Both the position numbers and the translations under genes were made by a program. The notes under the pieces were generated by a model that had not been told where the DNA came from, did not search any database, and saw nothing but the letters and a program-made list of their open reading frames with translations. This document shows, one piece after another, positions 1 through 64,000 of a stretch of DNA of 64,000 nucleotides; the first letter of the stretch is position 1, and every line of letters starts with the position of its first letter. Location of the stretch: contig CM049312.1 in assembly GCA_026874595.1 (NCBI GenBank), positions 78,407,429 to 78,471,428 of the forward strand, in the 5' to 3' direction. Source of the DNA: Sipunculus nudus. Its lineage: Eukaryota; Annelida; Sipuncula; Golfingiida; Sipunculidae.

Positions 1-170
1 TGAACATAGAAGGCTCACACGGATTATACTGTACTGAAGGAAACATCAAACGAGACACGTAGGCTCTCTAACCAAAGTTCTCACGCTAATACGTAAACAT
101 AATACTGCATATAAATGTACAGTAAAACATCAAAACAATCATCTGGTTATACTCTCTAGTAAGATAAGAT
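1..170. repeat. Dispersed repeat fragment (copy of the 39.2/46.7 kb repeat)
   Basis: This stretch aligns by eye with 46640-46780 in the same orientation (shared ACCAAAGTTCTCACGCTAAT and GAGACACGT) and with 39190-39370 in inverted orientation. It is cut off on the left by the window edge and on the right by a TA microsatellite. It shows that part of the large inverted repeat near 39-47 kb is a dispersed family rather than a private duplication. Confidence 0.7.
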
Positions 171-198
171 AAGATTTAAGATAATATATAGTTTTTTG

Positions 199-200
<2 letters not shown>

Positions 201-247
<47 letters not shown>
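201..247. repeat. (TA)n microsatellite
   Basis: Uninterrupted TA dinucleotide run of about 47 bp. Simple repeat with no other feature. Confidence 0.97.
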
Positions 248-249
<2 letters not shown>

Positions 250-374
250 CATCACACACACTAGTATTTGGCTTGACTGGGTTGCTGAAACAAGAAATAA
301 TAAAATAAATTTTGTGTGAAAATAGACATGTGACTTAAAATATTTGACCAGTGTATTGTGCTGCAAGTGATATA

Positions 375-1790
375 TTTAATTGCCGAACGGCCGACGCGTA
401 CGTACTAGTATGAGTTCTTTTGCATGGAGTTGCCAGATAATAACCTTAAGCGAACCCTCGATTTTTTTAAATAAATAGTTCGCCTGATGACTAGGGTCTT
501 CTTTAATATAGTTTGCTTCCTTCAACAATCGTATATGAGATATGGAGTCGACAATGTGTAAAGGAACCCGAATGATCCTCTCAGCTGTTCTAACTACCCT
601 CGAAATACTTAATGAATTCCTCGACAGTGATACTACGTACACCCCATACAGTGATTGACAACGTCAGGACACCCTCGGGACACTCGGATAAAACTTTAAT
701 AGGATCGGTTGGCTAAGCCCGAAATCTTTTAGGTTCCTTAGAACGAATAAACATTGCTGTGCCTTCTTTACGCAGTAATTAACATTTTCGTCCCACTTCA
801 ATTCAGAAGAAATATAAATTCCTAAAAGTTTAAAACAGTCAACGATTTCAACCTCCGTCAATTACTAAGGGTGATATTTCGGAGTTGTTTTCGTATGAAA
901 TAATGAAATAATCTTAGTTTTCTTAACATTTAACTCCAAATTATTTTCAGAGAACCAAAAAGTTAAAGTGTTAATTTCATTGCGATAGACACTTTTGTTA
1001 ATTCCCCGGATAAGCCCATAAACTGTTGTGTCATCTGAAATTTTTTTACAATGAGGCAATCATCAGAAGTAGAGACACAGTCATAGGTGCATGAATAGAG
1101 AGTACAGTTTTGGTGAGAGCACGCAACCTTGAGGTGCTTCAGTGTTTAAGACCAGTTCTTCAGAAATAATGTTACCAATATTAACCACTTGAGGCCGATT
1201 TGTTAAAAAGTCTAAGGTCCAGTTACACATGTTAATATTGAGACCCAGTTCAAATAATATTCCGATTAACTTATGGGGAAGGATTTATAGTGTTAATGGC
1301 TGAGCTGAAATCAATGAATAAAACCCTTGCATAGGTAGATTTCTCGTAAGTCAAGATCAGGGGCGGATCCAGGATTTAGAAAAAGGAAGGGTCCAACCCA
1401 GGAGGACTAATGACAAAGCCTAAAAAATCACAAGGTCTAGAAAAGGGGAAAGGGGGGGGGGGGGGGTCCAGGCCGAAAAATTGGTCTGAGAAACTTAAAA
1501 AAAGCTTGCGGCTCCTGATTAAAAAAAGGAGGGGGGGGTCTTGACTACCTGGACCATCCCCCTGGATCCGCTCCTGAAGATGTTTTAAAATACGGTAAAG
1601 TGTGAATTATACAGCGTTTTCTGTTGAGCAGTTACTACCATAGGCGAATTGAAAGAGATGAAAAGTTTCTGAAATACAGCATTTGAGATAATTTAACACC
1701 AGTCGCTCAAAACTATTGGCAATTATACAGATGTTACTGCAACAGGACGATATAGTCATTCAAACATAATGATTGAATTTTTTTTCGGAA
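375..1790 (-). pseudogene. Non-LTR retrotransposon (LINE) reverse transcriptase relic
   Basis: Reading the minus strand from about 1790 down to 375 gives, in shifting frames, the ordered landmarks of a LINE reverse transcriptase: NDY(R)PVAVTSV, then NSFERLVLNYL, FQFAYGSNCSTENAV, LFIDFSSAINTI, LTNRPQVVNIGN, APQGCVLSP, the catalytic FSDDTTVYG (the usual F/YADD with A to S), FWFSENNLELNVKKTK, LLGIYISSELKWDENV, and a C-terminal part with RVVRTAERII and KEDPSH. Frame changes and stop codons occur throughout, so it is dead. A small inverted-repeat element (1358-1576) is inserted in it; RT homology continues on both sides of the insertion. The clade cannot be fixed by eye; L2/CR1/Rex-like elements share this C-terminal arrangement. 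No endonuclease domain or 3' tail was identified in the window. Confidence 0.88.
1358..1576. mobile_element. Small MITE with CAGGGGCGGATCC ends
   Basis: The left end CAGGGGCGGATCCAGG is matched by the reverse complement of the right end, CAGGAGCGGATCCAGGG. The 5-bp sequence AAGAT flanks both sides (1353-1357 and 1577-1581), read as a target-site duplication. The interior is G-rich with long G homopolymers and has no coding capacity. It interrupts the LINE relic. Confidence 0.85.
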
Positions 1791-2556
1791 CAGGAATAAT
1801 CACTGATCATGCATTACATTGCCTAAGTCAAGTCCTCTTAACTATTCTGTTGGCTTGTATTGATCAATTGTAGACAAGAGTATTTGTCCTCCAGTATTTG
1901 TACATGCTCGTTATTTGTGTTGGTCGGACTTGTACTCTGATAACTTTACTCAATACATATCCACGTACTGTAGTATTATAGATAAAAATCTACTAACCCG
2001 GCCCTCGTACATTCTGAGAACCCCACGAACATAGGCGCACTCGTGTGGTAGTGAAACACGGCCATCGGGCATGGCTTTACCAATACTAAAGCCTTCATAA
2101 CCCTCATCCTGGTCTTTAGATAGACCGACAGTGAAAAAAATCCCATACCTCGGCTTTATTGAATTCTGTGCTCCATATTCTAAAGATGTACTGTTTGTTT
2201 ATTAATAATAATATAATGTCTTTCTAGCTTAATTCTAATTTTCTAATCTGCAGACAGTTCATATTCATAATTATTAGACATATACAGTATGATTTAGATA
2301 ATTTCCCAGGAAAACCTGCAACAGTTTACATAAATAAAATAATAAATTTGTATTGTCAATTAATCATATATTAGTTTACCGTGAAATTTTGTGTTTTGAC
2401 TTTTGCATTGTGATACCAGACATTACTAGACTCATTAAGCAATATTCACTATGTAAAATCCACGTACAGGAATAAGTGGCAAACAATATCCGTGACACTA
2501 CGACCTGATGTTGCATCTCGTCGCCAGGTGTCACTGCGTCAGATTCCTGCATTCCT

Positions 2557-2571
2557 GTCACCAAGGTAAAC
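2557..2571 (+). promoter_or_regulatory. Possible RFX X-box upstream of IFT22
   Basis: GTCACCAAGGTAAAC lies 18 bp before the IFT22 start codon. It resembles the bipartite ciliary X-box (GTNRCC then RGYAAC), with a perfect left half and one extra A in the right half. IFT genes are classic RFX/DAF-19 targets, which makes the position meaningful. The same bases also resemble a splice donor (AAG|GTAAAC), so the similarity could be fortuitous. Confidence 0.4.
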
Positions 2572-2589
2572 AGGCATCCGGCGTCCACG

Positions 2590-2628
2590 ATGTACAAAGC
2601 AAAATTACTCGTCCTGGGTCCATGTCAG
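2590..2628 (+). CDS. IFT22: IFT22 coding exon 1
   Basis: Encodes MYKAKLLVLGPCQ, the first beta strand and first half of the P-loop, and ends in phase 0 at CAG|GTAAAC. The start is chosen because MxKAKxLxxGPC matches the known IFT22 N terminus and no other ATG in this frame precedes it closely. The exon is too short to stand out as an open reading frame. Confidence 0.93.
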
Positions 2629-5600
2629 GTAAACCTGCTGTTCATTTTATATTTCAGCAAGTCTTTTTAAATGCTTTCACTGTTATCAGACCTTAATTCT
2701 GTACAGATAATTGGAATTTTTATAATATTACTTTATTATCGCCCACAGATCGATTTCAGTCTTGAGGCTGAAGAGCTACAGTTATGTACCGCGTTACCGT
2801 CTGAGCCATGCAAGACAAATTAAGAGTGAGGGGTCAAGTGGAGATATTTAAATCTACTGTTGTCTAATATTTCAGTGGGTGCTAATAAAATAATCTGAGC
2901 CACTATAGAATGTGGGCTTCGCTTCTATTGAGGAAAATTTAAATAAAACTGTCGCCTCTCATTCCCTATTTTAACTCCTACTTTTCCCTGTAGGTGTCCC
3001 TACACTCAACTCTTCTAACATAAACTACTTAGCATCAGAAGTCGCCTGAATCGGGAATCGAACCTACGATCTCTAGACTAGGAGCCCTACACGCTACTAA
3101 GTGAGCCTTGAAGACGAGAAACCTGCAGGAGCGAGTTTTGTTCATTTATATCTGCGATTAAAGCACCATCTATCGTGAAAATGGGAAACCATTTACTATT
3201 TGAACAGGAAAATTAAGCTTTAGGTGGTGCTCCGCCCCCACACCCCAGTTCAGACGGGGAACCCAGGTTCCCGGGACCCCTCCTCCTCTAATATAATAAA
3301 CTCCAGTTATGAGCAAAATTAATACGGGAATTCTCAGGAAAATAATATGTATCGGCCTTTTTCAGGAAACTTTTTATTAATGGACACCCGTTGTGCATAA
3401 GATACCAGTGGTAGGCTGAAGCCCGGTTTCTATAGTTCTGCCAAAAAATCTGATGTGACGATTGTTGCTGTTAGTGTGATTGAGAATTATTCGTAGTTGT
3501 TACAGTTGTTGTGGCTGTTAACTTCTAAGTATCTTACTGTCATGCATGTCTGGTACATATCTGACATCCAGTCATACTGATTCTGGAAGAGACTGAGATA
3601 TATATGATTATTATACATGACATTCAATGAACATATCCATGACCGAGACTCGAACCAGGGACTGTCTGCAGAGTAGTCCTAAACTCTGCCACTGAGCCAT
3701 TAAGACTTGTCGAAAGCTTTTGGAAAATAGGGGTATTTAAATTTAGACAAAAGATCTTCAAAGTTGAATGATCATGAACCTGGACTTGGTCTTGTTGTCA
3801 TGTAGAGGGGGAATCCCCAATTGTGACGACATCATTTATAGTTGGCGAAATCGTTTGGAAACCAAATTGTTTAATCAATAGGTGTTGGAGATGAAAATAT
3901 GTAGTAATAACACGATAATGTAGAATAATTGGTGGAAGACCCCCCAAACCTCCCCCTCTTCTCCCTTTGTGGGAGGTAGGGACATAATAATGGAATGAAA
4001 AATAATGTAGAATAATTGGGGGGAGACTCACAGGTTTATTTGTAAACCCTAACCTTTGATTTTGAAATATTTACCAAATATATGTGGAATACCAGAAACT
4101 GGTGTGAGTGATGCGAAAAAAATGCCTAGAGGGCCCAACACAGCAGTTGTTAATTACATAGACTGGACAAGCACAAGAGCCAAGAGGTGTAAACAAGAAC
4201 ACGGAGGTATCATGGTGGAAGTTGAATCTAGGTGGGATATTAACAACAGACAATATAATATCTTAGCTGCTCAAAAGTGACAGAAGACAGTTGATTATAG
4301 AATATAAATTGGAATACTATGATTTAAACTTAGTCTATATATGTCAGAGCTGCAAAGGTTGAAATCACTCAATGTGCAAGGGACCACCATTGAACAGGTA
4401 TACAGTAGGAAGGATTCTATAGTTCTGCCTAAACGCCTACATAAAATCATTAATACAGATGTTAAAAGACTCCATTTGGTCCAAACTACTGCAGATTGAT
4501 CTGTATGTCTGAAAGTATGGGCACTTACTATGAGAAAATGAGATATAACTTCTTCTCCACTGAGCGTTTTGTACTTTCAAGTTTTAACAGCAAAAACTGA
4601 ACATAAACTTATATAAAAGGTGAAAACACTTTCACTGATGCACATTTATGTGATATATTGATTCAGCTTGATATACAGTAAGTTTATTTTCTATATACAA
4701 TGAATGGAAAGACTTTCTACCCACAACAAGCACTAGAATTACATATCAATGCTACATGGCCATCTGTAGGGCAGACTGTCAATGGAGTACCCTGAAGCAC
4801 TATACTACCCATGCCAATCATGGTCAAGCGGTACATACTGTAGCTAAATGATGGAACTTGAGGTCTCTGCTTATATAGAATCTTGGATCAAATTTACAGT
4901 TCATGCTGTTATAGTCAATGAAATAAAAAAACTATTGGTATCTCTGTCTGTGGGGTTATAATGTTCTTATCTGTTGATCGTATGCCTGCCACATGCATCT
5001 GTCTCTGTCTCATGGAGAACATGTGACAAGAGATCAATTCAAATTTTAGTACACATAACATGCAACCTCATCACCAGGTCTTGAACTGGCAGACGTGATA
5101 ACGAGTACATTGTACTTTCATCATGCAAGACAAGTTGAGAGCTAGTCAAGTGGGGACATTTAAACTGCTATTGTGTGGAAGTTCAGAGGGAACTAAATGA
5201 CCTAGCATGATGATTGTTTGTGCGTGTGAGATTAGGACAAAGTTGTTAAAATAAAAACTATCAATCAATAAATAATGCCCATCTGCACTGGCACCTTTAG
5301 GTCTGCATTGGGAGCTAAATGTTGTTATATGTGTAAGTAAACAGCATATATATATACATACATTAATGTAAAATACACATGATGAATCCAGTTTTTGAAT
5401 TTATTAAATAATCTTAAAAAAATGATTTGCCTTGGGTTCAGATTTGGCCTCATGAGGCCTGGACTCGGACTTGCACTCAGACTGGGATGGTGTGGACTCG
5501 TCTACATCTTTAGTATTTCGAGTTCTGTCACATCTTTGTTGAGCCACAGGGTAGGGTAGGTGCCACATTTTGCTGAATAACTGATGTTCTTAAATTTCAG

Positions 5601-8600
5601 AGTGGCAAGACTGTCATCAGCAACTTTTTATCAGATGCAACAGAGACCTCTGGTGGAGAATATCATGCAACACAAGGAGTAAGGTAAGCCTAATCATAAA
5701 CTGCTCTCCTCCCAACACCAACCCCCCCCCCCCCCAAAAAAAATAAAAACTTTACAAAGACCTGAACTGGCCTTTACAAGTTGATTATATAAGCTAATTA
5801 TATAGTACTGTCGGACCCCGTTAATTCGGCACCATCGGGGATTAGGAATTATGCCGGATTACGCAGTTTGCCGGATTACGTATCAGGGACACCCACAGCT
5901 AAAAACACAAACCCAGGGAAGAGCAATATTTGCCGTATCTGTGATTATAATTAAAAATGAATTATATTATGCATAAAGTAAAAATTGAGTGATAATAAAA
6001 GTAAATAAAACACTTCAAACAATGTGCAAATAAACTTTATTCAAAAGTTCCAGCAGAATGTATCGATACAAAAAATAATGCAAATCGGAGGAATTAGGCC
6101 AAAAAAAAATAAAGGTATGGTTCTCAGGCACCGCCCGCATCAATTTTAAACCCCCGCATCAAAAATTTTTATTTTGATTTTCAATAAAAACTTTCCAATT
6201 TTGAGCTGCTACCGCTCTGACATTTCTTTCAAGAATATAAAACCATACAATTTCCTTTGTTTTGTAGTGCTTTTACTTATTTAACAAAATAAAACTGTTA
6301 TTTTCATGCTTTTCCCTTATCATTTGACATTTCTATCGAAACATACCAGAAAATTTGAAATAAAAAAAGCGCCCGCCCGCATTGATTCCCGAAAAAAAGT
6401 GCCTGAGAACCATACCTTTTTTTTATTTTGGCCTTACAGAATCATCACCTATATACAATGTCCATATACAACTCGGGCAAGCTCGGCAGTATCCGGCAGT
6501 GACGTAGAAGGGGGCGGGGCTGTCTCATCACTGTTTGGGAGAATGCCTGTATGCTTGAAACAGTTGGCGATAGTCTGCTCACTGACCTCGTTCCAAGCCT
6601 GTCTTATGAAGTAGATTGCATCTTTCACAGACGTTTTCTCTATTGCCCCACGGTCCTCAACTTGTGCAATCCAGTCCTTTGCCTGTATCTTTCTGTAGTG
6701 ACATTTGAAGGCTTGAATAACCCCCGCGTCCAGTGGCTGTAACTTTGACGTGGTATTGGGCGGCAGATAAACCAGTCGAACATGATCCCAGTGCTGGTCT
6801 TTGTGAGAAGTGTGGTTGTCGACCAACAGCACGATTTTCCTTCCCTGAAGCTTCATTTCCTGTTTATCTGGCTGACGTATTCTTCAAACATAGTGCTGAC
6901 CATCCACTCTTTCTTGTTATTCTTGAAAGTAACGATGGGCGCGGGGTGAATCCTTTAAAGCAGCGAGGTTTAGCGGATTTTCCGATCACGATTGGTTTTA
7001 GTTTCTCAGATCCGTCTGCATTTGCAGCAAGACCAACTGTCAGCCGATCCTTGCACTTCTTAGTTCCCTTGACTGGTGCTGTAGCAAGTGTTCTGTCAGG
7101 GCCTAGGCGGAAGAATAATCCAGTTTCGTCAAAATTGAAAATGTTGCAAAGACTGTATCCGACAAGTGCTGCTTGAACGTCACTTCGACCCTTTGATTCA
7201 ACTTGTTGGTCTACACTCCCTGATTCACCATGCATGACGTGCTGTTTGATGCCACCTCGTGCTTTCATCCTATCTATCCATCCATTCGAGTATTGGAAGT
7301 CGCTCCGTGGGCCACAGTGTCTTTCAACCATAGTGTCAATGCCTCTTCCAGCTGTGGATGCTTGCCCATTTTCATCCTTTTCACTGTGTCTGTGCTTCCA
7401 TCCATTTTCAGCCACTTGTCTTTGTTTGACAGTATGTCTGACACAGTCTGACGACCAATGTCAATCTTTTGTTCAGTAGCAACCCATCCCACGATGTCTC
7501 TCTGTTTCGCCTTTGGGTGTTTTTCTTTGTAGAGGCAGATGTCTCTCTTCAGAGAAACATTGATTTCACAGCGCTTTCATTTCGGCATAGCTGGCGTATG
7601 TCAATGACGATAATAAATACTCTTTAATCACTGCAGTATTTATAGGCATAAAAATCTTTAATTATTCACTCTTTTTAGTTTGTTTGTTCTTTGAAGTCAC
7701 TTTAAACATAATTAAATAGAATCAAAACAAGTAACAAACATAAACACAATGATTAAATCTACTCAACATTGACACGTTGTTTATGTTTGCAATCAACAAG
7801 CGAGACCAATACACCCTTTCATGTGTGATGGGTCGACGCTTCCGACCAAACAATCATTCAGTCAAAGCTAATTAATTATCAGTTTACACCGAAACCGCGG
7901 GTCTGTTTGCTCTGCACGCATGACCGCCAGTGAGCTGTATGATGTTCACCGGCCGGGAAGTCACAGCTAATTAATTATCAGTTTACACCGAAACTGCGGG
8001 TCTGTTTGCTCTGCCGGGCGTGCGACTTATGCATGACCGGCAGTGAGCTGTTTGATGTTCACCGGCGGGGAAGTCACTGAGGCGTGCCGGATTACGTAGA
8101 TGATGTTTATCATAAATAGGGATGTTGGTTCTCGGTAATTGTGCCGGAGCCGGATTACGCAAAAAGCCGGATTACGACCTAAAAATATAATGTGGGAAAT
8201 CCGTTCTCAAGAAATGTGCCGGTTTACGCCGAATGCCGGAATATCGAAGGCCGGATTAGAAGGGTCCGACTGTACAACATAATATTTGACCTGCCTTTCA
8301 GGAATAAGGTTTTTTATGCTCTGTCACACCAACATGCACACACCCGAACCTGCTCACAGTTATCCCATAATTAATCAAAACTTGAATATATCATTCATAC
8401 CCATCCAGTCACTTGCTCTGTTCTCGGAAGTGCTGAAAGAAGCGCACAAGACATGGAATTGTGGGAAAAACTGGCCGAGGTTTATTAAAAATAACATTAA
8501 AATTTCCATATTCAACATATTCAGCAATTATCCCTTCTTTCCCACTGACGGGAAGGTGGGGTACAACACGCCATATATATTGTATAGGTCATATTAAAAG

Positions 8601-11600
8601 TAAAAGTAGTAGTAGTAAAAGTAAACAGTTTACACCTCGACAAATATACTGTTTAGAAACAATAAACTTTAGAATTTTAACATTAACAAGTAGAACACAG
8701 AGTGCTTGAGTCGGTGGCGAAGGGGGTGGTGGTGGGTTTTTCTTCCAGATAGTACGTTGCTGGTTGTCGTTTTTCCTGACAGATGAATTCACTGGTCGTC
8801 GTTTCTCTTGGTACTAGTGGTAGATGGTTGCCGAGTCCTGGTTGACGAGCGATCTTGTCCCAGCGCGGGCATGTCTTCTCAAACAATGACCTGGACTGCT
8901 ATTGGCCGGTACTTACTTCCGGTTTGCAGTGCATTATGGTCGCCCCAAATCATTCTTAATATAATATTTAATGGAGTTTTTAGTCCAGTTAGAATACGGA
9001 CGGGGATGTATGTAACATATATTTACTAATCGTGACCCTTCTTGTCAAAGTGAGGTCCTCTGTAATCATTATTCAAAATCTAGCGACCTTGAACTTTAGC
9101 CCTCTTGTAAGCAGTGCGGCCATATTGGATATTCGCCCTCTCATAGTTAATTCCGCGTCTTCATCAACTGGTTATACTGCAGATAAAATTAAACTACTTG
9201 TTTCAATTAAATCTGCTTATTAAGCAAGGTCCTCACGCTGCCGGCTATGGGTTTCCATACGTTAAGAGTACCAGATTTCCCAGAACACAGTGTTACCTTA
9301 ATTATCGCTCAGCGCCGCCGTACTAATACCGATGTCCGCCCTCCAAGTATTCTGTTTGTCGGGACAGTTTTTAACTCTGATTTTGGTTATCATTGCCTTC
9401 TTTTCAACCAGGCAGGTCTTGGGCTTTAAAAATTTGTGAATATACTGTAGTTCTGCCCCCCCCCCCCCCCCCCCGTATCATTTCCTTTTATTGGCGCCCA
9501 ACACACAAAACACTGATGGTGCAACGAGCATAAATTTATTAGCTGCTTGGGGCAGAGTAATTGTATATTTTTCAGAATTCAGCATGAGCAGTTTCCATTA
9601 TTTAAAAGATCCTACTCATCTATAAAGAAGAGCATTTATAAAACCATTTGTGCCTAGAAAGCTGTGCATGTAGAAAACAACATTTAAAAACCAAGAAAAT
9701 CATCTAGAAAGCATCAATATCTAGAGAGCATCTATGCTTACAATACTCTCTATACCTGAAAACCATATCTGCCTAGAAACTGGTGTTGGAGGTCTGTGTG
9801 GTGATCATAATTGCTCATGGACAGCAAATCAGAAACTGATTATTGATATTTTTTTCACTTTTGAGAAGTGATGGGAATCAATTGTAAATTTATGATCAGT
9901 CATCAGTAAAATCGGTTGACTTGGAGTATAATAAATTTATCAAATATAGATTTGTACATCCTCTCATTATATATTGGCTAATAAATCCAATAACTCGATC
10001 TATAGCCTACATGTGTATATACTATAATATAGTCAACTTGTATCTTAAAGTAAACACTGATTGATCCAAAGTTTGTTTGCATAAATTCTATGAAAGAATA
10101 TCTCTCATAATAAAGCCCAAACTTTGTGAGAAACTGTTATGGCATTGCAAGATCTTTCAATGGATAGTCTGCTTCAGCTGACCAATCATTGATTATGACT
10201 GATCATCTTTCCAGCACACTAGATATTATACACCCAGAAAGCCATGTGCACATAGAAAACCATCTACCCTTATCTACAATCACACTCGAGCTTATAAAAC
10301 CTAGACAACCATAATATCACTCAGAATGTCATGTACACCTATGACACCTACACCTTACAAATAAACAAAAAAAAAAAAGAAAACCATGCACAATCATTTA
10401 TTTATTTATTTTTATTTTTATAATTTATTTTTATAATATAAATTAAAGGAGGCCATCTTAATTATGATTTAAAAAATGTACGGGTAGCCCATAAAAAGGA
10501 CCAAATAAAAGGGTAAATTATAGGCACTGTACAAGGAAAATCCAAGGAGTTACAAACATTTGTTAATGCATGTTGAGTTTATTAACAAAAATGATATCGG
10601 GTCTGGTCTGAAAATATAATGAAAACACATCTAGTCACCCCATATCTTATTTTTATTTTTTTTTTTACTTATATATTTTTTTAACTATATGGTTCTCAGA
10701 GCTTGGTTGTTAAATATACTGTGGTTGCATATTTGTTATATTTTCGAAAGTCAAATTATTTTAAAATTAAAACCTTTGTGAATAAGAAGTCCCATCATAA
10801 AAGGTAAAGTTGAAAATTAAAAGATTGACATTATGAATAAAAATAGATTGTTTATGTTTAAAGGTCAATATTTTAAAAGATAGCAGATATTTCCAATTTT
10901 CTACCAGTAACAAACAATATCTTTGTTAAATAGAACTTCTGCACATTATATTTGGTATAATTATAACACATAATAATTAATCATTGTAATACTCTGTGTT
11001 TAGATTTTTAGTATTGTGAGATTGCTAAAATGGAACCCACATGAAACACTGAATGAGTGAAAATCGCGAAATTTAAACCCTGCAAATATGAAGTTAACCA
11101 CAATATATTTTTAAAAGGTTAAGACAAGTGCCTTATAGATATATATGAATACCTCTATATATGATTTGAATATTGTTCTTTACACTGGCAGGGGTTTAGA
11201 TGTGGTTTGTGCTATTTAATGTGGTTTAGGTGCATTATATGGGGATGAACTTCAGGGGGCTAAAACAACAAGTGAACCCACATTTTTATGCAGAAAAATG
11301 AAGGTTCAGAGCCTAATACATCCTCAGCTAGTGAACCCATGTTCTTATTTTTAAAAATGTCCACATTTCTGCCTGTGAACTAACATTAATTTTTTCAAAG
11401 GGAACCCACTTTTGGTACATGTATTTTTGTCAGTAATGTTTGGTAACACTTCCAGAAATATAAGTCAAGAAGTGACACTTATTTTTTACAGTATATTTCT
11501 AACTTATAAAATACTATTATAATTTATTTATATTTGTATATAGTAGAAGACTATTTGGTGTTGAACCCACATTTTTTGGTGAGAAAATGTGAGTTCACTT

Positions 11601-14600
11601 CATGTTCTAACTGATCTGTGTATGTGCATTTAGTATATTTGCCAATGAAGTCAAATACACATATCACACCAAGAACAATAAGTAAAGAAATTACACTTAT
11701 TTTTCCTATATAATGTGTACAATTGATAAAATATTAATATATATCATTTATAATAAGGTAAAGTAGAAGCCTATTAGGCATTGAAACGACTCTTTTTAAA
11801 AACAAAAACATGGGTTCAGTTGGTGTTTAAGCCCCCCAGAAGTTCATCCCCATATAATGCACCTATACCTATAATGTTTTATATGTCACAAAGATGTCAC
11901 TGGTGGTGTTTGTAAAGCTGATTGTTTGTATCACTTGTGTTCCACACAGGATATTGGAATTTGAGGTGAACGGCATCAATGTTGGGGGAAGGACGGTGAC
12001 GGCAGAAGTAGAATTATGGGATGTCAGTGGAGACCACAGGTATAATACTTGCATCATAACAATTGTTATTCATATGTTTTACTGTAATTTGAGGTAGTGA
12101 TGATGATGATAATAAGAATAAAAACAAAAAAACAAAAATCTGAGTAAAAATAATAATAATAAATAATAACCTAATAATAATATTGGTGAATAGCATGGTA
12201 TACCCATCACCCATCCGTTAATTATTAGTGTCGCTACAATAACTTAGCAGGGCTTTGACGGATTTTCTTGAAAATCACCATAAGTACTTACGGACAGATT
12301 ATCATGCCCAGGTTTGATTATGGGCAAAGTCCATGCAAGCATATTTAATAAGGACACAGGTCACTCAACTAATTTGTGGTGTTGCAGCGATAAATTACAA
12401 AGAATATAAAAGATTTTGATAAAATTCATCAGAAATGTTAATCAATAAAATATCTTGCCTTATATGGAATTCCAGTGAAATTCATGCATATTAAATGAGG
12501 TCAGAGGTCACCGCACTTTTGAGGCACCATTGGGACCTACCAAAAATCCTATGGATTTTCATGACACTCAATATGTACATATTTACCAATAGACTTTCTT
12601 ACCTGTTTTACATTCTCATCAAAATTCCTGCAAATTAAATAAGGTCAGAGTTCACTGCACTTTGGAGGGACCATGGTGACTCAGAAAAATCCTATGGATT
12701 TACACAAAACTCGTTATACATATTTACCAATAATTTCTCACCTGAATTACATTCTCATCAAAATTCACGCATATTTAATGAGGTCATAGGTCACCAGATA
12801 TACGACGGGCGTATTATGCACATTTGCAGAGCTGTCACTGTTTCTAATTACTATAAAGTACCTATCATCTTTTTTTTTTAATTTTTCTTTTATGGCAAAG
12901 TCATGTGCTGGAAGCATATGAGCTGAACTGTATTGATATTTCAATAAAATGTATATGAATAATGTTTCAGGTTTGATGCTTGCTGGCCTGCCATAGCCAA
13001 GGACACATCAGGGGTGATGTTTGTATACAACCCTGACCAACCTAATCACGATAAAGCACTAGAAACATGGTGAGTCTAAACTTATGTAAGATAAATAAGA
13101 GGTGAGAAAATAAAAATACAATCAGTGATGTGAGGATCTGGATTCCAGTCCATGGCACCTTTCTATCAACTTAGACTTAGACTCTCAGGTCAGTCTTTGA
13201 GTGGACTTCGGTTGGTTTTGGATTCTCAACACTTACTCAAGGTCCAGACTTTGACTTGTATTTGAATGGCTTGTTCATGGACAGGCTTCTGTGGCCCAGG
13301 GATAGAGCACATGCCTCAAAGATGGGAGAGTGTTAGTGCGAATCTTAGCTGCAGGGGGGAGATTTTTCATTGTCGTCTCCTACCCAGCGTGAGCACTTTG
13401 TAGGCTGAATGGGAAGGCCCTTGCCCACAGGTGCAGTAGTCACCTGGCCTGGTTAAGACCAGGATATTAACTTTACACAGACTGTAGAGCTGATAGTTAT
13501 GCCGGGAATGCCTCAGGTATGCCAGGCTAAAGACATTGATTAAATGACTTGACAACTGGTGAGCAAAGACATTTTGCTGAAATACATTTTTTAAAAATAA
13601 TTTTTGTTGCATGTAACCGACTCCATTTGTTAATGCTGGTTTAACTCTAAGCAGGGTTTGTAATACTTTGAAATGTTAACCTTTCCATCAGAAACGCATA
13701 AATCTAGTTTAGCATTTCCATAGGAAAATTTTTCCTTTCAGAAATTCTGCTATAAATGCATCTTGCTATGATAATTATCATATCAAACTTACAATCAGTC
13801 ACTTCTGTTTTGACATTTCTGTGTGTAACGGTTACACCTGTTTTTTTATGGTGCAGCGTTATGCTTTTTGTTTTTGTTTAGATTAAATATAGGCAGGAGT
13901 TATTACATAATACATTGGCCAATAACATATTTTCTTACAAAGTAAGAATGTGGCTAGGGTTTAGACTGATACTTAGCTCTGTTTTGGCTCTGCTGTGCTG
14001 CTTATAAGAGAGCTCTATGATAACATAAGCAAAGCCATAATAGAGCAGGGTACCAGGTATCTCGGGGTTTCCAAATTACCATTATGTGAGGGAATATTTC
14101 GTGTTTTTTTTTTTTATTTCTATTTTTCATTATTTTTGATGTGGGCAACATCTGGGAGTTCACCTTTTAACCAGATTGGTACAAATGAAAAATGCCTTCT
14201 GTGTGCATGTGTCTGCCTGTCTGTGATGGGCAGAAAGGAATTAGTACAACCCCTGCTAAGCATGTACATCTGCAGAATTCCATTCTGGTTTCGAAAAACC
14301 GTACAATATGTGACAGGGCAGTATCACATGCTTTCTCACATTTTATACCCCGGTGTTAACCAGGCCCGGTGACTACTGCATGCACCAGTGCACCTGCAGG
14401 CCCTAGGTGTGAAATCAACCCAATTCCAGGGTCATACCACTTAGGAACCCCTGAAGGCCGCACTCGTTTGTGAGTGAAATCTGGCCACACTCACCTTCCG
14501 TGGGGGGCTGACTGTGTAAAAAATCTCACTTCCTCAGCTGAGATACATTAATATTACACTATTTTAATTTGTTCAGTGTTTTGTGAAAAAAAAAAACAGT

Positions 14601-17600
14601 ATACAGTAATCCAAACAGATTTTACCAATTATTTTATATGAATTATTTGATATGTACCCAAAATATTAAAAAAAAGACGAGGACCCAATGAAACATAGAG
14701 CAGGTGGAACGTCGTGTTTATTATAGACAGTCAACATAATATAAATCTTTTGCCTTGTGATGCTGAAGGCATAAATAATGTACATGAGATGTCAATGAGG
14801 CTACATGCTAAAAAAATGTTGTCCTGCCCATGTGCCTTGGTTATCCTTTTCACAGGGTTTTTTTTTTTTTTTGCTATAATATCCCTTTCTTGAACATCAT
14901 GAATTTGAAACCCTTGTGAACAAAACATTGACTACAGAACATTGCATGGCTTCATCAGATAGCTTTTTTAGTTCACTTTTATTTAATAATGAATTTATAG
15001 GTATATAAACTTTGCATACTTATTATGTCCTTGGCCTTCTTGTATTTTTTTAATGCTATATATCACATTTTTAAATGTTAAATACATGTATTATCCATCA
15101 GTCACTGACTTTGGTTGTAGAATGCTTGGATTATAATTTATTTGTTGTGCATGTTCTCTTACAGTGCTCAGCATTCACACATTTTATACGCTGTCACGTG
15201 GTGAAGTTCAGGCTATTTTTATGATATAGCTTGGTTGATGGTGAAATATATCACTGCTTATTTGCTGATTTTGACCTCTTCTGACCTTGACCTTTGTTGA
15301 CCTTCACCTTCATTATAGGTACAATCACTTTATACCCCTAACTGGTCTGAAGAGGTACAGTTGTGTGGCTTTATCACACAACAAACCTACCACCACCGAG
15401 AGTGTACGTTATTCTGCATGTAAGTAGGCCCACAATGCACTGTAAGGGCATGTGACCTTCCCACAATACACTTCAGTGGCATGTGACCTTCAGAACACCT
15501 GGTTTGACCTTGACTTTGCCTTGTTATTGTGTTTTTATTATTGTGACCCCATGAAGCACACCCTTCTACTGTCATAGAATTGAAATCTACCATGTTTGAA
15601 ATGTTCTGTATGTACAGACATATTGGTAAGATATGCACATGAATTACATTGATATTAGGTCATAGCAAAGAATGAAATAAAAACCATTGATTGATTTAGC
15701 AAAGTTCAGATATATCCACATTTCAGAAATTATATTTCAACACACTATTAACAAAAAAAGTAACTGCAGAATACAGGTGCTTAAAGTTTTGTAATATTAG
15801 TAATATTGGTTAGCATTGCAGGTAATGTTGTTAATCATTGAAATCTAAAAAGTAAAATACTTCCCTATCTGATGAATGACTGTATAATTATCTATAGGAG
15901 TGGCACATTTTAATGGGAAACACGTGAAAAAAATCAGTGGTAGGCCATATAATCAATGGCTACAGGGAATATTCAAGTTACAAGATATTGTATTCTTTGC
16001 TGTTACCTGATTATATCTAAGCAAATAATATGATAAGTATGTTTTTGTCTTTTTACGTTATTGTTGACGTTTCATGTTTTTCATGTCTGTGTTAAGCTGG
16101 GATCAGTTTGCATATTGGGCCACATGGCAGTTGAGCCCACCATTTTAGTATCCAGTGGATAATCCAAAAATATAAAATTCTAATCAGAAATAAGGATATC
16201 ATTATTGTCTAAACCCATATATCTAAAATCACTCCAAAAAGTGTTCCTCCGGATGCTACTCACAGGGTACAGGTCTAATGGCCACCAAACCCTCTCTGCA
16301 GAAATTAAGATTCCCACACTAAGATGGTCCTCAGATTACTTTCCATGAACTTTTAAAACCCTGACTTTGCAAAATTTTTTAAATTGCACATAGGTACCGC
16401 CATTTTGCATGCAGATTAAATCCTAGATGTTGGATGGCAGAATTAAGGGGCATATCTCTAGTTTAGTAAATTACACTGAAATCAAATGTTAAATGGGTGG
16501 TATGCTCATTTTCTTTGAATTCCAATTTTGCATTTGTAAATCACACAAAAAAGGTACTCACTGTTTAAAATGTGACAAATTCCCTGAGAAATAAGAACTG
16601 ACAAGTGATATCCAAGTGTATACTGAACCCAGCTTAGTTTGTTGATTATACCAATTACAAAAATGCAACACTGACACATAAAAAAGAAAATAGAAATTTG
16701 CACTCAGAGAGCACAGACCTTCGCCAAGGCAGCTTATTACCCCCATACGGCAGAAATGAGCATTTTCCTTAAAAAAGATTCCTTGTTCCAGATGGTTATC
16801 CAGTTCACTCCCATAATTCTATCAATTGCTCCTTGTATCATTGCTGAGCTATCCTGAAAATTTCATCAAAACCCTTCATAATGTTTTGAGTAATGTTGCT
16901 CCTTGTATCATTGCTGAGCTATCCTGAAAATTTCATCAAAATCCTTCATAATGTTTTGAGTAATGTTGCTCCTTGTATCATTGCCGAGCTATCCTGAAAC
17001 TTTCATCAAAACCCTTCATAATGTTTTGAGTAATGTTGCTCCTTGTATCATTGCTGAGCTATCCTGAAAATTTCATCAAAACCCTTCATAATGTTTTGAG
17101 TAATGTTGCTCCTTGTATCATTGCTGAGCTATCCTGAAACTTTCATCAAAACCCTTCATAATGTTTTGAGTAATGTTGCTCCTTGTATCATTGCTGAGCT
17201 ATGCTGAAACTTTCATCAAAACCCTTCATAATGTTTTGAGTAATGTTGCTCCTTGTATCATTGCTGAGCTATCCTGAAAATTTCATCAAAATCCTTCATA
17301 ATGTTTTGAGTAATGTTGCTCCTTGTATCATTGCTGAGCTATCCTGAAAATTTCATCAAAATCCTTCATAATGTTTTGAGTAATGTTGCTCCTTGTATCA
17401 TTGCCGAGCTATCCTGAAAATTTCATCAAAATCCTTCATAATGTTTTGAGTAATGTTGCTCCTTGTATCATTGCTGAGCTATCCTGAAAATTTCATCAAA
17501 ATCCTTCATAATGTTTTGAGTAATGTTGCTCCTTGTATCATTGCTGAGCTATCCTGAAAATTTCATCAAAATCCTTCATAATGTTTTGAGTAATGTTGCT

Positions 17601-20600
17601 CCTTGTATCATTGCTGAGCTATCCTGAAAATTTCATCAAAATCCTTCATAATGTTTTGAGTAATGTTGCTCCTTGTATCATTGCTGAGCTATCCTGAAAA
17701 TTTCATCAAAACCCTTCATAATGTTTTGAGTAATGTTGCTCCTTGTATCATTGCTGAGCTATCCTGAAAATTTCATCAAAATCCTTCATAATGTTTTGAG
17801 TAATGTTGCTCCTTGTATCATTGCTGAGCTATCCTGAAAATTTCATCAAAATCCTTCATAATGTTTTGAGTAATGTTGCTCCTTGTATCATTGCCGAGCT
17901 ATCCTGAAAATTTCATCAAAATCCTTCATAATGTTTTGAGTAATGTTGCTCCTTGTATCATTGCTGAGCTATCCTGAAAATTTCATCAAAATCCTTCATA
18001 ATGTTTTGAGTAATGTTGCTCCTTGTATCATTGCTGAGCTATCCTGAAAATTTCATCAAAATCCTTCATAATGTTTTGAGTAATGTTGCTCCTTGTATCA
18101 TTGCCGAGCTATCCTGAAAATTTCATCAAAATCCTTCATAATGTTTTGAGTAATGTTGCTCCTTGTATCATTGCCGAGCTATCCTGAAAATTTCATCAAA
18201 ACCCTTCATAATGTTTTGAGTAATGTTGCTCCTTGTATCATTGCTGAGCTATTCTAAAAATTTCATCAAAATCCTTCATAATGTTTTGAGTAATGTTGCT
18301 CCTTGTATCATTGCTGAGCTATCCTGAAAATTTCATCAAAACCCTTCATAATGTTTTGAGTAATGATGCTAATAGGCAGGCAAACAACAGACAGATAAAC
18401 CAATGCCTCCAAAAATATAAGCCCCGCTGCTTGGGAAAGGTTATAACCATTTGTCTAACTGCATAAATTCCTGTTCCCATAAATGATTTGCTTCCCTACA
18501 CATCCAATGCTATTGCAATGAAAGACTATTTAAACCAAATATTGTCAAAGATATGGTGTTTGCATTTCCTATTTCCAGTTAAGCTATCAAATAAATGAAC
18601 TATTAATCTAGAAAATTGGGAAAAGAAAATATAGACTGTTTCATTTATGCATTTTCTTGTGTCAGTGTTGTTTGTTTTTGGTACATTTGTGTATTTGGAG
18701 TGTTTCCGTGATTGACCTTAGTCACTGACCTTGACCTTGGTTATTGTTGTGACCTTGACCTTGGTGTCCTACAGGTACACAGATTTTGTTGAGAATCAGG
18801 GCCTGAGGGCGGCCCAGTGTGTTGTTTTGTCTCATCATAAACCCGACTCTGACAGGAGTCAACAGTCAGAACTTGGTATGTTTCCTCATATTTATTGTAA
18901 TCTTGATATCAATACTATTTGTTGCTCCATATTTACAATGCTAAAGAATTGAAATTAAAGATTTGACCTTGCTAAACACTAGTAATTTTTTAAATACTTC
19001 ATCAGTTATTGTGCATTTAGAGTTGTGTGGTATCTCTAAAAAAAATATAATTATTCCTCCCTTGTTAATACTTCTGGTAACATAACCCTTAATTAATCAG
19101 AAGAAATGCTTTTATTATCTTTGTGGTGTTTCATTTTTTTTCAGAATTACTTTTCTTACTGTGCAACAGATGGTGCTTGATTAACATGAAATTAAAATAA
19201 CACATTAATTGTATGAGACATATTATTCCTTTTTGAACATTTTAATTTAGTAACAACCAAAATATAATAATGTTTTGTATCCCTGCAGTTTGATTACAGC
19301 AAGTGAAAGCTTAATGATGTATAATTTTCAAGTATGTTTCATGTGAGTTTTTTTCTGTGTGCATTTGTTTTTGTTGTTAATCTGAGTATCCATGTGTGTT
19401 ATGTGTAATCTGAGGCTGTGGTGTCAGGGTAAGAAATTCTAAGTACATGATAAGGAATAATATCCCCATACTAATAAAAATAATGCCTTTATTTATCTCT
19501 TTAAAATGATACTTATTGCTTCAAAGACACTTTTTTATCATGCAAGTGTCACCTACTTAATCATAATCGATCATCGACAGCATATCAGCAACTGATGATC
19601 GATTATTAGTCACTTTTGGGAAGTGTTAGGAATCTGTTGTAATTTCATGATCTGTCATGTGTAATGATTGGTCGACTTCCAGGAGTATGAAATTCCTGTT
19701 CAAATATACACCTGTACATCCTGTAGCTTGAAATATACGTCCGATATTGGCTAAACTATCCAACAACTATATAACCTACATGTGTATATAGTAAACATAA
19801 AGCATTAATCTATTAGTAAACACAGTGTTTGGTAAGTTTGTTTACATAAATATTTTGAAAGCATAATTTCCATCATTAATAAGCTTAACATTTATGAAAA
19901 ACTAATAGATTATGGCAACGCAAGATCAATCATCTGATCGATCATGGATTATAATGGATCATTGGTCACATCACTACTTTTATATATGGAAGGAGAAATG
20001 TGTCCCTCATCTTTTTCTGAAAGTGTCCAGTCCTCTGTGACAAGTCACAACTCTGTGCTGTGTAAAGTAAATGGATTTACCAAGTGGTTAGTAATTGTAT
20101 GAAATTTAACCTGAATAATTCCCCTCTGCCATACTTAAATGGAAAATACCTGCAGTTACCTTTCATTCACCTCATCTTTATTTATGTAATATTTATTCCA
20201 TATTTAAGTGATGGTGCTTTGTTTCATTTTTAGCAAACCTGTGAGCTTATGCGATGGTGCGTCGTCGTCCATCGTACGCCGTGCATTGTGCGTCGTCTGT
20301 ACGTTAACCATAGCTATCTCAAAAATGACAGGAGCTAGCATCACCAAATTTTTTACAAATAATCAGTCATCTGAAAAACTGTATCGGATTTTGTATATTT
20401 TTTTTCTAACTGCATTTTCTTAGATTTTATAGGGAAAAAGCTAAAAAAGCTTTAAAAATCTTCTTCTCCGAAACTGTCCAGCCAAATTTTCCAATATTTC
20501 ACAGAAATGATCCCTGGAACAATTTCTCTCAAGTTTGTTCGAATGGTTCCAGGTCAGAGATTTTTGGCCGAGTTACAGGAGGTTGAACTTAGTCATATGT

Positions 20601-23596
20601 CCAAAAAAGTACACTAAAATTAAAATCTCAGAAATGGCTAGAGCTATAATCACCAAATTTTACACCAATGTTTGTCACATATCTGATTTTGAGGTATTGG
20701 TGGCGCCACCTACATTGATGAGTTTTTTACAAGAGAAAATGTAATTTTAAACTCTTCTAGCTTATACACTGATTTATGATGAAACTGTTAATCTGATTGG
20801 TTTAAACTTTACAAGAATTATTCTATGGTAAGGTTCTGCCAGTTTTATAAGAATAGATTGGGTATACAGTTTTAAAAAAGCATTGAAGCCAATTGAAAAA
20901 GGTTTTCTGTATTTGAAAAAAGATTTGACAACATGCTGAGTTTCAGCACCCAAGTCAAGAGGTCACTCAGTACAAACAGGTGGGGTCCAGACATCACCAT
21001 GGCAACTGACCTGGCTCGGGGGGGGGGGGGTGTCTAAACAATGTGTCTAGACGTCTAGACACAGCGTCTAGATGTCTAGACACAATGTTTAGATGCAGAA
21101 TTCCCAGATTATTGGAACTATATCTTTCAACTGTTTGAAAAAATTTGGTTTGTATTTTAAACGAACATATGAACTGCTGCGGCCTCATTTTTGGTTGACC
21201 TCTGACCTTTCCTGGCTGCCCCGCATCCATTTGTGTGTGTGTTTCCACACATAAACACACATATCTCGGGAACCGTTTGACAAGTCAGGCTAAAAATTTT
21301 ACAAAAATGTAACCCCTTGATAGCTTTTTTACATACACTAAACATGGTGGTGCAACCTGCAACCATTTTTGCACAGCGTCCATCTGTTCATCTGCCTTGG
21401 GATAATATCACTCATATCTCAGCAGTGGTTTTACTTATCCACCTGAAATTTTGCAGGTTTATACATCCTGGACAGCTTTCTTGATTTTATGACAGGTGGT
21501 GCAACCTACATTTACGTTTACTCTGCAGACATCCAAGCTCATATCTCAGGAACCATATGACTGATTGGGCCAAAATTTTGCATGTGTATAGATCTCACAT
21601 AGCTCTTCATCATAGGCAAAACTGGTGGCGCCACCTGCAACCATTTTTGCACAGTGTGCATCTGTTCATCTGCCTTGGCATAAAATCACTCATATCTCAG
21701 CAGTGGTTTGACATATCCACCTGATATTTTGCAGGTTTATAAATCCTAGACAATTTTCTCGATTTTATGACAGGTGGCACCATCTACATTCACGTTTATG
21801 CTGCAGACATCCATGCTCATATCTCGGAAACCATTTGGCCGATTGGGCCAATATTATGCATTATTATAGATCTCACATAGCTCTTCATCATAGGCAAAAC
21901 TGGTGGCGCCACCTGCAACCACTTATGCACAGCGTTCATCTGTTCATCTGCCTTGGGATAAAATCACTCATATCTCAGAAGTGGTGTGACTTATCCACCT
22001 GAAATTTTGCAGGTTTATACATCCTGGACAGCTTTCTTGATTTTATGACAGGTGGCGCCACCTACATTCACGTTTACTCTGCAGACATCCAAGCTCATAT
22101 CTTGGGAACTGTTTGACCGATTGGGCCAAAATTTTGCATGTGTATAGATCTCACATAGCTCTTCATCATAGGCAAAACTGGTGCGCCACCTGCAACCATT
22201 TTTGCACAGCGTGCATCTGTTCATCTGCCTTGGCATAAAATCATTCATATCTAAGCAGTGGTTTGACTTATCCAACTGATATTTTGCAGGTTTATACATC
22301 CTGGACAGCTTTCTTGATTTTATGACAGGTGGCGCCACCTACATTCACGTTAACTCTGCAGACATCCAATTTTATATCTCTAGAACTGTTTGACCGATTG
22401 GGCCAAAATTTTGCTTGTCTATAGATCTCACATAGCTCTTCATCATAAGCAAAACTGGTGGCGCCACCTGCAACCACTTATGAACACCGTCCATCTGTTC
22501 ATCTGCCTTGGGATAAAATCACTCATATCTCAGCAGTGGTTTGACTTATCCATCTGAAATTTGGCGGGTTTATACATCCTGGACAATTTTCTCAATTTTA
22601 TGACAGGTGGCACCACCTACATTCACGTTTACGCTGCAGACATCCATGCTTATATGCAACACACCTCACTCTATTCCCCTTGCCACTTAATCCATGCCTC
22701 ACTTCACCTGTCCCACTCTGATTTCTGCGGATACAAAGTTGCTTGTCGACTACCCATATTCTAGTTTTAAAATGTCCTAGTCTGAAACTTGCAGGTCTGA
22801 AATGTCCATTTTGCTGAAATCATAATGACTAAGGTAGATATGCAGGACTTAAAAGGATCAATATTAAATTTTAAAAATAAACCTCCATTCATACTCCCAA
22901 ACTTTGGACAGGTTCGCATTAGGCCTGTAGGCCTTGTTTGTCATGAAACTCCTCTGTTGCCATGCATAGGAAAACCTGTTTTTAATTTGAACTATCAGAT
23001 AGATGGCCAAATGTGTCCTAAGGAGAGCTATTGTTTTGTAAATGGGCTATTACACTGCCATCTACCAGGAACTACATGAAATAAACAAGAAAGAATAATA
23101 TGCTAGCATATATATTTTCACATAAATGCATTAGGTGTAGCTTCTTTTTAAATGTGCCTATATTTGTCTTTAATGTTTGTTTACCATTACCATATGCAGT
23201 ATGTGCATCTAATTGGTTGAATTCGACTTATTTTAACCAATACTGCCCTGATGATATATATATATATGTAGCTGCAGCAATTGTTCTACAGTTTTCCTAA
23301 TTTTATATCATTTAAGTTATGTCCCTGAAAAAGGAATATATCAACTTTATAATATTAGTTAAAACAGTTCCTGCATCAATGATATCATGATGATTAATGA
23401 TATTCCCTTTGCATTAACAAAATCACCTTTATGTTCATTAGTGGGGCCATTCCAGAACATCCGAGAGATCCAGGTGAACCTCGAAGAGGATGGAGAGACC
23501 TTCAGACAGGAGTTTACGAACTACCTGGCAGGTCTGCTGTCAGCGCTGTCTGATAAACGGGAGCAAGAGGAGCTCAGCATCATGAACAGCAGATAG
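2590..23596 (+). CDS. IFT22: IFT22 (RABL5), intraflagellar transport GTPase: whole-gene span
   Basis: Six coding exons join to 567 nt (188 residues plus stop), close to the roughly 185 residues of vertebrate IFT22. Joined exons: 2590-2628, 5601-5683, 11950-12039, 12971-13069, one of 15319-15419 or 18775-18875, then 23442-23596. IFT22 is a Rab-like, atypical small GTPase that binds the IFT-B core (IFT74/81) and travels in cilia. Visible motifs are the P-loop GPCQSGKT (residues 10-17, split by intron 1), the switch I threonine T37 in ATQGVR, and WDVSGD (D65..G68, the G3 DxxG). Next come the family signature CWPAIAKD, the G4-equivalent segment LSHHKPD or LSHNKPT (residues 122-128), and the C-terminal block ending EELSIM. 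There is no prenylation cysteine, as expected for IFT22. Introns range from 0.9 to 6.3 kb and carry most of the mobile elements of this half of the window. Confidence 0.95.
2745..2890. repeat. Dispersed SINE-like repeat, copy 1
   Basis: The string GCAAGACAAATTAAGAG..GTCAAGTGGAGATATTTAAA aligns with 5118-5165 (GCAAGACAAGTTGAGAG..GTCAAGTGGGGACATTTAAA). Both copies are in IFT22 intron 1. Boundaries are uncertain. Confidence 0.55.
3035..3125 (-). repeat. tRNA-derived SINE head (relic)
   Basis: On the minus strand a tRNA-like stretch contains GGCTCACTTAGTAGCG followed about 40 bp later by a B-box GGTTCGATTCC. The fold is degenerate and no CCA or discrete tRNA gene structure is evident, so it is read as the head of a tRNA-derived SINE rather than a tRNA gene. 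Confidence 0.5.
3638..3712 (-). repeat. tRNA-derived SINE head (relic)
   Basis: The minus strand reads TGGCTCAGTGGCAGAG (A-box-like), then about 30 bp later CCTGGTTCGAGTCTC (B-box), a typical Pol III internal promoter pair. It sits in IFT22 intron 1. The acceptor stem does not pair convincingly, so a functional tRNA is not claimed. Confidence 0.55.
5055..5190. repeat. Dispersed SINE-like repeat, copy 2
   Basis: Diverged second copy of the repeat at 2745-2890, also in IFT22 intron 1 and in the same orientation. Confidence 0.5.
5601..5683 (+). CDS. IFT22: IFT22 coding exon 2
   Basis: Begins after TAAATTTCAG with AGT GGC AAG ACT (SGKT, second half of the P-loop) and ends in AAG|GTAAGCC, phase 2 (the split codon becomes R41). 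It encodes residues 14-40 including the switch I ATQGV. Confidence 0.95.
6449..7588 (-). pseudogene. Tigger transposase (CENP-B-like HTH plus DDE), disabled
   Basis: The reading starts at an ATG whose complement lies at 7586-7588, but the fourth codon is TGA, at the position of the usual arginine in the MPKRK-type N terminus. The frame then continues as a psq/CENP-B helix-turn-helix (IVGWVATEQKIDIGRQTVSD) to about 7274. A second frame (down to 6864) holds GWIDRMKARGG and the first catalytic Asp in FNFDETGLF. A third frame (6856-6449) holds the second Asp in LLVDNHTSH and the third in LQPLDAGVIQAF, after YLPPNTTS. At least two frameshifts plus the early stop make it non-functional, though all three catalytic aspartates survive. 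Confidence 0.93.
7867..8076. repeat. Tandem duplication inside the Tigger 5' subterminal region
   Basis: A ~97-bp unit starting AGCTAATTAATTATCAG at 7867 is repeated from 7964. The second copy has an extra block of about 14 bp (CGGGCGTGCGACTT) next to GCATGACCG. The duplication lies between the transposase start and the right terminal inverted repeat. Confidence 0.85.
9457..9474. repeat. Poly-C tract
   Basis: Homopolymer of about 18 C. Similar G or C runs occur at about 1448-1466, 5720-5734 and 21010-21020. Confidence 0.9.
9640..10390. repeat. Degenerate CTAGAAAACCAT minisatellite interrupted by a MITE
   Basis: Before 9800 and after 10210 the sequence is a ragged series of ~20-bp units around (C)TAGAAAACCATNTGC. 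The MITE copy at 9801-10208 lies between the two halves, suggesting insertion into an older tandem repeat in IFT22 intron 2. Confidence 0.5.
9801..10208. mobile_element. ~0.4-kb MITE, copy A
   Basis: Aligns over its whole length with 19560-19968. Shared strings include CACTTTTG.GAAGTG, CCTACATGTGTATATA and TTATGGCA.TGCAAGATC. The ends are roughly inverted: GATCATAATTGCTCATGG at one end and TCATTGATTATGACTGATC at the other. No coding capacity. Confidence 0.7.
11229..11863. mobile_element. 635-bp MITE with ~36-bp inverted ends and TA target site
   Basis: The left end GGTGCATTATATGGGGATGA, continuing ACTTCAGGGGGCT, is mirrored at the right end, whose reverse complement differs in only a few bases. 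TA flanks both ends (11227-11228 and 11864-11865), as for Tc1/mariner-type MITEs. Inside are two diverged direct repeats of roughly 170 bp (about 11410-11590 and 11620-11795), aligned through GACACTTATTTTT / TTACACTTATTTTT and TAGAAGACTATT / TAGAAGCCTATT. It ends 86 bp before IFT22 exon 3. Confidence 0.85.
11950..12039 (+). CDS. IFT22: IFT22 coding exon 3
   Basis: Follows the acceptor TTCCACACAG and encodes ILEFEVNGINVG to WDVSGDH (residues 42-70), including the G3 motif DVSG. It ends in phase 2 at CACAG|GTATAA. Confidence 0.95.
12480..12815. repeat. Dispersed repeat with ~125-bp internal units
   Basis: Three successive diverged units contain AAATTCNTGCAxATTxAATxAGGTCA, then CACTTTgGAGGnACCAT, AATCCTATGGATTT and ACATATTTACCAATA. 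The block ends in ATATACGACGGGCGTATTAT. It is non-coding and lies in IFT22 intron 3. Confidence 0.65.
12971..13069 (+). CDS. IFT22: IFT22 coding exon 4
   Basis: After AATGTTTCAG it encodes FDACWPAIAKD, then SGVMFVYNPDQPNHDK and the start of LETW (residues 72-103). It ends in phase 2 inside a tryptophan codon, TG|GTGAGT. CWPA.xKDxxGVxxVxN is characteristic of IFT22. Confidence 0.95.
13275..13460 (+). repeat. tRNA-derived SINE-like repeat
   Basis: TGTGGCCCAGGGATAGAGC resembles an A-box, followed by GCGAATCTTAGC in B-box position. After that comes a body containing GAAGGCCCTTGCCCACAGG. Lies in IFT22 intron 4. Confidence 0.45.
15319..15419 (+). CDS. IFT22: IFT22 alternative exon 5a
   Basis: Acceptor TTCATTATAG|GTAC and consensus donor GCAT|GTAAGT delimit exactly 101 nt, the same length and phases as exon 5b. 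It encodes 33 codons from YNHFIPLTGL to YSA plus split codons at both ends. Aligned without gaps to exon 5b, 11 of 33 residues are identical (Y, F, GL, CV, LSH, KP). Its G4-equivalent segment is LSHNKPT, with the N and K of NKxD but T in place of D. If the donor is not used, translation stops two codons later (TGT AAG TAG). Expression is inferred, not shown. An alternative in-exon donor, AGT|GTACGT, would be in phase 0 and would not join exon 6 in frame. Confidence 0.72.
16711..18446. mobile_element. MITE-like element hosting an expanded minisatellite
   Basis: The left end ACCTTCGCCAAGGCAGC is imperfectly mirrored by the reverse complement of the right end, ACCTTTCCCAAGCAGCGGGG. The right part contains AGGCAGGCAAACAACAGACAG, a type of tail common in invertebrate MITE/SINE families. 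Between them lies the 70-bp tandem array. It sits in the intron between exons 5a and 5b of IFT22. Confidence 0.6.
16827..18369. repeat. 70-bp minisatellite, 22 copies
   Basis: The unit starts TTGCTCCTTGTATCATTGC and ends CATAATGTTTTGAGTAATG. The anchor CCTTGTATCA occurs at 16831 and then every 70 bp to 18301, giving 22 copies. Units are nearly identical, with recurrent variants at a few positions (AAAACCC/AAAATCC, TTGCTG/TTGCCG, GAAAAT/GAAACT), implying recent amplification. It has no coding potential. Confidence 0.97.
18775..18875 (+). CDS. IFT22: IFT22 alternative exon 5b
   Basis: Acceptor GTGTCCTACAG|GTAC and donor CTTG|GTATGT enclose 101 nt. It encodes YTDFVENQGLRAAQCVVLSH, then HKPDSDRSQQSEL. 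This fits the vertebrate IFT22 sequence here better than exon 5a does, so it is probably the ancestral version. The G4-equivalent segment is LSHHKPD, with H in place of N but D retained. It joins exon 4 (completing W104) and exon 6 in frame. Confidence 0.93.
19560..19968. mobile_element. ~0.4-kb MITE, copy B
   Basis: Diverged partner of 9801-10208 in the same orientation, in the last IFT22 intron. The inverted ends are TCATAATCGATCATCG and CGATCATGGATTATAATGGA. Confidence 0.7.
20225..20760. repeat. Dispersed repeat with GTGCGTCGTCGTCC head
   Basis: Contains GCGATGGTGCGTCGTCGTCC, two diverged stretches of the form GACAGGAGCTAGCATCACCAAATTTT / GGCTAGAGCTATAATCACCAAATTTT, and no sustained reading frame. 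It is typical of invertebrate MITEs carrying internal tandem units. Confidence 0.55.
21240..22655. repeat. 278-bp tandem repeat, about five copies
   Basis: The anchor CATATCTCAGCAGTGG, or a one-base variant, recurs at about 21413, 21691, 21969, 22246 and 22524, a period of 277-278 bp. Each unit contains TTTTATGACAGGTGGCGCCA and a second half-unit with AAAACTGGTGGCGCCACCTG. It lies in the last IFT22 intron. Apparent minus-strand ORFs here are only the repeat. Confidence 0.93.
23442..23596 (+). CDS. IFT22: IFT22 coding exon 6 (terminal)
   Basis: After TTCATTAG it continues in phase 1 as GPFQNIREIQVNLEEDGE to LSDKREQEELSIMNSR and a TAG stop (residues 139-188). The EEDxExxRxEFxxYL..L pattern and terminal EELSIM match the IFT22 C terminus. 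Confidence 0.95.
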
Positions 23597-23955
23597 GCTG
23601 TCACAGCAAGTGTCACAGCCAGCGTGACAGTCAGTGTGAAAGTAAGCCTGACTGTGTGACAACAGAATTGTGAACGGTTATACACATTAATGGCAGTGCC
23701 GGGACCATCTTGTATGAGTAACAGTTGATTTGTCTAAGTCTTTTTACGGTTATTTATTTGAGTTGAGTCTCAATACAGCTTAAATTTGAGTCAAGAATGC
23801 TGAGATTACACCTTGACAGCTGTCTTCATTATTTATTGTGTCACTCTTCAGTGTATTATAATAGAAGGAAAAACACCTTTTTTCTGTATTAATAATGAAT
23901 TGAATTTTTAATTGTTCCCCAAACTATAAATAAAATCTGGTAATGCTCACCACCA
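23597..23955 (+). promoter_or_regulatory. IFT22: IFT22 3' untranslated region with AATAAA
   Basis: Non-coding sequence following the stop. AATAAA at 23929-23934 is the first clear polyadenylation signal, about 330 bp after the stop codon. Confidence 0.6.
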
Positions 23956-26900
23956 GGGGGCAGCCTGTCAGATGAAATGCTGAATTTCTATTGGAAGGTG
24001 GCCATGAGCACATGACCCAGCAGACATTTGTACCATAACTCAGACAGCTGAAAAGATGCTAATGGAAAGGATATACTGACTGGATACGTTTTCATTATCT
24101 CTTGACATATAACCATCAATAAGTGCTGACACTTGTTACCATGTTCCCATAGTGGTATACTGTTATGTGTGGCACTTAAAGGTGGAAGCAAACAACAGAT
24201 TTTCAAATATCGTAATATAAGAATAAGATAGACAGACAGATAGATGTTGATTGTTAAAAAAACTGGATCATAAAAGCTCATTCCTTGTCAACAATCCCCC
24301 CCCCCACCCCCAATAAAAAAAAGCACCGACGAGTATGGTCCAGGTGGCAGTCTGATAAGAGACAGTGCATGTCCAAACTGAAGCTGGCATTCCATGGATG
24401 ATTTCAGAAAGTTTGCAGAAAGATCTGCAGACTATTTTACTCACATGAATGGACATTATTTCTAGAAACAGATAAGTATTTGCAGCAGTACCTCTTGCCA
24501 TACCCCTGTCTTCTTTGCAGTATACTCCTTCAAACAATAACAAAAATATGATAAATTTATTTAGGCCTATGTTGTACAGTTAAATAGGATGGAATCTCAC
24601 TGATGTTGCTGAACTGATGGCCTCGAGTAAACTGTAGTTGTAATGATATTGTTTGAAAAATTGACCAGATAATGAGAACGGATGAAGTTGGAGTTAAGGT
24701 TGTTTCAATAAATTTGTTCTGCGAGATATTTTTTACATAAAATTGGCAAAATATCCATGCAGTGTCATTGAATAATTTTGTATCATTGTTTAGTTTTCAC
24801 TGTTCAAAGAAAGAACATTTTTGTCACCTTCATAGATGATTTTATTGACATCCATGAAAGCACCTCCGACAGTAGGCCTTTCTTGAATAAAAATAACATG
24901 GATAAGGTATTAAAGGATGTAAGAATATCCATAGTAGTTCATTGTATAGAGAAATGGAAGATGAATAGTCGATGGCAGTGAACCGACTTTCTGGATGAAG
25001 TACAGACTAAACGTCTTTGGAGAAAGTTTCATACTGATGAATTTTAGTTATGCAGTTTATGACAAGGACAATGTTATTTTCATTATTACTGCTGTTACAT
25101 AAATTGAAGATGTTTAGTGAATTAGTATGCAGAATGCATATCCTGTCAACGGGACATAATTAGTCCTTATTCAAAGCTTTTTGCTGAAAATCGTAGGTGC
25201 AAATGTTGGGTCCACTTCATACAGAGAAGAAAATAATAATAAAAAAAAACAGCAAAATTAATCATAATATTCAACTGTGATCAACAGGTAGAACATCTTG
25301 GAGAGTTCAGCAGGTTAACACCCTCCAAACTGTGTGGTCCATCATTTTTCTTACAGAATATTGGTTTTGGTATTAGTTATCAGTTTTATGCACACGTAGA
25401 TGATTACCAAACAAACTGGAGAGCAAACTTTTGTATTAATGTATGTCTTTGAAAGCTTGCAAAAATGGTATTTTTTATTAAAGATTTTCACCTCATACTT
25501 ATTCGTGAACAGAGACTTAGGGAAAGGTCTTGAAAGTTTGGAATTTTATTTGATCTTTTATCTATATTCATGTAAAAAAAGTAAAAGTGTGTATTAGCAC
25601 CTTTTTTTCTACATCAGGGCGAGGCGACATGCCTGGTGTGTCATACCGGTACACCGTATTCTTATATGAATCGTTTTATAAATACCAATTGCAAACACTC
25701 GCAGACACACGCGCACACAATCTGTGTAAAACGTTCGTCAACTTCCGTCCAAGATTTGAAATGTTGATGTAATAAACTGTACAGTAAACTTGTTGTTGTA
25801 CGTTGTAATGTATCATTTTGAATGATTTGTATCGGTTATGAATTAGTGATGTGATAATTGAGTTAAAATACACAATATTACTCGATGTTGTTCAGTACGC
25901 TATTTAGTACTAAATGTGAGACTAAATTTAAATCCTGCATAATTAGGACTGTAAAAGGTCAAATATATAACAGTAATATTTATTCATTTTCACATGATTT
26001 TGTAACACTTAAAAATTATATTTTTATAAAGTTACGCTATTTTAAGCATCAAGGAGCAGTTAGCCACTTTTTGGGGGACTAATATTAAAATGTATGACAA
26101 TATCACAAAGTTTTATTGTTTCCCCTCTACTGTGTGTCTATCTTTTTGAAAAATAAAATTTTAATTTTTTATTGGATCAAAATTTCAGATTTTGGGTGGA
26201 GATTTTTTCATGTTGTTCACTTCGAGTCCACTACACCTTGTTTTGCTGTTACTGTGGGCTTAAATACCGCAAACATATTTTTAAAACATATGTTTAAGAA
26301 CCATGTGAAAATGATTTAAACGTTTCAAGTCTTAATACCATTAGAAAGATTACTGCACCAGTTATAGAATAATGTATACTCCATGGGGTCTCATATGAAT
26401 AAAAAACTGATTTTTGATTAAAAAAGGGTTTATTTGAACTTTTAAATAAGTAAATATATTTTATGATAAATTGAATAATTTAAAATACCGTAAATATGCA
26501 TCATCCAATTAAAAAAAAATAAAATTCGATAGGATAATAATAGACAATATATAATTAAAAACACCTGGAGATATTTGTATGTATTCTTCCATGTGATACT
26601 GTTTTTACGTACATTTGCCAAATGTGTTTTTTTTTAATAATGTTTATTTCAACAAAAGCATTCATGAATCAACATAGGATTATACATATGCCGACATAAA
26701 CATACAAACACACCAATAAATACTATGTTCACAATGTGCACATATGTTTAAATTGTTAAGTGTAGTTTTAGATAAAAAAAAAATACAAAGATAATTACAT
26801 ATTTCTGCACAGTTATCATAAATGATAATATACCATTGTAATTTTAATTTTTCTGGATATTTAACCAAAAAAAATATATAAGTTCCTCAAAAAGAGTAAC

Positions 26901-27400
26901 TTTTGTCATTTGTCTTTCAGCATTGCAGGTAGATCTTTTTGTTCTGAGCAATATGATATTCCTTGCCATGATATATTTAACATATTCAATAACACCCTTT
27001 CATGGTGGTTTATTTTCTTATTTCGACACGTATAAATATAATGTTTAACATATAAATCATTACTTCCAATTAAATCCAAATAATCGCCAAATATTAATCT
27101 AGCACAGTCAAATTGCAGTGAGCCTTCCGAGCATATGTGATTACCTGAATTCACAGAATAGAAAGACAGCTTTCTGGTCTACAAACCTGATAAATAGAAC
27201 TGGTTCTAGAGCGTATTTTGTAGCGCGACACGCACTATTGCACAGGCTCATATATCGTGTCAGAGCTAGTTTATTATTCTTTTTTTAATAAGGCCAAACG
27301 ACCAAGCATAGGCGGATCAGCCTCGAGACTTTTTTTTTTATTGTCATATTCTTGTTTTTACAGTATCATGCAACAACAGTAGAGGAACCTACCAATGATA
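23956..27400. other. Intergenic, no gene recognised
   Basis: AT-rich sequence with short random open frames, a C-rich run near 24297-24310 and a short GATA-like simple stretch near 24230. I see no exon with splice sites and no recognisable domain on either strand. Confidence 0.55.
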
Positions 27401-27409
27401 TAGTTTTTT

Positions 27410-28570
27410 TAAGCTGACTTTAAGTCATGCTGGGCTATAGGCTTAGCGATGGGTCTTTGTCCGTCGTCCTTCCGTCTGTCCGTCCGGCCTCCGGCCGGCC
27501 GTCCGTCCGTTAGCAGGGAACAAATCGTAACCGTGGGGGCTAGGGCCATGAACCCTATGCAGTCTTAGAGGTTCAAAATGATCTCATTGCAAACCTGAAA
27601 TTAGGTCACTGCGACCTATATTCTCGAAGTTATGGGGTGTGTTTGCACCCCACAGAAATAATTCTTTTAGCCAAAATTTTCATCCCAAACCTTCCATCTT
27701 TCACATACAGCTCACCTACCAACAGAAGAAGAACAATAATTATTTTGAGGTCACAAGGTCAAAGGTCAAGGTCACAGAACCAACTTCCTTGAAAAGCCTG
27801 TGGATGCACTTTAAGCCAAACCTTCTATCCCAATTCTTTGATCTTTCACATATAGCTCGCCTACTAAGTGGGAGAAGAATCCTATAGACGTTGAGGTCAC
27901 AAGGTCAAAGGTCAGGGTCACAGGATCCACTTCTTTGAAAAGGTTGTGGACAAATTTCAAGCTAGACCTTTCATTCCAAACCTTTCAGCACTGATATCGC
28001 TTCTCTGCCAACAGGGGAAAAAGACCTGTTGATTTTGAGGTCAAGGGTCAAGTTCACAGCACCCTCTCCTTGCGTGGAGTCATTTTCAGGCAAACTTTTC
28101 AATGTATTCTTTCCATCTGTCATATATGGCTTACCTACCAATAGGGGAAGAAGCCTATTGATGTTGAGTTCAAAAGGTCAAAAGTCAAGGTCACAATATT
28201 GTTCTAAATGCTTGTGAACATATTTCAAGTGAAACTGTTCAACCCAAACCTTCAGTCTTTCACATATGCCACATCTATGCATCACTGTATGTGATTCAAA
28301 CTTCATATTTATGGGTCTTTTTGCATGAAGAAATAACTAATTGATTTTGAGGTCAGCTGGTCAGGAGGTTAAAGGTTGCAGGTCTAAGTTATTCACTCAT
28401 TGGTTGCCAAGTAATTACACCCGGCCAGATGTAAGTTGTTAGTAGTAACCCATCATTTAGAAAGAATCCAGTTGATATGTGGGCAAAAGGCCAAGGTCAT
28501 AGGTCAGGGATGTTCACAATAACTTATTTTGTAGACCATCTCTATTTTTCTTGTACATATAACCATTGGT
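27410..28570. repeat. Dispersed repeat with AGGTCAAAGGTCA units, copy 1
   Basis: Opens with AGCTGACTTTAAGTCATGCT and a GTCCGTCGTCC..GTCTGTCCGTCC run, followed by four or five diverged units of about 130-150 bp. Each unit has AGGTCAAAGGTCAAGGTCACA, TTCCTTGAAAAG and AACCTTC..TCTTTCACATAT. It is homologous to 29268-29762. Apparent ORFs here are not genes. Confidence 0.85.
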
Positions 28571-29267
28571 TATGGTACATCTCACTGTTTGGCTGTAATT
28601 GTGAGTGATGCTGGTGACATATGACTCTCTTTTGTATCAGCCTGTTAAGTGATAAGGCTGAGTAATAAATACCTCGTTACTGCATAACAAAAACACTGTT
28701 TCCGGAATGCTTCAGCCAGGCATTAAGACTGTGAGTGTATAGTAAGGTTTAGCTACTGATTTATAAGATGATGGGAACATTTTGCAGTTTATTTTATGGA
28801 ATCATAGCAATAAACTTAGTTTCCTAGATATCTGAATATTTTTATATAAATCACCAGATATTAAAGCAAATGTTTGTTCTCATAATATGTGGATGTGTAC
28901 CTGGATTTAGGATGGCTTTTTTTATTACAAGACCTTTAGTCATGCTTTCTGCATTTATTTTCTTTCAGGTTTTGCAGTTTACCTATCCTGCTGATCCCAT
29001 TGAAAAGCAGAGTGATAATAAAAAATATTGGACTTACACTTTTTACAGTTGCATATCTATAAATCTAATATGAGGGTCTGAAAATGCCTTTTGAATTGTT
29101 TTGGACATTCATTACTGTAACATCCTTTGGAGAATTTGCTACAAGTTTGGTCTCTTATTGGAGTATGTGTGATATCAAATGTCAGACTTGTCAGAAATCC
29201 ATTATGTCTGCCAGTTAGCCACCTTAGAAATCCTTTTGTCAGTGCAGTTTCAGTGATTTTTAGCTCA

Positions 29268-29762
29268 GCTGACTTTTAGTCATGCTGTGCTATAGTGATG
29301 GGTCTTTGTCCGTCGTCCTTCCGTCTGTCCATCCGGCCAGCCATCCGGCCGTTAGCAGGGCACAAATTGTAACTGTAAGGGCTCATGAACCCTATGCAGT
29401 CTTAGAGGTTCTAAAAAGATCTCCTTGCAGATCTGAAATTTGGTCACTGTGACCTATATTCTCTGAGTTACGGGGTGTGTTTGCACCTCCCAGAATTAAT
29501 TCTTATAGCCAAAATAATCATCCCAAACCTTACATGTCAATAAAGGAACAAACCTTTCGATATTAAGGTCTTAGGGTCAAAGGTCAATGTCACAGGACCA
29601 GCTTCTTGAAAAAAGTTGTGGATGCATTTCAAGTCAGACTTTTCATCCCAAACCTTCAATCTTCCAAGTATGGTCAGATACCATATGGTATACCATCAGG
29701 CTTTAAAAACAGGTCATGCTTGTCAGCTGAGCGTCATGACCCATGGGTCACTTGTTAACTTT
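29268..29762. repeat. Dispersed repeat with AGGTCAAAGGTCA units, copy 2
   Basis: Shorter copy of 27410-28570. It opens TAGCTCAGCTGACTTTTAG and closes with GTCAGCTGAGCGTCATGACC. The GTCAGCTGAG near its right end is the inverse of CTCAGCTGAC at its start, so this copy appears to have both inverted ends. Confidence 0.85.
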
Positions 29763-29769
29763 TCTTTCT

Positions 29770-31095
29770 ATTGTTTGCTTCTGTGGTATCAAGGATAACC
29801 GATACAAAGACAACCTGAGAAGTCCATTTTTTCTCACGTTACGTGTTCATAGCTTTCGTCAATAATCATGAGATCAGTTAGAAGGTCAGTAAGAAGCAGA
29901 GTATCACGAAATGTCAAAGATTCCTCCTCTTCCTGGCCACACAGATCTGAACTTGAACCTATGAACACCACACCCCATCATATCAAAACTCCGTTTCCTA
30001 GAGCATTGCAATTTAAGGCACTCCCACATTACGCCCCTCACGCAGCGGATATACTCTGCAGTCGTCCCAGATCTTAGATCAGACAGAGCGTGCTGTCACA
30101 TTGTTCATCCAGCATCACATTAAACATGTGACACCCACTCTTGTTGGTCTGATAACACCGTTTCTGGCACAGGGTCGAGAATCATACGTACGAGGGCGGA
30201 GGTAAATTTTATATTGTATATCTTATTAATGCGGTTATGGTAAACATGTAAGCTTATGAAGAATCAGACTGTTTCACCTATGAAATCTTTTAACATATAA
30301 CTTTTGTTTTGTACTGTATGTAATAAACTGTCTGTAGTCATATGCACAATAATGGCAAATATTCTAGCTGCAAAATGTTTAAGTGAAGGTCAGATAACGT
30401 TGGTGATCCCATTAAGGTAATACATAGGTATTCGGTATGGCATCTTATGACTGATTTTTGTTGTACCCATTCCCATAACCTTATCTGTTCCTGTGATCTT
30501 TGCTTAGACGTGCATAAATTGGTCATGAGTGATAGTTATATCTCTTTTGTCACGAAGGAGCCTTTATATTCACATCTGAAATATTACATAAATGTATTCA
30601 CTACAAAGAACAAGCGACAATAGTTTACTAAGAATATTGCCAGAAAATATTGGTAGGTGATTACCTTTCCATTGTTAAGTTTTATTGTAGTGCATGCAAT
30701 GTTCCTATTTATTTGCATTGCTTGCTTTCTTAGTTTGAAATCGCATGCACTGTCAAGGATATCATACATTTTTTTTCAGGAGCTCCAAGGTAAAAATGTC
30801 ATGATTCTTTTATCTGATTGATGAATGGGGACCCTTAATATATTAAAATGGAGAATCGGGCGTAACATCATGTGAAACATGAGTGGCATCCAAAATGTAA
30901 AAGAGTAGCTTCGGTGGCAAAAACGAGTGATGAGATAAAGAAACTTATTTAAATGATGGACGGTTCTTTGCCGTTCGACTCTTATGTAATGCGTGCCCCG
31001 ACACACAGAGAAGTCAAATAGAACAAAATAATCAAAAACAGAATAACGTGTCATGTCGCACGTATTCCAAAATATCTCAAAAGGTAGACTTTAAA
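29770..31095. other. Intergenic, no gene recognised
   Basis: Contains only short open frames without domain resemblance, including a 69-codon frame at 29868-30077 with no recognisable motif. Confidence 0.5.
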
Positions 31096-31099
31096 TGAA

Positions 31100-31856
31100 T
31101 GACTGTATAGAATGTTCTCTCAATTGTTTAACATCTGGATGATGGCAGGCTTGTCACCACTGTCGAGCCCCTCAAGGATTATTCGCTTGTCATCAAAGCA
31201 TAACGCCGTCGGTTTTCTCTTCTTTGACTGTATATCACTGATAAGTGACAGCAAGACGATCGTGTTTGAGTTGTCTTCTTCTTGATAGTGAAAGTGAAAT
31301 GATGAATAAGCTGAATAACAGCAAGTTTAAGTAGGTGACACAAATTGCTCTTGGGAATAAAATGTGCATTTGTATGGCCAGACCCGCATACTTTGATCTC
31401 CCACATAAACCTGTTCGAGCACAAGCGATGTACGAATGATACCTCACCAATGTACATGCGAGTAAACTGATCAGTTAATTGGTTTGCCTTCCCGACCAAC
31501 TATGCTTGGTTGAGTACAAGCGAGATATGGTTGATAACACACAGGTGCTCTCGGAGAAACTGCACAGCCGTTTCTTGGGGAACAGGGAACCTAGCGTTGC
31601 GGGACTAGCTGTAGTTTTTACACCTTTACCCGGCGACAACATCGGCCCAGAACTAGTTAATCAAGGCCACCACTGGGCTTAAACACCTGTTTGCAGGCCC
31701 TTGTGAGTCGCAATTACTAACAAATATCATTTGAAATATTTACATACTTAAAAATATTTCGTATATACGAATAAACTTTCGGTTTCCGATATTAAATTTC
31801 GGAAAAAAAATTTTTTTTTTAATTCGGCGTTCGGAGAAACGGCGCTCTACTGTATA
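31100..31856. mobile_element. TIR element related to the 50.3-51.0 and 57.7-58.5 kb modules
   Basis: The stretch from about 31420 (CATGCGAGTAAACTGA, then CCCGGCGACAACATC) to 31730 (TTTGAAATATTTAC) aligns with 58160-58470 and 50790-51010. The right end GAAACGGCGCTCTACTGTA is the inverse of TACAGTAGAACGCCGTTTTT at 57717-57736, i.e. a terminal inverted repeat with a TA target. No transposase is present. Confidence 0.6.
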
Positions 31857-32265
31857 TGGCTTGTCTATGCCAGTCGGTTTGTGATGAAAGGTTAAGTTTG
31901 CAAGGATAACCTTTCATGGATTCTCCTTAGTATGGAAGAAAACAAGGTTTCATTGGATCTGTAAGTTTTGTAGGTTTCCTAATATATAATTGTTACAAAT
32001 GCACGCATATTTATGCCAGTTATGTAAAACAATGGTGTGAGTTAAGCCTGGTATAAAAAATCTGTCAGTTTTTGCGACTTAGCATTTTTATAAACAGAGG
32101 AGGGAAAGGTGATGTTATGAAGATACATTCATTCAAAGTAGATTCAGTGTATTGTTTGTGCATGTCATTTTCCATGCATGTTTTTACACCCCAATAAGAT
32201 TCGAAGAAATTAAATATGGTAAAAAGGCTCAACATATATACAAACTTAGTCATTCTGTGTTATGC

Positions 32266-32269
<4 letters not shown>

Positions 32270-32320
<51 letters not shown>

Positions 32321-32375
32321 CTTTGCTTTTTTATGCTTTATGTTTGGATATCTTGAAAAGTTATTCAGATATATC

Positions 32376-32428
<53 letters not shown>
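32270..32428. repeat. Two (TA)n microsatellites
   Basis: TA runs at 32270-32317 and 32379-32428, separated by about 60 bp of ordinary sequence. Confidence 0.97.
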
Positions 32429-32430
<2 letters not shown>

Positions 32431-33482
32431 GTTATTGCAAATATGAAACGATAACAACAAAAGAACATACCGCGTTTATTTCAGGCAAATTTACAAATCA
32501 AAATTTAAAAATATATGGATCAAGTTATCTCCCTGACTAACCATACAATCAAACATATTTGTCCGAGCCTACGTTGTCCTGACTAATTGAGCGATTTCAC
32601 TGATGTGTTTATTCCCACATATCTTTACAGGAGTAAGGTGACAAATATTAACTAAAAGCAATGTTAACGTATAAAAATCCGGTAATGTAGATAATGCAAT
32701 TAATTATTGTGGATAACACTTTAATCCATGGGTATTTGATTCGCAGTGTTTATTACATAATGATAAAATCTTAAACCAGAACAGATACATTCGGTGACAC
32801 CGTTCCCTTTTCTCTACCTCATGAGATGTATATCCTGCCAAAAACTATTACTCTTCTTCACTTGGTGTGGCTGATGATAGGACTGGACCATTATCTAAAT
32901 AAAAGGAGACTCTAGATGTACCTGCATGTCCTTGTACAGGATACAAAGATATTTGACCCAGTCTTTTTAATACAGTTTTGGCTTTCAGATAAGAAAAAGG
33001 GTATGAATGTCCCTCACTAGCTGCAAAGTGAGTGTCGTTTCAAGCTTGAATCATAGGTAGAGTTGACTGATAATGTGAAATTTTCAGAGATTAAAAATAT
33101 TTTTCCGAACTATTTTATTAAATGTTGGTAGTGTTGATTTCTCATTCAGTTTTATCATGCCTGATTGTTTTGCTACCATAGTGCTTTTACCAATATGTAC
33201 GAAGAAACTTTTAACAATTCATGGAGTAACGTCGTATGTTCAGAAATCAAATCATATGTTTAAAAAATCGTACTTTTTTCTTCTATTGTTGACTAGCAAG
33301 TTTAAATATTTCGATATAAATATTATCTGCAGGGCTTATTTAATTTTGTTTATCCAGAGATTTCCATGCAGTCTTGTTCCCCAATTTTTACCAAACATAA
33401 GAAAAATAGTACTGCATAACTTTTTTGGAGTTTTGATTTATAAAAAGCTAACTTCATCAGAGAAATGTGGTCTACCTTTTAC

Positions 33483-33715
33483 CTATATCTTACGGTTAAC
33501 ACAATAAGCTTTCCGTTCACAGAGTACTCTTGCAAATCCGGAAGGTAGCCACGCACCCCATTTCATAGATGACAGGTTAATAATAATATTTTTTCTCCCC
33601 CAACCTGTGGGCTCTTTCCCGTTTTCCCAGTCTGTGTATTTTACCGTTTCCCCAGTGGACTGCCATATCCATCTCTTATACACTTTTGTTCCAGCTGTCC
33701 AAATCCAGCCGGTGT
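33483..33715 (-). CDS. C-type lectin-like gene, exon 4 (CTLD second half, terminal)
   Basis: Acceptor CTTCTTTCCATCAACAG. It encodes TGWIWTAGTKVYKRWIWQST, YTDWENGKEPTGWG and FARVLCERK, then CVNRKI and a TAG stop. It lacks the inner disulfide cysteines and the WND motif of calcium-binding lectins. Confidence 0.93.
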
Positions 33716-35070
33716 CTGTTGATGGAAAGAAGAAATATGTCAGCTTTAAGAACTATTTTATTACTGAACAATAATTTTCCCTCTACCGGTATGTCTGTTT
33801 GTCTGATTCATATTATGGTTATATCTTATTCGTGAGATTTTAAGTGAAAGATATGATTAATTGAGCTGTTACGTGTAAGATTTGTTAAACCCAAAGTAAC
33901 TTACATGTGTATGATCCTCGAAAATAAAATAAAAAAAAAAAACACTCCTGATTGTTAACGAAAAATCATTCCGAAGACCAATACTTGATTTTACGTTAGG
34001 TGCCTCTGTGCATTAATAAAATTGTGAAGCGTTAAAGCGTCCAGCTATGGCCAAATTTAAAAAAAGCGATAAACACAGTTTACATTACCTTCTTGTGTAA
34101 GAATCCGTAAGAATTTGACAATATGGTTCATCTCTCCGGGTGTTTGTAAGCTTACAAGCTTGGCGTTTATTTTAGTGCACTCCCTTTCAGCATTACCGAA
34201 CCCTGCTACTATTTCATCGATGTATCTGTAACACACAGCCCCTTCTGTAGAGTCTGCCCCCAGGGGGACAAACAAACTCATGAATCCTCCATGGCATGCT
34301 GTATGGAGAGATAAAAAATATAATGTATTCTCCAATATCCCCATTTTATACATTACAGGCTTCTTCCAAAATTGGTTTACAATAGTGGTATATATTGGTG
34401 GATACCCAAAATGAACTTATCTAGCCTATGCAGCTTGTTTAGTGTAGGATACTCGAATTAATTTTAAGATTCTTTTTTTTTCTTCAGTATTTGTATGAAT
34501 GTATACATATTATACACTAAGTATATCGAAGCTACCACTATCCTAATCGTTGGGATTTAGAAAATATATGCACTTTTTATTAACAAAAACATGTTTGTTG
34601 TCGTGTGCACAGGTAAAAAATAAGATAAATGTTTGCCATTTGCAGAAGAATAAGCAGTAAACACTAACAGCATTCTGGTGGTCCTTTCAAATTCAGTATC
34701 GAACCAACAAGACTTGCGACGAACGGAGAGAACGCTTGGCTAAGACAATTTTGTCGACAAAACTCCAGGTATTCTTCACCATTGGTATATGATTTTTCAT
34801 TAACTTTTTCCATCTTTGAAACACGAGGTTTTAATATGTCAGCAGCAGATATACAAACTAAAATAAGAATATAGAAAAATGAAATTAAATAAACAAAGAT
34901 ACAAAATTTAAGGTAGGAGATTAGTGGTTCATTCTTAATATTAGGGGCTTGTCCACCTAAATAACTAAAACGCGATTAAGGGACAGCAAATACATTCAGC
35001 AGTTTGAAGTACCTGAATATGTGAGGAAAGAAAGACATAAATTCAGCCTGAAGACCATCCTCATGCCCAT
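33483..35070 (-). CDS. Secreted C-type lectin-like domain protein: whole-gene span
   Basis: Four minus-strand exons (35070-35013, 34857-34669, 34298-34089, 33715-33483) join to 690 nt, 229 residues plus stop. All three introns are in phase 1. The order is: an N-terminal hydrophobic signal (residues 1 to about 25, MGMRMVFRLNLCLSFLTYS..), a cysteine-containing linker ending GPPECSCHGGF, then a C-type lectin-like domain to the C terminus. Domain landmarks are CYRYIDE, the AERECTKINAKLVSL helix-strand, E-MNHIV, GWIWTAGT, WIWQSTGE, YTDWENGKEPT and the final VLCER. EPT replaces the sugar/Ca2+ EPN or QPD triplet and there is no WND. The usual inner cysteine pair is absent while the outer pair (EREC and VLCE) remains. 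So it probably does not bind sugar by the classical calcium-dependent mode. The ligand is unknown; mollusc lectins of this type are often immune or mucus proteins. Confidence 0.9.
34089..34298 (-). CDS. C-type lectin-like gene, exon 3 (CTLD first half)
   Basis: Acceptor CTCTCCATACAG and donor GAAG|GTAATG enclose 210 nt. It encodes CHGGFMSLFVPLGAD, CYRYIDE, AERECTKINAKLVSLQTPGE and NHIVKFLRIL, the first half of the lectin fold. Confidence 0.92.
34669..34857 (-). CDS. C-type lectin-like gene, exon 2 (linker)
   Basis: Acceptor CTTATTTTAG and donor GCT|GTTAGT enclose 189 nt encoding VCISAADILKPRVSKMEKVN to KGPPEC. It contains CRQNCLSQ and reads through to the lectin exon in phase 1. No recognised domain. 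Confidence 0.85.
35013..35070 (-). CDS. C-type lectin-like gene, exon 1 (signal peptide)
   Basis: Starts at the first of three closely spaced ATGs (MGMRM) and encodes a hydrophobic LNLCLSFLTYS. It ends in phase 1 at TCAG|GTACTT. An acceptor-like TTTAATTTTACAG just upstream on the minus strand (about 35155-35170) suggests an additional 5' non-coding exon. Which ATG is used is not decided by the sequence. Confidence 0.75.
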
Positions 35071-35169
35071 ATTTTCCTGCTAGATATTATTGCTTTCCAT
35101 ACACATGTATTGCCAAACAAATTAGATGTTCCGTTGCTCTCCTGGCGGGTTCTGTAAAATTAAAACAAC

Positions 35170-37200
35170 TGACGATTTATATATATAGATAAATGTAATA
35201 TAATGAAATATAAGTTAATTTTAGAGATAAATATTATTTATGAACGAATAACTTACAAAACAGGAGGAAACCTTTAAAAGGTAAATCCTATTGTTTCGTC
35301 TTTAAAATTTCATTATTGACTCTATATATTTTTATCATAGTGCGCAGGTCCTTACAAAATACACCGTTACGCCAATAAGTCGTTTAAATAATTCTTCTCT
35401 CACGGACCCCAAATGTTATTACAAATACCGTGATGTTGAGCTAAGCAGAAAGGCAATGCGACTGTGATGTTGAGGGAAAGCGCACACAAATCGTATTCAA
35501 TGCCACGACGCTGGTATGGAACAAATACTGCTTAATGTGTCTGACAGGTAAAGCGTCCCCTAAGCCGAGTATCTTGATTTAGTTGACATGACAACTTTTC
35601 TTCTCTACATCAGATCGATCGAGTCCAATTAAATGGTTTAAAAGAGCCTGGTTAAAATAGATAAAGGGAGAATTATGTGGCATGTTAGCCTATTCATTGT
35701 CTGCAGAAAGGTATGGAGAATTCAGATGGCTTGTCATACGAAAAACATTGATTGTTTGTTAATAATTGGCATGGTCAATGTAGCGCTACACGTCTTCGGC
35801 TGAATTTAACGCAGGCCGATTAGCTTTATAACATCAATTATGATGAGTTGAAATATAAATAAAAACAAAATAAATGTACATGTTAATACGCCAGATTATT
35901 TATCTGCCAGTTATAATTTTAATACCATATATACGGATGTATCTATTATTTGTCACTTATCTATATGTACCAGGCTAGAGTATTTCTAATGTCGCTATAT
36001 TATGTATCAGAAACCATATAGCACGACATGTCTTAACTAAAATACCATACATACATATGTTTAATGTATGTATTATTAATCACTTATCTATATGTATCCT
36101 TGAAACGAGAGCATTTTTACAAACAAGTTATATCTTGTATCAGTAACGATATTGCATTATGACATTCACAATATATTCCATTATATGTTCTTATCTGTAT
36201 GTTTCACTTACATATGTGTATCCCTGTAACGAAAATAACGATATTGCATGATAACATGCAAAATAACCTCATTGTTCCCTTACTTGTTTTTAATTTGCTG
36301 GTTAGAGATATTACTTCAATAACATAAAAATGTCTAAATTATAACTGTCGGTGATGACACCGGACTTTTGTCACGGAACTCCTCTGACGCCAGCGATAAT
36401 CTGGTCAGGAACTGTCAAAATGAAATAAAATGTGTCTGCAAAGGGACTCACTCTTTCCGTAAATCCAGAGATGCTTCAAATTAAATTTAGGAAAGAACTG
36501 TCGTCGGCAGTAAGCATTTAGGTTTGTTACCCTGATTTAAGTCCTGAGGCCCTCCAATTTGATTTCATTCAATTAATAAAATATGTAGTGAATAGGGTTT
36601 TAAAGAAACCTATCTATTGCCTTATCCATTTCTTATTAATCTACATATTGTCTGTAGGCATGTTATTCCTAAGCCCTGTGGAAAATAATTTATACCTGTT
36701 AGTTTTGGTTTGTGGTGCTTTCTATTAATAATATAGTATCGCCATTATATTCATTATGTTGATCGGTCATCTGTCTATTTTTCGGAGAGACTGGTTAGGA
36801 TAGGCTAATGTGAATAAAAATAGAAAAATGACAAATCTAGAGTCTATAATCTTCAAGGAAAGACATCCTTCCGGGGTAATGAATGTGTCCATACAATTTA
36901 AGTATTACCTTGCACACAGCATTAGCCCCACGTCTGTAAAGAAAGTATGAAAAAAATTAAGGAGGTTTAAATTAACAAATTCATGGTAAGAAACAGTTTT
37001 AGGATTAAACCAATTACATCGCTACATATAAATACATTGTTTGAAGGGTTACCTTATAATATTTTTGTTTCATATTGGTTTCACAAATTATTTCATAAAT
37101 TACGTGGATATAAAGAAAATTAACAAACCTGTTTACCGTAGGATCGAAATTTTCTTACATATTACTATGAAAGGTTCAAGGAAAGTTTAAAGTATATTCC
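35170..37200. other. Region upstream of the lectin gene, no gene recognised
   Basis: AT-rich, with no open frame or splice-bounded exon that I can support. It may contain the lectin promoter and a 5' untranslated exon. Confidence 0.45.
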
Positions 37201-37220
37201 ACTTAAAGGTAAGGTGGCAT

Positions 37221-38512
37221 ACCCTCGTGCCCTCTCCTTTATATGCACACCTCTTCACAGACCTGCCCTGTCCTTTATATGCACACCTCCTCTACAGACC
37301 TGCCCTGTCCTTTATATGCACACCTCCTCTACAGACCTGCCCTGTCCTTTATATGCACACCTCCTCTACAGACCTGCCCTGTCCTTTATATGCACACCTC
37401 CTCCACAGACCTGCCCTGTCCTTTATATGCACACCTCCTCCACAGACCTGCCCTGTCCTTTATATGTACACCTCCTCTACAGACCTGCCCTGTCCTTTAT
37501 ATGCACACCTCCTCCACAGACCTGCCCTGTCCTTTATATGCACACCTCCTCTACAGACCTGCCCTGTCCTTTATATGCACACCTCTACAGACCTGCCCTG
37601 TCCTTTATATGCACACCTCCTCTACAGACCTGCCCTGTCCTTTATATGCACACCTCCTCTACAGACCTGCCCTGTCCTTTATATGCACACCTCCTCTACA
37701 GACCTGCCCTGTCCTTTATATGCACACCTCCTCTACAGACCTGCCCTGTCCTTTATATGCACACCTCTTCACAGACCTGCCCTCTCCTTTATATGCACAC
37801 CTCCTCTACAGACCTGCCCTCTCCTTTATATGCACACCTCCTCTACAGACCTGCCCTCTCCTTTATATGCACACCTCCTCTACAGACCTGCCCTCTCCTT
37901 TATATGCACACCTCCTCTACAGACCTGCCCTCTCCTTTATATGCACACCTCCTCTACAGACCTGCCCTCTCCTTTATATGCACACCTCCTCTACAGACCT
38001 GCCCTCTCCTTTATATGCACACCTTCTCTACAGACCTGCCCTCTCCTTTATATGCACACCTCCTCTACAGACCTGCCCTCTCCTTTATATGCACACCTCC
38101 TCTACAGACCTGCCCTCTCCTTTATATGCACACCTCTACAGACCTGCCCTCTCCTTTATATGCACACCTCCTCTACAGACCTGCCCTCTCCTTTATATGC
38201 ACACCTCCTCTACAGACCTGCCCTGTCCTCTATATGCACACCTCCTCCACAGACCTGCCCTGTCCTTTATATGCACACCTCCTCTACAGACCTGCCCTGT
38301 CCTTTATATGCACACCTCCTCTACAGACCTGCCCTGTCCTTTATATGCACACCTCCTCTACAGACCTGCCCTGTCCTTTATATGCACACCTCCTCTACAG
38401 ACCTGCCCTGTCCTTTATATGCACACCTCTTCACAGACCTGCCCTGTCCTTTATATGCACACCTCCTCTACAGACCTGCCCTGTCCTTTATATGCACACC
38501 TCTACAGACCTC
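37221..38512. repeat. ~37-bp minisatellite, about 35 copies
   Basis: The unit is built from CCTGCCCTGTCCTTTATATG followed by CACACCTCCTCTACAGA. Some units lack three bases (CACACCTCTACAGA) and some carry CACCTCTTCACAGA. The tenth base defines blocks: mostly CCTGCCCTGTCC to about 37770, CCTGCCCTCTCC to about 38220, then CCTGCCCTGTCC again. Because 37 is not a multiple of three and the unit lacks stops in any phase, all three forward frames stay open for over 400 codons. Confidence 0.97.
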
Positions 38513-39558
38513 CCAAAAATGAAAAGAACACCGGCGAGTACTTGCTTGGTTGGTCAAACTTTAATTAAATCAGTGTTAACACAACGACCGTACAATAGCA
38601 GAACACAGGTCAACTGTTTGTACACAAAAACTGCTTAGAGCAGTTATCAGACTGAGCTACACATTAGTAAGTATTTGGCTTACCGTCACTTTAAATTGTC
38701 AGAATAAAACTAAAATAAAAATCAAATTCCAAACGCCCGTCTGCTCGAAAGTTGGTCTGTTCGACTTTGAAAATAATAAAACACACAAACGAGAGTTATG
38801 AGTTATTTGGTGTATGCTGATTACATAAAACTAATTATAGGAAAACACGGTCCCTTTCTGGACCAATTAGCGACTGGTCCAGTTTAATACCTAAATCGAG
38901 ATCTGGTCCGGAACAAATACCGATTTAGAGGGTGAGTGGACAAAACATAGCATTATGCCTTAGCCATATCCTTTTGAATAAATTAAGGTATATCCTCCTG
39001 AGCTCAGGCTAATTATAACTCAGATTTCACCATAAAAACATTTTCTTCGCCGTGTGCAACAATAAAAACAATAAGTAATCAGTGTAAGTCACTACCATCG
39101 ACTTTTCTATTTGAAATATGTTGAACGTGAGTTGGATTCAGTTGGCATTAATCGCAGGTGCCTGTTGATATATGCATCTGACTGACTGCAACCAGAGGAC
39201 TGTGACTTAGTTAATGTATTGCATGTTCAATATGGAAGTATAACCAGATGATTGTTTCAATAGTTTATTTTACATTAATATTATCATGTTTGGATATTAG
39301 CATGAGATCGTAGGTGAGAGAGCAGACGTGTCTCGTTTGATGTTAATTTCAGTACAGTTTAATAACGGGGGAGCTGTCTTTATTTGGCCGTCTCTATAGC
39401 AACGAGTGATTATTTTAGACAACAAAAGATGAGCACCTGTGTTATTTGGTTTTTCTCAGGGGTTTGTCTCTGGAGGCGTGTCCATATTAACATTCATGTA
39501 ATTATTGACGGTCGGTATAATAGGGAGTGGTGATGTGCCAGAAGACGGTCAGGACGTG

Positions 39559-39580
39559 TGACGTCAGCATGCATATATAA
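39559..39580 (+). promoter_or_regulatory. Candidate promoter: CRE plus TATA box
   Basis: A perfect palindromic TGACGTCA (39559-39566) is followed 7 bp later by TATATAA (39574-39580). The corresponding bases in the inverted copy near 46.37-46.39 kb read TGATGTCT and TGTATTAG, so both elements are lost there. An open frame conserved between the copies starts about 90 bp downstream. Confidence 0.45.
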
Positions 39581-39667
39581 GACGTGAGTAAGAAGAAATT
39601 CGCTCCAATTGCCAAATCAGCGCGCCAGTTGGGGTAGCCTTACGATATATGCAGTCCAGATGCAGGT

Positions 39668-39805
39668 CTGCATGCATCACAGTTCAGACAACAGGCAGAT
39701 GATGTCTATAAGCGTAGAAAGTCGGTGTCTGAGGAAAGCCAGGGTGATTTCTCTGTAACAAGCTTCAGAGCGAATATCGCATTTTGCGATGGACTGGTAA
39801 TATAG
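39668..39805 (+). CDS. Exon-like open frame conserved in both arms of the inverted repeat
   Basis: The frame encodes 45 residues from LHASQFRQQADDVYKRRKSV to CDGLVI, ending in TAG at 39803. The other arm (46280 to about 46150, minus) gives LHVSQWRQLSDDVQKRRKSV in the same frame, then SGEGHSDFSVKDFRPSISF. Amino-acid similarity is retained through many base changes, with a 1-nt length difference only near the end. Both frames are preceded by CAG|GTCTGCATG, compatible with a splice acceptor, and neither has an in-frame ATG. Protein family not recognised. It could be an internal exon of an unrecognised gene or a degraded element ORF. Confidence 0.4.
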   Translation: MHASQFRQQADDVYKRRKSVSEESQGDFSVTSFRANIAFCDGLVI

Positions 39806-40729
39806 GGATTAATACATGTTGTGAGCGCTTCCAGAAATAGACCGAGAATATAACATAAACGCGTAACTATAGAGGTACTAGATATCGTTGTGTGGAGGCA
39901 TATTCGGACACCTAGAGACGGTAATCTTTATTCATATTTCCTCATGCATTTTTTTTTACAATATCATTATCATTAATAACAGTTGAAGGCCTTATATTCC
40001 AAACTTACATAAAAAGATTTACAGATATTTACGGTTTACAGATATTTGCTACTATTTATAGGACTACTATACGCTTTTGTAAACAGTAACTAGAATATTC
40101 TTTTATATTAATAAGCCAGACCACTGTTGTACCTGCTGTAACAGTTTATTTGATTATAAGACTGGCACCTATGTTTTTTCTTATTGCTGGCCTGAGCCAC
40201 AGTCATAGCGGAATCGCTGACCAACAGATAGCTAGACCGACCTCTCTGAGCATCTGTTTTGTTTTATACTCTGTCAGTATAAAACTGAACCTTTCCTATA
40301 AATTAATACGATTTCCTGGCTACTGTACGGTTCCTCTCATACCCGCTCTAAATTAACAAAACATGTGTCACAATGTATATTACTGTATACCAAAATGGTC
40401 AAAGGGACATAGTCAGGAGCAATAATATGCCTGTTCGAAGCCATTGAGAAGAATAGTTAATTAATTTAATTAATTTGGTTTAACAACATTTTTTCTTCAT
40501 TATTTAGCAAATTTAAAACGGCCAAATAAGCCTCTGATGTCAAATGCTTCCATACAGCAACTATTTTGACCCGACCCTTAGAATGGGTGTTCTGTTATGA
40601 CTTGCATCATGACTCGCAGGCCCCTTTAAGTTTACGTTAGAAGGCGTGCGTGTCTTTTTATCATGGCCAGTATTCTCTGTGTTCAGAATACGAGCGTACA
40701 CTGTAGATCTGTATATCATATGTCAATTG

Positions 40730-40950
40730 CCATTGGTCCAACCTGCGACCACCTGTGAAATGCGGGCAACTGACTATAACGACCACGTACTGGATATCAG
40801 CCCCTTATCTTTAGACAAAACCTGTGTAAAACGACCACCTGGCTATTAAGGATTACGGGCAGTTTTTCCCGACCAAATTGATACATTACTTATCAACTGA
40901 CCTGCCTTATGCGGGCACTCATTGTGCTACTCTCTGACCAGCGCTGACCG
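40730..40950. repeat. GACCACCTG-type subterminal repeat
   Basis: Contains CCTGCGACCACCTGTGAAAT, ACGACCACGTAC, ACGACCACCTGGCTATTA and ACCTGCCTTATGCGGGCA. The same style occurs at 42485-42556. I read it as a short non-autonomous DNA element with repeated subterminal motifs. Confidence 0.5.
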
Positions 40951-42484
40951 ATCGGTTGATTGACCATCCGTGAATTCTCGGTCCCTTGCACCGTCAGTGA
41001 CGTCAGTAAGCAATTTTGAGTCATTCATATGGGGGCTTGTAGCTGACAACCCATTTTTTTATAACGCCGGGTTTATAGGCTAGAAAGCGCATAAGTATTA
41101 AAAATGTGTCACTATAGAGAAATAAGCTGCTGCTTCTATGCTATGAACGTGGCCTCCGTGATTTGAGATCGTTCGAAATAGCCTACGCTCCGAAAATTTG
41201 CATTTTCTGTAAGACCTCATTAATGCACGGTAACCAGTTGGCAATATTCGGAGCGAGTGTCGTCACGGGCTACATTCACGTGACGTCACGGCTATTCTGA
41301 GAGAATTTCCTCAAGGCCGCTACGTGGGGGTCCTGGTTATGCACCGGACGTACATCGCATCACGCACTACGCGGCAAAGAAGTGCTAAAGTATTACGAAG
41401 ATCATGACAAGTTCCTGCATAGTTAAACTACTGTTTATTTGTGCATGTGAATATAATTATAAGATAAAATCGTGTAATGAACCAGTAATGTGGTACGTGA
41501 CATGTCTTGATATAACAAAATATAAACAAAAACAGGTGACAATTGAGCGATGATCTGAGATGCTGTCGATTTCATGGTTCATAATACATGTCCCTTTCCG
41601 ATGAAGAGCTGCGTGGTGAAGTGAAAAAGGATTCATGCATAAAAATACCAAATACGACCTTTGTGTGATATATTTCCTACTGCCACTCAAGCTGAGCGTG
41701 CGCTCAGCCATGTTGTTTACGATAGGCGAGACTTATTGTCAGTTAACCGAGACCGATAAAGTAGTCCGACGACCCGTGCTTGGTGTCAGAGAGGTCTTTG
41801 CCGTAAGGTCAAAGGTCGATTGTAGGGAACGCTCGGGCGAATCAATGCCATGACGTATCGTCACTGTAACCGTGGTTACCAATTCGGGTCCTTATGTACT
41901 CCTTTTTCTTCTGTCACCTTAACCAGCTCGCTAGTAGAAGTAAAAGCGATGATTAAAGCAACGTTTGGTGATCTTTAACTTAAAATTTAAACGCAAATTT
42001 GGCGGCAACACGTGGTGATCATACATTTTTAGGAGGTTACTGTTATTTAAATTACAATGGCGGTAAATAATATTATCACAAGGAGTATTATCATAAGGGC
42101 GATTTCAAATTCAATACCGGCGGTACACAGATGTATATCTTGTGTAATAGAAACCTTGTATAATTATAATCCAGAGGCTAAGATATTTGTTAATAATAGT
42201 AAAACTCCCATTGAATTCAAACAAAATTCCACCTGAATACGCGATTGCTTTCCGCGTCTTCAAAAAATATTTTCTTACATATCGGTATTAAAGATTTACC
42301 GAAGAAGTAAAGCTGACTGACAGTGTTTATCATTGCCTTTCATTTAACTGGTCTTTCTTTGAACGTTAACAGGAATACGGAATCGGTTAAGCGTGATACG
42401 TGGCAGGCCTACTAAAAGGGCTATGTTTAATTCTGTCATACATGTCATCTAGGGTTTGTGCAGTTCCCTTATTTTCAGAACCAG

Positions 42485-42556
42485 TCTAATAAGACCACCT
42501 GTCTATTACGACCACTTGAGCCAAGTCCCTTGGGTGGTCGCATAAGACAGGCTCGA
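42485..42556. repeat. GACCACCTG-type repeat, second site
   Basis: TAAGACCACCTGTCTATTAC and GACCACTTGAGCC face an inverted GGGTGGTCGCATAAGACAGG, forming a compact inverted-repeat structure just before a TA microsatellite. Confidence 0.55.
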
Positions 42557-42559
42557 GAC

Positions 42560-42617
<58 letters not shown>
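42560..42617. repeat. (TA)n microsatellite
   Basis: TA run of about 58 bp with one G interruption, immediately before duplicated unit copy 0. Confidence 0.97.
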
Positions 42618-42619
<2 letters not shown>

Positions 42620-42739
42620 CTTTAACAAAATTCCCTACCAATATTTTCTCTTGCATTTGTTCTTATAGCTATCAATATCATCTTCACAATAGTAGACCCT
42701 GCAGCGGTATATATCACATCGCAGTAATTCCCTGAACTA

Positions 42740-45000
42740 TTAAATTAATCAATAACAATAAAAGTCGGGCACAGAGGTCCCCGAGAGGCTTATACGAAGT
42801 GTCATACCTGACAGCCTGTATCCAACCAGGAACGGTCCGCAGAGCTGTAGGACGTCTGAGTAATCAAGATCCAAAGATTTTGAATATTTTATTTATACCT
42901 AAGGGACACCGTAAACTCTATGGCACGTCTTAGGTGGACCTATAAAAATGTAACATGATGAATTTTGATATTCACAACTAGTGTAAGATGATAATATTAA
43001 CTCAAGAGAATGTGATATTGAAGTGGAGCATTTATACAATTCAAATTTGCTACAATGATGCCACAATAAATAATTCGACTGAATCCCAATCATGTTATGT
43101 GCTGCAAGTCGTCAGATATAGTGGTGTTAACTGCTGTTCTTGCTCCGATCACTTCGACGAAATAAATAATTGTTAAATTTGGTTTTGTTCATGCGCTCAT
43201 AATGAAGTACTGAAACAACCGTCAATGTGTACCTCGTTATCTTGGATGCAATTAACTGTCACCATCTAGTATTAACATGCATATAAAAAGCAGAGGCTTT
43301 GATCCTGAGAACATGCTGTGCCGACTTTCTTTGTTCTAACGTTCATTGTCAAATGAATCCTGTTATTTCAAAACATCTCATCTTTTGAAAATCAATGTCC
43401 ATCAAACAGATATGTTTGGTGTGTGAAGGGACCCTCCCTTTTGCACATAATTCTTTTATGTATGTACTATAACTGTTTTAATAACCAATCCTATGAAGTT
43501 CAACTGTAAAAGTGTTGTTGAAATTAAACAGTTTCATCTCCTTCTTCGAAATGTGTTTCGACATTTATTTCAAAGAGATCGACTTTATTTAGCTGTCCCA
43601 TCCAAAATAAGTATGGAAAGTAAACATCTATGTGTTATTATTCGATCTGATCAATTTTTACCTTGAACTAGTGGAAGAAAGGTACGCCAGTATTAAAGAC
43701 CCGAAAGATATAATCTGCTTAATTATCACCCAAGATGAATATTTGTTCAAATTATTAGACCAATAATTAAATACTCCTGTATTTAATGCGGTTCCGATCC
43801 TTGCCAAACATGCGCTCAGTACAGAGAACATGCACATTATTTTAGTTAATCGGTATAATTAATCAAAGCTCAATATAAATAAAGACTGCCGGAAAGAAAT
43901 GTATAATAATGTATACAAATGTATAATAATGTGTAATAATGTAAATTAATGTATAATAATGTAAAATGTACAAATATGTATGATATAGTATATTTGAATA
44001 ATTTCATATCCCACAACAACGGTAAAAGGTATATACTATTTAAAGTATTTCGTTGAGGGGCCTTGAGTTTGAAGTGACAGAGGCCATTCAGGACCAAGGG
44101 AATTATAAGTACATTCTGTGATTTTCTTGTGCTTGTGTGACAAATAATTTGTCTGCAAGCTCATCTTACATTCCCGGAACGTCCCAGAAATTGAGTGTTC
44201 AGACAAGACTGCATGGTCCCTCAACACGTAAGGCCTGGATTAGAACCAAAAAGTCAGCTCAATTCAAATGGCTTTCCTTAAATTTGGTTATAATATTTAT
44301 AAATTAAACCAATAAATTAGATTTAATCGTATAACCCCATGTATTCGCCTGAAATTTAATCTTCTGATAACTATTTTTTTTTAGCCGAGACTATTGCACA
44401 AATGTGGATTAATACTACTAAATTAATTTACATTGGCGACTGAGCCCGCAGGAAAAGTCAGCTCGGCTTTTCTGGAACCAACCTCGGCTGGCGGGTTGAG
44501 CAAAATGCCGTCTGATCGGAGTCTAGCAAGAATATATCCCTGGCTGTCCCCTGGAACATAATAATCTATCTCATCTGTAAGCTGAAAGTAAAACCAACAT
44601 CCTATGGTCCAGTATTTAAAAGTGAAACATTATATGCACAATTTAACCGTCAGGGTTCTTATAAATACAAATATATAAATTAAAAAGCCTGGTTTGGCTA
44701 ATGATAACCTCACCAGAAAACCATGTAGCGAGATAGTTCCTGATTCAATGAACGAGGACCGACACTGCCGAGGGTTTATTACCGTAACAAACCTCCAGAC
44801 GATCTCTCCCAAGTTGAAGATACGAAATGACTCTGTATGTTCCGATGGGACAAACCTAAGTGGAACAAACTATAATAAAGGAGGTGAAAAGGCACACGTT
44901 GCGTGTTAACACCAATTAAACCTGAAAGAATCACATTACGTCAAAGCATTCTTTCCCCCTAATCAATATGTACTTTGAAAGTTGCTATGGTTGTATTCAT
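42740..45000. repeat. Duplicated unit, copy 0 (partly deleted)
   Basis: Contains, in order, a block with GGGCACAGAGGTCCCCGAGAGG (as at 51270 and 58668) and a block with TATTCACAAC and CAAATTTGCTACAATG (as at 51480-51540 and 58860). Then come GATCCTGAGAACATGC..TTCTAACGTTCATTG (as at 48765-48810), a block ending CCCGGAACGTCCCAG, and the closing block GACCGACACTGCCGAGG..CCAGACGATCTCTCCC..AAGATACGAAATGACT (as at 53420-53520 and 62875-62970). It shares no long identity with the others, so the duplications are old. Confidence 0.75.
44423..44581 (-). CDS. Terminal-exon-like open frame, function unknown
   Basis: Minus strand, preceded by a good acceptor (TTGGTTTTACTTTCAG). The frame is open for 52 codons, starting LTDEIDYYVPGDSQG, through YILARLRSDGILLNPP to SRKAELTFPAGSV, ending TAA. 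There is no initiating Met, so it would be a last exon. I do not find it in the other copies of the duplicated unit. No family recognised. It might belong with the frame at about 46.15-46.28 kb on the same strand, but no linking exon was found. Confidence 0.4.
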   Translation of the reverse strand, partial: LTDEIDYYVPGDSQGYILARLRSDGILLNPPAEVGSRKAELTFPAGSVANVN

Positions 45001-46019
45001 TGGTCATCAGATTATGAACTATATTAAGCCGCCGCTGTTATGCAAATGGTGTTGGCGCTATAGCGTGACAAAAAACAAATAAGCATACGATTATACTTAG
45101 ATACTCTAAACATTCAAAGATCTTCAAGTGACAGCGATCGCGTATAAGGTATAGTTTCAGCTATAGTCCTGAAATATGCATTTAGAGCATAAATACTTTT
45201 TTATCAGGTGACAAAGATTGGTGGCGCAACAAGTAAATTTCAGATATTTTATGCATTTTAGGCACCCGACTTGAAGCGATCACTCTTGTTTTCCTCTGTC
45301 TTGTTGTCGCATCCTGAAAGTCGGAATCTTCTCAGTTAGAGTTTTTTTTTTTGGTTAGATTTATAGTTCTATTATGTTTGTCATACACTGAAATAATGTG
45401 CTTCCTGAAAGCGTTTAATTATATCTGTCAGCATGGAAAACTGTAGGTTAATAACCAAAAATTTCTTGAAATCCCAGTGCAGGTTTCATATTTTCTGATG
45501 AACATTTGATACAATACTCCTATAGTTCCATAAAAATACATGCAATACCTTGGACCATATTTTAAATATTGACAGTGGATAGATTTGTCAGTGTCACGCC
45601 GGTAAAGATGTGAACTTTCAGGTTCTTTTAACTGTCAAATCAACTGGCCTAACTTCTTCATACGTACATTCCAATAAGAGCGAATAAGAATATGACATGT
45701 CTTAACAAAACAAATCACTATATATTAAAGAAAGGAATTACATTCATTCTCTGGAGAGGCGCTCCACTTGCACAAACACTGATGAGAACACAGAAATAAA
45801 CACTGAGTCCGTTAATGACCTATTGCGCACACATGACACCGGGATGTAACACTGTTCGCCTCACTGAGTGGCTCGCGTCGTGTGTACTGTTTATGTATAG
45901 TCCTATAAATCCACAAACTCTCACTGGAGTATACACGTTTGACACAGTTCACGCACCGCACACATTTCTTTCTGGGCGTTGAGTCAATGCCCTTCACAGC
46001 TGATGTCTACTGGAACCAT

Positions 46020-46810
46020 CTAGTTCTAGGTAGCCGAATACGCCTCCACACAACAATATTCAGTACCTCTACAGTAAAGACTTAAATAAAGTCTTCGGAG
46101 TGTTTCTGGTAGCACTCACCACAGGTGAGGCAGATTGACCAATCCGTCGGCAAAAATGAGATACTCGGTCTGAAGTCCTTTACAGAGAAATCACTGTGGC
46201 CTTCCCCAGACACCGACTTTCTACGCTTCTGTACATCATCACTTAGCTGTCTCCACTGTGACACATGCAGACCTGCCCTCAGACTGCGGAAGACATCGCC
46301 AGGCTATACCTCTCTTATCCGCGGGTCGGGCACTTCTCCCGAAAACGTCTTCCTCAGGACTAATACATGCTTGCAGACATCACAACTCCCGCTCGTCTTT
46401 TGACCAATCACTACTCCCATTTACGCGAACGTCGATTTCAGTATGATGTCTAATAAGGATACGCCTCCAGAGACAAAAATTCTTGGAAAAATAAACTAAA
46501 CAGGTGGTATTCTTTTGAAATCTACAACAAACCCTCGTTAATATAGAGACCGCCAAACAGAGACAGCTCCGACGGAATAAAACTGTACCGAAATGACATT
46601 CAATTGAACACGTGTCATCTCTCACTACTAAACTACTTTGAAACTAACATTAAATGAGACACGTGTCTTTTTAAACCAAAGTTCTCACGCTAATATCTAA
46701 ACATGATACTCCATATTAATGTACAATAAATTATCAAAGCAATCATCGGGCTATATTCCTACTAGTATATGCAATACAATACCTAAGTCACAGTATTTGG
46801 TGACATTCAG
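46020..46810 (-). repeat. Large inverted repeat, right arm
   Basis: Reverse-complement partner of 39190-39920. The minus-strand frame from about 46280 to 46150 (LHVSQWRQLSDDVQKRRKSV) corresponds to the frame at 39668-39805. Confidence 0.85.
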
Positions 46811-48574
46811 TTGCTTATGGAGCTGGTCGGGCTATAGCGATTACCATTTTGTCCGGCCCGGAAACATGCTACTTTTCTTCAGTTGTTGTACATAAGTGCC
46901 AATAGCATTCAGGTAGACGTGCAAAGACCAGTAATCAACGCAACAGTCAGCAAAGCGACGTCATTATGTCATTAGCTAATAAATCGATCATAGGCAGAAA
47001 AAGCATATTACAAGCGTATTATCGTATTTGTAAAATGCAAATTTGGACGCGTGCTATCCAGATGAAACAATTAATAATGCTTGTTTTTTGAGGACATCAG
47101 GTTTTAAATATGAACCCCTTTAAAGATCATTCTCGACATGTAGTGAGAATTAAACATACTTATCAAATGTGTTTCATTTTATTTCACTTCGCTAGAAAAC
47201 ATGTATATGACATATTTGTCGTGACTTTGAAACTTGTATGCTAAAAACAGAACCGGGTGTAAGACAGGATTATCGGCATTTACCATAAACTTTGCCATTT
47301 TGAACGGCTATTTCGTCCATTTCAAACTGGGTTAGTATGTGCTTGGAAAACCAACGCACTCGTTGGGGGCTCTTTAAATGCTTTTAATCTTCTGCTTCAC
47401 CTTTTCTGGACATATTCATCTGTAGCAGTATAATAAAAAATAAAATTGATAATAATAATGATAATAAAAGTAATGATTAACAAAGAAAATATTTTTATAA
47501 GTTGCTCCCATAAAGATGTATAATGGTGTGTATTTATATTCACAACTCATACAAGAAGAACATAAACGATACATACAAAATATTGAAATGGGGCATAAAT
47601 AAAATGTAAATTTGATACAATGACTCAAAAAAAATTAGAAATTATATTCCTATATATACGGATCATATTTTGTGCGCCAGGTCTTCAGAATAAATGTTGC
47701 GAATTGCTTTTCATGCTTCAATCACAAGAACTAAATAGAACTGGATTTGGTTATGCACAATTTCAAGAACTGTAGCACATTTTTATGCAAGGTGGCCAAA
47801 TGTCACATATTTATGATCTGTGAATGAAAAAAAAAACAAGATGAAACAAAAGAAGGCAACCACTCACTCCTCATCATATGGAAACAGTGAGCATATTCTT
47901 CATTGAATTCTGCAAAAACCACGCCCTCGAGCCGTTCTCACACATCCCTCGTGTCGATTACCGTTTCGCCAACCTCATTCAACATACGGTATTCAGTACC
48001 ATATTCCATAAGTTATTCGATTCATTTTTCATCATACGCGTAGTCTGCAGTTATTTCCAATACTATTCCTCCTGTTGTGTATGCATTGCGTAAATGGTAT
48101 TCGACACGCATATTCTTCATGCGTGTTACCGTTGCGCTGGTGCGAAAATAAAGAATGAGTTCGGTATCATAACCACCTCCAGATCGGGCTCATCGATGCA
48201 AAACGGACCTGTTGAAGTGTGAACTGAACATGTATTTGGTGAAAAAAGAAATGCATTTGGTACCGTATTCAGTGTATACGTAGTATGAATCAGCTCAAAC
48301 TATCCTGAAATGTAAAACTGAAATATATAATTATCCTCAATTCAGTTCATCTATTGACCGTATGTGAAATGCACGATCAATTTTTAGTTTAATGCTACAC
48401 TACTTTGGTAATTCATATAAGAGAATGAAGCTTGGCTTAACCGCCATCATATATCAGACCTTGGCCTCAATAACCATAGTTGCAGCCAATATACAAAATG
48501 ACCTTGGATTAAAGTAAACATCCCACGGCGTTATCCTGCCAACTACGCTTCATTGAGCGGACCGATAAATCATA

Positions 48575-48636
48575 AGGGGCGACAGTTTTATCTGGGGACC
48601 TGTTCTATTGAATGTGTCCTGGTGGTTCTGCCTTTA
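48575..48636 (-). pseudogene. Remnant of the membrane-protein ORF tail
   Basis: Minus strand gives RTTRTHSIEQVPR followed by a stop, against RTTRTHSILQVPRK in the intact frame at 59447-59851. Homology fades immediately upstream, so only the C-terminal end survives in this copy. Confidence 0.65.
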
Positions 48637-49664
48637 GTAAATTATGTCAGCCATTGTCTAAGCCATTGTTGGTAATCCCACCAAACTGACCGCCGTCATC
48701 ATTCCGAGGCCGCCATCTCTAAAAACCTAGTGTTTAAAAACAGGTATAAAAAAATCGGACGCCCTGATCCTGAGAGATAAGCAATTCTGTGTTTCTATTC
48801 TAATGTTCATTGCCAAGTTATTATCGCTAAACGTTAAATATTATTTTGACCTGTAAAGCCTCCTATTTGCAGAGAATTCATTTTTGTATTGAATATATAT
48901 ACTTGAATAACAAATCTGTTGCAATCCAATAGTTAAAATGTTTGTTGACAGAAAACATGACTTGAACTTATTCATCCATAGGAAATATTACTTCCAGAAA
49001 AATTGACTATGCATCATTGTCCCGTTCAAAATATAGAATCATATTTGGAAAAGGAATATCCGTATTTTATTATTTGATTGAATCGATTTATACCTTTTAC
49101 CAGTGGAAGAAAAATACAACAGATGTAGACCGGAAAGATTAAATCCAGGAAATGATTTCACTCCGTAACATATTTTATCAAATTATCTAACGGATTCAGG
49201 GAGAACTATGCGAGACCCGAACAGAGGATGGAACGACCACAAAATTTTAGTTAATAAGTGCAGTAATATTTGAGCACTGTCTTGGAAGAGAATAACACTA
49301 CCTTACTTCGTTTCGGTATTTATTGATAAACTCCTTCATATATAATGGCCAGCTTCGGCAGATGCATGCCACTTGACTCTGGTTATTTGCTTGTTGTCTC
49401 AGACCTCTCAGTGTTTGCTGACTCATCATATTAATAAACCTGGTTAATGTGAATATAAGTCTAGTCTAAGGTTTGTCTGGGATGATGCTTTTATGAGAAG
49501 TATCCTTTGCTTCAGATACTGGATGCTATGATAACCTGATCATAGCCTTGGATGTTGAATTAATCAGCGCGAGTGTTTCCTGTATATTTTGATAAATTCC
49601 AGGTCCCGGGGCAAATATATACCTGGAACAATGGTAATAAAAAGTTTACAATAAAGTACGTCTT

Positions 49665-49669
<5 letters not shown>

Positions 49670-49721
<52 letters not shown>
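49670..49721. repeat. (TA)n microsatellite
   Basis: TA run of about 52 bp, at the site equivalent to the run at 60908-60970 in unit copy 3. Confidence 0.97.
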
Positions 49722-49725
<4 letters not shown>

Positions 49726-51169
49726 GGGGACAACATGGTCCTCTCATTCAATATATGGCCATACAGTTCTTAGAATGTTAATTCTTTGTAGTTACAACAA
49801 TGATGCTTCATATAACAGTAATCGTATCAGTCTATCAGGTGTTGGTTCACCCATTTTCCTCTAACCTGATATGCCTTGTTTTTTCCTTGATCTTGTTGTC
49901 CGATTTTTTTGTCTTTGAACAAATGTTCTGCATTTAAAGCAAGGACAAATGTTTTCATGTCTCGCTGTCGATATACAAAGGAAATGAACTCTGTCAGTCT
50001 TTTTTTTTTTGTCTTTTTTTTTTTTAGAATTGTGAGCGAGTGCTCAGGTAACTGCGAGTGCAGTTTCTCCTGTATTAGACCTATATGTATCGGGGACTTT
50101 CAGTTGGACGTGCCAGGAACATTTATGCACCAACCAGCTATAGGCATCATGCTCTATATGTCAAGTGTTAACAAATAAATCAAGCAGGGTTCCTTCTGAC
50201 AGTAATCATGGCAGTCAGCAATACCATCTTGTTACATGTGCAATATTGCAGATTATCGATATATTTTGACATGTACGTTGCAAAATCAAGCTATAAATTA
50301 TTCTTCTCTATTAGAAATGGGAGATTTTACATGTAAAAACGAGTCCTTTTAAAATGTTTTAAATCCCCTATTTTCCGAAAGCTTTGGGGACAAGCATTTT
50401 ATTCGGAAATCAGTCCTTAATAGACGATAAGGACATATAACAAATAATACATTTTGGAGACCTTGATTTGTAACATCCGTCTAACCTGTCTGTAGTAAAT
50501 TCCTTTTTTCAACAAATTCACCGCAGAGGAAGGTCACATAACATCCCGTTGGTGTCGGCCAATTAGATTCTTTCATGGCCCACAGGCGGCGCCAATGCAT
50601 TACACTTGTAGGGAAAGGCAGGGGAAAGGTTTTTTGAAGGGTGATTAATCTGTATAAGTCTTAGTAGACGACATGACTGTTCTTCAATATGAATTGTCCA
50701 TTGGAATGACAAGGTTTGCATGCTTTGACAGCACTCTTAAACCAACTGGGGCACAAGAGGTATAGGAGTTGGATCTCACTGATTCTCACGCGAGTAAACT
50801 ACTCGGTTTTTTAGGTTGAACTACCAGACAAGCCGATCGACGATCTGTGCCTGCTCGTTTACAAGTGATATAAGATTGATAACGAAAAGCGCTCTTTGCC
50901 CCGTTGACAAAACGAGCCCAAAACTGATTAATAAGGGCTCCCATTAGGCTTACAAATTGCGTGCAGGCCTTTCGAATACAAATGACAAATCCTCATTTGA
51001 AATATTTATTTTCTTGAAAAATAATTTGGTAAAAAAGAATAAATCATTGGTTCTTCTTTAAGAAATGGGGAAAAGCGAATTAAAAAAAAAAACAAAAAAC
51101 GAACAAACACATTGTATTGGGTTGGTTCTGATATCTGCAAAAATACTTTCAAAATAGTTAATATCGCAA

Positions 51170-51171
<2 letters not shown>

Positions 51172-51228
<57 letters not shown>
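51172..51228. repeat. (TA)n microsatellite
   Basis: TA run of about 57 bp directly before the GGGCACAGAG block. The equivalent site in copy 3 (58612-58622) has only GGGGTATATAC. Confidence 0.97.
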
Positions 51229-51231
<3 letters not shown>

Positions 51232-51969
51232 TCCCCGGATTAATAAATTGGTCAGTTGCCGTATAAGTGGGGCACAGAGACCTCCGAGAGGTTTATACAA
51301 CGTCAAATTTATGACAGCAAGTATTCAAGCGGGAAGGATCCGCCATGCTGTGGGATCTCTGACTGATCATGTTTCCAGGTTATTACATATATCACTCATA
51401 ACCACGGGGACTCCATAATCTCTGTGGTAACATTGCACCCATAAAACATGGTGTTTATTGATAATCACAAATCACCTAAGAAAAACAGAGAACATTTTAT
51501 AGCATTAGTGCATTTATAATATTCAAATTTACTACAATGGATCGTTACACCAAAATATTCCACAAAATCATACTCTTTTTTTATCTATCAGTCATTTGCA
51601 CGAAATCTTTATAATAATGCTGCTAATAACTGAAATGATCTAATCGAAATTAATTTGTGATAATTATGGAAGTCGTCATAAGTACAATTGTATAGTTAAT
51701 ACCATGTGTGGACGCCCTGCTCATTCACCCAGAAACTTGGTACTCTGAGTGAAGCTAAGGCCCCCTGGCCAAGTGCAATGTGTACATAGCACTTGCACTA
51801 AACACCAGGCACTGGCCATTTGTATGCTTTCTGTGTCATATTCTCTGTCACTGTCCACTTAATAAAAAATCAACCCAAACTGAAATATTATGGTTAGGCA
51901 TAGCGTACCTGTTCAAAGATTCTGAAAGTGGCTTGTCCTAGAGAATGTTTGTACCTGAATGCGGCAGCT

Positions 51970-52052
51970 ATTACCTCCATATAATGTACACCTCTATAAA
52001 GTGGGCAGTTTGGCCCAGTCCCAAGAATGTCCTCTTTATAGAGGTTCGACTG
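51970..52052. mobile_element. Tigger-like terminal fragment
   Basis: On the minus strand it begins CAGTCGAACCTCTATAAAGA and continues GGACATTCTTGGGACTGGGC, the style of a pogo/Tigger-related inverted end. The TA lies at 52053-52054. A partial inner repeat CACCTCTATAAAGTGGG lies at 51989-52005. No transposase is present; it seems to be a solo end or a short MITE inside copy 2. Confidence 0.6.
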
Positions 52053-53729
52053 TATGTATCACTCAGGTCAGCAACACATGCTGTTGACCGAAAATGAAAT
52101 TCATAGGTGTCAGCTACTGTATATTTTAGTGGTCTGCGGGCATACAAAGAGAACTGTAGTCTGGAACAGTTTTCACCTTGCCATGTTAAATTATTGGTGT
52201 CACGCAGACTGCCACAATGTAGCGCAGCAACCAACTTTGATAAGGGGTCTTCTGTATTGGGAAGAAGACGAACGCACGCGACATGCCAGATGAACCTACA
52301 GAAGAGACGTTTGTTCTGATTTTAGTTGGCATTTTATATTCAAGAGGGGCTGTATTAACATATTTTTCTACGTGATTTCGTGAATGAGACCAATCTGTAC
52401 GATGCCGAAAGACGATATTTTAATACAGCTCTGGCTGTACTTCCTGAGCAAATCTCTGTTTTGCTCTGCACCACATATATAATTTGAATTTTAATATATC
52501 ACTGAATTATTATTATATAATAGTTGGTATAAAAATGTATCAAGATTAAAGAAAAAAAGGAATACCATAGTCTAGAAGTTCCAATACTTCATACATAAAT
52601 AAACCCATCTACCGATCAACACAACTAATACTGAAAATAAACACAACATTATTTAATTTCATTAATTACATTCTCCTTACTATATCGAATTATCCAATGA
52701 GGCTCCCATGTATTAAAACCTGACCTTGTAAATACATTTGTGTCAACATGGCTCCCTGAGGCTACGGAACAAAAAAAGTGTTTCATCCAAAATTTACGCT
52801 CCCATATTCCGGGTATCAAATTGTTTGGCGAATGAACACCAAATGTATAGTATTAAATCAGTAATCTGTCTTCCCGGGATAGTGACGCTCAATAGTTGTC
52901 ACGCAATCTCTCTTTGAACAGCATTTGAAATGCCCTTTTTTAGACCTTAAAAAGTCAGGAACAATGAAAGGTGAGTTTTAGGGTGGTGATTTTCAGTAAA
53001 TTCTGAGAGATTTGACATTATTATGCAAAGAGACCATCGCATCGGCTTCTGTTAGAAAATACAGGCACTGCTACCTATCGTATTTTGGATGAAACCAATT
53101 GGTTTTCAAATGCAAAATAATATACAGGTAATATGCCAGTATTCCCAATTTTATTCTTTTATCAAACGTACCAAGCATTAGCTCCACTTTATTTTTACAG
53201 AGCGGTCGCCCCTGAATTAAATAAGAGCTCTGAACATCAGTGAGGCGCAATTACACATTGTTCTTTATTTTGCTTTGATTACTGGTAAAATATTAACTGC
53301 CAAATGTCACTGTCAGAGTTCTTATGAATAGAAATTAAAATTAAAGGACAGTGGTTTGGTTGATGATAATTTCCACAGAAAACCCGCCGCTGTGTCAAGA
53401 TAAGTCCTGCCTCAATAAACGAGAACCGACACAGCCAATGGTGTTTTACCGTTACAGGCAGTCCTGTGCTATATTACTTCCAGACGATCTCTCCCCTGTT
53501 GAAGATACGAAATGACTCTGTATGATCCGATGGGACAAACTTAGGTTGAACATACGGCATTAAAGGCGCGAGGTAAACAGTTACACATGGGGCGTGTCAA
53601 CAATAATTACTACAGAAAGAATTATACAAGGTCAAAGAATTGTTTAACCTTCTTACCAATATGTACAAACTTTAACAGTGAATTGGTTCAGGGTATATTC
53701 TAAACATATATATTCCATAGTCGTGAAGT

Positions 53730-56700
53730 ACTAAAAGAAAAAAATAAAGATAAAAATTACAAGAGCACTTTTGTTTTACTTTAGAAGTCTCCGGACATAT
53801 TTTGTAAATTAACCATCAGATCAGAATTAAGATATTGTTTTGCAGAAATATAAGTTTTGAAAATAATTAAAATTAAATATATAGCATTTTCTAAATGCAA
53901 CAGGATAAATAAGAAATAAAGGACATACCACATTAAAAATAAGAGGGTAAGAGTAAAAAATAGGGCAGTTCTTTGTCCTTTTTTGTACAGGAAGTACACT
54001 TTACCTGGGGAAGATATAATGTTACCTCTCCAATTTTGACGGCACGTTCAGGGAGCAAAGTGTAATCAGTATTTCACGTGAACATGCCATGCTTGGGCAT
54101 TTGCCCTTTGCTACTATTCAGTACTTTATACCATGATGTTAATGAACGGCCCTTTAGTTTGCCTTTCACGGCCATTATAGCTTTTGTTTTAATTCTGACA
54201 TAAAAGTAAAATTAGTATAAATCTTTTGGACATTTATCTTTTCATTATATTTGTATATGATTAGATGTCATGATATTATATGATTATTGTTGGGAGTGAA
54301 GAATAAAGGCCACTTCTCAGTTACCAGTGCTGTAAGAGCCAGCTTGATTCTTTCGAATCTACAGGCAGAATTTTCGCTCGTCGGATTCTCTGACGATTAG
54401 AAACAAGCGTCTGAGAGAGCGTTCAAGCGTCACAGTCCCTTATCCCTGCATGCGTGTCTGAAAACATGGAGGAGATAAAGCAGCTATTATAGATCGGTAT
54501 TTTAAAGATAATCACACTCACAAAAACGTGAAAATCCTGGAAAGTATAATAATAAAGGTCAAGGATAACATAAGGGCGTATTCTTCTACACTCCTTTCAC
54601 AAGTAAGTCGTTCCTAATCTCCTTCGATTTAACTGCTTTATGACTTTTAGCACCAGGGCTAGCACATAGCCAATCAAACCAATGAGAGCGGGTTGTCAAG
54701 GTTTTTAAAACTTGGATTTGGAATCACAATGCGATACCACGCTTTAATATCTGCATTTAATATCAAAATACGGCAGTATCAATAACGAAACGCCTTATGT
54801 TGCCTTAAAATACGTTAAAATATATCATATACTAGCTGATAAACCCGGTATACTGGGCTTTTTACCGAGGTTTGGGAGATATATTTACTGAGATAGTGAA
54901 TGTTGGCTCATTTTTTATTATAAAAGTTAAAAGAAAATATAGATTTTTAATGGGATACTCTGGGAATACGATATGTACAAGTAATTTTTACTGTTATTTT
55001 GTGGCGCTGTGCTCATGGCAAAAATCATATCCCGGTATGTTTACTTTTAAGACCTGGTCAGTGATGGTTTACATTGCGAACCGGAATGAGACGCGGAGGC
55101 AGTCTTTCGTTGATATTTGACTGGTTTCTATCGTTAAACGTATAAAGAATAGGTTGATGTGAGGAACACATGAACGCTTAATTAAATGTACGTTGCAAGG
55201 AAACTGTTCCTGAAGAAGGAAACAGAAATATGCATACATCGTAAGTAGCAGAAGCGGACCCTGCGGGACTCCATGCAGTGGGTCCGTATCCTATTTTCGT
55301 ATCAGACAAATTTTGAAGCCTGAAACCCCCAACACCACCCCAGCCCTGTTCCTGAAATGGGGACCTTGAATTAGGTTTTGTCATTGATCCTCCTGGGTTG
55401 AACTCTCCATTTCATAACGCGAGAAACATGTCTTTTTCTCTTTTACTGACCACGCACGTGGGTCAAATCCCTCATTGAAAGCAAGCGTTATTCATATGAA
55501 CAATAGCCCTTAGTGTTAGAGGTTAAGTGACCACGATGTACGCATTCTGGTGATTGCCGAAGGCAGTTCGGCTGTGCTCGGTAAAAAAAGCGGACAAATC
55601 ACTCATATCATATGTATATTAAAAATTATTTATTTTCATATCGCCTATGTCACTGCGGGGATAATAACCTTTAAAATGATGTATGGCACAATATTGTACA
55701 CAACGCGGTTTTAGAGGACATTGCGAACAAACGTGAACCGAATTCCTTTTATAAGTATTTGATTATATGAAAAAAAAGTAATAAGAAAAGAAATCATCAT
55801 TCATTCATTAAACTTAGGTGTGTATAGTTTTAGGAGAGCTCTGTAAACACAATGAATATGGATGGATATGGTAAATCAGTAAAGAATTTAGCAGCGCTGA
55901 CGTAGTTTTGGGATAGCTTCAATTGATTTAGTTGCATAATAAATTCAATTAAAGAATAATGTCCAAATAGCTAAATTTTAGATTTCTCTCTAAATCTGTG
56001 AAATTCATGTCAGATTTAAATATATAACGTACGTATAGGTTAAGGTATTTATCAAACATATTATTTTTGCTTAACTGTAATTTGGTGGATTGTCATGGGC
56101 TGACATTTTGCGAGAACATTATTTCCTGGCGCGCATGTTATAATCGGCTTTAGATTTTTTACTGCGATGTAAATTTAAAGAAGAAACATTTTGCGACAAG
56201 GGATTAAAAGTCTAGTTACTAATGCATTTAATTGCGTTTACACAAACCAGCGGTACGATGCGGTCCCGTATAAGTTGCGTGCCTTCATGAATTAAGAACT
56301 ACTCAGAGAGCGAAACTAGTAGATTTTTTCCACTAGCATGCGCACTGTACGTAACCGTCGTCTGCTTGGTTTTGTTAAAGGAAAGCTAATTCATGCACCA
56401 GACACAGAACCCCACCTCTGATAATGAGACAGTTATCATTTACTTTTATCATTTGATAAATAGCAGGAGTCTCTTATTTTGTAAAATAACTTACCCGAAC
56501 TATTCGTATTATTTTTCGCCAACAGATGTCGTTTGTTTTGAGAAAAAGGTCGATCATCGGCTTCTAATAACTGTCATGAGTCAATAGGCTTTGTTATATT
56601 TCACAATGCGTGTTGTTGACGTCATACACCATGACGACATGCCTTTTAGATCCTCGTGTTTCTGCATTCATGCTAAATGAAGAACCAAATAAAATGTTCG

Positions 56701-57220
56701 CGAACATTTCCTCTTTTACCGTAGATTTGCTATTGGCCCCAACTATCGCGTGTACTCTGTGTTCATAACACAACCTACAGTCCAGGCGCCGATGCTATAA
56801 ATGCCGTGTCTTTCCCTTTAAACAGTAAATGTAACACCATTTTATTAATACCTACGCAACATTCAAAATACAAATGTGTTGCTGCGATATTGGTCAACTA
56901 CTGGGTATTTTACGGTGTTTCATCCTTGCATTGTTCGGTAGTTTTTCAAATACTCGAGTAGTGCTGAAATTTTCCAAAGAGCAATTCATATTAAATGGTT
57001 GAGCATTTTACAGCTCTGGGTCAATTGGGTAAGACAGGGGAACAGTTTCGTGAATCAGGGGATCAATATGGATCCGTCAGCATACAAAAGAAATTTTTTT
57101 TTTCCAAATTTCCCATAAGCTGTTATTACCTTCCATTGCAGTTTCACATTTTGTAGTAAAAATTTGATAAAAAAAACTTCTAAATTTCACTAATTAAAAC
57201 AAGATTAAGAGTATTTTTTT
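53730..57220. other. Between unit copies 2 and 3, no gene recognised
   Basis: No homology to the flanking unit copies that I can see and no supported exon. Short open frames such as 54872-55120 show no domain. A perfect TGACGTCA occurs at 56617-56624. Confidence 0.45.
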
Positions 57221-57716
57221 AAATTTTGATCATGGATAGATTCATACGTTGCTGGTGGGGACGTTACGGCTATAGCGATCACCCTTCGTCTGTTCGTGCA
57301 GGTGCCTGGGCAAGTGTCAGTTTGACAGTTTGTCTGCAGCGACTGCTAAGGAAACAGGACAGTTTTTTTTTATTTTTAGATAATGACCATATAAGTGTGT
57401 CACTTACTTTCAGTTTTAAGTGCAGGGACCATTTACCAAACCGCCAGTCATGGCCAATATATGAAATAAATCAATCGTGTAGGGTTCATTCTGACAGTAA
57501 TCATGTCAATTGGCAATAACAAATCGTTCAAGTACAATAACGTGTATTTAGCGATATAATCTGACTCGTTCGGTGCAAAATCAAACGATGCATATTGTTT
57601 CTATATTAAAAATCAGCGGTTTTATATATAAACCAGAGACATTTTTAATGTTTTAAATCTTGAGCGACTCTTTATACAGGAAAGGGCACTCCTCTAGTCT
57701 TATATAATAATAATAA

Positions 57717-58510
57717 TACAGTAGAACGCCGTTTTTTTCTCAAGGATGTGGGGATGTGTTTTATTCGGAAAAAAGGTCTTTTGGATATAGACAGTTCATG
57801 GTATTTTATCCGGGGAACACCGTGTACCTTTTCAACGTACGTATTGGACGACCGGGACATGTAACAAATATTACATTTATGCAGAGCTTGATTTGTAAAA
57901 TACCAATCTTACCTGTGTTATGTTTATTAAGGAAATGTCAAATGACATCGCCGTTGGTGACGGCCAGTTTGTGTCTTTCATAGCCTACTGGCAGCAATAG
58001 TCCAATACACATGTAACAAGTGAAAGACAGGGAAATAATTTCGAACAATAAATAAACTGAATACGTCTAAGAAGATGACAATTGTTCCTCGATTTGAACT
58101 ATTCATAGCCAGGTGCGTAAGCTTTATATGTCCGCTCACCTTAACCTGCTGATGCACAAGCTCACTATTGCTCATGCGAGTAAACTGAGCAGCTTTTGTG
58201 CCTGAACTACTTTCCAAATCAATGGACGAACCGTGTCTGCTGGAGGACAAATGATATATGTTTGATAACGCAAAAACGCTCATGGATAAACTGCATGCTA
58301 AGTCGTTCTCCATGGGTACAGGGAGACGAGCTTTGCGTGACTAGTTTTTGCATTCACACATTTGCCCCGGCGACAACATCCACGTAGAACTAATTCATTC
58401 TATAGGGTCCCCATTGCGCTTAAACACCTGACTGGATTACAATAATTCATTTGAAATATTACTTACAAGAAAAACATTTCTCTTCCTCATTTAAAATCCC
58501 TGAAATTTTA
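57717..58510. mobile_element. TIR-bounded module within copy 3
   Basis: The left end TACAGTAGAACGCCGTTTTT is inverse to the right end of the related element at 31837-31856. The central part aligns with 31420-31730 and 50790-51010. The right inverted repeat is decayed here. No coding capacity. Confidence 0.55.
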
Positions 58511-59446
58511 AGAAAATTCCTTCATGATTTTGGAAGATTATACCAATAATTTATGTTACATGGGTTGGTTATGAAAGCTGCTGAAATACTTTCACAATCA
58601 TTTATATCGCAATGGGGTATATACTTAAACACACCCAAAACTAAAAGGTCAGGTCACCGTATATGTGGGGCACAGAGACCCCAGAAAGGATTAAACAATC
58701 TCATCTATGACAGCCATTATTCAAGAAGGAACTACCCGCCCTGCTGTGGGATCCCTCACTCATCATGATCCCAGGTTATTGCATACATTATTCACACTTA
58801 CGGGACTCGATCTATAATCTTTGTGGTAACATCGCACGTGCTCCCATAAAACATGGTGTTTATTGATATTCACAACTCAGATGGATTGAAAATGAAAATG
58901 ATATTGCAATTGAGTATTAATACCAATTTGAATATGGGTGCCACACCAAAATGTTCCGCAGAATCTACTTTGTTTTTTTGTGGATCAGTGTTGTTCACAG
59001 AGTCTTCAGAATTTATTTCGCTTAATGTCGTTCATGCTCCAGTTACTTCATTGATATTATATTGATTTGAATATATTTATAATTACTTTTTCAAGTTATG
59101 AATCACATTTTGTACATCATGCAAAATTGCAGTTTTCCACATATAAACGACCAGTCTTCATAACCACGACGCCAAACAAAAATTATGTCGTTGGTTGGTG
59201 GGAAGAACGATTCATTTCAAGTTAAATGCAACACTGATTGGTTATTCCTAGAGGAAACTTGAGCTTGGCATTATTTCACAGCGAGTAGCATTGCGATTTA
59301 CCACTGATGCAGCTTGGCCGTCATCACAAATCCGACCTTCACCTCAATAACCACGGTTGCGGCCACATTACAGAATGACCTTGGGTTATATTAAACACCC
59401 CTCGGCATTATCCTGCCGACTGCACCTCATTGAGGGGATTGATGGG

Positions 59447-59851
59447 TCAGAAGGGACGTGAGTTTTTCCTTGGGACCTGTAATATTGAATGTGTCCTGGT
59501 GGTTCTGCCTTTCGGTGTTTGAGCCTCAACAAAGATAGATTTCCTCCTCGTGGGGGCCCCCTTGTCCGGCACGTTGGTTTTATAACATTTTCGTCTCCTA
59601 TTTTGTTTTTCGAAATATTGTATGTAAGCATGTATAATAGCTAGAATTATCACAAGCGCAAATAATATGGCAACCACTAGGAAAGCCTTCACCATAGGTG
59701 ATAACCCCAACACTTCACCGTCGTCGTTGGTCGGAAAATCCTCTTCTGGGAGTAGAATTGACGGTCTGTCCGAAACTCCCCATGATTTGTAATGAATGAC
59801 TGTGACGTTAGAGGGCTCCATGGGGTCATCCTTTCTTCTGACAAGCTTCAT
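59447..59851 (-). CDS. Putative single-pass membrane protein, 134 residues
   Basis: Open frame with ATG in favourable context (CTCACCATGA) and an in-frame TAG nine bases upstream (TAG CTC ACC ATG), so the start is self-contained. Residues 1-52 are polar and acidic with one N-glycosylation sequon (NVT). A strongly hydrophobic stretch follows (about residues 54-79, VKAFLVVAILFALVIILAII within it), then a basic tail with NRRRKCYK and a C terminus rich in R, T and S. The positive-inside rule predicts N-outside and C-cytoplasmic, without a signal peptide. No family recognised. It could be a single-exon gene or the TM/tail exon of a larger receptor. A decayed tail copy at 48575-48636 shows the frame was part of the duplicated unit. 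Confidence 0.5.
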   Translation of the reverse strand: MKLVRRKDDPMEPSNVTVIHYKSWGVSDRPSILLPEEDFPTNDDGEVLGLSPMVKAFLVVAILFALVIILAIIHAYIQYFEKQNRRRKCYKTNVPDKGAPTRRKSIFVEAQTPKGRTTRTHSILQVPRKNSRPF

Positions 59852-60904
59852 GGTGAGCTATTTTCCAACACCTTTACATGCAATATTATATCCTATGTTG
59901 AAGACATCGTAAACAATTTTGTAGAAGTCCTTGGCAATCTTGTATTAAAAGGCATTTCAAATGAAAGAAGACCCTAACAGAAGCAAGCAACCACAGGTGT
60001 GCCGACTTATCGTAAAGTTCAGTTTCACACAGTTATCGTGGTTTCTCTAATATTATCTCCATGTTGGTAGGAAGTTGCCTTCAATTTGCCTATATTTGTT
60101 TTCAGCTAAAGACGCTATCTGCTTTAACTGCTAATCCGATGATGTTCAATGACACGGACTTTTTTAACAGAGAACATAGTTTCGACTTATCCATCCATAT
60201 GCTTTTTTTTATAACTTTCTCATTCAAAATATAGAAAATTATTTGGAAACCAAATAATTTATTTTGTAATTTGATTGTATCGGTTTAAACCTTTTTGTTC
60301 TGATTGGAAGGTGGAATTAAAAAAAAAACGCATTTGAAGATGTAATCCAGAAACGGCATTCACCTAATGGCTTTTTTTGCTCAGAGTAGCCATAGTATAA
60401 AGCAAAGTAATGCCTTCCACTATGATTAGGCGCCAATCACCGTTAGAGACCCGTTCATCAAAGAGAACGCACACAAAGCTCCAGATAATAGATGCAATTA
60501 GTCAAAATCTATTATATTTGAACACTGTCTTGTAAGGGAATAGAAATCCCAATATTCGACTCCGTATTTATTGATGAATTCCTTCACGTTTACTTCCAGC
60601 CTCGGCGGATAGAAGCCACTTGACTCAAAGTATTAATCTTATGTCTCAGACTCTCGCTGATTGCAGACGCAACATATTTACAATCCAGATTAAACGTAAA
60701 TAATAGGAATGTATGGGACCGGGAATTTATTATGATTTGTATCTTTTCCTGTAAATACTGGATGCTATGATATCTTGATGATTGTCTTTGATGTTGAATT
60801 AATCAGCTGGAGTGTTTCCTTCAGATTTAGACGGCCATCAAGTCTCCGGAGGATATGATGTACCTGCAACAGATGTAAATAAATATTGTACGACAATGCA
60901 CATC

Positions 60905-60907
<3 letters not shown>

Positions 60908-60968
<61 letters not shown>

Positions 60969-60970
60969 TA
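60908..60970. repeat. (TA)n microsatellite
   Basis: TA run of about 60 bp. It accounts for the Tyr-Ile repeats in translations on both strands. Confidence 0.97.
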
Positions 60971-61135
60971 TTTGTTCATTCAGACATCGCTTTCCTAATT
61001 GCAATCAATAATGTTGCCGTTAAGTTCCATAAATGAGGCCTGTTTTAAAAATAATAAAACTGGTTTTAATGCCTTAAGGATGATTATTCACTTATTGTCC
61101 ACTTAAATCAGAATAAAATGATCTACAAGCTACGA

Positions 61136-61136
<1 letters not shown>

Positions 61137-61175
<39 letters not shown>
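61137..61175. repeat. (CA)n-(TA)n compound microsatellite
   Basis: About 13 CA units followed by a short TA run. Confidence 0.95.
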
Positions 61176-63199
61176 CAGAATAAAAAAGTCTTAGATAAAC
61201 GGCATAAATCATAATTATATATATCATTATTGGAGAGTATTTCGATAAAGAGCCTTGAGTCTGGAATTCAAGAAGGGTCAGATAATAATATTCATTCGTG
61301 TCTGCAAGTGGGAATTTAGGCAACGTCGCTCGAGTCTGGAACGTTGGCCGCCATGCAATGTTAAAATTATTTGTGCCAAGCGGGCTGCCAGAGACTTAAT
61401 CACCAACTAACCGAAATAATTGCCTCCTGTATTGAGTACAAGAAACACACACGCGACATGCCTGATGAACCCACTGAAGAAACCTTTGAACTGAATTTTA
61501 GAGGGACTCTTTTTACACAGGAGAGGTTGTATCAGCACATATTTTTCTTGTGATTATGTAAATATGATAAATTTGAATAAAACATTTGTGCTGTCGAATG
61601 TTTGATGATTCAATACAACCCAAAGGCTGTGTCCTTATTCCTAGACATGAAACTATATATATTTTGCAATATCTCGCACAACATGTACAATTTGAATTTG
61701 ATTTACACGCCTTTTGATATATATAACTACACATTATTACACAATAGTTAATATATACAAAGAGTATCAACAGAGCATCAAGATTAATGTCACGTAAGTA
61801 AAGGATGATTATAGCTACCCCACCCCCAATATTCACCCCCCCCCCAGAATACCACCACCCTCAGACCGAATCAGCAACCTACAGTCAACCAGGCAATGCA
61901 GAATGAAGGTAGTATGAAGTCATTTTTGTTACCCTATCTGGAAGCTCGTGTGAACACGTCCAGGAAGTTGAGAGGTCAGGAAAGTTTTTCGGAATGTTCG
62001 GGAAAAATAAGGACGGCAAAGCCACATGAAAAGCAAATGTATCGCTTAGCCAACCAGAAAAAAATATTGCTTTCAAGGAATGACCTTTTTGCCGTATCAA
62101 TTTGTTTGGCGTAAGAACACAAAATAATCAATATGTCTACCTCATCATTGGCGGTTGTGGCATTCCACTGTTGTCACGTAATCCCTCCCTGGCCATGCAT
62201 TGGAAATGCCTGTTTTTAAATTAAAATGTAGTGTACAGTGCAGAGTGTATCCTTAGAGACGTCATTTTCCAGTAAATGCTGAGATATTTGATATAATTGT
62301 GTGAACAGGCTATCTCGGCTTTATCTATCAGAAATGATGTAAGGGTATCTATAGGGAGTAGACTTGCAGAGCCATCCGTCCTAATTGTAATGAAACCAAA
62401 GCGGTGTTCTAATGCAAAATAATGAACTTGTAATATGCCAGTACATGTGTATTCCTAATTGCTCAACATTCCTCCACATCTCAAACAAATAAATTATCAT
62501 GTACATTAAAAATGCAATCAACGGTGGTATCATAAAATTTAATAAATTTTATATATTTTGATATTGTTCTTAGTAAAAAATATTTTTAAGCCTGAGAAAT
62601 GAAAGGCCTGGTAGCGATCCCTCCAGCTCTTACTTCAGTTTATTCCACCACATCCATGGTCCCCAATTTAGACAGAGCTCTGAACATCGGTAAAAGACAA
62701 TCAAACATTGTTCTTTAATTTGTTTTTGGTTTCTGGGGAAATATAATCTGCCAAAAGTCACTGCCAGGGTTCGTATAAATAGAAATCAAATTTAAAGCAT
62801 CTGGATTTGGCTGAAGATAACTTCCACAGAAAACCGACCGCTGCAGCGAGATTAGTCCTGACTCGGTAAACGAGGACCGACACTGCCGATGTTGTTTAAC
62901 TGTTACAGCCTGTCCTGTGTCACATAAAATCCAGACGATCTCTCCCCAGTTGAAGATTCGAAATGACTGTTTGATCCAAAGGGACAAGCTTAAGTGGAAC
63001 AAACTATAATAAAGGAGGTTAGTAGGCACACATTGGGCGAGTTAACACCTATTACAAGAGAAAGAATCACATGAAGTGAAAGTATTGTTTAACCTCTGAT
63101 CATTATGTACAAACTTTGACTGTGAATCGAGTCCATGAGATATTGTACACATATATTTTATATCAATGAACTATTTTAAAAAGTGGGAAAAGAGAGGGA

Positions 63200-64000
63200 G
63201 AACGAGCTTAATTTCGTTCAAAGAGATCCTTATTCACCAAAATCAAGAGTACACCTTGCTTGTTAAGAGATAACGTTGCCTCTCTATTGACCGCACGTCC
63301 ACAAAGCTGTTATGAGAAAGTTTATTCTTTTTAAAACATCACGGAGACAAAAAGATACACGAACGTTTAAAGAAAAAATTGATTCATCGTCAGGTCATAT
63401 AACATATTCAGCTGCTGTAACTCAAATGTAATATAGCGGGACCTGACCGATGTGTAGAAATTTTGACAAATTGGTGAACATCCGATTATTTATCAAATAA
63501 GCCATCGTCCATAGCTGGTTTCTCTACAGATTAATTCCCTGTAAACATTCAATCATCGTTTTTCTTTAGAGTGAGAGAATCGCTCGCAACAGACAGTTTC
63601 ACCATAAAACTCAATGGTAAATTAAGCGTTATATCCAAATATTCCTTTTCGTATGTTTTATATCAAATTATATCGATCATTGCGGAGGTCGGATGACCTT
63701 ACAAGCTATTTCACATCTAACTGGTTTACTTGTCGTCCCGTAACGTGTAATGCTGTCGCCGCAGTTCTACACTAGCTCCGGGTTGCTGTTTATCAAATGA
63801 GGCACACTGTCAAATTGACAAGTATAGATAAGGTTTTTTTTACACTGTCTCCAAACATGTGGTTGAATATGTTTTACGCAGAGGATGATGAATTAAACGT
63901 CCCACGCTGAATTGTAATCGGACTAAAAAAATGTCAATGATTAAAAAAAATAAGCAAGCACTAAATTTATCCGCGCTATAGTTCCGTTATTATACTGAAT
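63200..64000. other. Right edge, no gene recognised
   Basis: No supported exon, repeat array or conserved block seen on either strand. Confidence 0.45.

Follow-up and report, generated by a model that had tools for sequence, protein, structure and literature searches.

A probable mutually exclusive exon pair in the IFT22 gene of the peanut worm Sipunculus nudus and its predicted counterparts in other lophotrochozoans

Introduction

The Rab GTPase gene RAB6A carries a duplicated exon whose alternative use gives RAB6A and RAB6A', two forms that differ at few residues. The IFT22 gene described here resembles it in being a single small-GTPase gene in which a duplicated coding exon may be used alternatively to give two forms; in IFT22, however, which encodes an IFT-B subunit, the two versions of exon 5 differ at 21 of 33 residues and cover strand beta5 and the G4-like loop. 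IFT-B trains are usually regarded as having one composition per organism.

Most tandem duplicated exon substitutions of human genes have been called ancient (PMC9741552); the whole words RAB6A, IFT, GTPase and RAB are absent from the main text of that paper, and the IFT22 pair, in contrast, is found in lophotrochozoans. The OGDH exons 4a and 4b are likewise homologous to each other, and the use of one or the other tunes the protein (PMC7969005); in IFT22 the 51-nt AG-free zone before exon 5b speaks against a similar arrangement. The FGFR2 exons IIIb and IIIc, which appear in the reference list of PMC6071210 in connection with decay, offer a further likeness in that nonsense-mediated decay may help to remove double-inclusion transcripts, although the gene is a different one and for S. 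nudus we infer such decay. Among lophotrochozoans, the oyster Crassostrea virginica has a duplicated, alternatively spliced exon in its alternative oxidase, a protein other than IFT22 (PMC5589949). Human IFT22 (RABL5) is itself alternatively spliced, but through skipping of exon 3, which has no duplicate, and this skipping was derived in the human line via Alu insertions (PMC2533698). When IFT22 is lost, human RPE1 cells and C. elegans cilia show no visible defect, and its knock-down results in short flagella in Trypanosoma and Chlamydomonas (PMC5992529). The original prediction of a mutually exclusive exon pair at this locus knew of no such exons in IFT22, and the literature that we searched likewise held no description of the pair.

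Results

The window, by which we mean the whole 64-kb stretch of S. nudus DNA that was analysed, carries IFT22 on its plus strand as a six-exon gene with exon 5 in two versions. Searches with human IFT22 (tblastn), together with splice signals, place the coding part of exon 1, from start codon to donor, at 2590..2628, exon 2, which spans the P-loop to switch I region, at 5601..5683, exon 3 at 11950..12039, exon 4, whose last two bases open a Trp codon, at 12971..13069, and the coding part of exon 6 with the stop codon at 23442..23596. The P-loop, GPCQSGKT, is encoded across exons 1 and 2. In a protein search the best matches of the worm protein were IFT22 homologues, led by one with 61% identity over 99%, and when a profile of five proteins carrying 5a was run against the PDB, the IFT22 chains 6ian and 6ia7 came out on top. 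Nothing matched at gathering score in an Rfam search; nine stretches of viral contigs fitted a pattern, and none of the nine encodes a relative.

Both versions of exon 5 are 101 nt long and lie on the plus strand. Exon 5a (15319..15419; donor CAT/GTAAGT) encodes YNHFIPLTGLKRYSCVALSHNKPTTTESVRYSA and was identified by a profile match (E 9e-9), its splice sites and comparison with exon 5b; exon 5b (18775..18875; donor TTG/GTATGT) encodes YTDFVENQGLRAAQCVVLSHHKPDSDRSQQSEL and was identified by a profile match (E 1.1e-13) and its splice sites. The profile was a hidden Markov model built from 38 rows of exon 5 from other species and none from the window. The next best match in the six frames of the window had an E value of 1.1, and no third copy of exon 5 was found there. 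The 301-nt surroundings of exon 5a have one match in the genome, and a search with the exon 5a portion by itself turned up no candidate. The intron between the two exons contains a 70-bp tandem repeat of 22.1 copies (16826..18370, plus strand, from a repeat search), for which no part in the exon pair is claimed.

In the same phase, each of the two exons opens with the last base of the Trp codon and closes with the first base of the codon that is completed in exon 6; their frames are open and their GT/AG splice sites intact. Translation of the spliced forms gives a protein of 188 residues with either 5a or 5b, and a shifted frame that meets stop codons with both or with neither, so only one exon at a time yields a full protein. 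The stop in the double-inclusion transcript lies 69 nt upstream of the last junction. On a donor scoring table, the 5a donor ranks in the top 0.36% of the window's 3,593 GTs and outscores that of 5b. The coordinates, lengths, phases, open frames and good splice sites of the original prediction, and its reasoning on frame, were all borne out on recheck.

A different basis for exclusivity, in RNA structure, U2/U12 mismatch or distant branch points in place of frame, decay and a regulator, is known for other exon pairs (PMC6071210, PMC7969005), but appears quite unlikely here. Both donors look U2-type by eye, with no U12-type site. The stretch free of AG measures 87 nt ahead of 5a and 51 nt ahead of 5b, which argues against a branch point acting from afar across the 3.4-kb intron; on these two grounds we judged mismatch and distant branch points unlikely. 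Among the 14 inverted-repeat pairs of at least 14 nt found in this one genome, none has two arms near the exons that compete for one site, as docking-site pairing would require; shorter competing pairings may exist.

Exons 5a and 5b share 12 of 33 residues, with a BLOSUM62 score of 60; the gap-free alignment of 33 codons reported earlier holds as a sign of similarity, its count of 11 identities does not. Among the window's 9,976 stop-free 33-codon stretches on the plus strand, the next best score was 13, and in 60 random Markov windows, which gave 296 candidates flanked by splice sites, no score rose above 7. The nucleotides of the pair match at 17, 16 and 14 of 33 first, second and third codon positions, and since these are about equal, purifying selection leaves no clear trace in the pair taken by itself. 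Exon 5b is the usual form; 5a is a copy that has diverged while keeping an open frame and good splice sites. That 5a might instead be a dead duplicate, with a frame kept by luck and rarely or never present in mature mRNA, would fit the low identity, the even matching of codon positions, the lack of such an exon in most listed relatives, and the fact that its use in the worm is a prediction from sequence. We nevertheless regard this as unlikely, because so diverged a neutral copy would be expected to have lost its frame, its exact length or its splice sites, all of which are intact, and because 5a is still recognised by the exon 5 profile of other animals and has similar exons in predicted isoforms of two of them.

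A motif shared upstream of both acceptors had also been read as a sign of local duplication. The clustering stands, in that 12 of the window's 18 plus-strand copies of TGACCTT lie within 100 nt of 5a or 5b, but the same motif makes up a repeat on the opposite strand at 27.6-28.6 kb, so TGACCTT is no evidence of a shared duplication, and we have ruled it out both as a duplication trace and as a specific splicing element. It may be a candidate branch point with pyrimidine tract.

Pairwise comparison of 141 listed IFT22-like proteins for a backbone more than 97% identical and an exon 5 less than 70% identical gave exactly three pairs. The predicted isoforms X3 and X4 of Patella vulgata and X1 and X2 of the bryozoan Watersipora subatra are 100% identical in their backbones and differ in exon 5; the third pair spans two species, Haliotis asinina and H. 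rubra (X2), with a backbone identity of 97.4% and, again, different exon 5 regions. In all three the differing stretch is bounded, by eye, at the exon 5 borders of the window to within about a residue. The swap is not private to one animal, and on this point the original prediction needs amending; the animal is, moreover, a sipunculan annelid, and not the mollusc implied by the gill and mantle named there as tissues.

A 5a-like exon is present in three of the 141 listed proteins, or four if Lottia is counted. Lottia is placed with 5a by its score of 86 against Patella 5a, but is nearer to 5b when compared with the window (62 against 5a, 71 against 5b) and is absent from the five of 141 rows that score higher with the window's 5a than with its 5b. 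Lytechinus (83 versus 80) and Frankliniella (42 versus 41) were near ties and were not counted as 5a. A further 30 listed lophotrochozoan proteins, counted by name, lack a 5a-like exon; they include bivalves and two named annelids, and three are the partners of 5a forms. From these sequence comparisons we conclude that the exon pair occurs in at least three lophotrochozoan phyla and that it would exchange one side of the GTPase fold, with the G4-like, base-reading loop as part of it.

AlphaFold models of the 5a-type X4 and 5b-type X3 isoforms of Patella are both confident, having mean pLDDT values of 87.6 and 89.6, with beta5 formed in both, and the best Foldseek match of the X4 model is T. 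brucei IFT22 (6ian). The Patella isoforms also match the Roc, Ras and Arf families of Pfam, in keeping with a GTPase fold. The sequence of the G4-like loop is SHHKPD in 5b and SHNKPT in 5a.

Discussion

Whether the 5a exons share one origin is finely balanced. Separate duplications of exon 5 in the annelid, gastropod and bryozoan lines, drifting alike, seem to us to have somewhat less than an even chance. The window's 5a scores no better against Watersipora 5a than against its own 5b (60, with 12 identical residues, in each case), the row with which it scores highest is a usual exon from a sea urchin (83, 14 identical), and Haliotis 5a has its top score with the usual exon of Mya (88). A profile of gastropod 5a exons only gives the window's 5a -4.5 bits, a score that free drift away from the usual form attains in 18-20% of simulations; after this unbiased test we no longer claim firmly that all 5a exons go back to one origin. 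Trees pairing each 5a with the usual exon of its own lineage are not rejected (p-AU 0.18 to 0.29), and most listed lophotrochozoans have no 5a. Against repeated origins, the best tree gathers the five 5a rows into two groups, needing 2 changes where shuffled rows need 4.8 (as few as 2 in 3 of 500 shuffles), and a single 5a clade is not rejected either (p-AU 0.43; held by 22% of 200 bootstrap trees, the bootstrap being unsettled). The 5a exons of the window and Watersipora, a pair chosen after their likeness had been noticed, share 12 residues, where drift would lead one to expect 6.1 (0.2% of simulations), and have 6 derived residues in common, where 1.9 would be expected (0.7%). The identities of the window's 5a with Haliotis 5a (8 versus 7.0 expected, 38%) and with Lottia (10 versus 6.7, 7%) are not unusual under drift. 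More tentatively still, one may envisage an ancient lophotrochozoan IFT22 splice switch that predates the split of annelids, molluscs and bryozoans and provides their cilia with two kinds of IFT-B train differing in the base-reading loop of the GTPase and its neighbouring surface (for example in motile versus sensory cilia, or in sperm), with one form lost in bivalves and others, and with the bryozoan usual form having lost the HKP motif while the alternative kept it.

For the worm itself, the sequence makes it probable that 5a and 5b arose by tandem duplication and are used in IFT22 in a mutually exclusive way, as originally predicted. The isoforms predicted for Patella and Watersipora differ inside exon 5 alone, and this same swap in limpet and bryozoan gene models makes it probable that IFT22 comes in two forms. 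We propose that exon 4 is spliced to one of the two, 5a or 5b, which in turn is spliced to exon 6, that double inclusion would be eliminated via the frame shift and decay, and that a tissue- or stage-specific factor may pick the exon. Within the GTPase fold, the residues exchanged would be those that close helix alpha3, form strand beta5 and make up the G4-like loop, and the two forms may differ in nucleotide reading or in binding to the IFT-B train. If this is true and a single animal makes an IFT-B GTPase in two splice forms, train composition would be tunable through splicing, and animals that keep two versions of IFT22 would reveal, as a natural experiment, which part of the protein matters.

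Two versions of exon 5 in IFT22

The coding region of IFT22 (RABL5) is complete in the window and comprises six exons on the + strand, at 2590-2628, 5601-5683, 11950-12039, 12971-13069, either 15319-15419 (exon 5a) or 18775-18875 (exon 5b, the usual version), and 23442-23596. As originally predicted, the two versions of exon 5 are of equal length (101 nt) and alike in phase, each being entered two bases into a Trp codon and left after the first base of the next codon. The claim that a full protein needs one version at a time also holds: either gives 188 residues, inclusion of both leads to a stop 69 nt upstream of the last junction (by hand count), and omission of both shifts the frame, with a stop within exon 6. 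The best protein match among those listed is only 61% identical, and the worm's own IFT22 thus seems to be absent from the searched protein collection. The published assembly of Sipunculus nudus, a sipunculan annelid, has 17 chromosomes and 1,427 Mb (PMC10212961); the 301-nt surroundings of 5a have one match across the 1.4265-Gb genome.

The translations of 5a and 5b are identical at 12 of 33 positions, with a BLOSUM62 score of 60; the relatedness first proposed over these 33 codons stands, and its count of 11 identical residues is corrected. Of 9,976 stop-free 33-codon stretches on the window's + strand, the runner-up scores 13; in 60 random Markov windows, all 296 splice-flanked candidates score 7 or less. 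An exon 5 profile built from 38 rows of other animals, with both window copies left out, finds 5b (E 1.1e-13) and 5a (E 9e-9) in the six frames of the window, where the next best match has an E of 1.1 and no third copy was found. These profile matches, and a score far above the next best, show that the kinship of 5a with exon 5 is genuine. The splice sites are good, as had been supposed: on a donor scoring table 5a has 9.1 and 5b has 6.1, the former value being attained by 0.36% of the window's 3,593 GTs.

Predicted exon 5 swaps in other animals

Two protein searches (best 120 of 216 and best 120 of 571 matches) gave 141 distinct proteins; a search with the 5a part alone gave no candidate. Exon 5 is closer to 5a than to 5b in five of the 141. 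Three of these are 5a-like forms: Haliotis rubra isoform X2, Patella vulgata X4 and Watersipora subatra X2. The other two, from a sea urchin and a thrips, are near ties and were not counted as carriers. An all-pairs scan of the 141 for the same backbone with a different exon 5 returned exactly three pairs: the predicted isoforms X3 and X4 of Patella and X1 and X2 of Watersipora, each identical outside exon 5, and the two-species pair Haliotis asinina and H. rubra X2 (97.4%). In all three the altered stretch is exon 5 to within about one residue. Variants in the NCBI pipeline usually require transcript support. The sole listed model of Lottia gigantea has an exon 5 that resembles the alternative one of Patella. 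No 5a-like exon occurs in 30 other listed lophotrochozoan proteins (counted by name), among them bivalves and the annelids Owenia and Ridgeia.

We know of no mutually exclusive exons in IFT22, and a full-text literature search, with most subscription journals outside its coverage, found no description of the exon 5 pair, in keeping with the original prediction. The literature on RABL5 includes a study of human exon 3 (PMC2533698). The frame logic, the profile matches and the like pairs predicted elsewhere bear out the candidate: on sequence grounds 5a and 5b are a predicted pair of alternative exons, very probably mutually exclusive, with counterparts among the predicted isoforms of a limpet and a bryozoan.

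Number of origins of the 5a exons

A tree of 35 columns from 40 exon 5 segments, with a bootstrap that had not settled, places the 5a rows, five in all, in two groups, gastropods (94/93) and the window with Watersipora (93/86), neither of them starred. The tree requires 2 changes between 5a and usual forms, against 4.8 in shuffles (as low in 3 of 500). All five rows are united in 22% of 200 trees of this unsettled bootstrap; a single 5a clade is not rejected (p-AU 0.43), and nor is pairing each 5a with the usual exon of its own lineage (p-AU 0.18 to 0.29). The window 5a is equally near its own 5b and the Watersipora 5a (each score 60, 12 identical), and its closest row by plain likeness is a sea urchin's usual exon (83, 14 identical).

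Leave-one-lineage-out profiles class the 5a of the window (6.5 bits) and of Watersipora (3.5) as 5a type, with none of 35 usual rows above zero; gastropod 5a exons, at -4.8 to -16.2 bits, are not so classed, and there the usual exon of Bugula reaches -7.0. With a profile of gastropod 5a exons alone, a fairer test, the window 5a scores -4.5 bits; among sequences left to drift freely, 18-20% reach that value. A drift null that allows for unequal sites predicts 6.1 shared residues and 1.9 shared derived residues between the 5a exons of the window and Watersipora, where 12 (0.2%) and 6 (0.7%) are observed; the residues shared with the window 5a number 10 against 5.8 expected for Patella (4%), 10 against 6.7 for Lottia (7%) and 8 against 7.0 for Haliotis (38%). 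We consider the chance that the 5a exons share one ancient origin to be about even.

Possible means of exclusivity

Frame shift and decay may be enough to remove double inclusion, and decay of such transcripts is a route named in PMC6071210. Donors that look U2-type and AG-free zones of 87 nt (5a) and 51 nt (5b) speak against U12 mixing and against distant branch points, and no competing inverted arms stood out in a search for inverted repeats of 14 nt or longer. The motif TGACCTT clusters round 5a and 5b (12/18 copies), and its presence before both acceptors had been called consistent with a local duplication. A diverged repeat at 27600-28600 (- strand), whose units span some 140 bases as judged by eye, is built round TGACCTT and 'gacctcaaaatcaa'; since it is made of the same motif, nothing is drawn from the copies round the exons and that argument falls.

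Other features of the window

DDE_1 transposase pieces at 6449-7460 (- strand), inside the IFT22 intron that follows exon 2, are split over two overlapping open frames, so that the transposase gene looks broken. A 278-bp tandem repeat (4.7 copies, 21340-22655) lies between 5b and exon 6. A tandem repeat of 37-bp units (34.7 copies, 37228-38502) leaves all three + frames open, for up to 498 codons, so that these long frames are probably not genes. An open stretch of 136 codons at 59447-59857 (- strand), which has no Pfam match and, judged by eye, a likely membrane helix, is perhaps an exon of some further gene.

Probable effect on the protein

In the models of the two Patella isoforms, X4 and X3, the last part of alpha3, a loop, strand beta5 and the next loop come from exon 5, with pLDDT of about 90 as far as beta5 and 71-79 after it. 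The G4 motif of Ras-like GTPases, NKxD, which reads the base, comes after beta5. At this place the window has SHHKPD in 5b and SHNKPT in 5a; HKP has been lost from the usual form of Watersipora, and the alternative form of that species reads AHAKPG. Both bryozoans (Watersipora X1, P0123; Bugula, P0101) have a usual-type exon 5 without HKP after beta5; in the 33 other usual-type rows H stands two places ahead of K in 31, K or R is found in 32 and P in 28. The Rab-like domain of IFT22 rests on the IFT81/74 coiled coil (PMC7561706). Because the swap falls at the G4 place, we infer that exchange of exon 5 probably alters nucleotide reading or the adjoining surface of the protein.
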